Program-made: the position numbers and the translations under genes
NCBI RefSeq assembly: GCF_004917065.1
Contig: NZ_SSYA01000001.1
Coordinates: forward strand, 1,868,161-1,932,160
Direction of reading: 5' to 3'
DNA: 64,000 nucleotides
Origin: Geomonas ferrireducens
GTDB lineage: Bacteria > Desulfobacterota > Desulfuromonadia > Geobacterales > Geobacteraceae
Shown here: positions 1 to 64,000 of the stretch, one piece after another
Numbering within the stretch: position 1 is the first letter of the stretch
Layout: each line of letters opens with the position of its first letter
Notes under the pieces: generated by a model
What the model saw: the letters and a program-made list of their open reading frames with translations, nothing else
Told to the model about the DNA's origin: nothing
Database searches by the model: none

Positions 1-1
1 T

Positions 2-1105
2 CTCCTCGACATCTTCCCCGACTTCAAGGGGGAGAAACGTCCCCTGGAAGACCTCTCCATCATGCTGGAGTACCTGAAGCACACGGAGAAGAGGACCGTC
101 GTTCTCGGCTCCGGCGATCCCAACTTCTTCGGTGTCGCGCGCTTCCTGCTCAGAAACCTCCCCAAGGAGCGGGTCGAGATCTACCCGAACGTCACCAGCG
201 TCCAGTACGCCTTCGCGAGGATCAAGGAGCCCTGGGACGACGCGACCTTCGTCTCGGTGCACGGCAGGGGGATCAAACCCGCCCTTGACCGCATCATCGC
301 CTCGGAAAAGATCGCCGTCCTCACGGACAGCGTCAACACCCCGGCCGTCCTCGCCAAGGAGCTGATCGGGCGAGGCGCCGAGGGGTACGAGGCCTGGGTC
401 TGCGAGGACCTGGGGCTTCCCACCGAAAAGTTCACCAAAACGGACATCCGCGGGCTGGCTGAAGTTTCCTGCTCGCCGCTCAACATCCTCATCCTCATCA
501 AGACTTGGGAGCCGAACCTCCAGAACTACCCGATGATCGGCATCAGGGACGACGAGTTCGCCACCGCCAAGAAGCTGATCACCAAGGAAGAGGTGCGCGC
601 CATCACGCTCGGCAAGCTGCAGCTCCAGGACGACCTGGTGATGTGGGACATCGGCGCCGGGAGCGGCTCGGTATCGATCGAGGCGGGGAACCTGATGCCC
701 AACGGGCGCATCTTCGCCCTCGAAAAGAACCCGCAGTACCTGAGCTTCCTGAAGGAAAACCTCAAAAAGTTCGTGGCCAGAAACGTCACCGTTATGGAAA
801 GCTACGCTCCGGAAGGGCTTGAGGATCTCCCCGACCCGGACCGCGTCTTCATCGGCGGCTCCGGCGGTATGCTGGAGGAGATCATCGAGGCGGTCGACAA
901 ACGCCTGAAGCCGGACGGCTTCATCGTGCTGAACGCGGTGACCCTGGACACCCTCACCAAGTCGGTGGAATTCCTCGAGGACCACGGCTACACCGTCGAG
1001 GTCACCTGCGTCAACATCTCCAAGACCCGCAGCCTCACCGAGTACAAGATGTTCGCCGCCCATAACCCGGTCTACGTCATCGCGGCCTGGAAAGGGGAGG
1101 AGTAG
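2..1105 (+). CDS. cbiET: Precorrin-6Y C5,15-methyltransferase / C12 decarboxylase (CbiE-CbiT fusion), 5' end outside window
   Basis: Methylates C5 and C15 of the corrin ring and decarboxylates the C12 acetate, in the cytoplasm, late in anaerobic cobalamin synthesis. The reading frame is open from base 2, so the first visible Met (62) is internal and the true start lies upstream. The visible N-terminal part is the CbiE tetrapyrrole-methylase fold (GSGDPNFFG near the start). The C-terminal part is CbiT, with the SAM-binding motif DIGAGSGSVSIEA and a later GGSGG segment. Fused CbiE-CbiT (CobL-type) proteins are well known. The stop overlaps the next start by one base, which implies translational coupling in the cbi operon. 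The family call is secure; only the missing N-terminus is uncertain. Confidence 0.93.
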   Translation, partial: LLDIFPDFKGEKRPLEDLSIMLEYLKHTEKRTVVLGSGDPNFFGVARFLLRNLPKERVEIYPNVTSVQYAFARIKEPWDDATFVSVHGRGIKPALDRIIASEKIAVLTDSVNTPAVLAKELIGRGAEGYEAWVCEDLGLPTEKFTKTDIRGLAEVSCSPLNILILIKTWEPNLQNYPMIGIRDDEFATAKKLITKEEVRAITLGKLQLQDDLVMWDIGAGSGSVSIEAGNLMPNGRIFALEKNPQYLSFLKENLKKFVARNVTVMESYAPEGLEDLPDPDRVFIGGSGGMLEEIIEAVDKRLKPDGFIVLNAVTLDTLTKSVEFLEDHGYTVEVTCVNISKTRSLTEYKMFAAHNPVYVIAAWKGEE

Positions 1106-1815
1106 TGGCGGTTGTCTACGCGGTAGGGGTAGGGCCGGGCGATCCGGAGCTGTTGACCAGGAAGGCGGAGCGGATTTTGAGGAGCGTGGATGTCATCTGC
1201 GCTCCGACCGGGGCGGCGGAAGGCGGGAGCTACGCGCTTTCCATCGTCGAGGAGTTCATCGACCGCAGCCGGCAGGAGGTGCTGGTTCAGCTCTTCCCCA
1301 TGGTGAAGGATATGAAGGGGCTCGATCCCTACTGGGAGGAGGCCGCGGACCAGGTCGCGCAGCGCATCGCCCAGGGGAAGGACGTGGCCTTCGTCACCAT
1401 CGGCGACCCGTTTCTTTATTCCACCTACCTCTACATCCACCGGATCTTCCTCGCCAAGTATCCCGAAATTAAGATAGAAGTGGTGCCGGGGATTTCCAGC
1501 ATCCTCGCCTCCTCGGCCGTTTCCGGACTGCCGCTGGGGCTTGGGGCGGAGCGGATCGCCATCCTTCCCGCCACCTACGAGAAGGACGAGTTGAAGCGGA
1601 CCCTCGATGAGTTCGACACCGTGGTGCTCATGAAGGTAAGTCGGGTTTTCGATGCCGTGTACGCGGCGTTGAAGGAACTGGGGCGCGAGAAAAGCGGCGT
1701 CTTCGTGCGTCGGGTCGGCTCCGCCGATGAAGAGGTGCACCACGACCTGGAGGCGCTCCTGGGGCAGAAGCTTGATTACCTCTCCATGCTGATTGTCAGG
1801 AAGAGCCCGCTGTAA
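1105..1815 (+). CDS. cbiL: Precorrin-2 / cobalt-factor II C20-methyltransferase
   Basis: Transfers a methyl group from SAM to C20 of (cobalt-)precorrin-2, an early step of corrin-ring synthesis. The 236-residue length is usual for CbiL/CobI. The N-terminal SAM-binding loop GVGPGDPELL and the second conserved block TIGDPFLYSTY are both visible. The start is GTG at 1105, sharing its first base with the stop of the upstream cbiET gene. CbiG encoded nearby points to the anaerobic pathway, so cbiL is preferred over cobI as the name. A short palindromic repeat follows the stop. Confidence 0.93.
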   Translation: MAVVYAVGVGPGDPELLTRKAERILRSVDVICAPTGAAEGGSYALSIVEEFIDRSRQEVLVQLFPMVKDMKGLDPYWEEAADQVAQRIAQGKDVAFVTIGDPFLYSTYLYIHRIFLAKYPEIKIEVVPGISSILASSAVSGLPLGLGAERIAILPATYEKDELKRTLDEFDTVVLMKVSRVFDAVYAALKELGREKSGVFVRRVGSADEEVHHDLEALLGQKLDYLSMLIVRKSPL

Positions 1816-1839
1816 CCGGATGTAAATCTAAGAATCTTC

Positions 1840-1951
1840 AACGCAAAGACGCAAAGGCGCGGAGGCGCAAAGGTAACCGATACTAAGGGTGTAGGCCTTT
1901 GTCTTGTCCCTGTTTAAGGTTTTCTTGGCGGCTTGGCGGCTTTGCGTTAAA
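1840..1951. repeat. Palindromic intergenic repeat, type A copy 1
   Basis: About 110 bp with a left arm rich in ACGCAAAGACGC / GGCGCAAAGG units and a right arm that is their imperfect reverse complement (CTTGGCGGC, TTTGCGTTAA). It fills the gap between cbiL and cbiF. A second copy of the same class lies at 57906-58012. The style matches small dispersed palindromic repeats common in Geobacter-like genomes; no coding function is seen. The open frame of cbiF extends back into it from 1899, but that extension is repeat-derived. Confidence 0.75.
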
Positions 1952-1994
1952 TGAATTTGGGGTTGGAAGGACGATCCCTTTTGAAAGGTATCCC

Positions 1995-2768
1995 GTGTCG
2001 AAAGAGAACATAGTCCATTTTGTCGGCGCCGGCCCCGGCGACGCTGAGCTTATCACCGTTAAGGGAGCGCGCCTTTTGGGCGAAGCGGATGTCGTAGTGT
2101 ACGCCGGAAGCCTCGTCGACCGCGAACTGGTGCGCACCTACGCGCCGAACGCCCGCGTCTGGGATTCGGCCGGCATGGATCTCAAGGAGACCACCGCCGT
2201 TCTGGCGGAAGCCATCGTGGAGGGACAACGCGTTGTACGGCTGCACACCGGCGATCCCTCGATCTACGGCGCCATCCAGGAGCAGATGGAGGAACTCGAC
2301 CGGCTCGGCATCGGCTACGAGGTCGTGCCCGGCGTCACGAGCGCCTTCGCGGCTGCGGCCGCGCTGAAGCAGGAGCTGACCCTGCCGGAGGTGTCGCAGA
2401 CGGTGGTCATCACCCGTCTCGCGGGAAGGACGCCGGTGCCGGAGCGGGAGCAGCTTTCCAGCATCGCGCGGATCGGCGCCACCCTGGTCATCTACCTCTC
2501 CGTCTCCATGATAGGGAAGGTGGTCGAGGAGCTTCTTTCCGGTGCCTACACGGAGGAGACGCCGGTGGCCGTGGTGGCGAAGGCGTCCTGGGCGGACGAG
2601 CAGGTGATCACCGGGACTCTCGCCGACATCGCCGCGAAGGTGGCTGAGGCGGGGATCGTCAAGCAGGCCCTCATCGTGGTGGGCGACGTGCTACGCGCCC
2701 GCAGCGAGGGGATGAAGGCAAAGTCGCTTCTCTACGACAAGGGGTTCACGCACGGGTGCAGGGGGTAA
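1995..2768 (+). CDS. cbiF: Precorrin-4 / cobalt-precorrin-4 C11-methyltransferase
   Basis: Methylates C11 of (cobalt-)precorrin-4 using SAM, just after ring contraction. The N-terminal motif FVGAGPGDAELITVKG and the HTGDPSIYGA block are typical of CbiF/CobM. The frame is open from 1899, but the extra 32 codons translate the repeat. The GTG at 1995 is preceded by AAAGG at a 6-7 base spacing and gives a 257-residue protein, the usual family length. It lies between cbiL and cbiG in the cbi operon. Confidence 0.92.
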   Translation: MSKENIVHFVGAGPGDAELITVKGARLLGEADVVVYAGSLVDRELVRTYAPNARVWDSAGMDLKETTAVLAEAIVEGQRVVRLHTGDPSIYGAIQEQMEELDRLGIGYEVVPGVTSAFAAAAALKQELTLPEVSQTVVITRLAGRTPVPEREQLSSIARIGATLVIYLSVSMIGKVVEELLSGAYTEETPVAVVAKASWADEQVITGTLADIAAKVAEAGIVKQALIVVGDVLRARSEGMKAKSLLYDKGFTHGCRG

Positions 2769-2771
2769 AAC

Positions 2772-2807
2772 CACGTTCAACGTTCTGCGTTCAACGTTCT
2801 ACGTTTT
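2772..2807. repeat. Short tandem repeat with a 14-bp CGTTCAACGTTCTR unit
   Basis: Two adjacent 14-bp units (CGTTCAACGTTCTG and CGTTCAACGTTCTA) plus a partial third unit sit between cbiF and cbiG. Units contain the self-similar AACGTT core. No gene or terminator is evident here. It may be the remnant of a dispersed repeat. Confidence 0.6.
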
Positions 2808-2820
2808 AGGTTAAAAAACC

Positions 2821-3882
2821 ATGCGCGTTGCCATTATCGCCATAACCGCCAACGGCGCGAAGCTGGGGGCGACGCTTAAGAGCGGACTACCGCTTGGCTC
2901 GCTCTTCGTCCTTGAGAAGCATGCGACGGGTGAGGCCGTGCCTTTTGCGGAACGGTTGCCGGCACTCATGGCGCGGCTTTGGCCTAACTTCGACGGCTTT
3001 GTCTGCCTCATGGCGACGGGAATCGTAGTCCGATCGATCGCGCCGCTACTGAAAGGGAAGGACGAGGACCCGGCGGTGGTGGCGATCGATGACGCAGGAC
3101 GCTTCGCCATCTCTCTTCTTTCCGGTCACTTGGGCGGCGCCAACGCGCTTGCCGCAAGCTGCGCCGAACTTACCGGGGCCACGCCGGTGATCACCACCGC
3201 AACCGACGCGAACGAACTCCCCTCCTTCGACATGCTCGCCAAGGAAAACGGCTGGTGCATCGAGGACCTCTCCCGGGTCAAGGTGCTGAACTCCCTGCTG
3301 CTCGAAGGAAAACGCATCGCCGTTCTCGACCCGACCGGCAAAGTGGCGGACTACTGCGGGGGGAAGGGGAACCTGCTCTTTTGCCGCGACACGGATGACG
3401 CGCTTGCCGCCGGCGCGGACGGCATGGTCGTCGTCACCAGCGGTGCGCTGCCGCATGGGCTCGATGCTGCACAGACCCTGGTGCTGCGCCCTGTCGAACT
3501 CTGCCTCGGCATCGGCTGTAACAGGGGGACTTCCGCTGACGAGATCGATGCGGTGGTGGATCGATATCTGGCTCAGCTTTCCCTTTCGCTCAAAAGCGTC
3601 CGTTGCCTGGCTTCCGCCGAGGCGAAGGCGGATGAGGAAGGGCTGCTGGCCTACGCGAAAAGTAAGAGCCTCCCGCTTCTTTTCTACAGCAGCGACGAGT
3701 TGAACAAGGTCGCAGTTCCCTCGCCGCCGTCCGAGCACGCCTTTGCCGCGATAGGGGCTCGCGGCGTCGCCGAACCGGCCGCGCTGCTCGCCTCGGACGG
3801 GGGGGCGCTGATTTTGAAAAAGGTGAAGGACGGCAACGTCACCATCGCCATCGCACGCTGCGCCTTGCGCTGCATTTCGTAA
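2821..3882 (+). CDS. cbiG: Cobalt-precorrin-5A hydrolase
   Basis: Opens the delta-lactone of cobalt-precorrin-5A with loss of acetaldehyde. This step is specific to the anaerobic B12 route, so the gene identifies the pathway. The 353-residue protein has the N-terminal domain (ATGIVVRSIAPLL, then DEDPAVVAIDD and LLSGHLGGANALA at about residues 65-110). It also has the C-terminal CbiG_C domain beginning near LCLGIGCNRGT. The ATG at 2821 follows an AGG about 8 bases upstream. The gene is collinear with the neighbouring cbi genes. Confidence 0.93.
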   Translation: MRVAIIAITANGAKLGATLKSGLPLGSLFVLEKHATGEAVPFAERLPALMARLWPNFDGFVCLMATGIVVRSIAPLLKGKDEDPAVVAIDDAGRFAISLLSGHLGGANALAASCAELTGATPVITTATDANELPSFDMLAKENGWCIEDLSRVKVLNSLLLEGKRIAVLDPTGKVADYCGGKGNLLFCRDTDDALAAGADGMVVVTSGALPHGLDAAQTLVLRPVELCLGIGCNRGTSADEIDAVVDRYLAQLSLSLKSVRCLASAEAKADEEGLLAYAKSKSLPLLFYSSDELNKVAVPSPPSEHAFAAIGARGVAEPAALLASDGGALILKKVKDGNVTIAIARCALRCIS

Positions 3883-3898
3883 TAGAGGACCACGTTTC

Positions 3899-6262
3899 AT
3901 GTCACAACTTTTCGTAGTAGGTATCGGCCCGGGCGGGCTCAACCACATGACTTTCGAGGCGCGCGAGGCGATCGAGAAAGCGGACGTGGTGGTCGGCTAC
4001 CGGACCTACCTTGAATTCATCGAACCCCTTCTTGTCAACAAGACCCTCTTTTCCTCGGGGATGATGCGCGAGGTGGAACGCTGCTCCCAGGCGCTCGCCA
4101 TCGCCGCTTCGGGTAAGACCGTTGCCCTTATCTCCAGCGGCGACGCGGGGATCTACGGCATGGCCGGCCTCGCCATGGAGCTCGCCGACGAGCCGGACGC
4201 TCCCTTCCAGGACGTCGAGATCGTGGTGGTCCCCGGCGTCTCGGCGGTGCAGGCTGCAGCCTCGGTGCTGGGCGCGCCGCTCATGCACGATTTCGCCGTG
4301 ATATCGCTCTCCGACCTGCTCACGCCGCTTCCGAAGATACGGAAACGTCTGAAGGCCGCCGCGAGTGCTGATTTCGTGGTGGCGCTTTACAACCCGCGCA
4401 GCAAGGGGCGCGTCACTCAGATCGAAGAGGCCAGGGACATCCTGATCGCGGCACGCGGTCCGCAGGTTCCCGTCGGCATCGTCCGCAACGCCTGCCGCGA
4501 CGGTGAGGAGTGCATCATCACCACGCTCGGCGAGATGCTGCAGCACCCCATCGACATGTTTTCCCTTGTCATAATCGGGAATTCTTCGACGCGCCTTTGC
4601 CGTGATGGACGGATCGTCACCCCGCGCGGTTATGCCACCCGCGGCGAGGACCAGAACCCCAACCGCAAAAAGCGCAGCGCCGTGGCGTCCCTGGGAGAGG
4701 TAAGCGAGGACCCGCATGCGGTGATGTTCTGCGGCACCGGCTCAGACGTCGGCAAGTCCGTGCTCGCGGCCGGTTTCTGCCGCATCCTGAAGCGTCGCGG
4801 CATCTCGGTGGCACCCTTCAAGTCCCAAAACATGGCGCTCAACTCCGCGGTCACCCCCGAGGGAGGGGAGATCGGCCGCGCCCAGGGAGTACAGGCGGAC
4901 GCCTGCGGCATCGCACCTCATACCGACATGAACCCGATCCTGTTGAAGCCCAACTCCGATACCGGAAGCCAGGTGATCGTGCAGGGCAAGGTCGTGCGCA
5001 ACATGGGGGTGAAAGAGTACAACGCCTACAAGCCGAAGGCCTTTTTGAAGGCGCGGGAGAGTTTCGCCAGGTTGCGCGACCGCTACTCCTTCATCGTCAT
5101 CGAGGGCGCCGGCAGCATCGCCGAGATCAACCTGCGCGACCATGATATCGCTAACCTCAAGGTGGCGGGCATGGCGGGCGCTCCGGTGATTCTCATTGCC
5201 GACATCGACCGGGGCGGCGTCTTTGCACAGATCGTCGGCACCATTGAACTTCTGCGGCCGGAAGAGAAGGCGCTCGTCAAGGGTGTCATCATCAACAAGT
5301 TTCGGGGCGATGCTTCGCTGCTGACCTCTGGCATCAAGTACGTCGAGGAGCGGACCGGCGTGCCCGTGCTGGGGGTGCTTCCCTGGTACAAAGGGCTGGC
5401 TCTTCCCGAGGAGGACAGCGTCGCCCTGCAGAGGAAAGACGGCGGTCCCCAAAAGAAGGAAGAGGGGGGCAAGCTGCGCGTCGGGGTACTGCGTCTTCCG
5501 CGTATCTCAAACTACACCGATTTCGCTGCGCTGGAGGCGGAGCCGGACGTTGAGCTTTACTACATCCGCTCCCCCTGGCTCGTAGAGACCATGGACCTCC
5601 TGATCCTGCCGGGTACAAAGGCGACCCTCGCGGATCTCGAGTCGATCAGGGATGAGGGGATCGCTGAGGCGGTCGCCCGTTTCGAGGGACCGGTCGTCGG
5701 CATCTGCGGCGGATACCAGATGCTCGGGAAAGCTGTGCTCGATCCGGAAAGGGTGGAGTCGGATCTCGAACGCGTCGAGGGGCTGGGACTTCTCGACGTG
5801 GTGACCACGATGCTGAAGGAGAAACAGACCCACCAGGCGGAAGCCACACTCCTTGCTGCAGGGGAGTCGGTAGCACCCGGTTGTAAAGCCTCGGTGACCG
5901 GCTACGAGATCCACATGGGCGACAGCGTCCTCGGACGTGGCGTCACTCCCTTCGCCCGTATCACCAGCCGTTCAGGAGAGAGCGTCACCGTGGATGACGG
6001 CGCCGTGTCCGCCGACGGACGGGTCTTCGGTACCTACCTGCACGGCATCTTCGATAACCACGGTTTCAGGACGGCCCTCTTGAACCGAATCAGGCGTGCG
6101 AAAGGACTGCCGGAGCAGGCGGAAGCGGCCCAGATGCCCGACCCATTCGATGCCCTTGCGGCGCACATGGAGCGGCACCTGGATCTGGAGAGGATCTTCC
6201 GGATCTGCGGCATCTCGCCACTGCGCGCCATGAGCAGTACGGCCGGTGATGGCGCTCCTTGA
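3899..6262 (+). CDS. Fused precorrin-3B C17-methyltransferase (CbiH) and cobyric acid synthase (CobQ/CbiP)
   Basis: A single 787-codon frame encodes two cobalamin enzymes. Residues 1 to about 245 are CbiH/CobJ: SAM loop VGIGPGGLNHMT, SSGDAGIYGMA, and VVALYNPRSKGR. CbiH does the C17 methylation and ring contraction. After a linker of about 30 residues, 275-787 is CobQ/CbiP, which amidates four side chains of the corrin. Visible CobQ marks are the P-loop GTGSDVGKS (279-287), QNMALNSA, glutaminase Cys603 in GICGGYQ and His715 in YLHGIFD. No frameshift signature is seen at the junction. The two reactions are not consecutive, so direct channelling is not obvious. Its end overlaps cbiB by 14-17 bases. 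Confidence 0.93.
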   Translation: MSQLFVVGIGPGGLNHMTFEAREAIEKADVVVGYRTYLEFIEPLLVNKTLFSSGMMREVERCSQALAIAASGKTVALISSGDAGIYGMAGLAMELADEPDAPFQDVEIVVVPGVSAVQAAASVLGAPLMHDFAVISLSDLLTPLPKIRKRLKAAASADFVVALYNPRSKGRVTQIEEARDILIAARGPQVPVGIVRNACRDGEECIITTLGEMLQHPIDMFSLVIIGNSSTRLCRDGRIVTPRGYATRGEDQNPNRKKRSAVASLGEVSEDPHAVMFCGTGSDVGKSVLAAGFCRILKRRGISVAPFKSQNMALNSAVTPEGGEIGRAQGVQADACGIAPHTDMNPILLKPNSDTGSQVIVQGKVVRNMGVKEYNAYKPKAFLKARESFARLRDRYSFIVIEGAGSIAEINLRDHDIANLKVAGMAGAPVILIADIDRGGVFAQIVGTIELLRPEEKALVKGVIINKFRGDASLLTSGIKYVEERTGVPVLGVLPWYKGLALPEEDSVALQRKDGGPQKKEEGGKLRVGVLRLPRISNYTDFAALEAEPDVELYYIRSPWLVETMDLLILPGTKATLADLESIRDEGIAEAVARFEGPVVGICGGYQMLGKAVLDPERVESDLERVEGLGLLDVVTTMLKEKQTHQAEATLLAAGESVAPGCKASVTGYEIHMGDSVLGRGVTPFARITSRSGESVTVDDGAVSADGRVFGTYLHGIFDNHGFRTALLNRIRRAKGLPEQAEAAQMPDPFDALAAHMERHLDLERIFRICGISPLRAMSSTAGDGAP

Positions 6263-7214
6263 CCCGCACATAGCGATAGTGCTCGGCGCGGTGGTGATGG
6301 ACCTCGTTCTTGGCGACCCGCGTACCCTGCCGCATCCGGTGGTCATCATCGGATGGTTGATTTCGTGGCTAGAAGGGGCGCTGCGCCAAAGGATCTCCGA
6401 TCCACGCCTGGCAGGTGTGGCGCTGCTCGTCATCACCGTCGGCGTCAGCTATCTCGTTGCCGCCGGGCTCATCTACCTGGGGACGCTGGTTGCCCCGGCG
6501 GTCGGCTTCCTGGTCGCACTTTACCTCGCCTGGGTCTCCATTGCGGCCCGCTCGCTGCACCTCGAGTCGGCAAAGGTGGCGAAGGCCCTGGAGCGGGGTG
6601 ATCTTTCCGCCGCGAGGGTTGCCCTCTCCTACATCGTGGGACGCGAGACTGCGCAGTTGGACGAGCCGGAGGTCATCAGGGGGGCGGTTGAGACCGTGGC
6701 CGAGAATACCGGCGACGGCGTCGTCGCCCCACTTTTCTATCTGATGCTGGGCGGTCCGGCGCTGGCGATCGCGTACAAGGCGGTCAACACGCTCGACTCC
6801 ATGGTGGGGTACAAAAACGAGCGCTACCTGGAATTCGGCTGGGCATCGGCGCGCTTCGATGATCTCGCCAACTTCATCCCGGCCCGGCTCACCGGTCTGC
6901 TAATGGTGCTCGTGGCGCCCCTTTGCGGGTTAAGCGGTGCTGGGAGCTGGCGCATCCTGCGCCGGGACTGCCGCAACCACGCCTCCCCGAACAGCGGTTA
7001 TCCGGAAGCGGCAGCGGCCGGTGCGCTCGGCGTGAGGCTCGGCGGGGCGAACCGCTACTTCGGCAGGATCGTGGAGAAGCCGACCATCGGGGACCCGGTG
7101 CGGGCGCTCTCCCTTGAGGCATACGCGGGTGTGGTGCGCCTCATGTACGGCAGCGAAGCGCTGTTGGTGCTTGGGTGGTTGGCGCTCGTGCTGGCGCTGC
7201 GCAGACCTCTGTAG
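6246..7214 (+). CDS. cbiB: Adenosylcobinamide-phosphate synthase
   Basis: Membrane enzyme that attaches aminopropanol phosphate (or its threonine phosphate precursor) to adenosylcobyric acid. The protein has several hydrophobic segments and the family blocks DLVLGDPRTLPHPV near the N-terminus, AVETVAENTGDGVVAPLF, and KAVNTLDSMVGYKNERY. The start is GTG 6246 or ATG 6249, inside the 3' end of the cbiH-cobQ fusion, so the two are translationally coupled. The 321-322 residue length is normal. It acts with CobD, encoded next. Confidence 0.93.
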   Translation: MMALLDPHIAIVLGAVVMDLVLGDPRTLPHPVVIIGWLISWLEGALRQRISDPRLAGVALLVITVGVSYLVAAGLIYLGTLVAPAVGFLVALYLAWVSIAARSLHLESAKVAKALERGDLSAARVALSYIVGRETAQLDEPEVIRGAVETVAENTGDGVVAPLFYLMLGGPALAIAYKAVNTLDSMVGYKNERYLEFGWASARFDDLANFIPARLTGLLMVLVAPLCGLSGAGSWRILRRDCRNHASPNSGYPEAAAAGALGVRLGGANRYFGRIVEKPTIGDPVRALSLEAYAGVVRLMYGSEALLVLGWLALVLALRRPL

Positions 7215-7269
7215 ATAGGTTCTTCTTCCCCCTTACGGGAGGGGGGGCGGACATCAGAAAAGGCAAGGT

Positions 7270-8352
7270 ATGGCTATCCCACACGAACATGGCGGCAACG
7301 TTTTTGCCGTAGCAAGGGACCTCGGTCTTGCGCCGGAGCAGCTCCTGGACTTCTCGGCCAGCATCAATCCGCTTGGGATGGCGCCGGGGGTGCGTGAGGC
7401 GCTGACGGCGAGCTATGAGCGTCTGCTGCACTACCCGGACAAGGGGGCGACGGAGCTTAAGCTTGCTCTGGCCGCCTACCACGGCTGCGCGCCGGATGAG
7501 ATCGCCGTCGGCAACGGTTCGACCGAGTTGATCCACCTGCTCCCGCGCGTCTTTCCCGGTAGACGTGCCCTCGTTGTTGCTCCCGCCTTCGCAGAATACG
7601 CGCTCGCCCTGGAGCGGGCGGGATGGCAGACAGATTACTTCACCCTCTCGCCAGACAACGGTTTGGCGCTGTCGGTCGATGCGCTGAAAGAGCGGCTTGG
7701 GCATGGTTACGACATGCTCTTCATCTGCAATCCGGGAAACCCTGCGGGAAACCTGGTGCAGAAGGGTGAAGTCGCTAGAATCGTCGATGCCTGCCGCGAG
7801 TGCGGCACCTTTATGGTTTTGGACGAGGCCTTCATTGACTTCTGCGAGGAGGAGTCGGCTAAAGACCTGATTCGGACCGCGCCGCGCGCCGTCTTGCTGC
7901 GCTCCATGACCAAGTTCTTCGGCATCCCGGGGCTGAGGCTCGGTTACGCGCTCGCCCGCCCGGAGACCATCGCGGCGATCGCGGCGCATCAGGACCCTTG
8001 GAACGTGAACACGGCGGCACAGGTGGCGGGGATCGCGTCGCTTGCCGCGTCGGAATATTGCCACCGCACGAGGAGTTACATTGACGCGGAGCGGTCACGC
8101 TTTGCCGCGGCACTCTCCGCGCTTCCCGGTCTCGAGGTCTTTCCGGCTCGGGCCAATTACCTGCTGGTGCGGATCACGCGTGAAGGGATGACCGCAGGGC
8201 AACTGCGTGAGGCGTTGAAAGGGAAGGGGATTCTGATCAGGGACTGCAGCAACTTTCAGGGGCTGGGTGACTGCTATTTCAGAGTTGCGGTGCGGCTTGA
8301 TGAGGAAAACGACCGGCTGGTGAAAAAACTCGCGGCGGTCTTTGCGGGATAG
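7270..8352 (+). CDS. cobD: Threonine-phosphate decarboxylase (PLP enzyme of the histidinol-phosphate aminotransferase family)
   Basis: Decarboxylates L-threonine O-3-phosphate to aminopropanol phosphate, the linker used by CbiB. The 360-residue fold-type I PLP enzyme shows LLDFSASINPLG near the N-terminus, ICNPGNPAGN, VLDEAFIDF, and the Schiff-base Lys215 in SMTKFFGIPGLRLGY. A HisC-type aminotransferase is the alternative, but the SASINPLG opening and the position after cbiB favour CobD. This is the last gene of the visible cobalamin operon; a palindromic repeat and a terminator hairpin follow. Confidence 0.9.
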   Translation: MAIPHEHGGNVFAVARDLGLAPEQLLDFSASINPLGMAPGVREALTASYERLLHYPDKGATELKLALAAYHGCAPDEIAVGNGSTELIHLLPRVFPGRRALVVAPAFAEYALALERAGWQTDYFTLSPDNGLALSVDALKERLGHGYDMLFICNPGNPAGNLVQKGEVARIVDACRECGTFMVLDEAFIDFCEEESAKDLIRTAPRAVLLRSMTKFFGIPGLRLGYALARPETIAAIAAHQDPWNVNTAAQVAGIASLAASEYCHRTRSYIDAERSRFAAALSALPGLEVFPARANYLLVRITREGMTAGQLREALKGKGILIRDCSNFQGLGDCYFRVAVRLDEENDRLVKKLAAVFAG

Positions 8353-8387
8353 GCTCCCCCTCCTTGAGGAACGCAGGATGGTTTGAA

Positions 8388-8477
8388 GTCCCCCTTTGCG
8401 AAGGGGGATTTAGGGGGATTTTTGGCACCTTGGCAGAGGCAAAATCCCCCCTGTCCCCCCTTCGCAAAGGGGGGGAC
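8388..8477. repeat. Palindromic intergenic repeat, type C
   Basis: About 90 bp. The left arm reads CCCCCTTTGCGAAGGGGGA and the right arm reads CCCCCCTTCGCAAAGGGGGG, with AGGGGGATTTTTGGC / CAAAATCCCCCC as an inner complementary pair. Each arm is itself palindromic. It lies just after cobD, within the convergent gap to the PilZ gene. It could fold into a long cruciform or RNA hairpin. No coding function is seen. Confidence 0.75.
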
Positions 8478-8542
8478 GTTAGGGCTCAGACCGCGCTTCG
8501 TGGGCAGTTGTACCCTGCTTCCTCCGAATTCACCAAAAAAGA

Positions 8543-8569
8543 AAGGCCGGCGGAAGATCCGTCGGCCTT
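8543..8569 (-). terminator. Rho-independent terminator between cobD and the PilZ gene
   Basis: A 12-bp stem (AAGGCCGGCGGA / TCCGTCGGCCTT, one G-T pair) has a 3-base loop. On the minus strand the stem is followed by a run rich in T (complement of the A-run at 8534-8544), which suits termination of the PilZ gene. It may also stop the cobalamin operon from the other side. Confidence 0.75.
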
Positions 8570-8615
8570 ATTCATTGCAACTGCACTCTATTCTATATCT
8601 CAGTCTGGTGAAGCG

Positions 8616-9347
8616 TTAGCTGGTCGGGATGGAGTAGAAGTCCTTCCGGCACATCCTGATGCGCTTGATCTCTTCGTTGCAGACGTAACGGACGATGGCG
8701 TCGCGGTCGCGCTCGTTGATGTGCATGAAACGCAGACCCGCGCTGAACACGATCCCTTCGTTGCGGCGCAACTCCTCACTGTGCATCACCTGGGCGACGA
8801 CAGGCACGATCTTAGGCTCCGGCAGCGGCAGGTGGAAGGTGGCATAGACGATGTCGTCGCGGGTCATCTCCATCTCGGTCTCGGTGCGCAGACCGCCGCC
8901 GCTGATGTTCACGATGCGCGGCAGGCTGTTCTGCGCAGCTACCCGCAGTCCGGCGGCACCGCTCTCTTCGGCGGTGCCGGCAGTCACGTTGAACAGGATA
9001 ACCGGGATGTCGGTACCGAGGCGGAAATATTCGCGCTGGTCTTCCGGAGTTACCCTTTCCACGACCCCCACCCGCAGGTCCTCTTCGGCGTGATCGTCGA
9101 GGACTACGCACTTGCAACGGTAGCTGTTGCCGCTCACCCCTACGCGAACCACCAGGGGGGACTCCCGACGCAGCAGCACCCCCTCGGGGAGCTTCTCCCG
9201 GGAAAGACGCAGACGGATGCCGGTGTCGTCGATCTCCGTTACCACGGCGCCATCGTTGAAAACCGTATCCCCTGATAATGACACCTCTACCCGGGCCTTC
9301 TGCCCGGCATGGAAGTAATCCTTATAGTTGTACGTTTCTCTTCGCAT
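8616..9347 (-). CDS. PilZ-domain c-di-GMP receptor, YcgR-like
   Basis: A 243-residue cytoplasmic protein with a YcgR-like N-terminal beta domain (about 1-105). A C-terminal PilZ domain follows, carrying both c-di-GMP-binding signatures: RxxxR in QREYFRLG and NxSxxG in VNISGGGLR. Such proteins read c-di-GMP to adjust flagellar or pilus motility or polysaccharide export; the target here is unknown. It is a single-gene unit, divergent from the zinc operon, with a sigma-54-type promoter about 50 bases upstream of ATG 9347. The GGDEF protein at 12723-13796 is a possible nearby source of the ligand. Confidence 0.85.
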   Translation of the reverse strand: MRRETYNYKDYFHAGQKARVEVSLSGDTVFNDGAVVTEIDDTGIRLRLSREKLPEGVLLRRESPLVVRVGVSGNSYRCKCVVLDDHAEEDLRVGVVERVTPEDQREYFRLGTDIPVILFNVTAGTAEESGAAGLRVAAQNSLPRIVNISGGGLRTETEMEMTRDDIVYATFHLPLPEPKIVPVVAQVMHSEELRRNEGIVFSAGLRFMHINERDRDAIVRYVCNEEIKRIRMCRKDFYSIPTS

Positions 9348-9396
9348 ACGACGCCGTCCGACTGGTGAAATAACCGCTTTGATGAATCATGAATTT

Positions 9397-9415
9397 TATG
9401 CAATACAAAAGCCAA
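9397..9415 (-). promoter_or_regulatory. Probable sigma-54 (RpoN) promoter of the PilZ gene
   Basis: On the minus strand the sequence TTGGCTTTTGTATTGCATA has GG and GC separated by exactly 10 bases. It matches the TGGC and TTGCA parts of the -24/-12 consensus. It lies about 50 bases before the PilZ start. The rest of the gap up to 9598 holds no gene that can be supported and no enhancer site that I recognise. Confidence 0.55.
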
Positions 9416-9598
9416 TAACCGCCCCGCTCCGCGCCCAGCTAGCAACCCCCTGATCTGTCACAGATGTCGCTTTTGAAGGGATTAATGTTGGTGGCGCAGT
9501 TCCCGTGCAAGGCCGGTCCCCCTGTGTCATTTGACCGAACCTGTCCGTCATAACCACGGAAAGGTAGCACAAAGCCCTCCCCTCTTGCATAAATTTTC

Positions 9599-9642
9599 TT
9601 GACTTTGAGACCCCGCCCGCTATTTTAAAACGAAATCATTTC
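9599..9642 (+). promoter_or_regulatory. Promoter and candidate Zur/Fur operator of the zinc-uptake operon
   Basis: TTGACT (9599-9604) and TATTTT (9621-9626) with a 16-base spacer form a good sigma-70 promoter. Directly downstream, GAAATCATTTC (9632-9642) is a near-perfect inverted repeat of the GAAAT-n-ATTTC type seen in Zur and Fur sites. It lies over the expected transcription start, so a metal-loaded repressor would block initiation. The first gene is itself a Fur-family regulator, so the operon is probably autoregulated. Confidence 0.6.
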
Positions 9643-9657
9643 TATTTAGAGGCTGGT

Positions 9658-10092
9658 ATGGAGCAGCGTCACGCGGCGGTACTCAAAGCGGCTGGTATGA
9701 AAGCGACCCCCAAACGGTTGGCCATTCTCGAGCTGCTTGAGGCTGAGTCGGGGTACGCGAGTCCCGAGGAACTCTGGAAGACGTTGAAGGGACGCTTCGA
9801 CCGTCTCGGGCTACCAACGGTGTACCGCAACCTGGAGGAACTTTCGGAGAGCGGCGTCCTCACCAAGGTGATCCATCCTAACCGCCAGCTGTACTACTAC
9901 TTTTGCAGAAACCCGGAACACCATCACCACTTCGTATGCCTTTCGTGCCGCAAGGTTGAGGACATTCCTTCTTGCGGCATCGATGCGTTGGAGCGTGAGG
10001 TGAGCATCCGTAACGGCGGGAAGGTGCTGTCGCACATCTTGCAGTTGAACGGTCTGTGCGGCGGTTGCGCCAAAAAAGGAGAAAAGGCATGA
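9658..10092 (+). CDS. zur: Fur-family metalloregulator, probably zinc-sensing (Zur)
   Basis: A 144-residue DNA-binding repressor. The N-terminal winged helix covers about residues 1-80 (KATPKRLAILELL, LGLPTVYRNLEELSE). The C-terminal metal-binding and dimerisation part has HHHHFVCLSCRKVEDI and a final CGGC, giving two CxxC pairs for structural zinc. ATG 9658 follows AGAGG at five bases. Its stop overlaps the start of znuA (ATGA), so regulator and transporter are coupled. Zinc specificity is inferred from the operon; Fur or a general zinc/manganese regulator cannot be excluded from sequence alone. Confidence 0.85.
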   Translation: MEQRHAAVLKAAGMKATPKRLAILELLEAESGYASPEELWKTLKGRFDRLGLPTVYRNLEELSESGVLTKVIHPNRQLYYYFCRNPEHHHHFVCLSCRKVEDIPSCGIDALEREVSIRNGGKVLSHILQLNGLCGGCAKKGEKA

Positions 10093-11015
10093 AATGGCTA
10101 ACGGTGTTGCTGCTGGCCCTGGTTCTTTTGCTACCGGGGTGCAGTCGTCAGGAAAGTCAAAGCGGAAAGCTGCAGGTGGTGACGACCCTGTTCCCTCTCT
10201 ACGACTTCGCCAGGACGATCGGTGGCGATAAGGCGCAGGTGACGCTGCTCCTTCCGCCGGGAGTCGAGCCGCACAGCTTCGAACCGCGGCCTGAAGACGT
10301 GGTGCGGGTGAACCGGGCCGACCTCTTCGTCTACACCAATGCGGTGATGGAACCGTGGGCGGCTAACATCATCTCGGGGCTGGATAAGGGCAAGGTGGCG
10401 GTGGTCGAAGGAGGAAGGGGGATTCACCTCATGCAGGGGCCGGTATCGGACCAGCACCGCGAAGCGCACGATGATGCCCACGACGGGAAGGGGGGCGACC
10501 CGCACATCTGGCTCGACTTCGACAACGCGCGCACCATCGTGAGAAACATCCTTGCCGCCTACATCACACGCGATCCCGCGAACAAGGCGTACTACGAGCA
10601 GAATGCCGTCGGGTTGGACCGGCAGCTGGCTGCACTGGACCAGCGCTTCAAGGATACCCTCGCCAACTGCCCTAAGAAGGTGCTGCTGCATGGTGGACAC
10701 TATGCCTTCGGCTATATGGCGAAAAGGTACGGCCTGAAGTACATCTCGGCCTCCGCGGTGAACGCCGATGCCGAACCCACTCCGGCTAAGCTCGCTGAAC
10801 TTGTGCAGGTAATGCGCCGCGAGCATTTGGGTTACGTCTATACCGAAGAGCTGTTGAGTCCCCGCGTCGCCGAGACCATAGCGCGCGAGACCGGGGCCAA
10901 GGTCCTCATGCTGCGAGCCGGGCACAACGTCACTAAGGACGAGTTGCAAAAGGGCGTCACTTTCGTCTCCCTAATGGAAGAAAACCTCAAGAACTTGAAG
11001 ACGGGGCTGCAATGA
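10089..11015 (+). CDS. znuA: Zinc ABC transporter substrate-binding lipoprotein
   Basis: High-affinity zinc capture on the periplasmic side. The start is ATG 10089, overlapping the regulator's stop; the open frame extends 33 bases further up, inside the regulator gene. A signal peptide with lipobox LLPGC gives a lipoprotein. Cluster A-I features are visible: VVTTLFPLYDFAR, PPGVEPHSFEPRPED, and a histidine/aspartate-rich loop (residues about 118-135) before DPHIWLDF. HGGHYAFGYMAKRYGL and a closing RAGHNVTKDE complete the fold. The 308-residue length is normal. The His-rich loop favours zinc over manganese. Confidence 0.9.
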   Translation: MKWLTVLLLALVLLLPGCSRQESQSGKLQVVTTLFPLYDFARTIGGDKAQVTLLLPPGVEPHSFEPRPEDVVRVNRADLFVYTNAVMEPWAANIISGLDKGKVAVVEGGRGIHLMQGPVSDQHREAHDDAHDGKGGDPHIWLDFDNARTIVRNILAAYITRDPANKAYYEQNAVGLDRQLAALDQRFKDTLANCPKKVLLHGGHYAFGYMAKRYGLKYISASAVNADAEPTPAKLAELVQVMRREHLGYVYTEELLSPRVAETIARETGAKVLMLRAGHNVTKDELQKGVTFVSLMEENLKNLKTGLQ

Positions 11016-11764
11016 CAGACAAAGCTCTCACCGTGCAGAACCTCTGCGCCGGCTATCACGGGACCGAGGTGCTGCAGGACGTCTCTTTCACGGTCAATCC
11101 GGGCGACTACGTGGGCATCTGCGGGCCGAACGGCTCCGGGAAGAGCACCATGATAAAGATCATCCTGGGACTTCTCGCTCCCACCGCCGGCGCCATTTCC
11201 GTCCTCGGTAAGCCCCTCGGGGGCTTCCACGACTGGCGCCGGATCGGGTATCTGCCGCAGGGATTGCAGTTCTTCAACCCGCACTTCCCGGCCACGGTCG
11301 ACGAGGTGATCCGGCTCGGTCGGCTTTCCGCGAAGAAATTTCCCCGGCGCTTCACGAAGGACGATACCCGGGCCGTGGAGCAGACCATGGAGTGGATGGG
11401 GATCTCCCACATCAGGGGGAAGATGATCGGCGAGCTTTCCGGGGGACTCAGGCAACGGGTGCTCCTGGCGCGGGCGTTGGTGAACGACCCGGCGCTGCTC
11501 GTGATGGACGAACCGACGACGGCGCTCGACCCGGAGACCAGGGAGAGCTTCTACAAGCTCATCTTCGAGATGAACCGGGAGAAAAAGGCCACGGTACTCC
11601 TGGTGACCCACGATACGGCAACTATCGGGAAGTACGCCTCGCACCTGCTTTACCTGGACAAGAAGGTTATTTTCTACGGCAGTTTCGACGATTTCTGCAA
11701 TTCCACCGAGATGACCGGGTTCTTCGGCGAGCACGGTCAGCACCTTGTTTGCCACAGGCACTAA
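11012..11764 (+). CDS. znuC: Zinc ABC transporter ATP-binding protein
   Basis: Cytoplasmic ATPase that drives zinc import. It has Walker A GPNGSGKST, a Q-loop in YLPQGLQFF, the signature LSGGLRQR, Walker B LLVMDEPT and the switch His in LLVTHDTATI. The C-terminus ends in a His-containing tail (GEHGQHLVCHRH) like other ZnuC proteins. The start overlaps the znuA stop by four bases (ATGA). The 250-residue length is normal. Confidence 0.92.
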   Translation: MTDKALTVQNLCAGYHGTEVLQDVSFTVNPGDYVGICGPNGSGKSTMIKIILGLLAPTAGAISVLGKPLGGFHDWRRIGYLPQGLQFFNPHFPATVDEVIRLGRLSAKKFPRRFTKDDTRAVEQTMEWMGISHIRGKMIGELSGGLRQRVLLARALVNDPALLVMDEPTTALDPETRESFYKLIFEMNREKKATVLLVTHDTATIGKYASHLLYLDKKVIFYGSFDDFCNSTEMTGFFGEHGQHLVCHRH

Positions 11765-11785
11765 TGGCGGCACAGGCTGGGTGCG

Positions 11786-11799
11786 CGAATGATCATTCG
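11786..11799. promoter_or_regulatory. 14-bp perfect palindrome between znuC and znuB
   Basis: CGAATGATCATTCG is an exact palindrome in the 55-base gap between znuC and znuB. It has no loop, so it looks more like a protein-binding site than a terminator. It is followed 12 bases later by the GAGG ribosome-binding site of znuB. It shares the ATGATCAT core style of Fur-type sites but is not a clear Zur box. Confidence 0.35.
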
Positions 11800-11819
11800 T
11801 CCCTCCTTTTGAGGTTTAT

Positions 11820-12644
11820 ATGGATCTGAACGAGATGCTAAGTTACGGCTTCATGCAGAGGGCGCTCATCGGAGGGTCGCTGATCGCCATCCTCTGCTCG
11901 GTGCTCGGCGTGTTCCTCGTGCTGCGCAGGCTATCGCTGATCGGCGACGGCCTCGCTCACGTCACCTTCGGAAGCGTCGCACTCACGCTCCTTTTTCGCC
12001 TCCAATCGGTCTACATGACCCTCGCCGTCATCCCGGTGGTGCTCGCCTCGGCCCTCGGGATCCTGAAACTCGCCCAGAAGGCGCGCATCTACGGCGACGC
12101 CGCCATCGGCATGGTCTCCGCCATCGGGATCGCCACCGGCGTCCTCTTGGCCAGCGTCGCCGGGGGCTTCAACGTCGACCTCTTCAGCTACCTTTTCGGC
12201 AACATACTCTCCATCAGCTGGAGCGAGCTCGCCATCGCGGCCGGGCTCTTCATCATCGTCATCGCCGGTGTCATCATGTTCTACAACGAGCTCTTCGCCA
12301 GCACCTTCGACGAGGAGCTCGCCAAAAGCTCCGGCCTGGACACGGACCGCATCAACGCCGTCCTCGTGCTCCTGACCGCACTCACCGTGGTGCTCGCCAT
12401 GAAGGTGGTTGGGATCATGCTGATTTCGGCGTTGCTCATCCTCCCCGCCGTCTCGGCGTTGCAGGTAGCCAAGGGGTTCAAGGCGGCCATCATCTCCGCG
12501 GCCGCCATCGGGGTCGGCACCGTGATCTGCGGCATCTCGGTATCCTTCGTCCTCAACCTCCCCACCGGCGCCACCATCGTCATCATCAACTTCATCGTCT
12601 TCCTCCTAGCGCTTGCCGTGCGCAGCCTGATGCGCCATCCCTAA
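11820..12644 (+). CDS. znuB: Zinc ABC transporter permease
   Basis: Inner-membrane channel of the ZnuABC importer. The 274-residue protein is almost entirely hydrophobic with about eight or nine membrane segments. The ABC-3 family block VFLVLRRLSLIGDGLAHVTF lies near residue 30, followed by LISALLILPAVSALQVAKGF. ATG 11820 follows TTGAGG at seven bases. Unlike the coupled genes upstream it is separated from znuC by 55 bases. Confidence 0.92.
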   Translation: MDLNEMLSYGFMQRALIGGSLIAILCSVLGVFLVLRRLSLIGDGLAHVTFGSVALTLLFRLQSVYMTLAVIPVVLASALGILKLAQKARIYGDAAIGMVSAIGIATGVLLASVAGGFNVDLFSYLFGNILSISWSELAIAAGLFIIVIAGVIMFYNELFASTFDEELAKSSGLDTDRINAVLVLLTALTVVLAMKVVGIMLISALLILPAVSALQVAKGFKAAIISAAAIGVGTVICGISVSFVLNLPTGATIVIINFIVFLLALAVRSLMRHP

Positions 12645-12722
12645 CCGTTCCGCGACGCCGCAAGATTGCCGTCAACTTTCCCGACGCTCTGCCGATAAGC
12701 TCAAGGTGAAGCAGTAACACCG

Positions 12723-13796
12723 ATGACCGAGGCGGCCGGGATGGTAGAGGGAAAAGGTTGGATCAGCACGGATGACATGGCACGGCACACAGGCCACAAT
12801 CGGGTGCTGTGCCTCATCGCCTGGCTCCTGGTCGGGCTGGTGCTGCTAGACTCCTACCTGGTCCCCCTCCCGGGGCGCGGTAATCTGCTCTTATCGCTCT
12901 TCTCACTCACCCTCATCAGCAGCCTCACGCTAACCCGCATCTTCCTGAAAAGCTTCCAGATGAAGGCCTCCCTCGACCTCGCCCTGCTGCTTATCTACCT
13001 GGTGGCGGTCTGCTGGTTCACCGGGAAGGCAGACAGCCCCTTCATCCCGGTCATCTACCTGATCCTTATGGCCACTTCGCTGATTCTTGGGAGACGGACC
13101 ACCTATCTCATGGCGGGGCTCGCGGTCGCCTGCTATTTCCTGCTTCTAGCCGGCGCATCGCCCGCCTTTTCGGGCAACATCACCGGTCACCTCATCAGGG
13201 TGGTCCCCTTCGTACTCATGGCGCACGTGGGGGCGATGCTTTCCGGCGAGGCGGAAGGGGCACGGGCCAACGTGGAGCGCCTGTCGCTCACCGACGACCT
13301 CACCGGGCTCAACAACATGCGCAGCTTCGAGACTCTCGCCCTGCAGCAGGAGAAGATCTCGCGCCGCTACGGCACTCCCTTTGCCATCTGCATGCTTGAC
13401 GCGGACAACCTGAAGCAGATCAACGACCGCTACGGGCACCTGGCCGGGACCGAGCTCATCAAGTGGACCGCCCGCATCATCAAGGCCAACATAAGGGAGA
13501 GCGATGTCGCGGCGCGCTTTGGGGGGGACGAGTTCATCGTCATGTACAACGACCACGACAGGGACCAGATCCGTCCCGCCGTGGAGCGGATCGTCCGGGC
13601 CATGGACAACTGTCCCTTCAGTTACGAGGGGGAACTGATAGACTGCACCCTTTCCGCGGGAATCGCCTCTTACCCGGCGGACGGCAGCGACCTGAGGAAC
13701 GTTGTGAAACAGGCCGATCTCGCCATGTACCGGAGCAAGCGCATGGGCAAGAATCGGGTCTCCCTGGCGGGTGGCGGGGGGAAGGAAACGGGTTAA
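12723..13796 (+). CDS. Membrane-bound diguanylate cyclase with intact GGDEF and I-site
   Basis: Makes c-di-GMP from two GTP. Residues about 25-170 hold five or six predicted membrane segments with no recognised sensor domain. The C-terminal half is a GGDEF domain beginning near LTDDLTGLNNMRSF, with the active-site loop RFGGDEF. An RxxD motif (RESD) sits exactly five residues before GGDEF, so product inhibition at the I-site is expected. Start choice is open: ATG 12723, or the in-frame ATG 12741. Its stop overlaps the stop of the opposing cls gene by four bases. Confidence 0.88.
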   Translation: MTEAAGMVEGKGWISTDDMARHTGHNRVLCLIAWLLVGLVLLDSYLVPLPGRGNLLLSLFSLTLISSLTLTRIFLKSFQMKASLDLALLLIYLVAVCWFTGKADSPFIPVIYLILMATSLILGRRTTYLMAGLAVACYFLLLAGASPAFSGNITGHLIRVVPFVLMAHVGAMLSGEAEGARANVERLSLTDDLTGLNNMRSFETLALQQEKISRRYGTPFAICMLDADNLKQINDRYGHLAGTELIKWTARIIKANIRESDVAARFGGDEFIVMYNDHDRDQIRPAVERIVRAMDNCPFSYEGELIDCTLSAGIASYPADGSDLRNVVKQADLAMYRSKRMGKNRVSLAGGGGKETG

Positions 13797-15223
13797 AGGT
13801 AGGGGGAAAAGAGCTTCGCGCCGGCGTCACGCAGCTTCACGGCGAGCGGGCGGGCGTCCATCTCGGCGAGGGTGATCTCGCGGGAGAGGGCGAGGGTGGC
13901 CATGCAGCGCCCCTCGAGGGTGGCGGCGAACTCCAGGTCGTAGACTTCGAGGTTGAACTCGAAGTTGAGCCGGAGGCTCCTCGGGTCAAGGTTGGCGCTT
14001 CCGATCAGGCTCCAGCTTCGGTCAACCACCATGAACTTTGTGTGCACGAACGGGGCGGGCTGGGCATAGATGTGCACTCCCTGCTGCAGCAGCTCCCACA
14101 GGTAGGAGCTGCTCGCCCACTGCACATAGGGAAGGTTGTTCACCTCGGGAAGCACCAGGGTGATCTCGACACCGCGCAAGGCTGCCGTGATCAGCGCCGA
14201 GATGAGCGGGCGGTCCGGGATGAAGTAGGGAGTGACGATGGTCACCGTCCTGCGGGCGCAGGAAAGAGCGCCGAGGATGATCCAGTTGAGCTTGCGGAAG
14301 TCCTTGTCCGGCCCGTCGCTCACCGCCCGCACGAGGGCGCTTCCCGCCTCTTCGAGCTCGGGGAAGTAGCGCGCGTCGGTCAGTTGTTTCCCCTTGGCGA
14401 AGTGCCAGTCCTCGACGAAGGTCCTTTGCAGGTCCGCCACCACCGGACCGAGCACCTGGAAGTGCAGGTCCTTCACCACCGGTGCGGGCGTGGTCACCAT
14501 GTGCCTGCTGCCGATGTTCATGCCGCCGGTAAAACCGATGCGCCCGTCCACGACCAGGATCTTTCTGTGGTTGCGCAGGTTCAGGTACCCTCCCGGACGC
14601 AGCGGCAGGAAATGACGGAATTTCACCCCGCTCCCCTTCAAAAGCTCCCGCGCCGTAGGTCTTGAGTACTTTTCCCCCAGGCTGTCCACGATCACCCGCA
14701 CCTCGACCCCGCGGTCAGCCGCCCGGGCGAGGGCGGCAACGAAGCGTCTGCCGGTGTCGTCACCGTCGAAGATGTAGGTGGAGAGGTGCACCGAAGAGAC
14801 GGCCGCGTCTATGGCGGCCAGCATGGCCGGGTAGGCCTCCTCGCCGTTTTCCAGGGGAACCAGATGGTTGCCCGGGAGAAGCCTGGTGCTCACCACCCGC
14901 TCGGAGAGGTTTCTCAATTCCCTAAGGTAGGCGAGCTCCCCCGGGAGGCGCGCCGAGGGGATGTCTTTCACCGTCGGGGTGATTATGGGGAGGGCGCCGG
15001 ACTCGCGGTGCCAGCGCTTGGCGCGGCTGTAGATGCGGTTGACGCCCATGCCCCAGTAGAAGATGGGGCCGAAAAGCGGAATGGCGAGGCAGGTGAGGAT
15101 CCAGCCGAGCGCAGAGCGGGGATCGCGCTTGTTGACGAGGGCGTGCCCTGCCGAGAGGAGCGCGAGCGCGGCCAACGAGGCGAAGAGAAGTCCGGTGAAA
15201 ATGTGGTCCAGGGCATGCATCAT
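13793..15223 (-). CDS. cls: Cardiolipin synthase, phospholipase D family
   Basis: Condenses two phosphatidylglycerols to cardiolipin in the inner membrane. The 476-residue protein has two N-terminal membrane segments, including ALGWILTCLAIPLFGPIFYW. Two HKD catalytic motifs follow: NHRKILVVDGRIGFTGG in the middle and VHTKFMVVDRSWSLIGSANLD near the C-terminus. Length and domain order match bacterial ClsA-type enzymes. It lies downstream of the thioredoxin-like gene on the same strand but is separated by a terminator, so it probably has its own promoter in the short gap. Confidence 0.92.
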   Translation of the reverse strand: MMHALDHIFTGLLFASLAALALLSAGHALVNKRDPRSALGWILTCLAIPLFGPIFYWGMGVNRIYSRAKRWHRESGALPIITPTVKDIPSARLPGELAYLRELRNLSERVVSTRLLPGNHLVPLENGEEAYPAMLAAIDAAVSSVHLSTYIFDGDDTGRRFVAALARAADRGVEVRVIVDSLGEKYSRPTARELLKGSGVKFRHFLPLRPGGYLNLRNHRKILVVDGRIGFTGGMNIGSRHMVTTPAPVVKDLHFQVLGPVVADLQRTFVEDWHFAKGKQLTDARYFPELEEAGSALVRAVSDGPDKDFRKLNWIILGALSCARRTVTIVTPYFIPDRPLISALITAALRGVEITLVLPEVNNLPYVQWASSSYLWELLQQGVHIYAQPAPFVHTKFMVVDRSWSLIGSANLDPRSLRLNFEFNLEVYDLEFAATLEGRCMATLALSREITLAEMDARPLAVKLRDAGAKLFSPYL

Positions 15224-15241
15224 AGAATCACATCATGAAAA

Positions 15242-15265
15242 GGGGGCGGCATGGCTGCCGCCCCC
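15242..15265 (-). terminator. Rho-independent terminator after the thioredoxin-TPR gene
   Basis: A perfect 10-bp G+C-rich stem (GGGGGCGGCA / TGCCGCCCCC) with a TGGC loop. On the minus strand it is followed by TTTTCATG. It lies 35 bases beyond the stop of the thioredoxin-TPR gene and just before the cls start. Confidence 0.8.
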
Positions 15266-15299
15266 CACGTGGAATAAAAACCTGGTGCGGCTGGAAAGA

Positions 15300-15860
15300 T
15301 CAAAGCAGGGTGAACGGTTCGGCGCGCCTGGTCCAGTCGCTTTCGGGGTACTGGCTGGATAGCTGCTGGTAGATGTCTTTGAGGGCCGCCGGGTCGTGGC
15401 TCGCACTGAAACGCGCTACGCCGCGCAGGTAGACCGCTTCGGGCGCCGCAGCGCTCTTCGGGCAACCGTTTAAAAGGGTGTTGAACTGGATCACCGCTTC
15501 GTTGAACTGCCCGTTGTCCAGGCAGACCTTACCCATGCCGAGGAGCACCGAGCCGATCATATCGGAGGGGGGGAGGAAGCCGACGCTGCGCTGGTGTTCG
15601 CGGCCGTACAGGTCGAGGGTGATGAGGGTCGGGGTCCAGCTCACCCGGAAGTCGGCGGTTTGGGTGACGGAACTGACCGGAATCCTTACGGGTATGACGT
15701 GGTCCGAGATGAAGTTGACGACCTGCGGGTCGGCGAAGGTTACCGCCTCCATCTGTTTGCAGCCGATGCATTCCGGGCTGAAGAACTCCAGCAGCAGTGT
15801 CTTCTGTTCCGCCTTCCCCCGAGCCAGCGCTTTTCCCATGTCCGTTTCCCAAGGTATCAT
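15300..15860 (-). CDS. Thioredoxin-fold protein with C-terminal TPR-like region
   Basis: A 186-residue protein without a signal peptide. Residues 1-105 are a thioredoxin fold with the redox motif CIGC in FFSPECIGCKQMEA and a cis-Pro in WTPTLITLD. Residues about 110-180 resemble one or two TPR units (LGMGKVCLDNGQFNEAVIQFNTLL). It resembles thioredoxin-family YyaL/DUF255-like or TlpA-like proteins, but no specific partner is recognised. A disulfide or thiol role in the cytoplasm is inference. It is the sole gene of its unit, ended by the hairpin at 15242-15265. Confidence 0.75.
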   Translation of the reverse strand: MIPWETDMGKALARGKAEQKTLLLEFFSPECIGCKQMEAVTFADPQVVNFISDHVIPVRIPVSSVTQTADFRVSWTPTLITLDLYGREHQRSVGFLPPSDMIGSVLLGMGKVCLDNGQFNEAVIQFNTLLNGCPKSAAAPEAVYLRGVARFSASHDPAALKDIYQQLSSQYPESDWTRRAEPFTLL

Positions 15861-15940
15861 GGTAAACCCTCCTCTCGGTTATCATTAAACCCAGGCTAAA
15901 GGGTAGCCTCTGGATTTCCTATGTCAAGTGCCCTAACCGC

Positions 15941-15968
15941 TTGCGATTTTGGGCGAAATGCATATAAT
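15941..15968 (+). promoter_or_regulatory. Promoter of the rsmB-rpe-nudix operon
   Basis: TTGCGA (15941-15946) and a perfect TATAAT (15963-15968) are separated by 16 bases. Transcription would begin near 15975, which excludes the ATG-like start at 15949 and supports the TTG start at 16012 for rsmB. Confidence 0.65.
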
Positions 15969-16011
15969 GATTCCGGCCTCGCCCAGATCTTCACCCCTGA
16001 AAGGAAGTAAT

Positions 16012-17361
16012 TTGTCCAGCAAAAACCCGCGCCGCGCCGCCTTCGATATCCTGCTCCGGATCGAAAAAGAAAAGTCCTTCGCAGACATCCTCATAGACCA
16101 CGAGCTCTCCAAGGACATCATAAAGGGGGCCGATCGAGGCCTTCTGACCGAACTGGTGTACGGCGTCCTGCGCCGCCAGGGAACCCTGGATTACATCATC
16201 GGGCAGTTCTCCAAGCAGAGGACCGACAAGCTCGAGCTCTACGTGCTCCTCTTGCTGCGCCTTGGGCTATACCAGTGCTTCTTCCTCGACCGCGTCCCGG
16301 TTTCCGCCGCGGTGAACGAGACGGTGAAGCTCGCCAAGGAGCTCGCGCCGCGCGCGTCCGGTTTCATCAACGCGATTCTCAGAAACGCGGACCGAAACCG
16401 CGACAACATCAGCTACCCCGACCGTGCCGAGAACCCGGCGGGGTACCTCGCCGTGCGTTACTCGCACCCCGCCTGGCTCACCCGGCAGTGGATCGAGCAG
16501 ATGGGGGTGGAGGAGGCCGAGGCGCTGGCTGCTGCCATGTCGGAGCCCCCCCCGCTGACCGTGAGGGTCAACACGCTGCGCGTCTCGCGCGAGGCGCTTT
16601 TGGAGCGCCTGGCCGCTGAGGGAGTGAGCTGCAGTGCGACCCGCTGGTCTCCGGACGGGATCAGGCTGAACCAGTCCGGGCAGATCACGAGGCTTGCCTC
16701 CTTCCGCGACGGCCTCTTCACCGTGCAGGACGAATCGAGCCAGCTTGCCCCGCTCTTTCTCTCCCCGGAGAAGGGGGACCGGGTGCTCGATGCCTGCGCC
16801 GCCCCAGGTGGCAAGTCGACGCAGATCGCCCAGCTCATGGGGGACTCCGGTGAGATCTACGCCTGCGACGTGAACCACAAGAAGCTGAGGCTCATCAAGG
16901 ACACCTGCGACCGTCTCGGCATCGCCTCGGTGCGTACCTTCACCATGGATGCCACCTCCCCCTCCCCCGCGATCAAGGAGGTCACCTTCCAGAGGATCCT
17001 GGTGGATGCCCCCTGCTCGGGCCTGGGAGTGATCCGGCGCAACCCGGAAGGAAAATGGAGCAAATCCGGCGACGATCTCCTGCAGCTCGCCCGGACCCAG
17101 ATCACCATCCTGGAAAACCTCGGCAAGTACCTCGAGAAGGGGGGGGCGCTCCTCTACGCGACCTGCTCGACGAGCCTCCAGGAGAACGAGTTCGTGGTGG
17201 ACAGCTTCCTGCGCGACCACCCCGAATTCGTCGCCGAGGACCTGCGCGGTCTCTTCCCCGAACTGACCCCGCTTTTCACGGAGCGCGGCTTCTTCAGAAG
17301 CTGGCCGCACCGCGACGGCATGGACGGCTTCTTCGCCGCCCGGCTCAAGAAAATCAAGTAG
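16012..17361 (+). CDS. rsmB: 16S rRNA (cytosine-967 C5) methyltransferase
   Basis: Methylates C967 of 16S rRNA with SAM. The N-terminal NusB-like RNA-binding domain (about 1-140) is followed by the Rossmann methyltransferase. Visible motifs are the SAM site CAAPGGKSTQIAQL, motif IV DAPCSGLGVIRRNPE with its Cys, and motif VI ATCSTSLQENE with the second catalytic Cys. The frame is open from 15949, but that region carries the promoter. TTG 16012 has AAGGAAG four bases upstream and gives 449 residues, normal for RsmB/Sun. The rpe start lies nine bases after the stop, so the two form an operon. Confidence 0.9.
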   Translation: MSSKNPRRAAFDILLRIEKEKSFADILIDHELSKDIIKGADRGLLTELVYGVLRRQGTLDYIIGQFSKQRTDKLELYVLLLLRLGLYQCFFLDRVPVSAAVNETVKLAKELAPRASGFINAILRNADRNRDNISYPDRAENPAGYLAVRYSHPAWLTRQWIEQMGVEEAEALAAAMSEPPPLTVRVNTLRVSREALLERLAAEGVSCSATRWSPDGIRLNQSGQITRLASFRDGLFTVQDESSQLAPLFLSPEKGDRVLDACAAPGGKSTQIAQLMGDSGEIYACDVNHKKLRLIKDTCDRLGIASVRTFTMDATSPSPAIKEVTFQRILVDAPCSGLGVIRRNPEGKWSKSGDDLLQLARTQITILENLGKYLEKGGALLYATCSTSLQENEFVVDSFLRDHPEFVAEDLRGLFPELTPLFTERGFFRSWPHRDGMDGFFAARLKKIK

Positions 17362-17369
17362 GAGAAACC

Positions 17370-18035
17370 ATGAAAAAGATCGCTCCCTCCATACTTTCCG
17401 CCGACTTCGCCCGTCTGGGCGAGGAGATCAAGGCCATCGAGGCGGCAGGCGCCGATTACGTACACGTCGATGTCATGGACGGCCAGTTCGTCCCCAACAT
17501 CACCATCGGCCCGCTCATCGTGGAGGCGGCGCGCCGTGCGACCACCCTGCCGCTCGACGTACACCTGATGATCGTCGACCCGGACCGCTACATCCCGGAC
17601 TTCGCCAAGGCGGGGAGCGACATCATCGTCGTTCACGCCGAGGCGACCAACCACTTGCACCGCACTGTCCAGCTCATCAAGTCATTCGGGAAGAAGGCGG
17701 GCGTGTCGCTCAACCCGGCGACGCCGCTGAACGTCCTTGACTACGTCATGGAGGAGCTCGACCTGATCCTGCTCATGACGGTGAACCCCGGGTTCGGGGG
17801 GCAGTCCTTCATCGAGGCGTGCATCCCGAAGATCCAGACGCTCCGCTCCACCATGGACCGTCGCGGCGTCGAGGCGGAGCTCGAGGTGGACGGCGGCGTG
17901 AAGATCGACAACATCGCCCGCATCGCCCACGCCGGTGCCGACGTCTTCGTGGCGGGGAGCGCCGTCTTCAACTCGCCCGACTACGCCGCCACCATCGCCG
18001 AGCTCAAGAAAAGGGCCAAGGAGCCGGTGCTCTGA
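17370..18035 (+). CDS. rpe: Ribulose-phosphate 3-epimerase
   Basis: Interconverts ribulose 5-phosphate and xylulose 5-phosphate in the pentose phosphate pathway. The 221-residue TIM barrel begins APSILSADFARLGEE, has VHVDVMDGQFVPNITIGP, the mobile-loop motif TVNPGFGGQSF, and a phosphate site near VDGGVK and VAGSAVF. ATG 17370 has a GGAG about five bases upstream and directly follows rsmB. The hairpin described under the nudix gene overlaps its stop codon. Confidence 0.95.
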   Translation: MKKIAPSILSADFARLGEEIKAIEAAGADYVHVDVMDGQFVPNITIGPLIVEAARRATTLPLDVHLMIVDPDRYIPDFAKAGSDIIVVHAEATNHLHRTVQLIKSFGKKAGVSLNPATPLNVLDYVMEELDLILLMTVNPGFGGQSFIEACIPKIQTLRSTMDRRGVEAELEVDGGVKIDNIARIAHAGADVFVAGSAVFNSPDYAATIAELKKRAKEPVL

Positions 18036-18061
18036 CCGCGGGAAGCGGTCAGGACAGGGCG

Positions 18062-18664
18062 TTGGAACCGGCCGAGGTGCGGGAGAGGCTGAAGCGCTCT
18101 CTCGCCGAGCGCCGGCGCGTCCCGATGGAGGCCGGGCCGGTTCCCGCCGCCGTCCTGATCCCGCTTTTTATGAAAGACGGCGAGTACCACGTCCTCTTCA
18201 CCAAGAGGACCACCCACCTGACGCACCACAGCGGCGAGATCTCCTTTCCGGGGGGGCGCTGCGAGGAAAGCGACCGCGACAGCGCCGACACCGCGACGCG
18301 CGAGGCGTGGGAGGAGGTGGGGATCGATCCCGGCGACGTCGAGATCCTTGGGGAACTCGACGACTGCCATTCCATCCACAACTACCTGGTCACCCCGGTG
18401 GTCGGGATCTTCCCGGAAAACTACCTCCTCACCGTGAACGACGCCGAGATCGAGCGGCTGATCGAGGTGCCGCTGTCGCACTTCTCGAAGCCCGGCGTCT
18501 ACCGCGTCGAATACTGGAACCACAAGGGAATAGAGAACTACCCGATGTACTTCTACCTCTACGGCGAGGACGAGATCTGGGGACTGACCGCGCGCATCCT
18601 CAAGAACTTCCTTGACGTGCTCTGGGGAGTGGAGCAGGCGGGTGAGGATTCCGAACAGTTCTAG
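18062..18664 (+). CDS. NUDIX hydrolase, CoA pyrophosphatase type (NudL-like)
   Basis: Probably cleaves CoA or related nucleoside diphosphate derivatives. The NUDIX box is clear: SFPGGRCEESDRD, then TATREAWEEVGID, preceded by THLTHHSGEI as in the CoA-diphosphatase subgroup. The frame is open far upstream inside rpe. TTG 18062 with AGGACAGGG just upstream gives 200 residues, the family length, and is the best start. A 7-bp hairpin (TGACCGC / GCGGTCA, 18033-18051) spans the rpe stop just before it and could tune translation. The stop abuts the stop of the convergent gene. Confidence 0.8.
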   Translation: MEPAEVRERLKRSLAERRRVPMEAGPVPAAVLIPLFMKDGEYHVLFTKRTTHLTHHSGEISFPGGRCEESDRDSADTATREAWEEVGIDPGDVEILGELDDCHSIHNYLVTPVVGIFPENYLLTVNDAEIERLIEVPLSHFSKPGVYRVEYWNHKGIENYPMYFYLYGEDEIWGLTARILKNFLDVLWGVEQAGEDSEQF

Positions 18665-19873
18665 CTACTTCTTATTCGCCTCGGCGATGGTTTTGAAGTC
18701 CACGCCGAGGCGCTTCTTTTCTTCCTTCAGCACGAAGCCACGCTCTTTCACCCCGGCCTCGATTCCCTTCATGTGCAGCGCGCCCCAAGGGATAACCACG
18801 GTGTCGTACCCCTTCAGGGCCCGATCCAGGTAGCTGAGGACCACCTCGTTGCGGCGGGTGAGGATGTCCTCCCTGATGACTTCGTACATCTTCGGGGTGA
18901 CGTTCTTTTCGGCCCAGCGGTTGAGGCTCAGGACCCCGTCGACGACGGAGCCGTGGCTCCCGAGTTCCTTGCCGACCTGGTTCAGAAAGAGCAGGGTCTC
19001 CGGCCGGAAGGTGGCGAGGTCCGTGTCGGCGAGCATGATGTCGGGTCCTTTGCCTGCGGGGCGGCGCGCGGCGTCGAGCGCCTTGTCATCGATGACGTTG
19101 CCGGAAAAGAGCATCTTCTCCTGGGAGGCGAGCCCCAGGAAGTCCGCGACCTTACGGTAGTCGAAACGGTTTTTCAGCACCTGGCTCCGGTCGGTCACCC
19201 CTTCCGCCAGCACGATAGTGCGCCCCTGCACCGGCCCCCTGGTCACGTCCTCGTAGTAACCCTTCTCACCCACGTGGATCATCCCGGAAAGCTTCACGGT
19301 CTGGCTCCCCCGCTTGTAGACGCGCTCGGTCATGTACAGGCCGCCCGGCGCCACGCGCACGAAGCCCCCGGTGTTGAGGTTGGCCCAGGCGTCGGTGCTG
19401 CTCAGGGTGAAGAGGGTGAGAAAGACCGGGAGCGCCACCACGTTCGCCGCGGTGAAGAAAAGGGTGTTTTTAAGGCCGAACACGGGGCCTTCGAAGCGCC
19501 AGGAGGGGAGGGTAAGTCCCGGCTCCTTGCCATCGCGGTACTGCGCGATGAGCAGGGGAGGTACACCTACCTGGATCAAGGACATGAGTATCGAGTAGAG
19601 CCGCGACTCGCCGAGCGCCGGTATTAGCCACGCGAGCATAGGGACGGCGAACGGGAAGACGATCAGCGGGATGAAGAGCCGCTTGGGGATGCGCCGGTCC
19701 ACCCACATGCAGAGGTAGAGGAGCACGGCGAAGAAGAGCACCGTGCTTGCGACCTGCATCCGGAACAGGGAGAGCGGCTCCACCGGTCCGAAGAGCGAGG
19801 AAATCTCGTCCAGAACGGAGAGGAAACCGTCGGCGAAGAAGAGGATCAGGAAGACGTTGGCGAATTTTCTCAT
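18665..19873 (-). CDS. Multi-pass membrane protein with TraB/ChaN-like C-terminal domain
   Basis: A 402-residue protein starting at ATG 19873; the open frame upstream of that lies in the glycosylase gene. Residues 1-175 contain about five membrane segments. The C-terminal half is soluble, with IHVGEKGYYEDV, a central IVLAEGVTD and the end motif YDTVVIPWGALHMKGIEAGVKERGF. The order of a His/Gly block, an xxAEG block and a late PWGAxHxxG block resembles TraB/PrgY/GumN-like domains. That family's biochemical role is poorly known. The assignment is by motif resemblance only. It is the last gene of a minus-strand run with the glycosylase and carbonic anhydrase-like genes. Confidence 0.6.
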   Translation of the reverse strand: MRKFANVFLILFFADGFLSVLDEISSLFGPVEPLSLFRMQVASTVLFFAVLLYLCMWVDRRIPKRLFIPLIVFPFAVPMLAWLIPALGESRLYSILMSLIQVGVPPLLIAQYRDGKEPGLTLPSWRFEGPVFGLKNTLFFTAANVVALPVFLTLFTLSSTDAWANLNTGGFVRVAPGGLYMTERVYKRGSQTVKLSGMIHVGEKGYYEDVTRGPVQGRTIVLAEGVTDRSQVLKNRFDYRKVADFLGLASQEKMLFSGNVIDDKALDAARRPAGKGPDIMLADTDLATFRPETLLFLNQVGKELGSHGSVVDGVLSLNRWAEKNVTPKMYEVIREDILTRRNEVVLSYLDRALKGYDTVVIPWGALHMKGIEAGVKERGFVLKEEKKRLGVDFKTIAEANKK

Positions 19874-19881
19874 GTGTCTCT

Positions 19882-20580
19882 CTATAAGGGTGTGGCGCGG
19901 CAGCAGGCGGCTTTCAGCGGGCATCCGTCGCAGGCCGGCGTTTTCCGGCAGTGTCGCTTGCAGTGCTCCACGATCTGGGCGTGGTATTCGTTGAACAGCG
20001 GTACGTCGGGGGGGAGATGCTCCATGAACAGGGCGCGCACCTCGTGATAGTCGTCCCTTTCGCCTACCAGCCCCAGGCGCGAGAAGAGGCGGCGGGTGTA
20101 GGCGTCCACCACGAAAGACGGTTTGTGCCCGGCGTAGAGGAGGATCGAATCGCAGGTCTCCGGCCCTATCCCGGGGACCCTGACGAGCTCCTCGCGCAGC
20201 GGACGCCACTCTCCGGTGAACATGGCGTCGAGGCTGCCGTGGCGCGTTACAAGCCACTCCACGAAACCCTTGAGCCGCACCGTTTTCACGTTGAAAAAGC
20301 CGGAGGGGCGTATCAACTCGGCGAGCCGTTCCGGTTGCGTATCCCGGATCGCCTCGACCGAGAGGAGCCCCTCCCGTTTCAGGTTCGCTATCGCCTTTTC
20401 TACGTTCCCCCAGTTGGTGTTCTGGGTGAGGATGGCGCCGACGCAGACCTCGAAGGGGGTGTCGGCAGGCCACCAGTTGAGGGCGCCGTAGCGCTTGAAG
20501 AGCGCGTCGAAGAGCTCCATGAGCTGTTCGCGCCGGCGCGGAGTCGCCTCCCCGCCCGTGTCGTTTTCCATCGTATGCAT
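19882..20580 (-). CDS. HhH-GPD base-excision glycosylase with 4Fe-4S cluster, endonuclease III / MagIII-like
   Basis: DNA repair enzyme that removes damaged bases. The protein opens with a YGALNWWPADTPFEVCVGA block and ILTQNTNWGNVEKAI, typical of the MagIII/COG2231 branch rather than classic Nth. The helix-hairpin-helix is LVRVPGIGPETCDSILLYA, followed by the catalytic-region VVDAYTRRLF. Near the C-terminus the four Cys of the cluster are in HCRKTPACDGCPLKAAC. Start is ATG 20580 or 20571; the longer frame upstream is the neighbouring gap. Substrate (3-methyladenine or oxidised pyrimidines) cannot be fixed from sequence. Confidence 0.82.
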   Translation of the reverse strand: MHTMENDTGGEATPRRREQLMELFDALFKRYGALNWWPADTPFEVCVGAILTQNTNWGNVEKAIANLKREGLLSVEAIRDTQPERLAELIRPSGFFNVKTVRLKGFVEWLVTRHGSLDAMFTGEWRPLREELVRVPGIGPETCDSILLYAGHKPSFVVDAYTRRLFSRLGLVGERDDYHEVRALFMEHLPPDVPLFNEYHAQIVEHCKRHCRKTPACDGCPLKAACCRATPL

Positions 20581-20614
20581 CGTCTCCGGGCCGCGGTGGG
20601 CCCCGGTGAAACTT

Positions 20615-21172
20615 CTACTCGTTGTCGGTGCGCCGCGGCGTCGCCGGGTCTTCCATGAACTCGCGGGAGTAGCGGACGTAGTTCCCGGCCGAGCGCCCAA
20701 GCCAGGCGATCTCGTTTTCGGTCAGGTCCCGCTTGTATTTCGCGGGGGAGCCGACCCAGAGGGTGCCGGGGGGGATCACGGTCCCCTCGGTGACGAGAGC
20801 CCGGGCACCTACGAGCGCCCCCTTGCCGATGACCGCCTTATCCATGATCATTGCCTGCATCCCGATGAAGGCGCCGTCCTCGATGGTGCAGCCGTGCAGG
20901 GTGACGCTGTGGCCTACGGTCACGTCGTTGCCGATGACGAGCGGAGCGCCCGGGTCCTCGGCGTGTTTTTTATGCGTTACGTGCAGCATGGAGAGATCCT
21001 GGATGTTGGTCCGGTCCCCGATGGTGATGGAGTTCACGTCGCCGCGCACCACGCAGTTGTACCAGATGCTCGCCTCCTTGCCGATACTCACCTCGCCGAT
21101 GATGACGGCGCCCTCGGCGATGAAGGCGGAAGGGTCGATCTTGGGGTTCATGCCTTTGAAGGATCGGATCAT
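20615..21172 (-). CDS. Gamma-carbonic anhydrase-like hexapeptide-repeat protein
   Basis: A 185-residue left-handed beta-helix trimer of the YrdA/PaaY/gamma-carbonic anhydrase family. Imperfect hexapeptide turns run through residues about 15-150 (AVIIGEVSIGKEASIW, ITIGDRTNIQD). Three potential zinc-ligand His lie in LHVTHKKH and VTVGHSVTLHGC. ATG 21172 follows AGGAGAG; the frame upstream is nadA. Whether it has carbonic anhydrase or acyltransferase activity is not decided by sequence. Confidence 0.85.
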   Translation of the reverse strand: MIRSFKGMNPKIDPSAFIAEGAVIIGEVSIGKEASIWYNCVVRGDVNSITIGDRTNIQDLSMLHVTHKKHAEDPGAPLVIGNDVTVGHSVTLHGCTIEDGAFIGMQAMIMDKAVIGKGALVGARALVTEGTVIPPGTLWVGSPAKYKRDLTENEIAWLGRSAGNYVRYSREFMEDPATPRRTDNE

Positions 21173-21186
21173 GCTTCTCTCCTGTT

Positions 21187-22101
21187 TTAGTCCCTCGGGA
21201 TGGCGAGCATGCGGTCCAGCGCACGCTTGGCCGGGACACGGGTCTCCTCGGGGACCTTCACCACCGGGCGCATGTTGACGAGCGCCTCGTGCACGTCCTC
21301 CAGGGAGGTGAGCTTCATGTTCGGACAGATGAGGGCCGGGGAGGCGAGGATGAACTCCTTGTCCGGGTTCTCGCGCTTGAGGCGCCAGAGGATGCCCGCC
21401 TCGGTGCCGATGATGAAGCGTTTCGCGCTCGATTTGCGGCAGTAGTCGTACATCCCGGTGGTGGAGCAGACGTGGTCGGCCAGCGCCACCACGGCCGGAT
21501 TGCACTCAGGATGGCAGACGAACGGGGCGTCCGGGTGCTGGTCCTTCAGCTCCACGACCACCTCGGGCCTCAGCCGCTCGTGGGTCGGGCAGTACCCTTC
21601 CCAGAGGTGGAACTTCTTGTCGGTGAAACGGGCGACGTAGCTGCCGAGGTTTTTGTCCGGCGCGAAGATGATCTCGTTCTCGCTCATGGACTGCACCACC
21701 TTGAGCGCGTTCGCCGAGGTGCAGCAGATGTCGCTTTCGGCCTTCACGGCGGCGGAGGAGTTCACGTAGGTCACCACCGGTACGCCCGGGTACCTAGCCT
21801 TGAGCTCCTTGAGCCCTTCCACGGTGACCATGTCGGCCATCGGGCAGCCGGCATCGAGGCGGGGGAGCAGCACGGTCTTTTCCGGTGCGAGGATCGAGGC
21901 GGACTCCGCCATGAAGTGGACGCCGCAGAAGACGATCACGTCGGCGTCAGTCTTGGCTGCTTCCATCGAGAGGGCGAGGGAGTCACCGGTAATGTCGGCG
22001 ATCTCCTGTACCTCGTCGCGCATGTAGTTATGTGCCAGGAGCACGGCATTGCGCTTCCTGAGCAAAGATTTAATATCTGACTTTAAAGTTTCCTGCGTCA
22101 T
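21187..22101 (-). CDS. nadA: Quinolinate synthase
   Basis: Condenses iminoaspartate with dihydroxyacetone phosphate to quinolinate in NAD synthesis, using a 4Fe-4S cluster. The 304-residue protein has [31 protein letters not shown] with the first cluster Cys, [28 protein letters not shown] with the second, and [13 protein letters not shown] 22101 matches the family start; the longer frame runs through the promoter. Its promoter diverges from tatA. nadB and nadC are not in the window. Confidence 0.93.
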
Positions 22102-22156
22102 GTTTATCACCACCAAAGCAATGTTTCTCATTTGAAATATATGGTAAACAGCACCG

Positions 22157-22185
22157 ATAGTAGACAATGTTAGAGTCCATGTCAA
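22157..22185 (-). promoter_or_regulatory. Sigma-70 promoter of nadA
   Basis: On the minus strand TTGACA (22180-22185) and TACTAT (22157-22162) have a 17-base spacer. Transcription would start about 50 bases before the ATG at 22101. Confidence 0.7.
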
Positions 22186-22212
22186 ACCAATTAAGACCGC
22201 GGCTTTGCGAGC

Positions 22213-22241
22213 TTGACACCGGTAGGCAAAACCACTATTAT
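22213..22241 (+). promoter_or_regulatory. Sigma-70 promoter of tatA
   Basis: TTGACA (22213-22218) and TATTAT (22236-22241) have the ideal 17-base spacer. The start of tatA is about 60 bases further on. It lies back to back with the nadA promoter. Confidence 0.75.
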
Positions 22242-22301
22242 TTCATCGAAATTTTACATATCTGACGGGCGTTTAAACGCCGCACACACGAGGTAAATAG
22301 T

Positions 22302-22628
22302 ATGTTTGGAATCGGGATGCCTGAACTGGTCATCATTTTGGTTATAGCGCTCATCGTCATCGGGCCGCAGAAGCTCCCTGACCTGGCGAAGTCCCTTGGG
22401 AAGGGGTTGGCCGAGTTCAAGAAGGCGACGGACGATTTCAAGCAGACCATCGAGGCGGACAGCAGGACCGACGAGGAGAAGGAACACCTGGCGAAGCTCG
22501 CCGAGGCCAAGAAGAAGGCCGAGGAGGAGAAGGCCAAGGAGGCCGAGGAACTCAGGGCAAAGGTGGAAGGAAACGTCGCCGAGCCGGTGGCCGCCGCGGC
22601 AGCAACCGAGCCGGAAAAGAAGGCTTAG
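22302..22628 (+). CDS. tatA: Twin-arginine translocase subunit TatA/TatE
   Basis: Forms the protein-conducting pore of the Tat export system. A 108-residue protein with one N-terminal membrane helix ([21 protein letters not shown]). The hinge and amphipathic helix ([19 protein letters not shown]) follow, then a long Lys/Glu/Ala-rich, probably coiled tail. It could be called TatB by tail length, but the FGIGMPEL start suits either. No tatC is adjacent. A Tat substrate candidate is encoded at 50518-51729. GAGGT precedes the ATG and a terminator follows. Confidence 0.88.
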
Positions 22629-22654
22629 CCGTATCGGAAATAAACGTACTGGAA

Positions 22655-22679
22655 AAGGCGGGGTGACCCGCCTTTTTTT
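22655..22679 (+). terminator. Rho-independent terminator of tatA
   Basis: An 8-bp stem AAGGCGGG / CCCGCCTT with a GTGA loop is followed directly by a T-run. It lies 27 bases after the tatA stop. Confidence 0.9.
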
Positions 22680-22729
22680 GTATGCGTAAACCCGGTATAC
22701 TCTAGCATCCCAATCCCGCAGGTGACGCC

Positions 22730-23149
22730 ATGCTCAACTGGTTCAGAAAAAAGCAAGAGGTGTTGCAGTTCCCCGACGCCCGGAGCGCCTTCGCGCATGC
22801 CTGCTCGATCGGCTACACCCCTCTCATCGGCGGACTGGTCCCCGCGCTGGTCGAGGAATCCGGCGGGATGAACTGCGACGGAGAGCGTACCTTCATGGTG
22901 AGCTTGGCCGCCCCGGAAGGGGAGCTTAAGCTCTGGAGCTGCACCTTGAAGGGGGCCCAAGGATACCCTGAGGAGGGGGATTTTGTAGGCTTCCGGGTGG
23001 TCACCATCGCCTCCGATCTCCCAGAGCCCGCAAACCTGATCGGCTACATCGCCTGCCGTCTGCAGCCCGTGCTCGTCACGGGGAAGGGGTGGGCCGTCGG
23101 AGAGAACTTCACCCCCGAGAACATCAAGCCCGCCTTCAGGCCGCTGTAG
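22730..23149 (+). CDS. Hypothetical protein, 139 aa
   Basis: Not recognised. The protein is soluble, with no signal peptide or membrane segment. It starts MLNWFRKKQ and has a central GYTPLIGGLVPALVEE and an FTPENIKPAF end. Codon use and G+C match the neighbours, and the frame is bracketed by the tatA terminator and a convergent small gene, which supports a real single gene. No clear SD is seen (CAGGTGACGCC upstream). Function unknown. Confidence 0.6.
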   Translation: MLNWFRKKQEVLQFPDARSAFAHACSIGYTPLIGGLVPALVEESGGMNCDGERTFMVSLAAPEGELKLWSCTLKGAQGYPEEGDFVGFRVVTIASDLPEPANLIGYIACRLQPVLVTGKGWAVGENFTPENIKPAFRPL

Positions 23150-23163
23150 CGCCCCTCTCTTTT

Positions 23164-23355
23164 TTATCCCTTATGCATGAGCTTAAGCTCGGCCGGGACC
23201 GGCTCCGTCTCCCAGGTGATCTCCGGGTAGAGGGATTTGTCCAGCTTCAGGTAGGTGCCGTCCACGCCGGTTTCAGCCCACCAGCACTCTTTCCCCTTGG
23301 TCGGGAGCTTGTCGAAAAGGTAAAGGTCGTTGTTTTTGTCTCTGGCCAGGAACAT
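23164..23355 (-). CDS. Small hypothetical protein, 63 aa
   Basis: Not recognised. The frame starts MFLARDKNNDLYLFDKLP, has a WW pair and a Thr/Glu/Pro-rich end. AGGAGACGAC lies just upstream of the ATG, a good ribosome-binding site, and the frame fills the gap between the 139-aa hypothetical gene and cpoB. No membrane segment or cysteine motif is present. It is probably a real small gene with an unknown role. Confidence 0.55.
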   Translation of the reverse strand: MFLARDKNNDLYLFDKLPTKGKECWWAETGVDGTYLKLDKSLYPEITWETEPVPAELKLMHKG

Positions 23356-23395
23356 CGTCGTCTCCTTTGCTCTTGTACGTGTGGTGCCGAAACGG

Positions 23396-23428
23396 GAAGG
23401 CCCTCCCGTTTTTGGCAGGAGGGCCTTC
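23396..23428. terminator. Hairpin terminator downstream of cpoB
   Basis: An 11-bp perfect stem GAAGGCCCTCC / GGAGGGCCTTC has an 11-base loop. It lies 25 bases after the cpoB stop on the minus strand and just before the small gene at 23355. The U-tract is weak. Confidence 0.6.
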
Positions 23429-23452
23429 TCGGAGTCCTTCCTGTGTTGCGGC

Positions 23453-24304
23453 TTACTTGATTTTGTATTTCTCCCTGGCGACCTTGGCTTCTTCGCTCTT
23501 TGGGTGCTCCTCCACCAGTTTTCTCATGATGTAGGCTGCGCTTTTGTTGTCGCCAAGTTCCCTGAAGGCCATACCCTGCTTAAGCATCGCCGCCGGAGTT
23601 TTCTCGCTCGAAGGGTAGTTCTTGATCACTTCCTGGAATTCCAGCACCGCCTGTTCCCAGTTCTTCTCGGAATAGTAACTCTCGCCGATCCAGTACTGTG
23701 CGTTGGCTGCCAGGGGCTGCTTGGGGAACTGGAGCAGGAATGAAGCGAAGATCTCGCGCGCTTTCGCCCTCTCCCCCCCCTTCAGCGCGTCATAGCCTTG
23801 CTGGTAGAGCACCTCCGGGGTAACCGGTGCGGGGAGCTGCTTTTTCTTCTGCTCCTCGAGCCCTTTCTCCAGCTTCGTCATGCGCTCTTCGATGGCGGAC
23901 AGGCGCTTGTTCAGGTCTTCCTTCAAAAGGGCGATATCGTCGGCGGGCTTTTGAGCCATGATGCGGACGTCATCGATCTTGCCGGTAAGAAGCTGCATGT
24001 CCACCCGAGCGCTCTCGAGCGTTGCCTGCAGGTCGGCGCCACCCTTGCGAATGGAGGCCATATCCTTCTGGTAGCCGGCGACGTCGGCCTGGAGCGTCTC
24101 CAGACTCTGCCGGTAACCGGCCAGCGACTTCTCAACCCCTTCCTTCACCTCGCCGCGGACTTCGTTCAGCCCTTTGTCCAAGGTGAAGATGCGGTTCTTC
24201 ATCTCGTCCGTGTCGCGGCGGACCGATTCCAGATCACTCTGGCTGGCGCAGCCGAAAAAGGTGAGCAGAACCAGCGCACCCAGCGCCACCCTCGTCATTG
24301 ACAT
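23453..24304 (-). CDS. cpoB: Tol-Pal associated periplasmic protein CpoB/YbgF, lipoprotein form
   Basis: Links the Tol-Pal system to cell-wall synthesis at division. The 283-residue protein has a signal peptide with lipobox FFGC (E. coli CpoB is not a lipoprotein). A long coiled-coil follows (about 25-155, Lys/Glu/Asp-rich heptads), then two or three TPR units at the C-terminus: LYQQGYDALKGGERAKAREIF, AQYWIGESYYSEKNWEQAVLEF, MLKQGMAFRELGDNKSAAYI. It is the last gene of the tol cluster; a terminator separates it from pal. Confidence 0.88.
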   Translation of the reverse strand: MSMTRVALGALVLLTFFGCASQSDLESVRRDTDEMKNRIFTLDKGLNEVRGEVKEGVEKSLAGYRQSLETLQADVAGYQKDMASIRKGGADLQATLESARVDMQLLTGKIDDVRIMAQKPADDIALLKEDLNKRLSAIEERMTKLEKGLEEQKKKQLPAPVTPEVLYQQGYDALKGGERAKAREIFASFLLQFPKQPLAANAQYWIGESYYSEKNWEQAVLEFQEVIKNYPSSEKTPAAMLKQGMAFRELGDNKSAAYIMRKLVEEHPKSEEAKVAREKYKIK

Positions 24305-24340
24305 GTCAGAACCTCCTGGTTAGCTGCACAAAAGATAAAA

Positions 24341-24362
24341 AAAGGAGCCCGTAGGCTCCTTT
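24341..24362 (-). terminator. Rho-independent terminator between pal and cpoB
   Basis: A 9-bp stem AAAGGAGCC / GGCTCCTTT with a CGTA loop. On the minus strand it is followed by TTTTATCTTTT. It probably lowers cpoB expression relative to the upstream tol genes. Confidence 0.85.
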
Positions 24363-24380
24363 TGTCGGTGCGCGCACGCG

Positions 24381-24971
24381 TTACTTGACTACCACGAATT
24401 CGTCCCTTCTGTTCTTCGCCCAGGCAGCCTCGTCGTGTCCCTGGTCTACGGGCTTTTCCTCACCGTAGCTGATGGTGCTGATCCGGTCGGTGGCGATTCC
24501 CAGGTTGACGAGGTAGTCCTTCGCGGCCTTGGCCCTTCTCTCGCCAAGAGCCATGTTGTAGTCGTCGGAGCCGCGCTCGTCGCAGTTCCCTTCGATGCGG
24601 ATCTTAGCCCCCTGCTGTTTGCTGAGGTATTCCGCGTTTTTCGAGAGGGTGCTGCGGGAGTCTTCGGAGAGGTCCGAAGAGTCGAAGTTGAAGTAGATCT
24701 TCTGCAACTGCCCCTGCAAGTCGGTGCCCGTGGAACCAGTCGTCTGCCTGGTCGGTTCCGGGGCCACTACCGGCTCGCGTACCGGGGTCTGCTCGGTGAC
24801 CGGAGCCTGCGGCTGTGCCTGCGGCTGGGCCGGTTTGGACACTTCTGGGGCGGGGGCCGTAACAGCCGGAGCCTGCTCCTCGGGCTTCACGATCTCTTTC
24901 TTGGCGCAGCCTCCCGCTACCAGCGCTCCTAAACTGAGAACAACAAGGCATCCGGTGATTTTATTGCGCAT
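24381..24971 (-). CDS. pal: Peptidoglycan-associated lipoprotein
   Basis: Outer-membrane lipoprotein that binds peptidoglycan and TolB. The 196-residue protein has a signal peptide and lipobox VAGGC, then a long Pro/Ala/Gln-rich linker (about 25-80). An OmpA-like domain follows, beginning IYFNFDSSDLSEDS, with the diaminopimelate-binding block GNCDERGSDDYNMALGERRAKA. Family length is normal apart from the extended linker. It sits between tolB and cpoB as in classic tol-pal clusters. Confidence 0.93.
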   Translation of the reverse strand: MRNKITGCLVVLSLGALVAGGCAKKEIVKPEEQAPAVTAPAPEVSKPAQPQAQPQAPVTEQTPVREPVVAPEPTRQTTGSTGTDLQGQLQKIYFNFDSSDLSEDSRSTLSKNAEYLSKQQGAKIRIEGNCDERGSDDYNMALGERRAKAAKDYLVNLGIATDRISTISYGEEKPVDQGHDEAAWAKNRRDEFVVVK

Positions 24972-25092
24972 TCCCCACTCCTTTTACTCATATGGAATAT
25001 GGCCGTAGGCTGCCGCCTCGTGCCTTGGAAAAAACGACAGAAGTATACCCATCTTTTACCGGTTAATCAACGAACATTCAAAGAAGCATATC

Positions 25093-26307
25093 CTACCAGT
25101 TCACCGACCAGGTGGGATGGGTGTTCTGTCCCTTGTTGGGGGAGATCCTGGTCTGAGTGCTGCCGTCTGCGCGCATCAGGTAGAGTCCTTCGCCACCGTC
25201 CCGGGTGGAACTGAAGACGATGAAGCGGCCGTCCGGGGAGAATCGGGGATGCTCGTTGCTCCCGGCGCTGGTGAGCTGGGTGTCCTGGGTCCCGTCCGGA
25301 TTGATGGCGTAGATCTGGAAGGCGCCTTCCTTGCGGGCGTAGACGATGCGGTCCCCCTTGGGCGACCAGCGCGGCGTCACGTTGTAGGAGCCGCTCGTGG
25401 TGAGGCGTCTTACGTTGCCGCCGTTAGAGTCCATCACGAAGATCTGCGGCTTGCCGAGACGGTCGGAGACGAAGGCGATCTTGGAGCCGTCGGGGGACCA
25501 AGCCGGGGAAACATCGATGGCGTGGTTTTTCGTCAGCCGGGAAACTTCCTTTCCGTCTCGCGAGATGACGTAGATCTCGGAGTTGCCGTCCTTGGAGAGC
25601 ACGAGGGCGATCCTGTTGCCGTCGGGAGAGAAGACCCCCATGGCGTTCAGGCCGCTGCGGAAGGAGACGCGTGCCTCGAGGCCGGTGAAGAGCTCGCGAC
25701 GGTAGAGGTCCGGGTTCCCCTTCTTATATGAGGTGTAGATGACTTCCTTGCCGGAAGGGGCGAAGTCGGGATAGAGGTTGATCGAGCCGTTGTTGGAGAG
25801 CCGCTGGGCGTTGTGCCCGTCGTAGTCCATGATGTAGATCTCTTTGTTGCCGGAGACCTTGGAGACGTAGGCTATCTTGCCGGTGAAGGGGCCCTTCTGG
25901 CCGGTTAAGACGCGCAACACCTCGTCCGAGAAGGCATGCCCCATGCGGCGCAGGTCCTTGGCCCTGCCGGTGTAGCGCTTGGCGGCCACCTCGCGGTTCA
26001 GCACCTGGTCCACCAGGCGACATTCGATGGTGGCCGTTTCGCCCTGCACGCCGACGGAACTCTTCAACACCAGCGGGCTCGTCGCGTCTGCACTGATCTC
26101 GAAGGGACCGGCGATGGCAAGGTCGAAGCCGAAGAGCTCCGGGAGCTCCTTCGCCGTTTCGGCCGGCGCCTGGCCGGAGAGCACCGCGGTCGGGGCGATG
26201 AAGAGCTTCAGCTTCCCGGAGACCGGAGCCGTTACGTCGATGTATCCCTCGGCCGCGAAGAGCCGGGGCGCCAGGAGGAGGAAAAACAGAAGGAAAAATG
26301 TTCTCAT
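25093..26307 (-). CDS. tolB: Tol-Pal system beta-propeller protein
   Basis: Periplasmic protein that shuttles between Pal and TolA. A signal peptide (LLLAPRLFAAEG) and the TolB N-terminal domain (about 25-140) precede five or six WD40-like PD repeats. These are recognisable from YIMDYDGHNAQRLSNN, IALVLSKDGNSEIYVI, SPAWSPDGSKIAFVS and PRFSPDGRFIVFSS. The length of 404 is slightly below E. coli TolB. Its start overlaps the tolA stop by four bases. Confidence 0.93.
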   Translation of the reverse strand: MRTFFLLFFLLLAPRLFAAEGYIDVTAPVSGKLKLFIAPTAVLSGQAPAETAKELPELFGFDLAIAGPFEISADATSPLVLKSSVGVQGETATIECRLVDQVLNREVAAKRYTGRAKDLRRMGHAFSDEVLRVLTGQKGPFTGKIAYVSKVSGNKEIYIMDYDGHNAQRLSNNGSINLYPDFAPSGKEVIYTSYKKGNPDLYRRELFTGLEARVSFRSGLNAMGVFSPDGNRIALVLSKDGNSEIYVISRDGKEVSRLTKNHAIDVSPAWSPDGSKIAFVSDRLGKPQIFVMDSNGGNVRRLTTSGSYNVTPRWSPKGDRIVYARKEGAFQIYAINPDGTQDTQLTSAGSNEHPRFSPDGRFIVFSSTRDGGEGLYLMRADGSTQTRISPNKGQNTHPTWSVNW

Positions 26308-27059
26308 TTTATACCGACCCCTTCAGGCCTGAAACGGAACACCCGCTTGAAATAAGCGCCGTTCGGTGGTGGGACCAGCGTCTTTCCGGCGAGCGTCACG
26401 GCGCGCCGCACCGCGTCGTCGAAAAGCGGGTCTCCTGATGGTTTCTCCACGTGGTAGTCGATGTACCCGTCTGGCGACACGGTGATGGTCGCCATCACCT
26501 GCGGCGCCTTGGCCTGCATCGCCATGGTCTCTTTGAGCGCGTCCTTCAGGCGGGACTGCAGGTACGAGGAATAGTCGCTTCCCGCCTGTGTTCCTTTGCC
26601 GCCGGGCATCCCGGTCCGGGCACTCCCTTTTTTCTTCAGCGCGTCCAGCGCTGCGGCTTGACGCCGGTCGTCAGCCTGCCGTTCCATCTTCGCCATGCGC
26701 TCGTTGAACGCCTTGGCTTCGGCCGCCTCCTTCTGCTGTTCCGCCTTGGCTTTTGCCGTTGGTGCTTTTGCGGCGGGCTTGGTGGGCAGAGCCATGGCCG
26801 GAGCGGCCGGTGCGGGAGGGGCCGGAGCCGGTGCGGCAGGGGCCTTGCTCTCCTGTTGGGAGGGTGCAGGTGTGCCGCTTTGCGGCGAGGCTACCGGGAG
26901 GGTAACCATGTCGACGTACGTGACCGGGGTTTCATCCTCATGGAACTGGGGCAGGATGTGCCAGTAGGCGATGACCAGGAACACGACCAGGTGGCAGATG
27001 AAGGAGAGTGCGAACATCCCCCCCGGTCCCGGGTAGTTGCGCCTTAACGCGTTTATCAT
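26304..27059 (-). CDS. tolA: TolA-like protein with TonB C-terminal domain
   Basis: Inner-membrane protein that transmits proton-motive force from TolQR to the outer membrane. It has one N-terminal membrane helix (ALSFICHLVVFLVIAYW), a Pro/Ala-rich stretch, and a Lys/Ala/Glu helical region (about 100-150). The TonB-type C-terminal domain holds YLQSRLKDALKE and TVSPDGYIDYHVEKPSGDPLFDDAVRRAV. At 251 residues it is much shorter than E. coli TolA. It overlaps tolR and tolB by four bases each. Confidence 0.88.
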   Translation of the reverse strand: MINALRRNYPGPGGMFALSFICHLVVFLVIAYWHILPQFHEDETPVTYVDMVTLPVASPQSGTPAPSQQESKAPAAPAPAPPAPAAPAMALPTKPAAKAPTAKAKAEQQKEAAEAKAFNERMAKMERQADDRRQAAALDALKKKGSARTGMPGGKGTQAGSDYSSYLQSRLKDALKETMAMQAKAPQVMATITVSPDGYIDYHVEKPSGDPLFDDAVRRAVTLAGKTLVPPPNGAYFKRVFRFRPEGVGIK

Positions 27060-27475
27060 TGCCGCTGCGGGGACTCCGTCACCATGCCGAGGCGTTCAAC
27101 CCCGGCTCCCTTGATCTGGGCCATCACCTTGACCACGTCGCCGTAAGGGACGGCACGGTCGGCCTTGAGGAAAACCTCGCGTTTTTCCCTGCCGGCCAGC
27201 ATGGTGGTGAGTTTCTCCTTCAGAAGGTCAGGAGAGATTTCCGAGGAGTTGATGAAGGTCTTCCCCGACTGTTCGATCGAGACCACCAGGGTGTCCTCCT
27301 TGGGCGCGAGAGACTTCGTCTCCGCCTTGGGAAGGTTGACCTGGACCCCCTGCTGCATCATCGGTGCGGTGACCATGAAGATGATCAGGAGCACCAGCAT
27401 GACGTCGACCAGCGGGGTGACGTTTATCTGCGACATGGTGCCGCGATCGCCGTTTTCCCTGTTGCCGAACTCCAT
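27056..27475 (-). CDS. tolR: TolR/ExbD biopolymer transport protein
   Basis: Part of the TolQR proton-driven motor. A 139-residue single-pass protein whose membrane helix carries the proton-relay Asp in NVTPLVDVMLVLLIIFMV. The periplasmic domain ends in YGDVVKVMAQIKGAGVERLGMV. It lies between tolQ (three-base gap) and tolA (overlap). Confidence 0.93.
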   Translation of the reverse strand: MEFGNRENGDRGTMSQINVTPLVDVMLVLLIIFMVTAPMMQQGVQVNLPKAETKSLAPKEDTLVVSIEQSGKTFINSSEISPDLLKEKLTTMLAGREKREVFLKADRAVPYGDVVKVMAQIKGAGVERLGMVTESPQRQ

Positions 27476-27478
27476 GGT

Positions 27479-28150
27479 TTATCTCCCGAAGTTGCGCTGC
27501 ACGATGTTGAGGAATTCGGTGGAGAAGCTGTCCATCTCGGAGATGAGCACCTTGATCTTGTGCTGGAAATGGTTGTAACCCATGACGGCAGGGATGGCGG
27601 CTACCAGGCCGATCGCGGTGGCGATGAGCGCCTCGGCGATACCCGGCGCGACTACGGCGAGCGACGCGGAGCCGCTCTTGCCGATCTGTTCGAAGGCGGT
27701 CATGATGCCCCAGACGGTGCCGAAGAGCCCGACGAACGGGGCGGTGGCGCCGGTGGTGGCGAGGAAGGTGAGGTACTTCTCGAGCCTGGTGATCTCGGAG
27801 GTGGTGGCGCGGCGCAGGGCGCGGGCTATGTTGTCCACCCCGCCCAGATCGGTGCTGACGATGTTGGGATCTGCCTTTTCCTCTACCTTTTCCTGCAGTC
27901 TTTTCAGTTCGCCGTACCCTTCCTGGAAGAGGACGGTGAGAGGGGAATGCTCGAAGCGGTCCAACTGGGAGCTGATGGCGTCGAAACGTTTGGCTTTCCA
28001 GAAGAATTCGAGGAAGCGCTCGGAGGCGCCGTTGGCGCGGTACACCTGAAGCAGCTTGTAGAAGATGATGCCCCAAGAAACGACCGAGAAATAGAGCAAC
28101 AGCATAAGAACCAGTTTTACGACCAGGCCGGTCGAAGCAAGCATGCCCAC
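27479..28150 (-). CDS. tolQ: TolQ/ExbB proton channel protein
   Basis: Inner-membrane channel subunit partnered with TolR. Three membrane segments are visible: near residues 8-30, FLATTGATAPFVGLFGTVWGI, and ALIATAIGLVAAIPAVMGY. The frame is open to 28252, but GTG 28150 has GGAGG seven bases upstream and gives 223 residues; the ATG two codons later is the alternative. It heads the tol operon and has a strong promoter about 50-70 bases upstream. Confidence 0.92.
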   Translation of the reverse strand: MGMLASTGLVVKLVLMLLLYFSVVSWGIIFYKLLQVYRANGASERFLEFFWKAKRFDAISSQLDRFEHSPLTVLFQEGYGELKRLQEKVEEKADPNIVSTDLGGVDNIARALRRATTSEITRLEKYLTFLATTGATAPFVGLFGTVWGIMTAFEQIGKSGSASLAVVAPGIAEALIATAIGLVAAIPAVMGYNHFQHKIKVLISEMDSFSTEFLNIVQRNFGR

Positions 28151-28189
28151 GTAGCAACCTCCGCGGTTTGGGTTGAAATCAATCAGCAA

Positions 28190-28218
28190 AAAATATGCTT
28201 TACCTTCGGCGAAGTCAA
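28190..28218 (-). promoter_or_regulatory. Sigma-70 promoter of the tol-pal operon
   Basis: On the minus strand TTGACT (28213-28218) and TATTTT (28190-28195) have a 17-base spacer. It lies 40-70 bases before the GTG start of tolQ. Confidence 0.7.
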
Positions 28219-28418
28219 CAGGAAAGACATGCCTCGCCCCCCGGCTATACACCTCTTATTTCTCCTGAAGTCACCGATTCATCTTGGACAAGGCGCGTTT
28301 CCCCTCCGTCAGCCGGGTTGCAGCCTCGCTGCCGCTCGTCATCCGCTGCACGAAGGTGTAGGTCCGGAGGACGAAGTTGAGGTTTGGAAACTTGAGTGTC
28401 CGGTTCGGTTCGACGCAC

Positions 28419-28460
28419 GAAGTGATAGGTTCGTTGAATGAAGTGATAGGTTCGTTGAAT
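28419..28460. repeat. Exact 21-bp tandem duplication upstream of the tol promoter
   Basis: The unit GAAGTGATAGGTTCGTTGAAT occurs twice head to tail, at 28419-28439 and 28440-28460. A GGCCGCC-gaagt-GGCGGCC hairpin follows at once. The 390-base gap 28151-28540 otherwise holds the tol promoter. A 101-codon minus-strand frame here (28245-28550) has no recognisable domain and is not called. Confidence 0.7.
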
Positions 28461-28540
28461 TTGGCCGCCGAAGTGGCGGCCGTGCCCGTCGATAGATGTC
28501 GTCTCGCCTATACGAGCCGTTTTGTCGGATGAACTCGCGT

Positions 28541-29320
28541 TTAGTAGCACTCCGGCCGTCTGTCCTGAAAGCAGTTGATGCTCTGGCGCCAGGCCGTCAC
28601 CTCGGCCGGGTCAAGGATCGCGGTCGGTTCGCAGTTTTCGTAACCTCCTTCGGCGAGGATTTCACCTTTCGGGCCCACCAAGAGGGAGGAGCCGAAGAAG
28701 TCGAGCTTGCCGACTATGCCGCAGGTGTTGGCGGCGACAACGAAGAGCTGGTTTTCGATGGCGCGTGCCCGGATCAGCGTGCGCCAGTGCTCCTCGCGCG
28801 GCTTGGGCCATTCGCCAGGTACTACGATGATTTCGGCGCCGTCCACCGCGAGGCGACGGGCGAGCTCCGGGAAGCGGAGATCGTAGCAGATCATGGCGCC
28901 GATTTTGCCTACGCTGGTATCCAGGAGGCAGACGGAGTCGCCGCGGTCCAGGTGGCGGTCCTCGCCCATCATGCCGAAGAGGTGCATCTTACGATAGCTC
29001 CCGGCGAGCCTGCCGCGGTCCATTATATAAGAGGTATTGAAGACCTTGTCGCCGTGCGGCTCAGGGAGGCTCCCAACGATAACCATGGAAAGTTCCGCGC
29101 TGAGGGCCTGTATCTTTTCAAGCACTTCCGGGGTGCGTTGCGCCAGGTTGTTCAACTCCCGGTAGGCGAAGCCGCAGCTCCACATCTCCGGCAAAACGGC
29201 GAGCTCCACCCCTTCCCGGGCCAACTGGCGGAGCTTCTCAGTCGCATACGCGACGTTGGTTTCGATATCCCCAAGCGCGATGGTAAACTGCACCGCAGCG
29301 GCCTTGATGCTTTTATTCAT
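28541..29320 (-). CDS. Carbon-nitrogen hydrolase (nitrilase superfamily), omega-amidase-like
   Basis: Probably hydrolyses a small omega-amide such as 2-oxoglutaramate. The 259-residue cytoplasmic protein carries the Glu-Lys-Cys triad: Glu45 in VLPEMWSCGF, Lys in YRKMHLFG and Cys in ICYDLRFPE. It ends with the second conserved region RARAIENQLFVVAAN. The YafV/NIT2 branch is suggested by size and by the LRFPELAR context, but the substrate is not fixed by sequence. Single gene with the tol operon downstream on the same strand; AGGAGG lies upstream of ATG 29320. Confidence 0.82.
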   Translation of the reverse strand: MNKSIKAAAVQFTIALGDIETNVAYATEKLRQLAREGVELAVLPEMWSCGFAYRELNNLAQRTPEVLEKIQALSAELSMVIVGSLPEPHGDKVFNTSYIMDRGRLAGSYRKMHLFGMMGEDRHLDRGDSVCLLDTSVGKIGAMICYDLRFPELARRLAVDGAEIIVVPGEWPKPREEHWRTLIRARAIENQLFVVAANTCGIVGKLDFFGSSLLVGPKGEILAEGGYENCEPTAILDPAEVTAWRQSINCFQDRRPECY

Positions 29321-29373
29321 ATTTAGGTCCTCCTGTCATGCTGATGATTGCCCACCCACAGTCAGTACCGATT

Positions 29374-29483
29374 CACCCTCTCCCCTCGGGAGAGGGCCGG
29401 GGTGAGGGCGTTGCCAGTGGCAACATGCCGCAATCAGCTAAGTCCTCCCCGCTCTCCGGGCACCCTCTCCCTCGGGAGAGGGG
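29374..29483. repeat. Palindromic intergenic repeat, type D
   Basis: Two copies of a hairpin unit, CACCCTCTCCCCTCGGGAGAGGG (29374-29396) and CACCCTCTCCCTCGGGAGAGGGG (29461-29483), lie about 65 bases apart in the same orientation. Each is self-complementary through CTCTCCC / GGGAGAG. The type is widespread in bacterial genomes. No gene is seen in the 309-base gap 29321-29629. Confidence 0.7.
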
Positions 29484-29629
29484 ATGGACGGCTGCGACCC
29501 CGGCGAAGCGGAGTGTAATCCGAGCATTAAACTATTTCAAGCAGTTTCGTGGGGTTGCGGCGCTTTTACGTGACAAGGAGAAGGCACTTCTGTTAGAAAG
29601 TTAGCTGGCGTATCAAGGAGCGCCCAATC

Positions 29630-30775
29630 ATGCGAGCAGGTCTGTACGTACATTTCCCCTTCTGCCTGAAAAAATGCCTCTACTGCGACTTCAATTCCGC
29701 GGCCGGATCCGGGGAGGATGCGGAGCGTTACGTAGAGTTTCTGCTGCGCGAGATGGAGCTGCGTTATGCGGCGCTCCCGGAAGCGGTACAGGCCCCGACC
29801 CTCTACTTCGGCGGGGGCACTCCCTCACTCATGGCACCGGAGCAGGTCGGCCGCATCATCGATAGGGCGGCGCGGCGCTTCGGACTTGCCGGTGACGCCG
29901 AGGTCACCCTGGAGGCGAATCCGGGTACGATAACCCCGGAGCGGCTTGCGGGGTATCGCGCCGCGGGGGTGAACCGGCTCTCCCTGGGGATACAATCCTT
30001 CGACGAGCGCCTGTTGCAAATGCTCGGCAGGGTACACACGCGCCAGCAGGCTATCTCCGCTTTCGACGAGGCGCGCCGTGCCGGGTTCGACAACCTGAGC
30101 ATCGACCTCATGCACTCCCTCCCCGGGCAGACGCTTGAGGAGTGGCGCGCCGCCCTCTGTCGTGCCATCGAGCTCGCACCCGAGCACATCTCCGCCTACG
30201 CCCTCTCGGTGGAAGAGGGGACTCCGTTTGAGCGCCTCTACGACGAAGGGGCGCTCGTTCTTCCAGGCGAGGAGGAGGCGGCGCGCATGTTCGAGGCAAC
30301 CTCGGAGATGCTCAAGGCTGCTGGCTACCTGCACTACGAGATCTCCAACTTCGCACGTCCCGGACTCTTTTCCCGCCACAACCTCTCCTACTGGAGCCGT
30401 CAAAGCTACCTGGGTTTCGGCAGCGGAGCCCACTCCTTCTGGAACCCCGACGGGATAGGCCTGCGCTGGAGTAACGCGGTGGATGCGGCTTCCTACCGGG
30501 AAGAAGTTTCCGCTTCCGTCCTCCCTGAGCGCGACCGGCTGGAGCTCGCGCCGGACGAAGCTGTGGCGGAGAGCTTCTTCCTGGGCTTGCGCGTCCTGAC
30601 CGGTCTCGGTCTCGCCCCGCTCAAGGCCTCCTTCGATGCCGAGCTGCTGGCACCCCGCCTGGCGCAGGTGGACGAGCTTTTGCGCGACGGCCTTCTAGTC
30701 GCCCAAGGTGACACCATAAGGCTCGCCGACAGCAGCGTGATCATCGCCAACAGCATCTTCTCCCGCTTTCTCTAA
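29630..30775 (+). CDS. hemW: Radical SAM heme chaperone HemW
   Basis: HemN-like radical SAM protein that delivers heme to target proteins. The 381-residue protein has the cluster motif CLKKCLYC (Cys12, 16, 19). TLYFGGGTPSLM, EANPGTITPERL, SLGIQSFDERLLQMLGRVH and the HemN C-terminal domain follow. The absence of the N-terminal extension and second SAM site of oxygen-independent HemN supports HemW. Heme delivery fits an organism rich in cytochromes. It precedes the heat-shock operon. Confidence 0.88.
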   Translation: MRAGLYVHFPFCLKKCLYCDFNSAAGSGEDAERYVEFLLREMELRYAALPEAVQAPTLYFGGGTPSLMAPEQVGRIIDRAARRFGLAGDAEVTLEANPGTITPERLAGYRAAGVNRLSLGIQSFDERLLQMLGRVHTRQQAISAFDEARRAGFDNLSIDLMHSLPGQTLEEWRAALCRAIELAPEHISAYALSVEEGTPFERLYDEGALVLPGEEEAARMFEATSEMLKAAGYLHYEISNFARPGLFSRHNLSYWSRQSYLGFGSGAHSFWNPDGIGLRWSNAVDAASYREEVSASVLPERDRLELAPDEAVAESFFLGLRVLTGLGLAPLKASFDAELLAPRLAQVDELLRDGLLVAQGDTIRLADSSVIIANSIFSRFL

Positions 30776-30802
30776 ATCCCCTTTTTCCCAGCTAGAGAAC
30801 CC

Positions 30803-30866
30803 TTGACAAACCTTAGGGGCGTTGCTAACTTGAAGCGCGTTAGCACTCTGAGTTTTTGAGTGCTAA
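30803..30866 (+). promoter_or_regulatory. Heat-shock promoter with perfect CIRCE operator
   Basis: TTGACA (30803-30808) and TAACTT (30826-30831) with a 17-base spacer form a sigma-70-type promoter. The CIRCE element TTAGCACTC-N9-GAGTGCTAA (30840-30866) follows, with both arms matching the consensus. HrcA binds CIRCE and represses transcription until heat shock. The operator overlaps the expected start of the hrcA-grpE-dnaK-dnaJ transcript. Confidence 0.97.
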
Positions 30867-30886
30867 TCGCTTTTGAGGGACAAGCC

Positions 30887-31921
30887 ATGGAAGAACAACT
30901 TTCCGATCGCGGCAAACGCATCCTCGAGGCAGTCATCGAGGATTATATACAAACGGCCGAGCCGGTGGGTAGCAGGACGATCACCCGCAGCCACGCGCTC
31001 GCCCTTTCGCCGGCCACGGTGCGCAACGTCATGTCCGATCTCGAGGAGATGGGGCTTTTGACTTCGCCGCACACCTCGGCCGGACGCATCCCCACGGACA
31101 AGGCCTACCGCCTCTACGTCAACTCGATCCTCGAGGCGAGGCAGAACCTGACCGCCGGCAAGCGCGACGAGATCCGCAGGCGCTGCCGGATGGCCGGAAA
31201 AGACCCGGCCGAGGTGCTCAAGGAGGCAAGCCGCCTTCTCTCCAGCACCTCGAGCTACATGGGGGTGGTGATCGCCCCCCGCATGGCAGCCAACGTCTTC
31301 CACCAGATGGAATTCGTGAAGCTCTCTAGCCACCGCATCCTGGCCATCCTGGTCTCTCAGAACGGGACGGTGCAGAACCGGCTCCTGGAGATCGACGAGG
31401 AGATCGCCCAGGAAGACCTGGTCCGCATGGCCAACTACCTGAACGGGATGCTGCAGGGGCTCACCATCGGGCAGGTGCGTGAGCGGCTTTTGGCCGAGCT
31501 GCAGAGCGAGAAGGTGCAGTACGACTCGCTGATGAAGAAGGCGCTCGCGCTTTCCGAGCAGACCATCAGGACCGACAGCGCAGAGATCTTTCTCGAAGGT
31601 CAGGCGAACATCCTTGAACAGCCCGAATTCGCCGATGCGGCCAAAATGCGCGAGATCTTCCGCGCCTTCGAGAAGAAGAGTACGCTCCTCGACCTCCTGG
31701 ACCGCTCGATGCTGGCCGAGGGGGTGCAGATCTTCATCGGGGCGGAGTCGCCGCTTTTGAAGATGGAAGGGATGAGCCTCGTTACTTCGACCTACCTTAC
31801 CGGCAAGGACACGGTGGGCGTTTTGGGGGTCATCGGACCGACCCGTATGGGGTACGGACGCGTGATCCCGATCGTGGACTACACCGCAAAGCTGATTAGC
31901 CGCATGCTCGAAGGCGAGTAG
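30887..31921 (+). CDS. hrcA: Heat-inducible transcription repressor
   Basis: Represses the operon through the CIRCE site just upstream. The N-terminal winged helix ([52 protein letters not shown]) is followed by a GAF-like domain and a C-terminal dimerisation part. The frame is open from a GTG inside CIRCE, but ATG 30887 with GAGGGA upstream is the start, giving 344 residues, normal for HrcA. Autoregulation is expected. Confidence 0.96.
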
Positions 31922-31946
31922 CGGGAGAAAAGGAGAGATTACAGGG

Positions 31947-32510
31947 ATGGACAAGAAAAAACACGATGCGCACCAGCACGATAAGAAGGCGGAAGCCCAT
32001 TCCGAGGAAAACGTGGAACTGACGCAGCCGCTTTCCGACGCGGATCGTATCAAAGAACTGGAAGAGGCGCTCGCCGCCAAGGGACTCGAGTCCGCAGCGA
32101 ACTGGGACAAGTACCTGCGCGAGCGGGCCGATCTTGAGAACTACCGGAAGAGGGTGCAGAAGGAGAAAGAGGAGATCCTCAAGTACGGCAACGAGCAGAT
32201 CGTGCTCGAGGTACTCCCGGCGCTGGACAACCTGGAGCGCGCCATCGAACACGCGAGCGAAGAAGACCCCATCATCGAGGGGGTGAGGCTCACGCTCAGC
32301 ATGCTCCTTTCCACCCTGAAGAAGTTCGGCGTAACGCCGATCGAAACGCCGCAGGGAACCCCCTTCGACCCGCAGTACCACCAGGCGATGACCCAGGTCC
32401 CCGCCCCGGACCAGGAGCCGAACACCATCGTGAACGTGTTCCAGAAGGGGTACATGATCAACGACCGCCTGCTCCGCCCGGCAATGGTCACCGTAGCCGT
32501 AAAGGCTTAG
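31947..32510 (+). CDS. grpE: Nucleotide exchange factor GrpE
   Basis: Releases ADP from DnaK. The 187-residue protein has a charged His/Lys/Glu-rich N-terminus and a long coiled-coil (about 35-95, [18 protein letters not shown]). The beta domain follows, with [22 protein letters not shown] and [19 protein letters not shown]. It is the second gene of the heat-shock operon; a terminator hairpin follows its stop. Confidence 0.96.
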
Positions 32511-32518
32511 GGTCGGGA

Positions 32519-32548
32519 CGGGCCCGGATCCTGGCCCGGAATTTTTTT
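32519..32548 (+). terminator. Hairpin with T-run between grpE and dnaK
   Basis: A 6-bp stem CGGGCC / GGCCCG with a 9-base loop is followed by a run of eight T. It lies just after the grpE stop inside the heat-shock operon. It may attenuate read-through or mark an mRNA processing point, and suggests dnaK has an extra promoter in 32550-32610, though no clear one is seen. Confidence 0.65.
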
Positions 32549-32623
32549 TACCGGTCCCCTTGTTTTTTAAAGGGGGCATTACTAGCTTGCTGAGTGACAG
32601 TTACCATATGAGGAGGCAAACAC

Positions 32624-34540
<1,917 letters not shown>

Positions 34541-34608
34541 GAAATGGTTGCAAACCGGTGCCGCTTTGATAGAAGATGGCACCTTGTTAAATAACAACCG
34601 CGCAACGG

Positions 34609-34636
34609 GCAGCGTCTTCCGGATGGGGGACGCTGC
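34609..34636 (+). terminator. Hairpin between dnaK and dnaJ
   Basis: An 8-bp stem GCAGCGTC / GACGCTGC with a 12-base loop, followed by TCTTTGTG, lies between dnaK and dnaJ. A second small palindrome, TTGTTAAATAACAA (34584-34597), precedes it. They may partly terminate the transcript or stabilise dnaK mRNA, lowering dnaJ. Confidence 0.5.
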
Positions 34637-34659
34637 TCTTTGTGTTACGAGGGACTAGC

Positions 34660-35778
34660 TTGGCTAACGGTGAAAAACAGGATTACTACGAACTGCTCGA
34701 GGTGAACAAGAACGCCTCCGAGACCGAGATCAAGAAGGCGTACCGGCGTCTGGCCATCAAGTACCACCCCGACAAGAACCCGGGAGATAAGAGCGCCGAG
34801 GATAAGTTCAAGGAGATCTCCGAGGCTTACGAGGTGCTATCCGACGGGGAGAAGCGTGCCCGCTACGACCAGTTCGGCCATGCCGGGGTGGGTGGCAACG
34901 GCTTCAACTCCGGCTTCAACGGGTTCGGCAATTCCCCCTTCGGCGACATCTTCGGGGACATCTTCGGAGAGGTGTTCGGCGGACGCCAGAAGGCCTCGCG
35001 CGGCAAGCGTGGCGACGACCTGCAGTACAACCTGGAGGTCACCTTCGAGGAGGCGGCCTTCGGGGCAGAGAAAAAGATCGACATCCCCTACGCGAAGCGC
35101 TGTGAGGCGTGCGGCGGCTCCGGTGCCAAGGCCGGGACCCAGCCGAAGACTTGCCCCACCTGTCAGGGTGCCGGGCAGATGCGCTTCCAGCAGGGCTTTT
35201 TCAGCGTTTCCAAAACCTGCTCGCACTGCAATGGCGAGGGGCGCGTAGTCGAGCATCCCTGCCCGAGCTGCCGCGGCGCGGGGACCGTGCGCGACAAGAA
35301 GACCATCTCGGTGAAGGTTCCGGCCGGGGTGGAGACCGGCATCCGCCTGAAGCTCACCGGCGAAGGGGGGCAGGGGACCAAGGGGGGCGCTAACGGCGAC
35401 CTCTACGTCGCGCTCAGCGTGCGCGAACACCCGATCTTCAGGCGCGAGGACAACGACGTTATCTGCGAGATCCCCATCAGCTTCACCCAGGCGGCGCTCG
35501 GCTGCGAGATCGAGGTGCCGACCCTGGACGGCAGGGTGAACATGAAGATCCCGGAAGGGACCCAGTCCGGCGCCATCTTCAGGATGCGCGGGAAAGGGGT
35601 GCCGGCGCTGCAGGGTTACGGGCGCGGCGACCACATGGTGATCGCCAAGGTGGAGACCCCGACGAACCTGAACAAGCAGCAGCGTGAACTTCTGGAGGAG
35701 TTGGCTCGGATCAGCGGCGAGGACGTCAATCCGATGGGCAAGAACTTCTTCTCCAAGGTCATGGACATCTTCAGTTGA
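34660..35778 (+). CDS. dnaJ: Co-chaperone DnaJ (Hsp40)
   Basis: Stimulates DnaK ATPase and delivers substrates. The J domain ([17 protein letters not shown] in [10 protein letters not shown]) is followed by a Gly/Phe-rich stretch. The four CxxCxGxG zinc motifs ([32 protein letters not shown]) and the C-terminal peptide-binding domains come next. The open frame begins at 34642. TTG 34660, with GAGGGA five bases upstream, gives 372 residues and an N-terminus typical of DnaJ. Its stop overlaps the start of the next gene. Confidence 0.95.
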
Positions 35779-36308
35779 GAAAGGCCCTGGGCAGGGGCGC
35801 GGTGCTGGTCTTTTCCGTTCTTCTTTGGAACGGGCATCCTGCACCCGCCCTCTGCGCTCCGGCCGAGGCGACCGTCCTCGCCGATGCATCCTACCAGGGA
35901 ACTCTCAGGGAAAAGATACACGGGGCGAAGAGGCGCATCATCTGCGCCTTTTACCTTTTCAAGGCCACCGATCGCAGGGGGAACGCCCCGGCGCTCATCG
36001 CCGCTGACCTCGCCGATGCGAAAAGGCGGGGAGTGGAGGTGAAGGTGATCCTCGAAGGGGACGACGAGGTGGGGCGTGAGAACCGCGCCGTCGCCGGATA
36101 CCTGACGCGCAAAGGGGTGAAGGTCGTTTTCCCGCGCGGCAGAAGGACCACTCACGCGAAGGCGGTTGTAATCGACGACCGCTTCGTCCTGATCGGAAGC
36201 CACAACCTCTCCCACGCGGCGCTCACCCGCAACCGGGAGCTCTCGGTGCTGCTGGATGCACCCGAGCTCGCAGCGCAGGTGACGCGTTACCTGGAAGGGA
36301 TCAGGTGA
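35775..36308 (+). CDS. Exported phospholipase D / Nuc-like protein with one HKD motif
   Basis: A 177-residue protein with an N-terminal signal peptide ([20 protein letters not shown]). A single PLD half-domain follows, with the HKD signature [20 protein letters not shown]. Single-HKD proteins of this size (Nuc, and the related NucT) act as dimers and cleave nucleic acids, so a periplasmic or secreted nuclease is likely. The start is TTG 35775, overlapping the dnaJ stop (TTGA), so it is translationally coupled to the heat-shock operon. Substrate is inference. Confidence 0.8.
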
Positions 36309-38440
36309 AAACCACAAGCACCACATCGGCGTCCACCTCCTTAAAAGGAGTAGCAACCTTGCTTTACCGTCGGCACGCAGCACTCAAGAAGCTCTTCTCT
36401 CCCGTTTTCCTTCTCCTTTTCCTTGCGCTTTCCTTTGCAGTCTCCGCGCACGCCTCCATCGCGACCTACCCGGAACTCCCCACCGGCTACAGTTCCATCC
36501 GGGTCTTCGACGTGCAAAATCGCTACGTCGGACGCATCCTCCCCGCCCAGCGCTACTGGGTCTCCATCGACCGCATCCCGCTCTTTCTGCGCAAGGCGCT
36601 GGTCGCCACCGAGGACGCCCGCTTCTACGAGCACGGCGGCATCGACGTGCGCGGCATCGCCCGCGCCCTCGTGAAGGACGTGGTGAAGGGGAGGCTCGCC
36701 GAAGGCGGTTCCACCATCACGCAACAGCTGATCAAGAACAAGTTCTTGACCGGGGAAAAGTCGATCGACAGGAAGGTGAAGGAAGTCCAGCTCGCCATGG
36801 ATTTCGAGAAGAAGTACACCAAGGACCAGATCCTCGAGATGTACTTCAACGAGATCTACTTCGGCAACGGCGCCTGGGGAATCGCGCAGGCGGCGCGGCA
36901 GTACTTCGACAAGAACCCGGAGGAGCTGACCGAGGCGGAGTGCTCGCTTCTTGCCGGGGTGCCGAAGAACCCGGGACGCTACAACCCGCTGGGCGACCTT
37001 GCCAAGGTGAGTGCGCGTCGCAGCACCGTCCTCTCCCGCATGGTCTCGGTCAAGATGATCACCCCGCAGCAGAAACGGGCCATCGAGGCGCATCCGGCAA
37101 CGGTGATCAAGCCGGGACAGGCCCTGGCCTATCTCGAGATCGTACGCCGTCAGCTCGTCGAGCGTTACGGGGCACACGTGGTGGAACAGGGGGGGCTGGA
37201 CGTCATCGCCGCCCTCGACGTTAACCTGCAAAAGCAGGCGGAGCAGACGCTGCGCGACGGCGTGAAGAAGGTGAACCCGAAGCTCCAGGGCGCGCTCATC
37301 TGCATGGACCTGAAGACCGGGGACATCCTGGCCGCGGTGGGCGGGGTGGACAACGCGAAGGGAGGCTTCAACCGTGCCTTCGCCGCCAAGCGGCAGCCCG
37401 GCTCCGCCATCAAGCCGCTCATCTTCGCGGCGGCGCTCGACCAGGGATACACCCCGGCAAGCCTCATGAACGACACCCCGGTTTCCTACAACAAGGGGAA
37501 CGGCCAGGTGTGGCGTCCGCACAACTACGAGAAGAAGAGTTTCGGGGAGATGCCGCTGCGGGCGGCGCTCGCCCACTCCAACAACGTGATCACCGTGAAG
37601 CTCCTCGAATCGGTCGGGGTGAACAACTTCGTCACCTTCGCTGGGCGCATGGGGCTTTCCCTGCGTTCGCCGAACGACCTATCCCTGGCGCTTGGAACGG
37701 ACGAGGTGACCCTGGATGACCTCGTCTCGGCGTATTCGCCTCTTGCCAACGGCGGCATCCGGACCGAGGGGCGCACCATCGTCAAGGTGTTCGACAGAAA
37801 CCGCAAGAGCTGGACCGACAACCCGACGCGAAGCGCCCCGGTGCTCTCGCCGGCGACGGCGTACGTGACCACGGAGATGATGAAGGACGTGCTCACCTAC
37901 GGCACCGCCAAGGGGCTCAAGAACTTCAGCCGTCAGCGTCCTGCCGCCGGCAAGACCGGCACCACCGACGACTACCGCGATGCATGGTTCGTGGGGTACA
38001 CTCCGCAGCTGATCACCGGGGTCTGGGTGGGGTACGACAAGCCGAAGCCGGGAGGAAGGGGCTTTACCGGCGGGGTGGTTTCCGCCCCGATCTGGGAGAA
38101 GTTCATGCGCGTGGCGACGGCGGGTAAACCGGCTGCCGACTTCGCGAGGCCTGAAGGGGTGATCACGGTCACCATCGACCCGACCACCGCGCAACTGGCA
38201 ACGCCGGAATGCCCGACCACGAAGGAAGAGGATTTCATCGCGGGAACCGAACCGACCGTTTACTGCACGAAACATGGCGGGGAGGGGATGCCCCCGACGC
38301 ATCCGAAAGAGGGTCAACCTGCACAAACCGAACAGCCCGGGGTGCCGGGCCAACCGGAAAGTGCGCCGTCGCAGGGTGAGCCCCCGGCGCAGGACCAGCC
38401 GGCCGACGACGGCGCGGGGCAGGTGGAAATGCTCCGCTAG
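36305..38440 (+). CDS. Class A penicillin-binding protein (PBP1A family): transglycosylase and transpeptidase
   Basis: Builds and cross-links peptidoglycan on the outer face of the inner membrane. One N-terminal membrane anchor ([17 protein letters not shown]) precedes a GT51 domain with [12 protein letters not shown] and [13 protein letters not shown]. The transpeptidase follows, with SxxK in [13 protein letters not shown] in [10 protein letters not shown] and KTG in [14 protein letters not shown]. The C-terminal tail is Pro/Gln/Glu-rich. The GTG start at 36305 overlaps the previous stop (GTGA). TTG 36359 with AAAAGGAG eight bases upstream is an equally good alternative. The stop overlaps that of convergent gpmA by four bases. 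Confidence 0.92.
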
Positions 38441-39144
38441 GAGAGTTCGCCCGAGTCGCTCGCGTAGTAGTGGCGCAGCGGCTTGAGGTCGTCGTCCAAT
38501 TCGTACACGAGCGGCGTGCCGGTGGCGATCTCCAGATTTACAATGTCCCAGTCCGAAACCCGGTCCAGGTACTTGATCAGTCCGCGCAGGCTGTTGCCGT
38601 GGGCGACCACCAGGACGCGCCGACCTTCCCTGAGTGCCGGTGCGATTTCCTGCTGCCAGAAGGGGAGCACCCGCTCGACGGTGTCCTGCAGGCACTCCGT
38701 GTTCGGGATCAGGTGCTTTGCTAGCGCGCTGTAGCGTGGATCGCGCCCGGGGTAACGTTCGTCCCCTTCGGGGAGCGCCGGCGGGCGCACGTGGTAGCTT
38801 CTGCGCCAGAGCTTCACCTGCTCCTCGCCGTACTTCTCCGCCGTCTGCGTCTTGTTCAGCCCCTGCAGCGCGCCGTAGTGCCGCTCGTTCAGGCGCCAGT
38901 CCTTCCGCTCCGGAATCCATACCAGATCCATCTCATCCAGGATGAGCCACAACGTCCGCACCGCGCGTTTTAGGACCGAGGTGAAGGCGACATCGAAGAC
39001 GAACCCCTTCTCCCTCAGGAGTCGCCCGGCACGGCGACTCTCCTCCTCGCCCTTTTCCGAGAGGTTCACGTCGGTCCAGCCGGTGAAGAGGTTTTCCTTG
39101 TTCCAGACGCTCTCGCCGTGTCGAACCAGTACCAACTGCCGCAT
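38437..39144 (-). CDS. gpmA: 2,3-bisphosphoglycerate-dependent phosphoglycerate mutase
   Basis: Interconverts 3- and 2-phosphoglycerate in glycolysis and gluconeogenesis. The phosphohistidine motif [20 protein letters not shown] opens the protein, [13 protein letters not shown] follows, and the second His lies in [14 protein letters not shown] 39144 with AGGAGG upstream gives 235 residues; six in-frame codons further up are not needed. It follows the M23 peptidase gene on the minus strand. Confidence 0.95.
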
Positions 39145-39175
39145 CTTCCACCTCCTGCGCACATTTGCGACGCCG

Positions 39176-40498
39176 CTACTTGACCGCGCTCGCCTCTTTC
39201 GCGTCGGCCAGCTTGTCGGTCACGTTGTTCTTGATCCAGGAAGGATCCCACCACTCGATCGGGTTCACCTCCTGGCCGGAGACCACGACGCCGAAATGAA
39301 GGTGATCGCCGCTGGCAAGACCGGTGTCGCCGGTGTCCCCGATGATGTCCCCTTTGTTCACTTGGGCTCCCTCCTTCACCCCGATCCGGCTTAGATGTCC
39401 GTAGAGGGTCTGCAATCCCATGCCGTGGTCGATGATCACGCACTGCCCGTAGATGCCGAGATCGTCCGCCCACACCACCTTCCCGTTGTTCGCGGCGGGA
39501 ACCTTCGCATGTGCCAGGGAGGCGAGGTCGATCCCCAGGTGATACTGCTGGTCCACTTGTGCGCCCTTGTAGAAGTAGCTGCGGAACTGGCTGAAGGTCC
39601 CGCGCGGGGCCGAGTTGGGCAGGCGCATGAAGTCACCGCTCCAAAGCGGCGTCGGCGAGGTCTTGAGCCCGGTCTGGTAAAGCGTCTTGCGGTCGGCGCT
39701 TCTCACCTCGCTGTTCACCTTGAGGAACACCTCGAGCGGGGTGGCCGCCTTGGGAAACCGGTCCTTGAACTCCGAGGAGACCTTCTCCAGGAAGGAGTCG
39801 GTGAGTTCGATGCGGTCCCTCGGGAAGGACTTCTCCAGGACGTGGAAATAGATCCCGGTCAGACGCTCGTTCCCCGCCCGGTCGACGGCGAGCACCTTCG
39901 GGATGAAGCGCTCCTGCGGCAGATCGCTTGGGAAAGCGAAGAGGCAGGCGTAGAAACCGCCGGGCTGCCGGTATCCGGGGAAAAAGCGGTCCGCGAAGAC
40001 GATGCCGGTCTTCACCACTTCCCGGTTCACCGTGTACACCACAAGGCCCGAGCCGCCGCGCGATACGTTGTGCGCCGTGCTCAGCACGGTTACTGCGGGA
40101 GGCTTGTTCTGGTAATCGAAGTCGAGGGTTTCTTCGGTGCTGTTGCCTGAACCGAAGCGGATTATGGAGCGGTCGACGGCGCTTATCTGCAGCCTGACGG
40201 GGCCTTCCTTGAGTCCCGACTGTGCGGGGAACCGGAAGTTTTCCGATACGTCGGTTTTCCCGGCGGGATACTCATGCGCGAGAACCGGGAAGCTCTTTTG
40301 TCCCTGTAACAGGACTACCTTCAGGGATTTGAGTCCCGACCGGTCGCGCAGCCTGAGGACGACATCCACCTTTGCAGAGATGGGACCGGGTTGCCGCGAG
40401 AGGGCAAGGGTGGGTCCTGAAGTGTCGACGAAATAGTAAGCAGCGCCGGCGATCAGGACGAGGATGATGAATAGTGAGAAGAATATCGTGGTCTTCAT
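39176..40498 (-). CDS. Membrane-anchored M23 peptidase (LytM-type)
   Basis: A 440-residue envelope protein that probably cuts peptidoglycan cross-bridges or activates amidases. One N-terminal membrane helix ([19 protein letters not shown]) is followed by about 260 residues of beta-rich periplasmic sequence. The M23 domain has Zn ligands in HLGIDLAS (HxxxD) and HLHFGV, and [14 protein letters not shown] before them. All catalytic residues appear present, so it may be active. GGAGG precedes ATG 40498; the open frame further up is non-coding. The accessory RNA region lies upstream. Confidence 0.88.
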
Positions 40499-40701
40499 GG
40501 GTACCTCCAGCAGCAAAGCAGCGCTGTTAGGCTGGCCGTCGGGTTCTTCACACGTAGAAGAGGTAGGTCCCGGCGGCACCCAACGCAGTTTAGCATCGGC
40601 CCCACTGAAGTCCAGCCGGCATGGAAGTGCCCCCGATCCGGTGTAGTACACGAGGCGGGTAGTAAAAAATACGATTGCACTCTTTTAAAATTTTTGACAG
40701 G

Positions 40702-40710
40702 TGGTATAGT
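40702..40710 (+). promoter_or_regulatory. Extended -10 promoter of RNA element 1
   Basis: TGGTATAGT is an extended -10 (TG-n-TATAGT). It aligns with the same position in element 2 (TGTTATGTT). A TTGACA at 40694-40699 is too close to act as its -35. The CAGCTAGCTAGC palindrome falls at the expected transcription start in both elements. Confidence 0.5.
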
Positions 40711-40715
40711 GCTCA

Positions 40716-40910
40716 CAGCTAGCTAGCTGTAACAGAATGTCTCGGAAAAGGAGGTAGCAGTATCGAGGTAAACTCCGCTGAAGAGGATTCTAACTTACAC
40801 ACAGCCTTAAGAGCTCCGATGCCGAAAGCGTCGGAATGACCCCTGTAAAGAGGGGATCGAGTATGACAAAAGAGGCCTAGCTAACTGACAGCAGGCCTCT
40901 TTCCTATTGT
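40716..40910 (+). ncRNA. Structured RNA element 1 (undescribed family candidate), upstream of the DUF3332 gene
   Basis: About 190 bases with no supported frame. In order: palindrome ACAGCTAGCTAGCTGT (40715-40730); core TCTCGGAaAAGGAGGTA (40740-40756); AAACTCC and AGAGGATTCT. Hairpin B follows, CCGATGC-CGAAA-GCGTCGG (40816-40834), then hairpin C, CCCCT-n6-AGGGG (40840-40855), then ATCGAG. The last part is a 10-bp terminator-like stem, AAAGAGGCCT / AGGCCTCTTT (40869-40902). Each part has a counterpart in the same order in element 2. Hairpins B and C show compensatory base changes between the copies. It lies 140 bases before the DUF3332 start, so it may be a cis-acting leader or a separate small RNA. 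It matches none of the common riboswitch classes I can recall. Confidence 0.6.
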
Positions 40911-41041
40911 GACACTTGCAGCCATAGCACCGCCCGGAAATGTTGATGGCAATGATCTGAGCGTGGCTGGCTGATACTATGTATTCCCGGGGAGCGTTCG
41001 GTTTCCGGTGGTACTATCCAATCCGAAAGGGAGGAACACGT

Positions 41042-41575
41042 ATGAAAAGAGTTACAGCGGCGATACTCGCCATGGTTATGGGGATGGTGTCCTTGCAGGG
41101 GTGCTACGGCAAAATGGCACTAACCAAGAAGGTGTACCAGGTGAACGGCCAAGTGGGCGACAAGTTCCTGCGCAGTCTGGTTACCTGGGTCTTCATCATC
41201 GTCCCGGTGTACGGTGTCTCGGCCCTGGTCGACTTCGTGGTCTTCAACACCATCGAGTTCTGGAGCGGCCATAACCCGGTAGCTTCCGGCGAGAAGGACT
41301 TCATGTACAGCGAAAACGGCGAGACCTTCAAGGTGCATGCGAGCAAAAGCGGCGACACGGTACGCTACACGATGAACCATTACCGCGGCGATACCTACCT
41401 GGATACGATGACCATCGACTGGAACGTGAAGAATGGTAACTCGGTGGCGGTGTTGAAGGAAGGTGATGAAGTTACCAAGTACCAGGCTATGCGTATGAAT
41501 GGCGGCGTCCAAGTCACCAGTTCCGGCCCGGGTGCTCTCAGCCGCGGACAACAGGCGTTGGCTCTCTATCAGTAG
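41042..41575 (+). CDS. DUF3332-type lipoprotein
   Basis: A 177-residue protein with a signal peptide and lipobox LQGC. The GCYGKMALTKKVYQVNG opening, a hydrophobic segment LVTWVFIIVPVYGVSALVD and FNTIEFWSGHNPV are typical of DUF3332. Members are small envelope proteins of unknown function. The open frame begins at 40979, but ATG 41042 with GGGAGG eight bases upstream is the start. A weak extended -10 (TGATACTAT, 40972-40980) lies upstream. It is flanked on both sides by the related RNA elements. Confidence 0.75.
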   Translation: MKRVTAAILAMVMGMVSLQGCYGKMALTKKVYQVNGQVGDKFLRSLVTWVFIIVPVYGVSALVDFVVFNTIEFWSGHNPVASGEKDFMYSENGETFKVHASKSGDTVRYTMNHYRGDTYLDTMTIDWNVKNGNSVAVLKEGDEVTKYQAMRMNGGVQVTSSGPGALSRGQQALALYQ

Positions 41576-41693
41576 GTAGTGGTGTTGTCACAAGGGAGGG
41601 GGTGCAGCGCTGGGGAGGGTGGCCGACTGGGCAACTTGAGCAGTATACCTGTAAAAAAAAAATTTCAATAGACTGTTTCTTTGGTCCCGGCGG

Positions 41694-41702
41694 TGTTATG
41701 TT
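41694..41702 (+). promoter_or_regulatory. Extended -10 promoter of RNA element 2
   Basis: TGTTATGTT (TG-n-TATGTT) lies at the same distance from GCTAGCTAGC as the extended -10 of element 1. No clear -35 is present. Confidence 0.45.
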
Positions 41703-41707
41703 TGACT

Positions 41708-41911
41708 CAGCTAGCTAGCCAAGAGTAAAGAAAACAAGAGTAAAGAGGAATCTCGGACAAAGGAGGTAATCAGCATCAAAGAAACTCCACCGCAGAGGAA
41801 TCTCACAACTTGAAGCTGTAACCTCCCGGTGTTCATAACGCCGGCAACACCCTTGAAAAGGGTACCCATCAAGCAGAAAAGTGAGGCCCGCCATAACGGC
41901 GGGCCTTTCAA
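41708..41911 (+). ncRNA. Structured RNA element 2, paralogue of element 1
   Basis: Same layout as element 1. It has GCTAGCTAGC (41710-41719), then an insertion with the 11-mer CAAGAGTAAAG twice (41720-41730, 41735-41745). Core TCTCGGAcAAAGGAGGTA (41751-41768), AAACTCC and AGAGGAATCTC follow. Hairpin B is CCGGTGT-TCATA-ACGCCGG (41826-41844); hairpin C is ACCCT-TGAAA-AGGGT (41849-41863); then ATCAAG. A strong terminator AGGCCCGCC-ATAAC-GGCGGGCCT with T-rich tail (41884-41911) closes it. GGAGGT can also pair with ACCTCC (41821-41826), which would hide an SD-like sequence. The next gene is on the other strand, so this copy has no obvious downstream target. Confidence 0.6.
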
Positions 41912-41957
41912 TTTTTGTGCGTCCGCCCGTCACCATCCTCAGTTGGCAATACTGAAG

Positions 41958-42281
41958 TTAAGGTTTACTCGAACCCTCGGGGACAAAGCGTATTTCCAGA
42001 TGACACCCCACGGCATGGGCATATTTCTTTAGGGTAGACAGAGAAGGCGTATGCTTTCCTGCTGCCTCGAGTCGCGAAATTGCACTTTTAGTAGTCCCCA
42101 TGATTTCAGCAACCGCTTCCTGTGAAAGACCGACCCGCGCACGTGCCGCCAGCATCTCTTTTGCCAGAGCGTATTCTTCATCCAACTCCGCGTATGCTTT
42201 GTTGAAACCTCTTCGCTTCCCTGCCTTTTCAAGCAGATCCTTATGGTCATGGACAACCGGTTCGTATTTCAGATCAGACAT
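41958..42281 (-). CDS. XRE-family (HigA-like) antitoxin or repressor
   Basis: A 107-residue protein with a helix-turn-helix in the second half (LSQEAVAEIMGTTKSAISRLEAAG). HTPSLSTLKKYAHAVG and a short beta-strand end (CHLEIRFVP) follow. This layout is common in HigA-type antitoxins, which usually sit beside a RelE/ParE toxin. No such toxin is here; the gene follows the Abi_2 gene by 20 bases on the same strand, so they may form a pair. AGGAGG precedes the ATG. Base composition is lower in G+C than the core genes. Role as antitoxin is inference. Confidence 0.8.
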   Translation of the reverse strand: MSDLKYEPVVHDHKDLLEKAGKRRGFNKAYAELDEEYALAKEMLAARARVGLSQEAVAEIMGTTKSAISRLEAAGKHTPSLSTLKKYAHAVGCHLEIRFVPEGSSKP

Positions 42282-42301
42282 CTTCTACCTCCTTCAGTTA
42301 G

Positions 42302-43228
42302 CTACAGCTCTTTCCAATCCTTTGGGAACCCCATCGCTGGTGGTGTCACGGCAGGATGATGGGTGAGAAGATCACCCAGCCGCTCCCTCCATTTGTGGCC
42401 GGGGTTCACGATATCCATCAGGTGGCCAAGCATCACCAATGTGTTGTAGATCTTCCTAGGCTCAGCCCTGTTTAAGGAGGGCAGCACATGGGTAGGCCTC
42501 GCTTTAGGTAAGGCCCATGAGATGGTGAACTCGCGGTTCCAGAGCCGGGAGTGGTGAGCGCAAATATTTCTGACCGTGGTGATGTGTTGAAGGAACGAGG
42601 TGAAGATGACTTCATCGATATCGTAGATACGAGAGATAGCGTTGCGGTCACGACTTTTGACGAGGTTTGCGTACCAGAGGGAAAGCTCACCGAAGGTCAT
42701 GATTTCACAGATTACCCAAATCGGGGGGAGGGATAGTTCTGGGTAAGCGGTGCGGTTGTGGCGAATGAAGATCTCAGAGCTTCTGCGGACTACCTGCTGC
42801 AATGATCGGATGCTGTCACCGTGGTTCCACCTCGGAGGGCGCGGCGGCTTAAACAAGCCAGCATCAAGGTGCGCAAGAGGCCCATAGGTATGAGCCAAAT
42901 GGTAAGCCCATTGAGCCCGTAAGGAGACCTCAAACCGTTCGATAGCATCCATGACCCAGAGCCTGAACTCCCGGTCAAAAAAGTATAGTTCAAGAGCGGT
43001 GTCAAAATGTGCCTTTGGTTTGAAAGTGTGAGTTGCATGATCCTGCTCTAGCGGAAGCCAGTAGCCAGACAGTCGGTAATAGTTTAGGTGGGAAAGGAAA
43101 TGGCGGGCGCGGTTGTGGTCGTCAATCTGAAGACCTCGTTGCTGCAGTAGGTCTATTTTCTGCTCATAGGTCAGTGGGGGCTTCTTGAACGGCACGTCGC
43201 GGACCCCTGAAAAAAAGTAACCCCCCAT
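42302..43228 (-). CDS. Abi_2 family (AbiD/AbiF-like) abortive infection protein
   Basis: A 308-residue protein of the Abi_2 family. Features are PLTYEQKIDLLQQRGLQI, the FLSHLNYYRLSGYWLPLE block, RFEVSLRAQWAYHLAHTYG, and near the C-terminus the HEPN-type RxxxxH motif in TVRNICAHHSRLWNRE. Related proteins stop phage growth in Gram-positive hosts, probably as RNases. ATG 43228 or GTG 43195 may be the start. It lies beside tRNA-Thr, with visibly lower G+C than the core genes, so recent transfer is likely. Partner is the XRE gene downstream. Confidence 0.85.
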   Translation of the reverse strand: MGGYFFSGVRDVPFKKPPLTYEQKIDLLQQRGLQIDDHNRARHFLSHLNYYRLSGYWLPLEQDHATHTFKPKAHFDTALELYFFDREFRLWVMDAIERFEVSLRAQWAYHLAHTYGPLAHLDAGLFKPPRPPRWNHGDSIRSLQQVVRRSSEIFIRHNRTAYPELSLPPIWVICEIMTFGELSLWYANLVKSRDRNAISRIYDIDEVIFTSFLQHITTVRNICAHHSRLWNREFTISWALPKARPTHVLPSLNRAEPRKIYNTLVMLGHLMDIVNPGHKWRERLGDLLTHHPAVTPPAMGFPKDWKEL

Positions 43229-43649
43229 GGTGCGCAGATCTTACGGGATGCGTGGGGGGTGTTGTTGTGGGAAGACTACCTAACTTGGTTGGCTAATGCA
43301 AGAGCAAAAAATTGAATCATCCTAGGTCGAGTTCCAGAAAACGGCATGAAGTTACATGTCTGCCAATTGCTGGGGGGCGAGGCCTCTCAATACGAGCTTT
43401 ACCGGGGTGCAGCGAGGCGGATTCTATACGCGGTTACGCCTCCCTTCCCTTTAGCCGCCCTTTCCTTTAAGGAAGGATGTCCTACCATGGCCGACTCCAT
43501 GTCGCCCACGACATGGCGAATTAGGATCGTAAAATCCGGGGTCGTAAAAGATGAAGCGAGAGCGCAGGGAAAAGGATACGTGAGAGGATACGTGAGGAGC
43601 GAAAACGACAAAGGGGTAACAGGTGATGTCCTGTAACCCCTTGTTTGTA
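43229..43649. other. Gene-poor gap between Abi_2 and tRNA-Thr
   Basis: No gene can be supported in these 421 bases. They hold a 12-bp tandem duplication (AGGATACGTGAG at 43573-43584 and 43585-43596) and an 11-of-12-bp hairpin next to the tRNA (AAGGGGTAACAG / CTGTAACCCCTT, about 43611-43640). The hairpin probably terminates the tRNA transcript. A frame at 43346-43636 has no recognisable domain. The location is typical of a tRNA-associated insertion scar, but no tRNA-end direct repeat is seen. Confidence 0.5.
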
Positions 43650-43725
43650 TGGAGCCGAAGAGCGGACTCGAACCGCCGACTTGCTGATTACGAATCAGCT
43701 ACTCTACCAACTGAGTTACTCCGGC
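43650..43725 (-). tRNA. tRNA-Thr (anticodon CGT), CCA encoded
   Basis: On the minus strand a 76-base tRNA folds fully. It has a 7-bp acceptor stem (GCCGGAG / CTTCGGC with one G-U), a D arm with AGTTGGTAGA, an anticodon stem GCTGA / TCAGC with loop TTCGTAA (anticodon CGT), a T arm with GGTTCGAGTCC, and an encoded TCCA end. CGT reads the Thr codon ACG. A hairpin with T-rich flank follows the 3' end. Confidence 0.97.
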
Positions 43726-43918
43726 CCAATTCTATCAAGATGCCCATGCTTTGCTGTACTTGGCAGCTGGGCGGCTTTTGCAGAGGTAACCTTTTACCGT
43801 AAAACAGCAACTCAGTCAATCCCTATATCAAACTACCCGCTTTTGCGCTCCTCCCGCCCAACCCTCTTTTACCAGGGCAGCAGGCAACGTGCCGGCAGTC
43901 TCTTCCACCCGAGGGCAC

Positions 43919-45295
43919 CTAGCCCAGAGACAGCCTGATCTCCACTTCCAGGCCCCCTTGCGGCAGGTTCCGCGCTGCGATGCTCCCGCCGTGCAGGGTG
44001 ACCGTCTTCTCCGCGATGGCGAGCCCGATGCCGGTGCCGCCGCTTTTCCGGTCGCGCGCTTCGGCCACGCGGTAAAAGGGGCGGAAGATGTCGGCAAGTT
44101 GCTCCTCCGGGACGCCCGGGCCGTGATCTCGCACACGGAGCAGCGCAGTCGCTTCCTCCCGCTCCAGAACTATCTCCACCGCCGTTCCCTCCGCGGTGTA
44201 TTTCACCGCGTTTCTCACCACGTTCTCCAGGGCCCGGCTCAAAAAGTCGCGGTTGCCGTGTACCGTGATCCCACGCGTCGCACTCCACTGTACGTGGCGG
44301 TCCGAGGCGCACGCCTCGAACTCCGCGTCCCGCGCCACTTCTTCCACCAGTTCGGCAAGATCCAGATCGCTTCTGTCGAGCTCGCTCCCCTCGTCGAGCT
44401 TGCTCAGGGTGAGCAGTTCGGTGATCAGGAGGTTCAGCCGGTCGCTCTCGTACTCGATGCGGTCCAGGGCCTTGGTCGCGGAAGGGGGAGATTCCTTGCG
44501 GGCGATGCCGAGCGCCACGTTCAGCCGCGCCAGCGGCGAACGGAGCTCGTGCGAAGCGTCCCGGACCAACTGCTTGTGGGCGAGCACGAGCTTCTCCATG
44601 CGCGCCGCCATCAGGTTGAAGTCGCGCCCGAGGTCGTTGATCTCGTAGCCTGCCTGTCTCGGGATCACGGTGACGCGACTGGAAAGGTCCCCGTCGGCGA
44701 GTCGACGCGTCGCGGCGCGCAGCCTGCGCAAGGGGGCGGCGATGCACCAGGAGAGGAAATAACAGACAAGGCCGCTCACCACGAAGGTGATCGCCATCTG
44801 CAGCCAGAAAAGTGGCGGGGGACGCAGCGGGTTTAATTCATGCGGCGGAGGAGGGACCGGGCGGGGGAGGGCGGCGGCAAGGTATCGTTTCCCGGACGGC
44901 CCCTGCACCGTTACCGCCACGAGGTCGCGGTCATCCGGGCGCTCCTGTTTCCCTGCGACGTGTTCCCGCACTGCGGTCGCGATGCGAGGCGGGACACCGC
45001 GGGAAATCGGGGTGCCGTCCGCCGCGAAGAGGTAGGCTCTCGGCCCGGCGACGCGTCCCTGGTCGGCGTCCGCTTCCGCCGGGCTCCCCTGCTTCTCGGT
45101 GAGAAGGGCGGCAGTGCTGCCGTAGATGGCGAGCGCCTGGCCCAGGACCTGCTGGTGCTGCGCGGCGAAGTGGCGCTTTCGTTCGTCGCGCATTGGCGAC
45201 AGCCGCAGGTTGAAGGCGATGACGAAGAAGACGAGCCCCGAGAAGACGGTGGAGAGCCAGAACCAGATGAAGAGTTTCGCGAAGATGCTGCGCAT
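43919..45295 (-). CDS. cpxA: Sensor histidine kinase, CpxA-like
   Basis: Inner-membrane sensor kinase of an envelope-stress system. The 458-residue protein has two membrane segments (about 9-30 and 165-185), a periplasmic domain between them, and HAMP. The H-box DASHELRSPLARL, N-box RALENVVRNAVKY and G boxes RDHGPGVPEE and GTGIGLAIAEKTV complete the kinase. The resemblance to CpxA is by domain order and by the neighbour encoding a CpxP/Spy-like protein. It is downstream of the response regulator in the same operon. Confidence 0.85.
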   Translation of the reverse strand: MRSIFAKLFIWFWLSTVFSGLVFFVIAFNLRLSPMRDERKRHFAAQHQQVLGQALAIYGSTAALLTEKQGSPAEADADQGRVAGPRAYLFAADGTPISRGVPPRIATAVREHVAGKQERPDDRDLVAVTVQGPSGKRYLAAALPRPVPPPPHELNPLRPPPLFWLQMAITFVVSGLVCYFLSWCIAAPLRRLRAATRRLADGDLSSRVTVIPRQAGYEINDLGRDFNLMAARMEKLVLAHKQLVRDASHELRSPLARLNVALGIARKESPPSATKALDRIEYESDRLNLLITELLTLSKLDEGSELDRSDLDLAELVEEVARDAEFEACASDRHVQWSATRGITVHGNRDFLSRALENVVRNAVKYTAEGTAVEIVLEREEATALLRVRDHGPGVPEEQLADIFRPFYRVAEARDRKSGGTGIGLAIAEKTVTLHGGSIAARNLPQGGLEVEIRLSLG

Positions 45296-45304
45296 GGGCC
45301 TCCC

Positions 45305-46021
45305 TCAGTGGGTGTGCCGCTGCGCGGCGGAGAAGGCGTAGATGTAGCCGACGCCCCGCACCGACTTGATGCGCTCGTCGCCTGCGGGTGCGGGCCCCAG
45401 CTTTTTCCTGAGGCTGCTCACGTGCACGTCGATGCTCCGGTCGAAACTGCTGAACTCGCGCCCGAGCGCCTGGCGGGTCAGGTCGTCCCGGCTCATCACG
45501 CTCCCTGCCTGACGTACCAGCGCCTCCAGCACCGAGAACTCGAGCGAGGTGACCTCTACCGCACCGCCGCCGCAGGTGACCGTCCGGGTGCCGAGATCGA
45601 GGATCACGTCGCCGGCCTGCAGCAGATCGCTCTTCGGCTCGGTGCCGGCCGGAAAGGCGTCGCTGCGTCTTTGGATCGCCCTCAGCCGCGCTACCAATTC
45701 GCGCGGGTTGAACGGCTTCGGAAGGTAGTCGTCCGCCCCCATCTCCAGCCCGACGATGCGGTCGATCTCGTCGCCGCGCGCGGTCAGCATCAGCACCGGG
45801 ACCTGCGAACCCTGCCGGATCCGGCGCAAGACGTCGAAGCCGTTCAGGGTCGGGAGCATCACGTCCAGCACCACGAAGGCGTAATCCCTCGCGAGGGCGA
45901 GATCGGCCCCTTCCCCACCGTCATGGCAAGCCTCCACCGTGTACCCTTCGCTCGCGAGGTAGCTCTCGAGGAGTTCGCACAATCCGGTGTCATCATCTAT
46001 TATGAGAATCTTTTTATTCAT
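45305..46021 (-). CDS. cpxR: OmpR-family response regulator, CpxR-like
   Basis: A 238-residue regulator with an N-terminal receiver (IDDDTGLCELLE, phosphorylated Asp in VVLDVMLPTLNG, LTARGDE, KPFNPRELVARL). A C-terminal winged helix follows, with DRSIDVHVSSLRKKLG and SVRGVGYIY. It is divergent from the CpxP/Spy-like gene. A CpxR-type box (46081-46095) lies about 43 bases before its expected transcription start, so autoregulation is likely. Confidence 0.87.
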   Translation of the reverse strand: MNKKILIIDDDTGLCELLESYLASEGYTVEACHDGGEGADLALARDYAFVVLDVMLPTLNGFDVLRRIRQGSQVPVLMLTARGDEIDRIVGLEMGADDYLPKPFNPRELVARLRAIQRRSDAFPAGTEPKSDLLQAGDVILDLGTRTVTCGGGAVEVTSLEFSVLEALVRQAGSVMSRDDLTRQALGREFSSFDRSIDVHVSSLRKKLGPAPAGDERIKSVRGVGYIYAFSAAQRHTH

Positions 46022-46051
46022 CTGCCTGATCTTCTTCTGTTTTTGTGCGCC

Positions 46052-46095
46052 AGTATAGCCGAAAACCAGAAGGCCATGCTGTTAAGAATTGTAAA
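46052..46095. promoter_or_regulatory. cpxR promoter and CpxR-type box in the divergent gap
   Basis: On the minus strand TATACT (46052-46057) is a good -10 for cpxR. GTTAA-GAATT-GTAAA (46081-46095) matches the GTAAA-N5-GTAAA CpxR consensus with one mismatch in the left half. It is close to the expected -35 position of the cpxR promoter, typical of an activator. A possible + promoter for the Spy-like gene (TTGACC at 46144-46149) is weak. Confidence 0.55.
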
Positions 46096-46247
46096 GATCG
46101 GCTCTTTTCCCTCCGAAAGAGTGCTGACAAATATGCACATCTCTTGACCCAACTTAACGCGCCTTTGTCGTAGCATCCTGAATCAGAAGGACGCGACTTT
46201 GAGGCGGCCGGCACACGTCTAGCCCCGGCTGTGAAAGGAGAGATGCC

Positions 46248-46778
46248 ATGAGAAAGAAGATAACAGTGATGATGACGGTGACCGCGCTTTTTTTGGGGGG
46301 CTGGGCCTGCTACGGCATGCCGTCCCCCCCGGACACCCCGCAGCCCCGTTGCGGTGCCATGGAGCGACCGGATAAGCCGGAAGGCTTTCCCGCTCCCATT
46401 GCGCGGGCGCTCGAGTTGAGCGAGGCGCAGAAAAAGCAGATCGGCTCCATCGTAGACGAGCAGCGCGGGCTGGACCATGCCCGCATGAAAAAGGAGCGCG
46501 AACTGCGCGACCAACTGCGCGGCATCGAGGAGGCTGTCCCCCTCAACGAGGCGGCGCTGCAGGGCACGGCCCAGAAACTTGCGGCGCTGGACGTGGAACA
46601 CCTTGTTTCCAGGGCGAAAACCCGCGCAAGGATCGAGGCGCTGCTGACGCCGGCCCAGCGCACCCTCGCGGAAAGACTCAGGCCGCGCAAGGAAGATGCG
46701 AGACCTGAGCCTCCCTGCGGCTGCGGTCCGGACCGGCGGGGAGATTACGCCCCCATGGATGAGACGGAGAGGAGGTAG
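46248..46778 (+). CDS. CpxP/Spy-like periplasmic stress protein
   Basis: A 176-residue secreted protein with a signal peptide (VMMTVTALFLGGWACYG). A helical LTxxQ-type domain follows, with LELSEAQKKQIGSIVDEQRG and a second motif LLTPAQRTLAERLRP. The region between is rich in Arg/Glu/Leu. Spy and CpxP act as periplasmic chaperones and dampen the Cpx sensor. The gene is divergent from cpxRA, as in other Cpx loci. The downstream PDZ gene lies three bases after the stop. Confidence 0.78.
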   Translation: MRKKITVMMTVTALFLGGWACYGMPSPPDTPQPRCGAMERPDKPEGFPAPIARALELSEAQKKQIGSIVDEQRGLDHARMKKERELRDQLRGIEEAVPLNEAALQGTAQKLAALDVEHLVSRAKTRARIEALLTPAQRTLAERLRPRKEDARPEPPCGCGPDRRGDYAPMDETERR

Positions 46779-46781
46779 CCC

Positions 46782-47171
46782 ATGAAACTGGGACTGATGC
46801 CACGGCGTGGGAGGAAAACGGGGAGTGCGGGTTGTCTTGGCAGCCGCGTCAGCTATGACGCGCAAAAGGCCACCCTTAACCTCCTGGGGATGACGCTCAC
46901 CGAGGTGGTGCTCGACGAGGAACGGAGCGGAAGGCTTGGCAGCCGCACCGGTGTTGTCGTGTTGGTGGTGGATGCAACGCGAGACGCCTATCTGGGGGGG
47001 GTGAGAAACGGCGACGTAGTAGCGGAGGTGAACAGCGTGAGGATAACAAGGCTGCAGGACCTGAAACGGGTGTTGCAGGAACAAGACCCGCACGACCCGA
47101 TCTTCATGTTCCTTTTGGCCGGGACCGGGTGGCGATTCGTGAACCTCTCGTTCATAAGCTCGCTGCCGTAA
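46782..47171 (+). CDS. Small PDZ-domain protein
   Basis: A 129-residue protein. Residues about 55-110 form a PDZ-like fold: GVVVLVVDATRDAYLGGVRNGDVVAEVN with the carboxylate-loop region, then ITRLQDLKRVLQEQDPHDPIFMFLL. No protease domain or clear signal peptide is present. It is coupled to the CpxP/Spy-like gene, so it may help recognise C-termini of misfolded envelope proteins. That role is inference. Confidence 0.65.
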   Translation: MKLGLMPRRGRKTGSAGCLGSRVSYDAQKATLNLLGMTLTEVVLDEERSGRLGSRTGVVVLVVDATRDAYLGGVRNGDVVAEVNSVRITRLQDLKRVLQEQDPHDPIFMFLLAGTGWRFVNLSFISSLP

Positions 47172-47255
47172 TGAGCCTCCTGCCGCGACGCGCAAGACCA
47201 AAAATACGCTAGTTTCGAGACGCCCACTTTTCCTCCTCGTCGTGGCGTCTCATCA

Positions 47256-47289
47256 GGGGGAGGCGGGTCCCGGTACCCCCGCCTCCCCC
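47256..47289 (+). terminator. Rho-independent terminator after the PDZ gene
   Basis: A 12-bp G+C-rich stem (GGGGGAGGCGGG / CCCGCCTCCCCC) with a 10-base loop is followed by AATTTTCG. It lies about 85 bases after the PDZ gene stop and before the lone receiver gene. Confidence 0.75.
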
Positions 47290-47367
47290 AATTTTCGATG
47301 GTTCCGCTAACGCTTCCTGATCAGCGGCTTAAGGTCGTGCCTACCCAGGTTCATCAACGGAGAAGTC

Positions 47368-47796
47368 ATGAAAAAAAGATCGATCATCCTGGTCGACGAC
47401 GACGCGCAGTATCTCGGGCTTTTGTGCAGCATCCTGGCCGATAACGGTTTCGAAATCTGCAAGGCGACCAGCGCCGAGGAAGCCCTCGCCATCCTGTCCA
47501 CCCGGCGCTTCAGCACGATGGTCACCGACCTCCAGATGCCGGGGATGGACGGGGTGGAGCTCTCTGCGGTGGCGGGGCGCCTTGATCCGTTGATGGAGAT
47601 AGTCCTCGTGACCGGTGCGGTGACCGCCGAGGTGCTGGGCAGGGCGGCTTTCACAGGTATTCGGACCGTGCTGGGTAAACCGGTGCAGATGCAGGACCTG
47701 CTGCATGTCCTGCGGGCAACAGCCGCCGCGCCCGATCCGGCAGGGGGCGCCTGCGGTGCGCACCCGGCAGCCTCGAATCGCGCCAGGCCCATTTAA
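47368..47796 (+). CDS. Stand-alone response-regulator receiver protein
   Basis: A 142-residue single receiver domain. The acidic pair DDD lies in ILVDDDAQYL, the phosphoacceptor Asp in MVTDLQMPGMDG, the Thr in VLVTGA and the Lys in VLGKPVQMQDLL. No output domain follows; the last 20 residues are Ala/Pro-rich. Such proteins relay phosphate between kinases or bind a target directly. The partner is not known; it lies between the Cpx-like and LytS/LytR systems. GAGAAG lies before the ATG. Confidence 0.82.
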   Translation: MKKRSIILVDDDAQYLGLLCSILADNGFEICKATSAEEALAILSTRRFSTMVTDLQMPGMDGVELSAVAGRLDPLMEIVLVTGAVTAEVLGRAAFTGIRTVLGKPVQMQDLLHVLRATAAAPDPAGGACGAHPAASNRARPI

Positions 47797-47881
47797 ACCG
47801 CCCTCGCAGGCTATTTGCTCGCGGCCGCTTCTGTGCTATGGTGGGCGCCGTTTGCGCCAAACCTGCCGCGGGGGGAAGTAA

Positions 47882-49597
47882 ATGAAGGAAGTGGTAACGC
47901 TCGCTCTGGATCTCTTCGAGCGGCTGGGGATCCTGGCCGTGCTCTTCTTCCTCATGATAAGATTCGAGCTTTTCCGGGGGCTTCTGGCGGGCACCCTTGC
48001 GCGGGGTGAGCGCCGGGAGCGACTCCTCGTCGCGGTCTGCTTCGGCGCCATGGCGATCTTCGCAACGGTGTGCGGCTTCCAGATGCACGGTGCCATCGCC
48101 AACCTGCGCACCGTGCCGGTGGTGATCGCCAGCATCCTCGGCGGCCCCTTCGTGGGGCTCGTCGCCGGCCTCATCGCCGGTCTGCACCGCTTCTTCTACG
48201 ACCTGGGGGGCGTCACCTCGCTTTCCTGCGCCATAGCCACCCCCCTTGCCGGCGTCATCGCGGGCGTCCTCTACCCGCGCCTGCAGCGAAGGCCCTTCGA
48301 CGCGCTGGTCGCCTTCGCCATGGGGATGATAGCGGAGATGATCAAGATGGGGCTGATCTTCCTCCTTGCCCGTCCGCACGAAGCCGCCGCGGGGATCATC
48401 TCCTCGATCGGCCTTCCCAGTGTCTTCGCCAACGCCTTCGGCGTAGCCGTACTCGTAGAGCTGATCGCCGTTCAGGCGCGCGAGCAGCAGAGGGCCATGG
48501 CGCAGCAGGCGCAGACCACGCTCGGCATCGCCTTCAAGACCCTTCCTCACCTGAGAGGCGGTCTGGACCGCTTGAACGCGGCGCAGACGGTGCACATCAT
48601 AAAGGAGATGACCGGGATCGACGCGGTCTCCCTCTCGACGATCCGGGAGACCCTGGCGCACGAGGGGCTCGAGGCGGAGCGGCACGCGGCTGGAACGCGC
48701 CCTCTCTCGGCCGCCGCAGCTCGCGCCTTCGAGACCGGGAGTGTCGTCGTTGCTAAAACGAGGCGGGAGATCGGTTGCTCCTGCGGCGGGTGCCGGCTCG
48801 GTTCCGTCATCGTGGTCCCGCTCAAGAAATGGGAGAAGCCGGTGGCGGTGATGGAGCTCTACCGTCAGAAGGAGAACGGCATCGGCAGGCTGGACGAGGA
48901 GCTTGCCAACGGCCTCGCCCTGCTCTTCTCGAACCAGCTCGAACTGGGAGAGATCGAGCTGCAGCGCAAGCTCGCCTCGGACGCCGAGATCAAGGCGCTG
49001 CAGGCGCAGATCAACCCGCATTTCCTGTTCAACGCCATCTCGACCATCATCAGCCACACCCGTACCGACCCGCAGCAGGCCTCCTTCCTCCTGGTGAAGC
49101 TGGCGGACTTTTTCCGGCGCAACATAAGCCCGGGCGTGGTGCAGGTGCCGCTTTCCGTGGAACTCGAGCACTGCGAGGCGTACGTCGCGATAGAGAAGGC
49201 GCGCTTCGAGGAGCGCCTCTCCATCGTCTACGACATAGACGAGGCCGCGCTTTCCTGCCACCTGCCGCCGCTCATCCTGCAGCCGCTCGTGGAAAACAGC
49301 GTGCGCCACGGCATCTCCGCGCGCGAAGAGGGGGGCGTGGTGCAGGTGCGCGCCCGCAGGGGTGAGGGGCACGTCGCCATCTCGGTGCACGATAACGGCG
49401 TCGGGATCCCCCGTGACCGCATCCGCACCCTGCTTTCCGACGGCGCGGGGAGCCATTCCGGGACGGGGCTCGGCCTTGCCCTGCGCAACGTGAACAGCCG
49501 CCTCTCCGCCTTGTACGGCAAGGAGTGCGCCCTCAACATCGACAGCAAGGCGGGCGAGGGGACCACGGTTTCCTTCCTGATACCGGTAACCGCATGA
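47882..49597 (+). CDS. LytS-type sensor histidine kinase
   Basis: A 571-residue membrane kinase of the LytS class. Residues about 15-200 hold the 5TM-LYT segments (FEL and GFQMHGAIANLR, VGLVAGLIAGLHRFFYDLGG). A GAF-like domain (about 205-345) precedes the His_kinase region with QAQINPHFLFNAISTI and the ATPase core (LQPLVENSVRHGI, HDNGVGIP, GTGLGLALRNV). Small-molecule or membrane-state sensing is inferred from LytS relatives. It is translationally coupled to the LytR gene. Confidence 0.9.
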   Translation: MKEVVTLALDLFERLGILAVLFFLMIRFELFRGLLAGTLARGERRERLLVAVCFGAMAIFATVCGFQMHGAIANLRTVPVVIASILGGPFVGLVAGLIAGLHRFFYDLGGVTSLSCAIATPLAGVIAGVLYPRLQRRPFDALVAFAMGMIAEMIKMGLIFLLARPHEAAAGIISSIGLPSVFANAFGVAVLVELIAVQAREQQRAMAQQAQTTLGIAFKTLPHLRGGLDRLNAAQTVHIIKEMTGIDAVSLSTIRETLAHEGLEAERHAAGTRPLSAAAARAFETGSVVVAKTRREIGCSCGGCRLGSVIVVPLKKWEKPVAVMELYRQKENGIGRLDEELANGLALLFSNQLELGEIELQRKLASDAEIKALQAQINPHFLFNAISTIISHTRTDPQQASFLLVKLADFFRRNISPGVVQVPLSVELEHCEAYVAIEKARFEERLSIVYDIDEAALSCHLPPLILQPLVENSVRHGISAREEGGVVQVRARRGEGHVAISVHDNGVGIPRDRIRTLLSDGAGSHSGTGLGLALRNVNSRLSALYGKECALNIDSKAGEGTTVSFLIPVTA

Positions 49598-50337
49598 GCA
49601 TTTCCGTTCTCATCATCGACGACGAGGCGCCCGCGCGCCGCGAACTCCGTTTTCTCCTGGAACAGGTCCCCGAGGTGGTTGTGGCGGGCGAGGCCGCGAA
49701 CCCGTCCCAGGCGTTGAAGGAGATCCGCGAGAAGCGGCCCCGGCTGGTCTTCCTCGACATCCAGCTTCCCGGGCTGAACGGCATCGAGCTCGCCGAGGTG
49801 ATCGCCGAGCTTCCCGATCCCCCGCTCGTCGTCTTCGCTACCGCCTTCCAGCAGTTTGCCGTGGATGCCTTCAGCGTCGACGCCTTCGATTACCTCCTGA
49901 AGCCCTTCACCCTGGAGCGGGTGGCTAAGACGGTGCAGAAGGCTCTCCAGGCTTTGGCGGGGCAGGAGCGGCGCGCGACCCCGCCGGAAACGCAGGGGAT
50001 CAAGCGCATCCTGGTGCAAAAGCGGGGCAAGCAGATCCCCATCGCCCCCGAATCGGTGATCTTCATAACCGCCGAGGAGGGAGAGGCACAGGTGCACACC
50101 CGCGACGCGGTCTACAGCTCGAAGAGCACGCTGAGCGCCCTCGAGGAACTCCTCGCCCCGTATTCCTTCACGCGGGTGCACCGAAACGCCCTGGTGAACC
50201 TAAACTGCATCATCGAGATCATCCCCTGGTTCAGCGGCAGCTGCAAACTGGTGATGAACGACGCGGTGCGCAGCCAGGTGCTGGTGAGCCGGTACCACGC
50301 GAAGGATCTCAAGGAGAGACTCCTGCTGAACCGCTAG
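49594..50337 (+). CDS. LytTR-family response regulator
   Basis: A 247-residue regulator starting at ATG 49594, which overlaps the kinase stop (ATGA). The receiver has LIIDDEAPARRELRFLLE and the phosphoacceptor Asp in VFLDIQLPGLNG, with KPFTLERV near its end. The LytTR DNA-binding domain follows (IAPESVIFITAEEGEAQVHT, FTRVHRNALVNLNCIIEI). LytTR proteins bind pairs of ~9-bp direct repeats about two helical turns apart; such repeats occur just downstream at 50376-50426, before the FMN dehydrogenase gene. Confidence 0.9.
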   Translation: MSISVLIIDDEAPARRELRFLLEQVPEVVVAGEAANPSQALKEIREKRPRLVFLDIQLPGLNGIELAEVIAELPDPPLVVFATAFQQFAVDAFSVDAFDYLLKPFTLERVAKTVQKALQALAGQERRATPPETQGIKRILVQKRGKQIPIAPESVIFITAEEGEAQVHTRDAVYSSKSTLSALEELLAPYSFTRVHRNALVNLNCIIEIIPWFSGSCKLVMNDAVRSQVLVSRYHAKDLKERLLLNR

Positions 50338-50375
50338 TCCGGAGCCTCTCACTGCCTTTTCTCCCCTTCTTCTCC

Positions 50376-50426
50376 TGCCATTGAAAGGCGCTTTATGCCA
50401 TTCACCCCCTTTTTTGTGCCATTCAC
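50376..50426 (+). promoter_or_regulatory. Three phased direct repeats, candidate LytTR operator
   Basis: TGCCATT occurs three times, starting at 50376, 50396 and 50417 (spacing 20 and 21 bases). The last two copies are extended to TGCCATTCAC. Two-turn spacing is typical of LytTR sites. A -10-like TATCAT lies at 50460-50465, with no good -35, as expected for an activated promoter. The target would be the Tat-exported FMN dehydrogenase. Confidence 0.55.
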
Positions 50427-50517
50427 GGTTTCATGGATGTCCCGCCGACTCTCCTTGTCTATCATGCAGATCACAAGAATCCGTAACGCATGAGAATCAC
50501 AACCACAGGAGGCCGTT

Positions 50518-51729
50518 ATGTCCATCGAATGCGAGGAAATGGAAGGCGGGAACGTAACCCGTCGCGACTTTATCAAGACCGCAGCAGTGGTCGGCGCCAG
50601 CGTGCTGGCGGTGCAGGCGGTAGGGCGCGGCGAGGCGCGCGCCGCCGAAGAGGCGAAGACCGCGGCCAAGGCGGCGACCGCCACCGCGGCAGGGGGCGGG
50701 ACCAAGAAGGTCGCCGACGTGCTCAAAGTGGCGCGCGAGAAGATGTACCCGCGCTGCCGCGTCTGTCCCGAGTGCGACGGCGTCGCCTGTTCCGGCGAGG
50801 TCCCGGGCATGGGGGGGATCGATTCGGGCCGCGCCTTCAGGAACAACCTCCAGGCGCTCGCCAAGTACGACCTGAAGATGCGCACTTTTCACGACGTGAA
50901 AAAGCCCGACACCTCGGTCACCATCTTCGGCGCCAAGCTCTCCATGCCGATCCTCTCGGGCATCACCGGCGGGGTCACCTACAACATGGGGCTTGGCGGC
51001 AAGGTGGGTGAAGACGAGTACGCCGAAGGGATCATCGGCGGCTGCGTGCTCGCCGGCACCATCGGTTTCGCGGCCGACGGCATCGGCGACCCGCTCGCCA
51101 CCTACGAGACGAGGCTTAAGACGGTCGCCAAATACAAGGGGAGGGCGGTGGCCCAGATCAAGCCGCGCAGTCAGGCCGACATCATCCAGCGCATCAGGCT
51201 GATCGAAGCGACCGGCGCCCCCTTCTTCGCCATCGACATCGACTCCGCCGGCCGTGCTGCCCGTGCCCTGCCGGGGCAGACCGTCGAGCCGAAGACCCTG
51301 GAGCAGTTGCGCGAGATCGCGCGCTCCACGAAGCTTCCCTTCGTCATCAAGGGGGTGATGACCCCCGAGGAGGCCGTTGCGGCCTACAAGGTGGGTGCCG
51401 CAGGCATCGTCGTCTCCAACCACGGCGGTCGCGTCCTCGACCACACCCCGGGTACCGCCGAGGTTCTTCCCGCCATCGCGGACAAGGTTAAGGGGAAGAT
51501 GACCATCTTCGTCGACGGCGGCATCCGTTACGGCGCCGACGTGCTGAAGATGCTCGCCCTCGGCGCCGACGCCGTTCTGGTCGGGCGACCTCTGGTACGC
51601 GGCTCGGTCGGCGGCGGGGCGGAAGGGGTTGCCGCCATCCTCAAAAAGATGCAGGACGAGCTGGTCGTCGCCATGACCCTTACCGGCACCGCGGACGTCA
51701 AGAAGGTGAGCCGCGACATCCTGGCCTAG
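50518..51729 (+). CDS. Tat-exported FMN-dependent alpha-hydroxy-acid dehydrogenase
   Basis: Probably oxidises a 2-hydroxy acid such as lactate with FMN. The N-terminus has a twin-arginine signal (VTRRDFIKTAAVVGASVLAV) and an Ala/Lys-rich linker. The catalytic part starts RCRVCPECDGVACSGEVPGMGG, which carries several Cys. IKGVMTPEEAV, the active-site VSNHGGRVLDHTPGT and the FMN/phosphate-binding end VDGGIRYGADVLKMLALGADAVLVGRP follow. Related clostridial-type enzymes are cytoplasmic, so export is notable. The electron acceptor would have to be periplasmic; the cytochrome encoded next is a candidate. Substrate is not proved. Confidence 0.82.
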   Translation: MSIECEEMEGGNVTRRDFIKTAAVVGASVLAVQAVGRGEARAAEEAKTAAKAATATAAGGGTKKVADVLKVAREKMYPRCRVCPECDGVACSGEVPGMGGIDSGRAFRNNLQALAKYDLKMRTFHDVKKPDTSVTIFGAKLSMPILSGITGGVTYNMGLGGKVGEDEYAEGIIGGCVLAGTIGFAADGIGDPLATYETRLKTVAKYKGRAVAQIKPRSQADIIQRIRLIEATGAPFFAIDIDSAGRAARALPGQTVEPKTLEQLREIARSTKLPFVIKGVMTPEEAVAAYKVGAAGIVVSNHGGRVLDHTPGTAEVLPAIADKVKGKMTIFVDGGIRYGADVLKMLALGADAVLVGRPLVRGSVGGGAEGVAAILKKMQDELVVAMTLTGTADVKKVSRDILA

Positions 51730-51742
51730 CCCCCACCATGCG

Positions 51743-51764
51743 CCCCCTCCCGCGTGGGAGGGGG
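51743..51764 (+). terminator. Rho-independent terminator after the FMN dehydrogenase gene
   Basis: A perfect 9-bp stem CCCCCTCCC / GGGAGGGGG with a GCGT loop is followed by ATCTTT. It lies 14 bases after the stop, so the next gene may have its own promoter or be read through. Confidence 0.8.
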
Positions 51765-51833
51765 ATCTTTAACGATGCGACCCGCCCGCCGCGGTCGACG
51801 CTAGCGCCGAGGCGGGACATCCGGAGACGACCG

Positions 51834-52835
51834 ATGCGAAAGACAATTGCAACGATTTGCGCGCTCGCGCTGGCGCTCACCGCCGGCGTTGCCTGTGCGA
51901 CCCACGACAAGGCGCTTCTTTACGGCGGGGCAGGGCAGGGGAAGGTGATCTTCGACGGCAGGCTGCATGCCTCCAAGGGGATGCTCTGCAACGACTGCCA
52001 CGGCGCCCTTTTCGGCACCGCCAAGAAGGCCCTCATCACCATGGACGACCACGAGAAGCCGGTCGCCTGTTTTGCCTGCCACAACGGCACCCGGGCCTTC
52101 AACGACTGCGAGCTGTGCCACCGCAAGTTCGACACGAAGCCCCCCGCCGCGCCCCCGCAGGTGAAGCTCTGCGGCGCGGCCAGCGTGGTTACCGATCTTG
52201 TCGCCCCGAATAAGGACGCCGTAGAGAAGGAGACCGGGGTGAAGCTCGTCGTGGACAAGAGCAACGCCGGCAAGGGGATGATCGATCTCCTCGACGGCAA
52301 GTGCGACGCAGCCATGGCCTCCGCCTCTCTCGACGCCACCATCGGCGCGGGGAAATCCGCCGGTCTGTCGAAGCCGACGGACGGTCTGCAGATGGACGTA
52401 CTGGCGAAGTCAGAGGTGGTGTTCGTGGTGCACCCCTTAAGCCCGGTCAAGCGGCTAACCTGGGAGCAGATCAGGGACATCCATACCGGGAAGATCGTCA
52501 ACTGGAAGGAGGTGGGAGGGACGGATCTCCCCATCACCGTCTACACCGATGCGAAGGCGAGCGCCACCCGCGGGCTGATCAAGCAGGTGGTCATGGGGAA
52601 TGCCGAGTACGTCGACAAGGCGAAGGCGGTGGACTTCGTGAAGCAGGTGAACGACCGGGTCGCTGCCGATCCTTCCGGCATCGGCGGTCTGGGGCGCGGT
52701 TTCGTGAACCAGGCGGAGACCGCCGTGGTCGAGACGAAGAAGATCGAGCGCCCGCTTGGCTTCGTCACGGTAGGGAAGCCATCGGCGGACCTGCAGAAAG
52801 TGATGGAGTCCCTCAGGAAGCTGGGGGCTAAGTAG
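51834..52835 (+). CDS. Triheme c-type cytochrome fused to a PstS-like binding-protein domain
   Basis: A 333-residue exported protein. The signal peptide ends near CAT. Three CxxCH heme sites follow, CNDCH (52-56), CFACH (79-83) and CELCH (92-96), with His45 and His73 as possible axial ligands, similar to c7/c3-type modules. Residues about 110-333 are a periplasmic binding-protein-like domain of the PstS class (LTWEQIRDIHTGKIVNWKEVGG, TRGLIKQVV, GLGRGFV). The open frame begins at 51738; ATG 51834 with GGAG eight bases upstream and a signal peptide is the start. A heme domain joined to a ligand-binding domain suggests a redox-linked sensor or electron carrier; that is inference. Confidence 0.82.
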   Translation: MRKTIATICALALALTAGVACATHDKALLYGGAGQGKVIFDGRLHASKGMLCNDCHGALFGTAKKALITMDDHEKPVACFACHNGTRAFNDCELCHRKFDTKPPAAPPQVKLCGAASVVTDLVAPNKDAVEKETGVKLVVDKSNAGKGMIDLLDGKCDAAMASASLDATIGAGKSAGLSKPTDGLQMDVLAKSEVVFVVHPLSPVKRLTWEQIRDIHTGKIVNWKEVGGTDLPITVYTDAKASATRGLIKQVVMGNAEYVDKAKAVDFVKQVNDRVAADPSGIGGLGRGFVNQAETAVVETKKIERPLGFVTVGKPSADLQKVMESLRKLGAK

Positions 52836-52854
52836 GAAAGAAAACCGACAAACT

Positions 52855-52918
52855 AAAAGGCGCGAAGCCGCAAGGGCCAACGGATGAATTCCTGATGCCC
52901 TTGCCTTCGCGCCTTTTT
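52855..52918. terminator. Bidirectional terminator between the cytochrome and glutaminyl cyclase genes
   Basis: A long imperfect stem (AAAAGGCGCGAAG / CTTCGCGCCTTTT with an inner GCAAGGGC / GCCCTTGC pair) sits between the two convergent genes. T-runs are present on both strands. It resembles the type A repeats in the use of GCGAAG/GCAA. Confidence 0.8.
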
Positions 52919-52944
52919 CATCCTTTGCAGTCGCTCGCCGGACC

Positions 52945-53814
52945 TCAGGATTCGGCGCTGGCCACCTGTTCCAGTCGGATCTCGAAATAGCTGGGCCACA
53001 TCTTGCCGGTCACCACCAGCCGGTCGCTCTGTTCGTCGTAGGCGATCCCGTTCAGCACGTGATCGGGGTCGCGGCTGCGCTCGTTCGACGGCAAGAGCCC
53101 CTTCAGGTTCACCCACCCCACCACGGCACCGTTCGCCGGATTGATGCGCACGATGTAATCGGTCTTCCAGATGTTGGCGTAAATCTCGCCTTTCACGTAC
53201 TGCAGCGCGTTCAGGTTCCTAAGCGGGGTCCCGTTGCAGGTCACCTCCACGCTCCGCTCGGTCTGGAAGGTTTCCGGGTTGATGAACTTGATGCGGTTGC
53301 TGCCGTTACTCATGATGAGGTGCTTGCCGTCGTTGGTAAGCCCCCACCCTTCACCGTCGACGGAGAATTCCCCTTCTCGGCGCAGCGTCTTGTGGTCGTA
53401 GATGATCCCGTCCCCCGAAAGGGTGACCATGTAGAGCCTGTCGTGCAAGACGGTGATCCCCTCGGCGAAGTAATCCCTCGGAACCCCCTCGCTGCTCAGC
53501 ACCTGTCCGGAGCCGGGCCAGACCTTCATGATCGCCGATCTCTCGTAAAGCCCGGAACTTTCGAGGAGCACGCCGTCCTGAAAAGTGAGTCCCTCGGTGA
53601 AGCTCCAGTGGTAGTGGGGCCAGCTCTTGACCACCTGGTAGGTGTAAAGCGGTATCTGCCTCGGCACGGGGGTGGCGTCGGACTGGGAGCGCCTCACCTG
53701 CTGCGGGTGAATGCTTGTGGACTGGTGCACCAGCGAGTCCACGCTCGCACCGCACCCGAAAAGGGTGGCCATTGCCGCCGTCGCAAAGAGCTTTCGCGCT
53801 ATCTTTTTCACCAT
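52945..53814 (-). CDS. Glutaminyl-peptide cyclotransferase (glutamine cyclotransferase), lipoprotein
   Basis: Converts N-terminal Gln of peptides to pyroglutamate in the periplasm. ATG 53814 has AGGAGG five bases upstream and opens a signal peptide with lipobox LFGCG, so this is a natural start although the frame is open further up. The mature part is a beta-propeller of about 260 residues, with HWSFTEGLTFQDGVLLESSGLY, GEGWGLTNDGKHLIMSNGS, LNALQYVKGEIYANIWKTD and LNGIAYDEQSDRLVVTGKMWP, all typical of the family. No stop separates it from the DruA-like gene upstream. Confidence 0.85.
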   Translation of the reverse strand: MVKKIARKLFATAAMATLFGCGASVDSLVHQSTSIHPQQVRRSQSDATPVPRQIPLYTYQVVKSWPHYHWSFTEGLTFQDGVLLESSGLYERSAIMKVWPGSGQVLSSEGVPRDYFAEGITVLHDRLYMVTLSGDGIIYDHKTLRREGEFSVDGEGWGLTNDGKHLIMSNGSNRIKFINPETFQTERSVEVTCNGTPLRNLNALQYVKGEIYANIWKTDYIVRINPANGAVVGWVNLKGLLPSNERSRDPDHVLNGIAYDEQSDRLVVTGKMWPSYFEIRLEQVASAES

Positions 53815-54798
53815 GTCGCTCCTCCTATGCTCACACCGCTTCCTGACCGGCGGTGCGGCGGATGGCATCGCGCCATCCGGGTGCCGTTCGGGCCGGGGCG
53901 CTTGCTCCTTCGCCTGCCTCAACAGCCGTACCGCTCCCTTCGCCAGCGGAAATAAAAATACCTTCTTCGGGCTCTCCCCGTGACGGGCGTGGTCCCGGTC
54001 GTTCCTGCCGCGTCCCGTGGTGCACCCCACCTCGATCCAGTTCGCCGCCTTGTAGCACGTGCCGGCGTACCTGCTGCCGTCGACGAGCGTTTCAGCGAGA
54101 AGCGGGCGCACCCCGAAACGCTCCTCCCAGTCGGCGGCAAGGCGGCGCAGTGCCAGCGAAAGGGCGGCGCTGGCGAGGTTTTTCACCTGCACCGTGGGGA
54201 GCACCAGGAACCTGGAGTTGCACACCACCCGCTGCAGATTCTCCCTGCGCGCCTCGTCGTTCCACCCTATGTGGCGGTCGCGCGCCTCCATGCGCCATGC
54301 GGGACTCGAGAACTGCAGGCACCCGACGATCACCGGGGACGGGGCGTGCAGCCTAACGAAGTATCTTATGTGGGCGCCGAAGGGGACCTTGTGCCCAAGG
54401 TAGTGATGCCGCTCCACCAGTGAGCGCCAAAGCGCCTGCTCTTTCTTCCCCGAGACCGGCACGATTTCGAGCGCCCCGAATGCGTGCAGCGGTCCGGACA
54501 GGACGGGATCGCCCGTTTCCGCCGCACACGTGGAGGTGCGCGAGCCGCGGGGACGCCCCTGGCGCGCAGGCGGAAGTCGGAACAGGGTGCCGTCCAGCCC
54601 TTCGAGGAAAGCGCGGCACTCCACCGTCTTCAGCCTGCCGTTCGGACGGCGCCAGTCGAGAAGTTCACAAACCGTGCCCGCGAGCTCGGTCCTGGAGATT
54701 CCGGGGCAGTCGTTGACGACACCCCTGATCAGTTCGAGCTGGCGCGCGGTGACAGGTTCGCCGCAAAACCGCGGTGTTTTCTCGTGTGCTGAGTGCAT
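52945..54798 (-). CDS. DruA-like (DUF4338) protein reading in frame into the glutaminyl cyclase
   Basis: From ATG 54798 (GGAGAGGG upstream) the frame runs 617 codons with no stop before 52945. Residues about 1-300 are DUF4338: an N-terminal helical part (ITR-style VTARQLELIRGVVND), LVERHHYLGHKVPFGAHIRYF, NDEARRENLQRVVCNSRFLVLP, TLVDGSRYAGTCYKAANW and GRGRNDRDH. This is the domain of DruA from the Druantia phage-defence system. No druB-E genes are near. The sequence from about residue 300 to the cyclase start has no conserved pattern. A TGA and a TAG lie in another frame just before the cyclase RBS, so a one-base slip or sequence error may have removed the original stop. Confidence 0.7.
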   Translation of the reverse strand: MHSAHEKTPRFCGEPVTARQLELIRGVVNDCPGISRTELAGTVCELLDWRRPNGRLKTVECRAFLEGLDGTLFRLPPARQGRPRGSRTSTCAAETGDPVLSGPLHAFGALEIVPVSGKKEQALWRSLVERHHYLGHKVPFGAHIRYFVRLHAPSPVIVGCLQFSSPAWRMEARDRHIGWNDEARRENLQRVVCNSRFLVLPTVQVKNLASAALSLALRRLAADWEERFGVRPLLAETLVDGSRYAGTCYKAANWIEVGCTTGRGRNDRDHARHGESPKKVFLFPLAKGAVRLLRQAKEQAPRPERHPDGAMPSAAPPVRKRCEHRRSDMVKKIARKLFATAAMATLFGCGASVDSLVHQSTSIHPQQVRRSQSDATPVPRQIPLYTYQVVKSWPHYHWSFTEGLTFQDGVLLESSGLYERSAIMKVWPGSGQVLSSEGVPRDYFAEGITVLHDRLYMVTLSGDGIIYDHKTLRREGEFSVDGEGWGLTNDGKHLIMSNGSNRIKFINPETFQTERSVEVTCNGTPLRNLNALQYVKGEIYANIWKTDYIVRINPANGAVVGWVNLKGLLPSNERSRDPDHVLNGIAYDEQSDRLVVTGKMWPSYFEIRLEQVASAES

Positions 54799-55059
54799 CT
54801 TTCCCTCTCCGGTTTGGGTCGAGGGTACCCTAACCGAACGGGGGAGAAATGTCCAGCACTTTTTTTCGTTCCGGGTTTGATGCGGCAAATGAGCCGCACT
54901 GCCGGTTTTTTTCTGAGTGGAAGATGCCAGGAACTGCAGGTGGATTTTGCGTAGGATCGGGTACTGGTTTGCGGGGAGGTGGCGTGCTCGCTACGGCAGG
55001 TTCCTTCAGAATCAGCGACGGGGCGGCCGCATCGGCCGCCCCGTCCTATTTAATAATAT
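54799..55059. other. Gap with a G+C-rich hairpin beyond thiC
   Basis: No gene is seen. A perfect 13-bp stem GACGGGGCGGCCG / CGGCCGCCCCGTC (55017-55045) with a CAT loop lies just beyond the thiC stop on the minus strand. It is a probable terminator or transcript-end hairpin, but without a strong T-run on that strand. The rest holds the start region of the DruA-like gene. Confidence 0.5.
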
Positions 55060-56373
55060 CTAGCAGGCCGCTGCGGCGTTGGCCTTCTCGCGCTCGGTGG
55101 CGTCGTCCATCACCTTGTAGGCGCAGAACTCGCCGCACATGGTGCAGGCGCCGTGGTCGGCGACGCCGGACTCCTCGCGCAGGCGGCGCGCCTTCACCGG
55201 GTCGATGGCGAGGGCGAACTGCCCCTCCCAGTCGAGCTTTTTGCGGCAGCGCGCCATCTCGTTGTCCTTCTCCATGGCGCCCTTCACGCCCTTCACGATG
55301 TCGGCCGCGTGAGCCGCGATGCGCGACGCCATGACCCCTTCGCGCACGTCCTCGACGCTCGGGAGCTTCAGGTGCTCGGCCGGGGTTACGTAGCAGAGGA
55401 AGTCGGCGCCTGCGGCGGCCGCGATGGTCCCGCCGATGGCGGAGGTGATGTGGTCGTAGCCGGGGGCGATGTCGGTGACGAGCGGTCCGAGCACGTAGAA
55501 GGGGGCGCCGTGGCAGAGCCTTTTTTGCAGCTGGATGTTCGCCTCGATCTGGTTCAGCGGCATGTGCCCCGGTCCCTCGATCATCACCTGTACCCCGTAA
55601 TCCTGGGCGCGCTGGGTGAGCTCACCCAGGAGGATCAGTTCGTGGATCTGGGCGCGGTCGGTGGCGTCGGCGAGGCAGCCGGGACGGAAACCGTCGCCGA
55701 GCGACAGGGTCATGTCGTAGGCCTTGGTGATCTCGAGCAGGCGGTCGAAGTGCTCGAAGAGCGGGTTTTCCTTGTTGTTGTGCGCCATCCACTCGATGGT
55801 GAAGGCGCCGCCGCGGGAGACGACGTCCATGATGCGCCCTTCGCGGCGCATGCGCTCGACGGTGGCGCGGGTGACGCCGCAGTGCACGGTGATGAAGTCG
55901 ACGCCGTCCTCGGCGTGCTTGATGACGCCCTGGAAGATGTCCTCCACGGTCATCTCGACGATCGCCTTCTTGTGCTTTCTGACCGCGTCGAGCGCCGCCT
56001 GGTACAGCGGCACGCTGCCGATGCAGGCAGATGTCTCGGCGATCACGGCGCGGCGGATCTCGTCGACCGGGCCGCCGGTGGAGAGGTCCATGATGGCGTC
56101 GGCGCCGCTTGCCACCGCCACGCGCACCTTTTCAAGTTCCTTCTCGAAATCGAGGTCATCGGCGGAGCTGCCGATGTTGGCGTTGACCTTGGTCCTGAGG
56201 CCGCGGCCTACGGCGAGCGGGGTGCCGTTCGCGTGTTTGTTGTTATGGCAGATGATGATGTTTCCCGCGGCGATCCCGGCGCGGATGAATTCGGCATCGA
56301 CCCCTTCAGCGAGGGCGGCTGTTTTCATCTTGTCCGTGATGATCCCCTTGCGGGCGTATTCGAGCTGCGTCAT
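55060..56373 (-). CDS. thiC: Phosphomethylpyrimidine synthase
   Basis: Radical SAM enzyme that turns AIR into HMP-phosphate for thiamin. The 437-residue short form starts at ATG 56373 (AAAGGAG upstream). It has IICHNNKHANGTPLAVG, NANIGSSADD, MDLSTGGPVDEIR, ITVHCGV, EGPGHMPLNQIEANIQ and a C-terminal cluster motif CTMCGEFC. The N-terminal extension of E. coli ThiC is absent, as in many anaerobes. It is downstream of the thiE-thiD fusion under the TPP riboswitch. Confidence 0.95.
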   Translation of the reverse strand: MTQLEYARKGIITDKMKTAALAEGVDAEFIRAGIAAGNIIICHNNKHANGTPLAVGRGLRTKVNANIGSSADDLDFEKELEKVRVAVASGADAIMDLSTGGPVDEIRRAVIAETSACIGSVPLYQAALDAVRKHKKAIVEMTVEDIFQGVIKHAEDGVDFITVHCGVTRATVERMRREGRIMDVVSRGGAFTIEWMAHNNKENPLFEHFDRLLEITKAYDMTLSLGDGFRPGCLADATDRAQIHELILLGELTQRAQDYGVQVMIEGPGHMPLNQIEANIQLQKRLCHGAPFYVLGPLVTDIAPGYDHITSAIGGTIAAAAGADFLCYVTPAEHLKLPSVEDVREGVMASRIAAHAADIVKGVKGAMEKDNEMARCRKKLDWEGQFALAIDPVKARRLREESGVADHGACTMCGEFCAYKVMDDATEREKANAAAAC

Positions 56374-56431
56374 GGTTGCTCCTTTATTGAATTGCTCTTC
56401 AGTAAGTAGATGCGAGTTCGTTCCCGACGAC

Positions 56432-57886
56432 CTATTCACCCTGATCCCGTGCCGCGAGGAAGTGGTTGACCGGCCCGTGCCCGCGGCCGAGCTGCTGGGC
56501 GTACTTGATGGCGCGGGTGACGAAAAGCTTCCCGCGCAATACCGCGCCGGGAAGCGGCTCTCCCTGGGCGAGATAGGTCGCGATCGCCGAGGCGAGCGTG
56601 CATCCGGTGCCGTGGGTGTTCCGCGTGAGGACGCGCGGGGCGCTGTAGCGGTTGAAGTTGTGTCCGTCGAAAAGGATGTCGGTGACGACCCCCTCGGTCA
56701 GGTGCCCCCCCTTGATGAGGACGTGCTTTGCCCCCATGAGGTGCAGCGCCCGCGCCGCGAGTTCCATCCCTGCGGTATCGGTGATGGTGAGACCGGTGAG
56801 CGCCTCGGCCTCCGGGATGTTCGGGGTGACCAGGTAGCTGAGCGGTACCAGGCGCTTTTTCAGCACCGAAAGGGCCTCGTCCTCGATGAGGGATACTCCG
56901 CCTTTCGCGCTCATAACCGGGTCGAGCACCACCATCCGCATCTCGTAGGCGGTCAGCTTGTCGGCGACGATTTCCGCGTTTTCAGGCGAACAGAGCATGC
57001 CGATCTTCACCACGTCGATCGGGATGTCCGAGAGCACGGCGTCGATCTGGTCCGCGAGGAACGCGGGAGGGGACGGGTGGATCCCGGTAACGCCGCGGGT
57101 GTTCTGGGCGGTGAGGGCCGTGATGGCGGAGGCGCAGTAGCTCCCGAGGAGCGTGACGGTCTTGAGGTCGGCCTGGATACCCGCTCCGCCGCCGGAGTCG
57201 CTGCCTGCGATGGTGAGCACAGCGCCGCGCGGGTGCGGCATGCGGCGGTTGAACAAAAGCGACAGTTCGGTCGCCGCGAGCCCGGGGGAGCGTGCGGAGA
57301 GGACTGCGGAAATGACCGCGATGGAATCGGCGCCGGCGTCGATTACCGCGCAGGCGTTGTCCCGGTTGATGCCGCCGATGGCGACGATGGGGAGTTTCAC
57401 CTTCTCGCGCACGAGGGCGAGCGCCTCCGGTCCCTGGATGTACTCGACGTCCTTGGTCTCGGTGGGGTAGAGCGCGCCGAACCCGATGTAGTCGGCGCCG
57501 GCTTCCTGTGCGGCCAGAGCCTCTTCAACCGAGTGGGTGGAGATGCCGATGAGCTTTTTGGTGCCGAGCGTTTCTCTCGCCGCGGCGAAATCGCCGTCCT
57601 CCTGCCCGAGGTGTACGCCGTCCGCGTCCAGTTCGAGCGCGAGCTTCAGGTCATCGTTCACGATGAGCTTCACCTGGAACTCGGCGCACAGCCGCTTCAG
57701 GTCGTGCCCGAGTTCAAGGCGCTCCTCGTAGCTGCGCAGCTTGTCCCGGTACTGCAGTATGGCGACGCCCCCCGAGGAGAGCGCTTCGCGCACGCGCGGC
57801 AGCAGGCGATCACCCTGGTCCGTAATCAGGTAAAGTCCCGCTACACGTCGTTCCCTGCCGCTATGGTCCACCACGAGTTTCAACAC
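56432..57886 (-). CDS. Fused thiamin-phosphate synthase (ThiE) and HMP-P kinase (ThiD)
   Basis: A 484-residue bifunctional enzyme. Residues 1 to about 215 are ThiE (LYLITDQGDR, VAILQYRDK, VNDDLKLALELDADGVHLGQED, AIGGINRDNA), which joins HMP-PP and HET-P. Residues about 220-484 are ThiD (LTIAGSDSGGGAGIQADLKT, GVVTDILFDG, and RNTHGTGCTLASAIATY with the anion-hole Gly and Cys), which phosphorylates HMP-P. ThiE-ThiD fusions are known. It is the first gene of the riboswitch-controlled unit and precedes thiC by about 60 bases. Confidence 0.93.
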   Translation of the reverse strand: MLKLVVDHSGRERRVAGLYLITDQGDRLLPRVREALSSGGVAILQYRDKLRSYEERLELGHDLKRLCAEFQVKLIVNDDLKLALELDADGVHLGQEDGDFAAARETLGTKKLIGISTHSVEEALAAQEAGADYIGFGALYPTETKDVEYIQGPEALALVREKVKLPIVAIGGINRDNACAVIDAGADSIAVISAVLSARSPGLAATELSLLFNRRMPHPRGAVLTIAGSDSGGGAGIQADLKTVTLLGSYCASAITALTAQNTRGVTGIHPSPPAFLADQIDAVLSDIPIDVVKIGMLCSPENAEIVADKLTAYEMRMVVLDPVMSAKGGVSLIEDEALSVLKKRLVPLSYLVTPNIPEAEALTGLTITDTAGMELAARALHLMGAKHVLIKGGHLTEGVVTDILFDGHNFNRYSAPRVLTRNTHGTGCTLASAIATYLAQGEPLPGAVLRGKLFVTRAIKYAQQLGRGHGPVNHFLAARDQGE

Positions 57887-57905
57887 GAGTCACCTCAAAA
57901 GCTGT

Positions 57906-58012
57906 AACGCAAAGACGCGGAGCCGCGAAGACGCAAAGTAAAACAAGAAGGTTTGACTCTATCTGTCTCTTCAAGCCTCTCTTGGCGTCTCTGCGCTTTG
58001 CGTCTTTGCGTT
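57906..58012. repeat. Palindromic intergenic repeat, type A copy 2, in the thi leader
   Basis: AACGCAAAGACGC (57906-57918) is the exact reverse complement of GCGTCTTTGCGTT (58000-58012), with more imperfect pairing inside. It lies between the riboswitch terminator and the start of thiE-thiD, so it is transcribed in the thi leader. Copy 1 is at 1840-1951. Confidence 0.8.
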
Positions 58013-58038
58013 GAGGGTTCTGAAGGACAAAATAGAAA

Positions 58039-58061
58039 AGCCGCGACGGAAGGTCACGGCT
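58039..58061 (-). terminator. Intrinsic terminator of the TPP riboswitch
   Basis: On the minus strand a 9-bp stem AGCCGTGAC / GTCGCGGCT (one U-G pair) with a CTTCC loop is followed by TTTTCTATTTT. It lies just downstream of the TPP aptamer and is the likely expression platform. Confidence 0.8.
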
Positions 58062-58091
58062 CCTTGGATCGAAAGGTCGGAGTGCGCGCCG

Positions 58092-58168
58092 CTTCCCTAC
58101 GCCGGTGCTACCCGGATCAGGTTCAAAGGGTTCAGGTCGCCCTGTCTCAGTCCTCGCGAACTCCCCTA
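58092..58168 (-). promoter_or_regulatory. TPP riboswitch (THI element) controlling thiED-thiC
   Basis: On the minus strand the conserved features are in order. These are AGGGGAGT at the start, the GACTGAGA block of the pyrimidine arm, and ACCCTTTGAACCTGATCC. GGTAGCACC and GCGTAGGGAAG follow to close the P1 stem. Bound TPP would favour the terminator downstream and switch off thiamin synthesis. Confidence 0.97.
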
Positions 58169-58274
58169 GCTGGCCTTTTTGCTGCGCGTAAACATAATGG
58201 AATCCTCTTGCAAAGTCAATCGCTTTCGGGTTTTTACCTTTACACTGAATGGCTAAAGTGGTAGAAAAATCACT

Positions 58275-58298
58275 GGCCGGGTGCTCCCGGCCTGATTT
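58275..58298. terminator. Hairpin between the thi riboswitch and alr
   Basis: A 7-bp stem GGCCGGG / CCCGGCC with a TGCT loop, followed by TGATTTTATT on the + strand and by a T-run on the - strand as well. It lies 30 bases before alr, so it may attenuate alr or insulate the two divergent units. Confidence 0.5.
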
Positions 58299-58327
58299 TA
58301 TTCAGATAATCCTATGCAGGAAAAAAT

Positions 58328-59467
58328 ATGGACAGTCGTCCGACGGTAGTTGAGATAGATCTTGCCGCGCTTCGGCACAACTTCGGCCTGGTCCAGAAGC
58401 GAGTGCCCGAGGGGTGCGGCATCCTTGCCGTGGTGAAGGCGGATGCCTACGGCCACGGTTTCCAGTACGTCTCCGAGGAGCTGGAGAAGCTCGGGGTGGA
58501 CGCCTTCGCGGTTGCCTTTCTCGCGGAAGGCGTGCAACTGCGCATGAGCGGCATCTACCGCCCGGTGCTGATCCTGGGTGGCATCTATCCGGGTGAGGAG
58601 CGCCGCTGCATCGGCCTCAACATCTCCACCGCGCTCTATTCCCTCGAGCAGGCGGCCGCGCTCGACAAGGCGGCGGTCGAGATCAAGTGTTACCGCAAGG
58701 CGAAGATCCACCTGAAGGTCGATACCGGCATGGGACGCCTCGGGGTCACCTGGGACAAGGTGCCGGAATTCCTCGAACAGCTGAAGCAGTTCAAGAACCT
58801 CGAGCTGGAGGGGATCTTCTCCCACTTCGCGAGCGCGGACGAGCTCGACCCGGACGGCATCGCCTTCACGAAACTCCAGGCCGAGCGTTTCAATGCAGCA
58901 GTCATCGAGGCGCGGCGCCAGGGGTACGAGCCCCGCTACATCCACACCGCAAACAGCGCCGCCATCCTCGCCGCAGATCTTCCCTTCTGCAACCTGGTGC
59001 GCCCCGGCATCATCCTGTACGGCGCCGCCCCTTCCTCGGATTTCGCGGACCAGGAGCCGTTTCTCCAGGTGATGCGGCTGAAAAGCCGGGTGGCTATGCT
59101 CAAGTGGGTGGAGCCCGGAACCAGCATAAGTTACGGCAGGCGTTTCGTGGCCAAGGAGCGGGCCCTCATCGCCAGCGTTCCGGTCGGTTACGCCGACGGT
59201 TACTGCCGCAGCCTCACCAACAAGGGGGAGGCGCTCATCCGCGGGCAGCGCGCCCGGGTCTCCGGCACGGTCTGCATGGACTGGATCATGCTCGACGTAA
59301 CCAATATCGAGGGGATCCAGGTCGGCGACGAGGTTACCCTTTTGGGGCCCGATCCGATGGGGGACCGCATCAGCGCCGAGGAACTCGCCGAGAAGGCCGG
59401 CACCATCCCTTACGAGATCATGTGCGGCATAGCGACACGAAGGGTGCGCAGGGTCTATATCGGCTAA
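58328..59467 (+). CDS. alr: Alanine racemase
   Basis: Makes D-Ala for peptidoglycan with PLP. The PLP Lys37 lies in [43 protein letters not shown] and the second catalytic Tyr region ([10 protein letters not shown]) follow, then [10 protein letters not shown] and [11 protein letters not shown]. The 379-residue length is normal. AGGAAAA precedes the ATG. selD follows by 52 bases. Confidence 0.95.
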
Positions 59468-59519
59468 CGAAAGAAGCGAAAAAGAGATCGTTTGAATTTT
59501 ATGAAATTCAGAGGCTTTT

Positions 59520-60551
59520 ATGACTGACAAGGTACGTCTCACAGCGATGGTGCAGGCGGCGGGTTGAGCTGCCAAACTGGGCCCGGCGGGCCTGGAAGAA
59601 GCCATCCGCGACATAACCCGCTCGGACGACCCGAACCTCATCGTGGGGGTCGAGGGGGCCGAGGATGCCGGGATCTACCGCATCGGCGAGAGCCTCGCCC
59701 TGGTGGAGACGACCGACATCATCACGCCGCTTGTGGACGACCCATTCACCTTCGGCCGCATCGCCGCGGCCAACGCCCTTTCCGACGTCTACGCCATGGG
59801 TGGCAAACCGGTGACCGCGATGAACCTCGCCTTTTTTCCGGCCTGCTCGCTCCCGACTGCGGTCCTTGCCGCGATTCTCGCGGGGGGCGCCGATGCGCTC
59901 AAGGAGTCCGGCGCGTGCCTCGTCGGCGGTCACACCGTAGAGGACGACGAACTTAAATTCGGCCTCGCCGTCACCGGACTCATCGATCCCTCCCGCATCG
60001 TCCGCAACTGCACCGCGCGGCCGGGCGACCTTCTAGTTCTCACCAAACCGCTTGGGACCGGCATTGTCTCCACCGCGATCAAGGCGGAGATGATCGACGC
60101 CGCCCTCGAGGCCGAGGCGATCTCCTGGATGACCGCCCTGAACGCGAAGGCGTGCGAGCTGATGCTCGCCTGCAACGCCACCGCGGCGACCGACGTGACC
60201 GGTTTCGGCTTCATCGGGCACGCCTGCGAGATGGCGCTCGGCGCCGGCGTCTCCTTCAGGATCGAACTCGCCGCGGTACCGGTCATGGCCGGGGTCCCTG
60301 CGCTCATCGACGACGGCATGGTTCCCGCGGGGTGCTACCGTAACCGTCAGCATTACGAAGGGCACGTTACCGGTGCCACCGGCGATCCCCTTCTGCCGCT
60401 CTTCGATCCGCAGACCTCGGGCGGCCTCCTCATCTCCCTGGCACCGGCAGACGCCCGCGAGTTCCTCTCCCGTGCCGAGGCTTCCGGCCTCTTCGCCGCA
60501 GCGATCGGCGAGGTCGTTCCAGCCGCGGAGAGTACCCTTGTCTTCTTCTAG
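59520..60551 (+). CDS. selD: Selenophosphate synthase containing selenocysteine (UGA at codon 16)
   Basis: Makes selenophosphate from selenide and ATP, the selenium donor for Sec. ATG 59520 (GAGG upstream) starts [15 protein letters not shown], then UGA (59565-59567), then [11 protein letters not shown]. This matches the GCxxK/GUxxK active-site motif where other SelD have Cys or Sec. Reading through UGA gives 343 residues, the normal length. An ATG search that stops at UGA would wrongly start at 59643. The rest has [52 protein letters not shown] and DPQTSGGLL. Its end overlaps the next gene by 14 bases. Confidence 0.95.
59565..59595 (+). promoter_or_regulatory. Sec UGA codon with downstream bacterial SECIS-like hairpin
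   Basis: UGA at 59565-59567 is followed nine bases later by an 8-bp stem (59577-59584 with 59588-59595, two G-U pairs) and a GGC loop. Bacterial SECIS elements are small hairpins just downstream of UGA bound by SelB. The fit to a canonical loop cannot be judged by eye. Confidence 0.55.
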
Positions 60552-61800
60552 GGGCCTCGTCGCCGCCTTCGACCTCGGCACCACCACCATCGCCGCTTCG
60601 CTCCTCGACCCGGCAACCGGAACACGCATCGCCGCCACCGGCGCCCTAAACCCGCAACGCCCCTGGGGCGCCGACGTATTAGCCCGCCTCACCGCCGGAG
60701 AAAATCCCGAAACGCTGCGCGCCATGCAGGTGGCGCTGGCCCGCGAGATGGAGCGCATGACAGCGGAACTCCTGGAGCGCGTCGGCGCTGGGGGGCACGA
60801 TCTTGCCCGCGTGGCCATCGCCGGGAACCCCTCGATGGAAACCATCGCGCTGGCGCTGCCGGTCGAGTCGCTCGCCCATCCCCCGTTTCGTCCCCTTTTC
60901 TCGGCCGGGAAATCCGTCTCGACCCTTGAGCTTGGCTGGAACCGCGACTGTCCCGCCTACCTGCTGCCGCTTCCCGGCGGCTTCGTCGGCGGCGACCTCC
61001 TTGCCTTCCTCTTCGGCATGCCTGAGGTGCCCGCTGCGGGGACGCTCTTCCTTGACGTCGGCACCAACGCGGAAATCGCGCTTTTCGACGGCGAGCGCTA
61101 CCTCGCCACCTCGGCCGCCGCAGGCCCCGCCTTCGAAGGGGGGAACCTGAAGTGCGGCATGGCTGCGCTACCCGGAGCGGTGAGCGGCGTGCGCATCGAA
61201 GGGGAACGGGTCATCATCACCGCCATTCCAGGCGCACCGCCGCGCGGCATCTGCGGCACCGGCGTTCTCGACACCGTCGCGGCACTCCTCGAGCACGGCA
61301 TCGTCGACGCCACCGGCCGCCTGCTTCCCGCTGCGGAGATCGATTCCAACCTCGCCAACCGCGTGCAGGAGGTGAACGGCATCCCAGCTTTCATCCTGCA
61401 TCGCGACGCGAAAGCCGTGGTCTACCTGGACCAGGAGGACATCCGCGCGCTGCAGCTTGCCAAGGGGGCGATGCGCGGCGGGATGGAGATCCTTTTGGGG
61501 AAGGCGGCGCTTTCCCCGGACGAGGTTTCCAGGGTGGTACTGACCGGCTCATTCGGGGCGGTGCTGGCACCGGATGTGCTAAAAAAGGTTGGAATTTTCA
61601 ACGAAAAGATGGTAAGAATCACCGGATTTGTCAGGGAAGGGGCGCTGGCCGGAGTGGAGCGGGTTCTGCTCGTTGCGGACGGCATCGACCGGATGGAGGA
61701 CCTTGCGCAAAAGGTCCGCGTCATCCCCCTTTCCGGCACACCGCTCTTCGAAAAGCACTTCCTTGCAAATATAGACTTCCCCAAACAACCAGAAGCCTGA
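60538..61800 (+). CDS. RACo-like ASKHA ATPase (DUF4445), without ferredoxin domain
   Basis: A 420-residue cytoplasmic protein related to the C-terminal part of RamA/RACo, ATPases that reductively reactivate corrinoid proteins. ASKHA motifs are [16 protein letters not shown] near the start and [15 protein letters not shown]. Further motifs are [35 protein letters not shown] and [14 protein letters not shown]. The 2Fe-2S ferredoxin domain and linker of true RACo are missing. TTG 60538 with GGAG seven bases upstream is preferred, overlapping selD by 14 bases. Corrinoid context fits the cobalamin operon in this genome; the electron donor is unknown. Confidence 0.8.
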
Positions 61801-61912
61801 CCACGGAGGACTCGGAGGTTCACAGAGGTCCCGGAGGAAAGGCTCAAGGCTTTAACGTTTCACCTTCTTTTTATCCTCTGTGTCCTCAGTGGACCGCGGT
61901 GTCCTCTGTGGT
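61801..61912. repeat. Palindromic intergenic repeat, type B copy 1
   Basis: Begins at the first base after the RACo-like stop. The left arm has CCACGGAGGACTCGGAGG and CACAGAGG; the right arm has ATCCTCTGTGTCCTC and GTCCTCTGTGGT, an imperfect reverse complement. Copy 2 is at 63546-63628, on the other side of purH. Confidence 0.8.
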
Positions 61913-61965
61913 AATGCTTTCAAACAGTTGAAATCAACATCAAGGCTGCAAAAAAGGAGCGAGCA

Positions 61966-63528
61966 ATGGCAAAGATTGGGCGCGCGCTGGTAAGCGTGTC
62001 GGAGAAGACTGGCGTGGTGGAATTTTCCCGGGCATTGGCCGGTTACGGCGTGGAGATCCTCTCCACCGGCGGGACCGCGAAGCTTTTGCGTGAGGCGGGT
62101 ATCCCCGTGAAGGACGTCTCCGAGTTCACCGGTTTCCCCGAGATGCTGGACGGCAGGGTCAAGACGCTGCACCCGAAGGTGCACGGCGGCATCCTCGGGA
62201 TGCGTGAGAACCCGGCGCACGTCGCCAAGATGCAGGAGCACGGCATCGAGCCGATCGACATGGTGGTGGTGAACCTCTACCCGTTCGAGGCGACCGTTGC
62301 CAAGGAAGACTGCACCATGGAAGACGCCATCGAGAACATCGATATCGGCGGCCCGACCATGCTCCGCTCCGCTGCCAAGAACAACCGCGACGTCACCGTC
62401 ATCGTCGACCACGCCGACTACGCGACCGTGCTTGACGAGATGAAGGCGAGCGGCGGCAGCGTCTCCCGCGAGACCAACTTCCGCCTGGCTGTGAAGGTTT
62501 ACCAGCACACCGCGGCATACGACGGCGCCATCTCCAACTGGCTCGGCGCACGCACCGGCGAAGGGGTCGCCAAATACCCGGATACCCTCACCATGCAGTA
62601 CAAGCTGGCCCAAGGGATGCGCTACGGCGAGAACCCGCACCAGTCCGGCGCCTTCTACGTCGAGAAGGGGGCGAAGGAATCCTCCATCTCCACGGCGCGC
62701 CAGATCCAGGGCAAGGAGCTCTCCTACAACAACATCGGCGACACCGATGCGGCGCTCGAGTGCGTGAAGCAGTTCGACCAGCCCGCCTGCGTCATCGTGA
62801 AGCACGCGAACCCCTGCGGCGTCGCCGTCGCCGGCAGCATCATGGAAGCCTACGACTTAGCCTACAAGACCGACCCCGAGTCCGCCTTCGGCGGCATCAT
62901 CGCCTTCAACCGCGAACTCGACGAGACCACCGCGCGCGCCATCGTGGAGCGCCAGTTCGTCGAGGTGATCATCGCGCCGAAGGTCACCGAGGCCGCGAGC
63001 GAAATCGTCGCCGCCAAGAAGAACGTCCGCCTCATGGAGTGCGGTTTCTGGCCGGAGCAGCCCGCCGCGCGTTATGATTTCAAACGCGTGAACGGGGGCA
63101 TGCTGGTGCAGGACGCCGACCTCGAACTCTTCAACGAGCTCAAGGTGGTGACCAAGCGCGCACCGACCGACCAGGAGATGGAAGACCTCCTCTTCACCTG
63201 GCGCGTCGCCAAGTTCGTCAAATCCAACGCCATCGTCTACGGCCGCAGCAACGCAACCGTCGGCGTGGGCGCAGGGCAGATGAGCCGCGTCAACTCCGCA
63301 CGCATCGCCGCCATCAAGGCCGAGCACGCAGGGATTCCGGTCCAGGGTGCGGTCATGGCGTCCGACGCCTTCTTCCCGTTCCGTGACGGCCTGGACAACG
63401 CGGCAAGCGTAGGTGTCACCGCGGTGATCCAGCCGGGCGGCTCCATGCGCGACGCCGAGGTCATCGCCGCCGCCGACGAGCACAACATCGCCATGGTCTT
63501 CACCGGCATGAGGCACTTCAGGCACTAA
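61966..63528 (+). CDS. purH: Bifunctional AICAR transformylase / IMP cyclohydrolase
   Basis: Last two steps of IMP synthesis. The N-terminal MGS-like IMP cyclohydrolase domain has [28 protein letters not shown] and [10 protein letters not shown]. The AICAR transformylase follows, with [12 protein letters not shown], the KHANPCG motif with catalytic Lys/His, [40 protein letters not shown] and [15 protein letters not shown]. The 520-residue length is normal. It is flanked by repeats and followed by purD. Confidence 0.97.
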
Positions 63529-63545
63529 AAATCGAAAATAAGCTC

Positions 63546-63628
63546 ACCACAGAGGGCACAGGGGAGCACGGAGGACACGGAGGAAAACCTTTGGGTTTCC
63601 TCTGCGACCCTCTGTGTCCTCTGTGGTT
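63546..63628. repeat. Palindromic intergenic repeat, type B copy 2
   Basis: About 83 bp between purH and purD. The left arm ACCACAGAGGGCACAGG and the right arm CCTCTGTGTCCTCTGTGGT are reverse-complementary, with GGAGGAAAACC / GGTTTCCTC at the tip. It probably forms a long hairpin in the purH-purD transcript. Confidence 0.8.
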
Positions 63629-63656
63629 ACAGCTTTTGATGTCAAGGAGAACGATT

Positions 63657-64000
63657 ATGAAGGTATTGGTAGTAGGCAGCGGCGGGCGCGAGCACGCGCT
63701 GGTCTGGAAGATCGCACAGTCCCCGCTCGTGGAGAAGGTGTTCTGCGCTCCGGGTAACCCGGGGACCGCGACGCTCGCCGAGAACGTCGACATCGCCGTC
63801 GACAACCTCCAGGGGCTCCTCGACTTCGCCAAAAAGGAAGGGGTCGAGCTGACCGTGGTCGGACCGGAACTCCCGCTTTCGCTGGGGCTTGTCGACCTCT
63901 TCGAGGAGAACGGCATGAAGGCCTTCGGCGCGCGCAAGAACGCCGCCATCATCGAGGCGTCCAAGGCGTTCTCGAAGGACCTGATGCAGAAGTACAACGT
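63657..64000 (+). CDS. purD: Phosphoribosylamine-glycine ligase, 3' end outside window
   Basis: Joins phosphoribosylamine and glycine to GAR in purine synthesis. The first 114 codons are visible: MKVLVVGSGGREHALVWKIA, KVFCAPGNPGTATLAENV, LTVVGPELPLSLGLVDLFEE and the FGARKNAAIIEASKAFSKDLM segment, all typical of PurD. AAGGAGA lies upstream of ATG 63657. The gene continues past base 64000. Confidence 0.96.
   Translation, partial: MKVLVVGSGGREHALVWKIAQSPLVEKVFCAPGNPGTATLAENVDIAVDNLQGLLDFAKKEGVELTVVGPELPLSLGLVDLFEENGMKAFGARKNAAIIEASKAFSKDLMQKYN

Follow-up and report, generated by a model that had tools for sequence, protein, structure and literature searches.

A structured RNA family of Geobacter-type bacteria with a predicted conserved micro-ORF that mostly begins at AUC or AUA

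The two related elements that lie on either side of a DUF3332 gene in the window (the whole 64,000-nucleotide stretch of Geomonas ferrireducens DNA that was analysed) were found to belong to a structured RNA family present across the order and in part of the remaining class. Comparison of the sequences supports the family, its helices and terminators, an ORF within it and a start codon of this ORF that is usually not AUG. The family is real and class-wide, which is more than a preliminary description of the window had held, and the finding also differs from that description in kind, because the family carries what appears to be a conserved micro-ORF that in most members begins at a codon other than AUG. 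Our best reading, which we consider probable, is that the elements are dual-function RNAs or micropeptide mRNAs whose translation would be low and dependent on the fidelity of initiation.

Both copies display, in the same order, an extended -10, CAGCTAGCTAGC at the expected start, AAGGAGG, ACTCC, two hairpins and a terminator (Table 1). Direct reading bore out the two paralogous elements, with the places and motif order first proposed for them, as well as the pairing differences between them: hairpin B has 7 bp and a 5-nt loop in both copies, with pair 4 changed from A-U to G-C, pair 7 from C-G to U-A, and pair 5 being U-G in both, and hairpin C has 5 bp in both, its outer pair being C-G in one and A-U in the other. 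When the folds were compared with those of dinucleotide shuffles, 2 of 200 shuffles were as good as copy 1 and 0 of 200 were as good as copy 2. In the predicted fold of copy 2, GGAGGU is paired with an ACCUCC located past the stop codon. A terminator consensus scan of the + strand reported the copy 2 terminator only, that of copy 1 being absent from the list; neither copy showed a fitting -35, and a sigma-70 scan returned no promoter for them. Many relatives carry CAGGTAGC(GC)TACCTG at the position of the 5' palindrome, with the pairing retained.

Table 1. Positions of the features of the two RNA elements in the window, with the evidence or a remark for each
Feature	Position	Strand	Evidence or remark
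RNA element copy 1, W1 subtype	40716..40903	+	R1 match 40716-40901, 106.8 bits, E 7.3e-27; fold z -2.76
RNA element copy 2, W2 subtype	41708..41911	+	R1 match 41708-41909, 160.7 bits, E 1.5e-41; fold z -4.20
Extended -10, copy 1, TG-G-TATAGT	TATAGT 40705..40710	+	direct reading; alignment columns conserved
Extended -10, copy 2, TG-T-TATGTT	TATGTT 41697..41702	+	direct reading; columns conserved
Upstream boxes, copy 2: GTATAC (41643-41648), A/T tract, AGACTGTTT (41670-41678)	41643..41678	+	
Palindrome CAGCTAGCTAGCTG, copy 1, expected 5' end	40716..40729	+	90.4% of cells paired; double-sided changes in 3/3 pairs
Shine-Dalgarno AAGGAGG, copy 1	40748..40754	+	
Shine-Dalgarno AAGGAGG, copy 2	41760..41766	+	
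Predicted micro-ORF from AUC, copy 1, (I/fM)EVNSAEEDSNLHTALRAPMPKASE stop	40762..40839	+	off-frame relative to Thr-Pro of other members
Predicted micro-ORF, copy 2, (I/fM)KETPPQRNLTT, stop UGA	41775..41813	+	AUC 8 nt past Shine-Dalgarno
Hairpin B, copy 1, CCGATGC/GCGTCGG	40816..40834	+	fold prediction; family covariation
Hairpin B, copy 2, CCGGTGT/ACGCCGG	41826..41844	+	fold prediction; family covariation
Hairpin C, copy 1, CCCCT-GTAAAG-AGGGG	40840..40855	+	fold; family alignment helix
Hairpin C, copy 2, ACCCT-TGAAA-AGGGT	41849..41863	+	fold; family alignment helix
Intrinsic terminator, copy 1	40872..40903, stem 40872-40899	+	fold; family alignment helix
Intrinsic terminator, copy 2	41883..41911, stem 41883-41907	+	fold; alignment helix; terminator scan

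A DNA search of 58 genomes, the window's own included, matched 27 of them, and contig C12 of genome G001 contained an element 100% identical over the 212-base query. Alignment A1, with 28 members, was used to build covariance model R1. In the window's own genome, R1 scored 160.7 and 106.8 bits for the two window copies and 30.3 bits for the next best match, and over 89 sources 101 of 106 matches had at least 42 bits; the five others, at about 32 bits or less, lay on the other strand over terminators. The distinct members collected from the order number 99, both window copies included (a 100-base filler, L129, among the extracted regions was left out). This number and the gap in the scores of the own genome show that the pair of look-alikes is not due to chance. 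Rfam 15 gave nothing at the gathering threshold for either copy, in line with the earlier remark that the pattern could not be matched to the common riboswitch or sRNA classes; at E<=1 there were two sub-threshold matches, both to the 3' part of copy 2 (isrJ, 19.9 vs 37, and Trp_leader, 19.4 vs 41). The only matches above threshold in the window were a TPP riboswitch and a tRNA, both outside the elements, and a scan of 6 further family loci yielded 0 matches. The RNA family matches no listed RNA family.

The covariance-model search proposed in the preliminary description returned many homologues across the order and some in the rest of the class. At E<1e-7 (about 39 bits or more, tallied by eye from the genome tables), the family was seen in 128 of 141 order genomes and in 45 of 136 other genomes of the class, the strict filters of these searches losing weak members. 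Outside the class it was seen at this threshold in 0 of about 378 genomes (from a phylum sample of 395; best value there 4.3e-6), a count in which unlisted misses were assigned outside the class by list order. The looser tallies at E<=0.001 (134/141, 42/395 and 227/277) make the family look more widespread than it is, as a lone terminator can score about 30 bits. When 40 of the 45 class genomes were searched again, 40/40 matched. Several genomes have two or more full-length copies, some of them close together, and the window's genome has only two. Two loci, L019 (terminators at 121, 1105 and 1649) and L032, hold three family members in tandem, which suggests local duplication; the middle member of L019 has UUA at the start position of the others.

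The results from two alignments showed that both hairpins and the terminator co-vary, as expected for a structured RNA family under selection on pairing, and the selection that had been proposed from the two copies is thereby extended to the family. In A2, whose 103 distinct rows were aligned to the model and are hence biased toward it, 95.4% of the cells are paired, 13 of 17 pairs are changed on both sides, and 0/500 shuffles reach any of the observed measures; its 5' palindrome shows swaps between G-C and C-G with pairing kept. In A3 (79 rows, plain MAFFT, with the structure taken from one row), the paired cells amount to 83.3% in hairpin B, 85.9% in hairpin C and 98.9% in the terminator, with double changes in 6/6, 4/4 and 6/10 pairs, respectively; at its inner end hairpin B has a seventh pair, which is kept in 36.7% only. 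Run unaided on A1, RNAalifold recovered hairpin B, the terminator and part of the palindrome but not hairpin C, and its covariation term was small.

Two further helices were considered and rejected. For a helix between the Shine-Dalgarno and the CUCC within the ORF, 59 members gave 3.98 bp vs 3.99 bp in synonymous shuffles; in A3 it was 80.7% paired but had only 2 double-change cells, and the actual partners paired hardly better than permuted ones (z -1.68). A helix of the sequence after the Shine-Dalgarno with the stretch before hairpin B reaches -15.2 kcal/mol in copy 2 but does not extend to the family as a whole (z -1.76; of 79 members, 7 fall within the best 5%; control region z -2.65). 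A family-wide helix sequestering the Shine-Dalgarno was looked for in these pairing tests, and none was shown.

AAGGAGG reads as a Shine-Dalgarno and ACTCC as Thr-Pro codons of the micro-ORF, which in copy 2 would be AUC-AAA-GAA-ACU-CCA-CCG-CAG-AGG-AAU-CUC-ACA-ACU-UGA and in a distant member ATG-GAA-GAA-ACT-CCG-CCA-GGC-TGC-AAA-CCA-CAA-TAG. Among 126 members the codon at the start position is AUC in 75, AUG in 24, AUA in 22 and another in 5, a tally that is not blind, since the rule for picking starts seeks listed codons near the Shine-Dalgarno and slightly prefers AUC, AUA and AUG. Within the order (97 of the 99 members; L019:1-148, with its 5' end cut off, and L019:958-1132, with UUA at the start position, were dropped) there are 47 AUC, 24 AUG, 22 AUA, 2 AUU, 1 ACG and 1 GUG. 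Outside the order (29 of 30 loci; L249, whose sequence shows ATC, was dropped as the slice missed the element) there are 28 AUC and 1 CUC. In 126 nearest-neighbour comparisons, the pairs of start codons are AUC-AUC in 63 cases, AUA-AUA in 19, AUG-AUG in 15, AUA-AUC in 12 and AUA-AUG in 8; none is AUC-AUG. The non-AUG start is not absolute, as 24/97 order members have AUG and AUA and AUG are neighbours in 8/126 comparisons. Of the 101 non-AUG members, 23 have an in-frame ATG, GTG or TTG further upstream in the transcript; by eye, these codons precede or overlap the Shine-Dalgarno or are within a few nt of it.

Thr-Pro codons are present in 64 of the 95 members scored, where the start follows the Shine-Dalgarno by 5-13 nt, most commonly 8 (26/64), and the ORF is 8-34 codons long; longer ORFs occur in a few of the remaining members. 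Frequent predicted peptides are I/M-E-E/D-T-P-P-G in the order and I-D-N-K-P-D-H and I-E-D-x-x-x-Q-L outside it.

We performed two tests of coding. The first was anchored only on the Shine-Dalgarno and AUN-GA, which 65 of the 99 members have. Stops in codons 2-9 were found in 1/65 members in frame 0 and in 15/65 and 13/65 in the other frames; for the AUC and AUA members, the counts were 0/53 vs 13/53 and 12/53. Variability at codon positions 1, 2 and 3 was 0.31, 0.28 and 0.43 for AUC, 0.28, 0.23 and 0.43 for AUA, and 0.11, 0.06 and 0.30 for AUG members, and the synonymous share of single-base codon differences was 0.47 vs 0.31 and 0.08 in the other frames. The second test used 66 members picked for their Thr-Pro codons, a choice by which four positions are conserved; here the synonymous share was 0.63 vs 0.16 and 0.08 (AUC/AUA/AUU part: 0.55 vs 0.16 and 0.09), and codon -2, which was not selected, had variabilities of 0.11, 0.11 and 0.38. 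Shuffles of column order were as high as observed in 2/500 cases for all members, 2/500 for AUG members and 30/500, a modest result, for the AUC/AUA/AUU part. Outside the order one group gave 0.31 vs 0.09 and 0.18, a moderate signal, and another 0.16 vs 0.14 and 0.25. The open frame and the variable third positions support coding within the order, and moderately at most outside it. A conserved small ORF, the mark of dual-function small RNAs, is thus predicted within the order, and the earlier statement that a conserved peptide was unlikely was not supported: past the start codon the frame remains open, with the greatest variation at third positions.

That statement had been based on a one-base difference in spacing around the ACTCC motif. 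In most members this difference lies between Shine-Dalgarno and start, where it is immaterial; for copy 1 alone the argument was right, as this copy is truly frame-shifted. In its subtype, seen in the window's genus, the AUC frame is off by one base relative to Thr-Pro, and a 25-codon frame is open in 10/10 distinct sequences found. The codon statistics gave 0.295 for the AUC frame vs 0.383 and 0.179, another frame being higher, in a test that included one normal-frame sequence. Copy 2 is therefore the better example; copy 1 may be drifting, being re-coded or acting as RNA only.

The same sequences could belong to a purely non-coding small RNA, in which AAGGAGG and CUCC(ACC) are motifs at the RNA level, the CUCC pairing, for example, with the Shine-Dalgarno of its own RNA or of mRNAs that it targets, and the open frame would be incidental. 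This would explain why the Thr codon is ACU in 61/64 Thr-Pro members, a uniformity that the third positions of the adjacent Pro codons do not reach, why CUCC is kept also in some Ala variants and occurs in another frame in the copy 1 subtype, and why CTCC is found 8-34 nt past the Shine-Dalgarno in 64/86 members with a full Shine-Dalgarno. Against this, variation in the acidic and Pro codons is greatest at the third position, none of the 53 AUC and AUA members has an early stop, and the pairing of Shine-Dalgarno and ORF did not exceed that of the shuffles or clearly that of permuted partners (values above). We regard a purely non-coding role as unlikely.

IF3 discriminates against AUC, AUA and AUU as start codons, as known for E. 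coli infC and pcnB. In the RNA family, AUU, AUC or AUA stands behind a strong Shine-Dalgarno in 99/126 members. We read infC in 30 of the 58 matched genomes, from sequence and not from annotation (L181, L183-L211, own genome included), and found an in-frame AUA 6-7 nt past GGAGG or GGGGG in 30/30; gene callers limited to ATG, GTG and TTG would put the infC start elsewhere. Because of this, it is very likely that translation can start at AUA in the Geobacter-type group if a strong Shine-Dalgarno precedes it, and inefficient, IF3-checked initiation fits what is seen there. According to the available text of PMC13009471, S. aureus infC starts with AUA, three such starts give about 10% of AUG expression in poor medium, and AUA and AUU starts directed by an extended Shine-Dalgarno, infC included, provide a precedent. 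The family resembles infC and pcnB (AUU/AUA) and S. aureus infC, ccpN, citZ and cvfC1 in its strong or extended Shine-Dalgarno, in a near-cognate AUN that lowers initiation and in the expected discrimination by IF3, and it differs from these ordinary protein genes in that the start lies in a micro-ORF within a structured RNA that is conserved throughout a bacterial class; the codon AUC has 0 occurrences in the main text of that article (PMC13009471).

We infer that the elements are transcribed, that AUC and AUA are translated in dependence on IF3, and that the RNA has a dual coding and RNA function, with selection on the AUC and AUA members for weak, conditional initiation. Each element would be a stand-alone small RNA gene with its own promoter, a structured transcript of ~190 nt and its own terminator. 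30S subunits would load on AAGGAGG, and IF3 would proofread against AUC or AUA, so that initiation would be rare and would depend on conditions such as IF3 level and growth state, as expected for the AUA-start infC. At low initiation the transcript would remain a structured RNA; at higher initiation it would yield a short peptide, in many order members resembling fMet-acidic-acidic-Thr-Pro-Pro-Gly, and the ribosomes would stop before or inside hairpin B. A more specific, tentative proposal is that these RNA genes gauge the fidelity of initiation, acting as structured RNA if IF3 rejects AUC or AUA and as peptide mRNA otherwise, the codon being kept by selection.

A near-ideal Shine-Dalgarno and spacing, combined with a codon known to be rejected by IF3, might also serve as a decoy that holds 30S initiation complexes unproductively, the peptide being incidental; with the peptide frame conserved and AUG present in some members, we find this most unlikely. 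Pro-Pro-Gly is an EF-P-dependent motif, and the ORF might be of an arrest type, making ribosomes EF-P-dependent and the RNA a reporter of EF-P or proline status. Thr-Pro-Pro-Gly is indeed frequent in the order, GGC following Pro-Pro in 32 Thr-Pro members, but copy-2-type members of the window's genus have TPPI or TPPQ, others have ATPE, VSPE or no Pro pair, and 25/29 predicted peptides outside the order are without Pro-Pro, which makes such a role very unlikely.

The probable reading, a dual-function RNA or micropeptide mRNA, treats the element as a gene of its own, and its genomic context bears on whether it could instead be a cis-acting leader or attenuator of the next gene. We examined 81 order elements with ORFs called by a custom script. 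The terminator lies at the 3' end of the element, copy 1 ends about 140 bases ahead of the DUF3332 gene (PF11810, E 2e-42), and 37 of the 41 same-strand downstream genes (37 of all 81 elements) are within 300 nt, so that read-through into them is possible. The nearest downstream gene, however, is on the same strand in 41 cases and on the opposite strand in 40 (upstream: 52 and 29), and a scan of 113 of the 162 flanking proteins gave FKBP as the most frequent Pfam domain with 9, followed by Dus with 5 (best 25 of 93 families). Thus, consistent placement ahead of related genes and on their strand was not found, shared neighbours are not a trait of the family, and the flanking of a DUF3332 gene, correct for the window, is not a family property. 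The strand balance and the lack of common neighbours led us to reject a riboswitch or leader of the DUF3332 gene, and to a leader or attenuator in general we give very little credence.

Upstream of the elements, the pattern TATAC-N15..23-AGACTGTTT had 9 matches in 8/20 genomes, all 9 shortly upstream of family members, vs 1 match for a reversed-pattern control. Under loose definitions, 58 and 63 of 98 order members carry the two boxes, against 0 and 4 of 30 slices from outside the order, one of these misplaced; being near absent there, the box pair belongs to the order and not to the whole family. It looks like a putative activator site dedicated to these RNA genes.

The elements share several GGA motifs (3-7 per element in the first 33 members counted), hairpins and a terminator with CsrB, CsrC and RsmZ, and could be thought to titrate CsrA in the same manner. 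Three CsrA-type sRNAs are predicted for G. sulfurreducens in the available text of PMC5568370, a prediction taken up in that of PMC11934962, and none of them is characterised according to that of PMC13407953. Unlike the setting of CsrB, CsrC and RsmZ, csrA was not found in most order genomes: it was above cut-off in 15/138 (16 at E<=0.001), vs 128/141 for the RNA, and was not found in the window's genome, which is 100% complete and has two RNA copies. A CsrA sponge is for this reason excluded as the general role, and we attach next to no probability to it. The distribution of csrA in the order is patchy, with 3/19 genomes of the window's own genus group having it.

Dual-function small RNAs include SgrS/SgrT, SR1/SR1P and RNAIII, which are not known to start with codons other than AUG or GUG. 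Like them, the family would consist of short transcripts that end at an intrinsic terminator, have a conserved structure and contain a small ORF; unlike them, AUC and AUA dominate in the Geobacter-type family. To our knowledge there is no comparable class-wide conserved non-AUG micro-ORF. A structured-RNA screen of 50 genomes, a Geobacter genome among them, described uORF/sORF motifs that likewise combine a structured element, a Shine-Dalgarno and a short ORF found by comparative genomics, whereas our family has no tie to a downstream gene and a conserved start that is mostly not AUG (PMC11109978, main text). The literature matches listed, in their available text, described neither the RNA family nor a conserved micro-ORF that starts with AUC. 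The family may overlap with an unnamed sRNA or sORF candidate already in print, for example with one of PMC11109978, which was compared by its main text; G. soli sRNAs are given by coordinates in the available text of PMC6013743, and a study of peptides from sRNAs considered AUG starts only, as its available text states (PMC5521070).

Genes with so short an ORF and a start codon off the usual list are prone to be overlooked by gene finders and in sRNA screens. If the AUC or AUA start is used, a micro-ORF with a non-AUG start would be conserved across a whole bacterial class and would offer a natural system for asking what is gained by low, IF3-gated initiation. The hosts are the metal-reducing, current-producing Geobacter group, in which regulation by small RNAs is little explored, and with only two full-length copies in the window's genome, direct deletion or re-coding is feasible.

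Two observations concern the surroundings of copy 2 and the remainder of the window. A gene for an HTH_3 regulator and an Abi_2 (abortive-infection-like) gene lie at 41958-43228 on the minus strand, between copy 2 and a tRNA gene at 43653-43725. In the relatives L008, L010, L011 and L018 a tRNA end is found close behind the RNA terminator, so that the HTH_3/Abi_2 segment looks like an inserted defence-type module. The TPP riboswitch of the window (RF00059, 70.3 bits) is at 58077-58177 on the minus strand.
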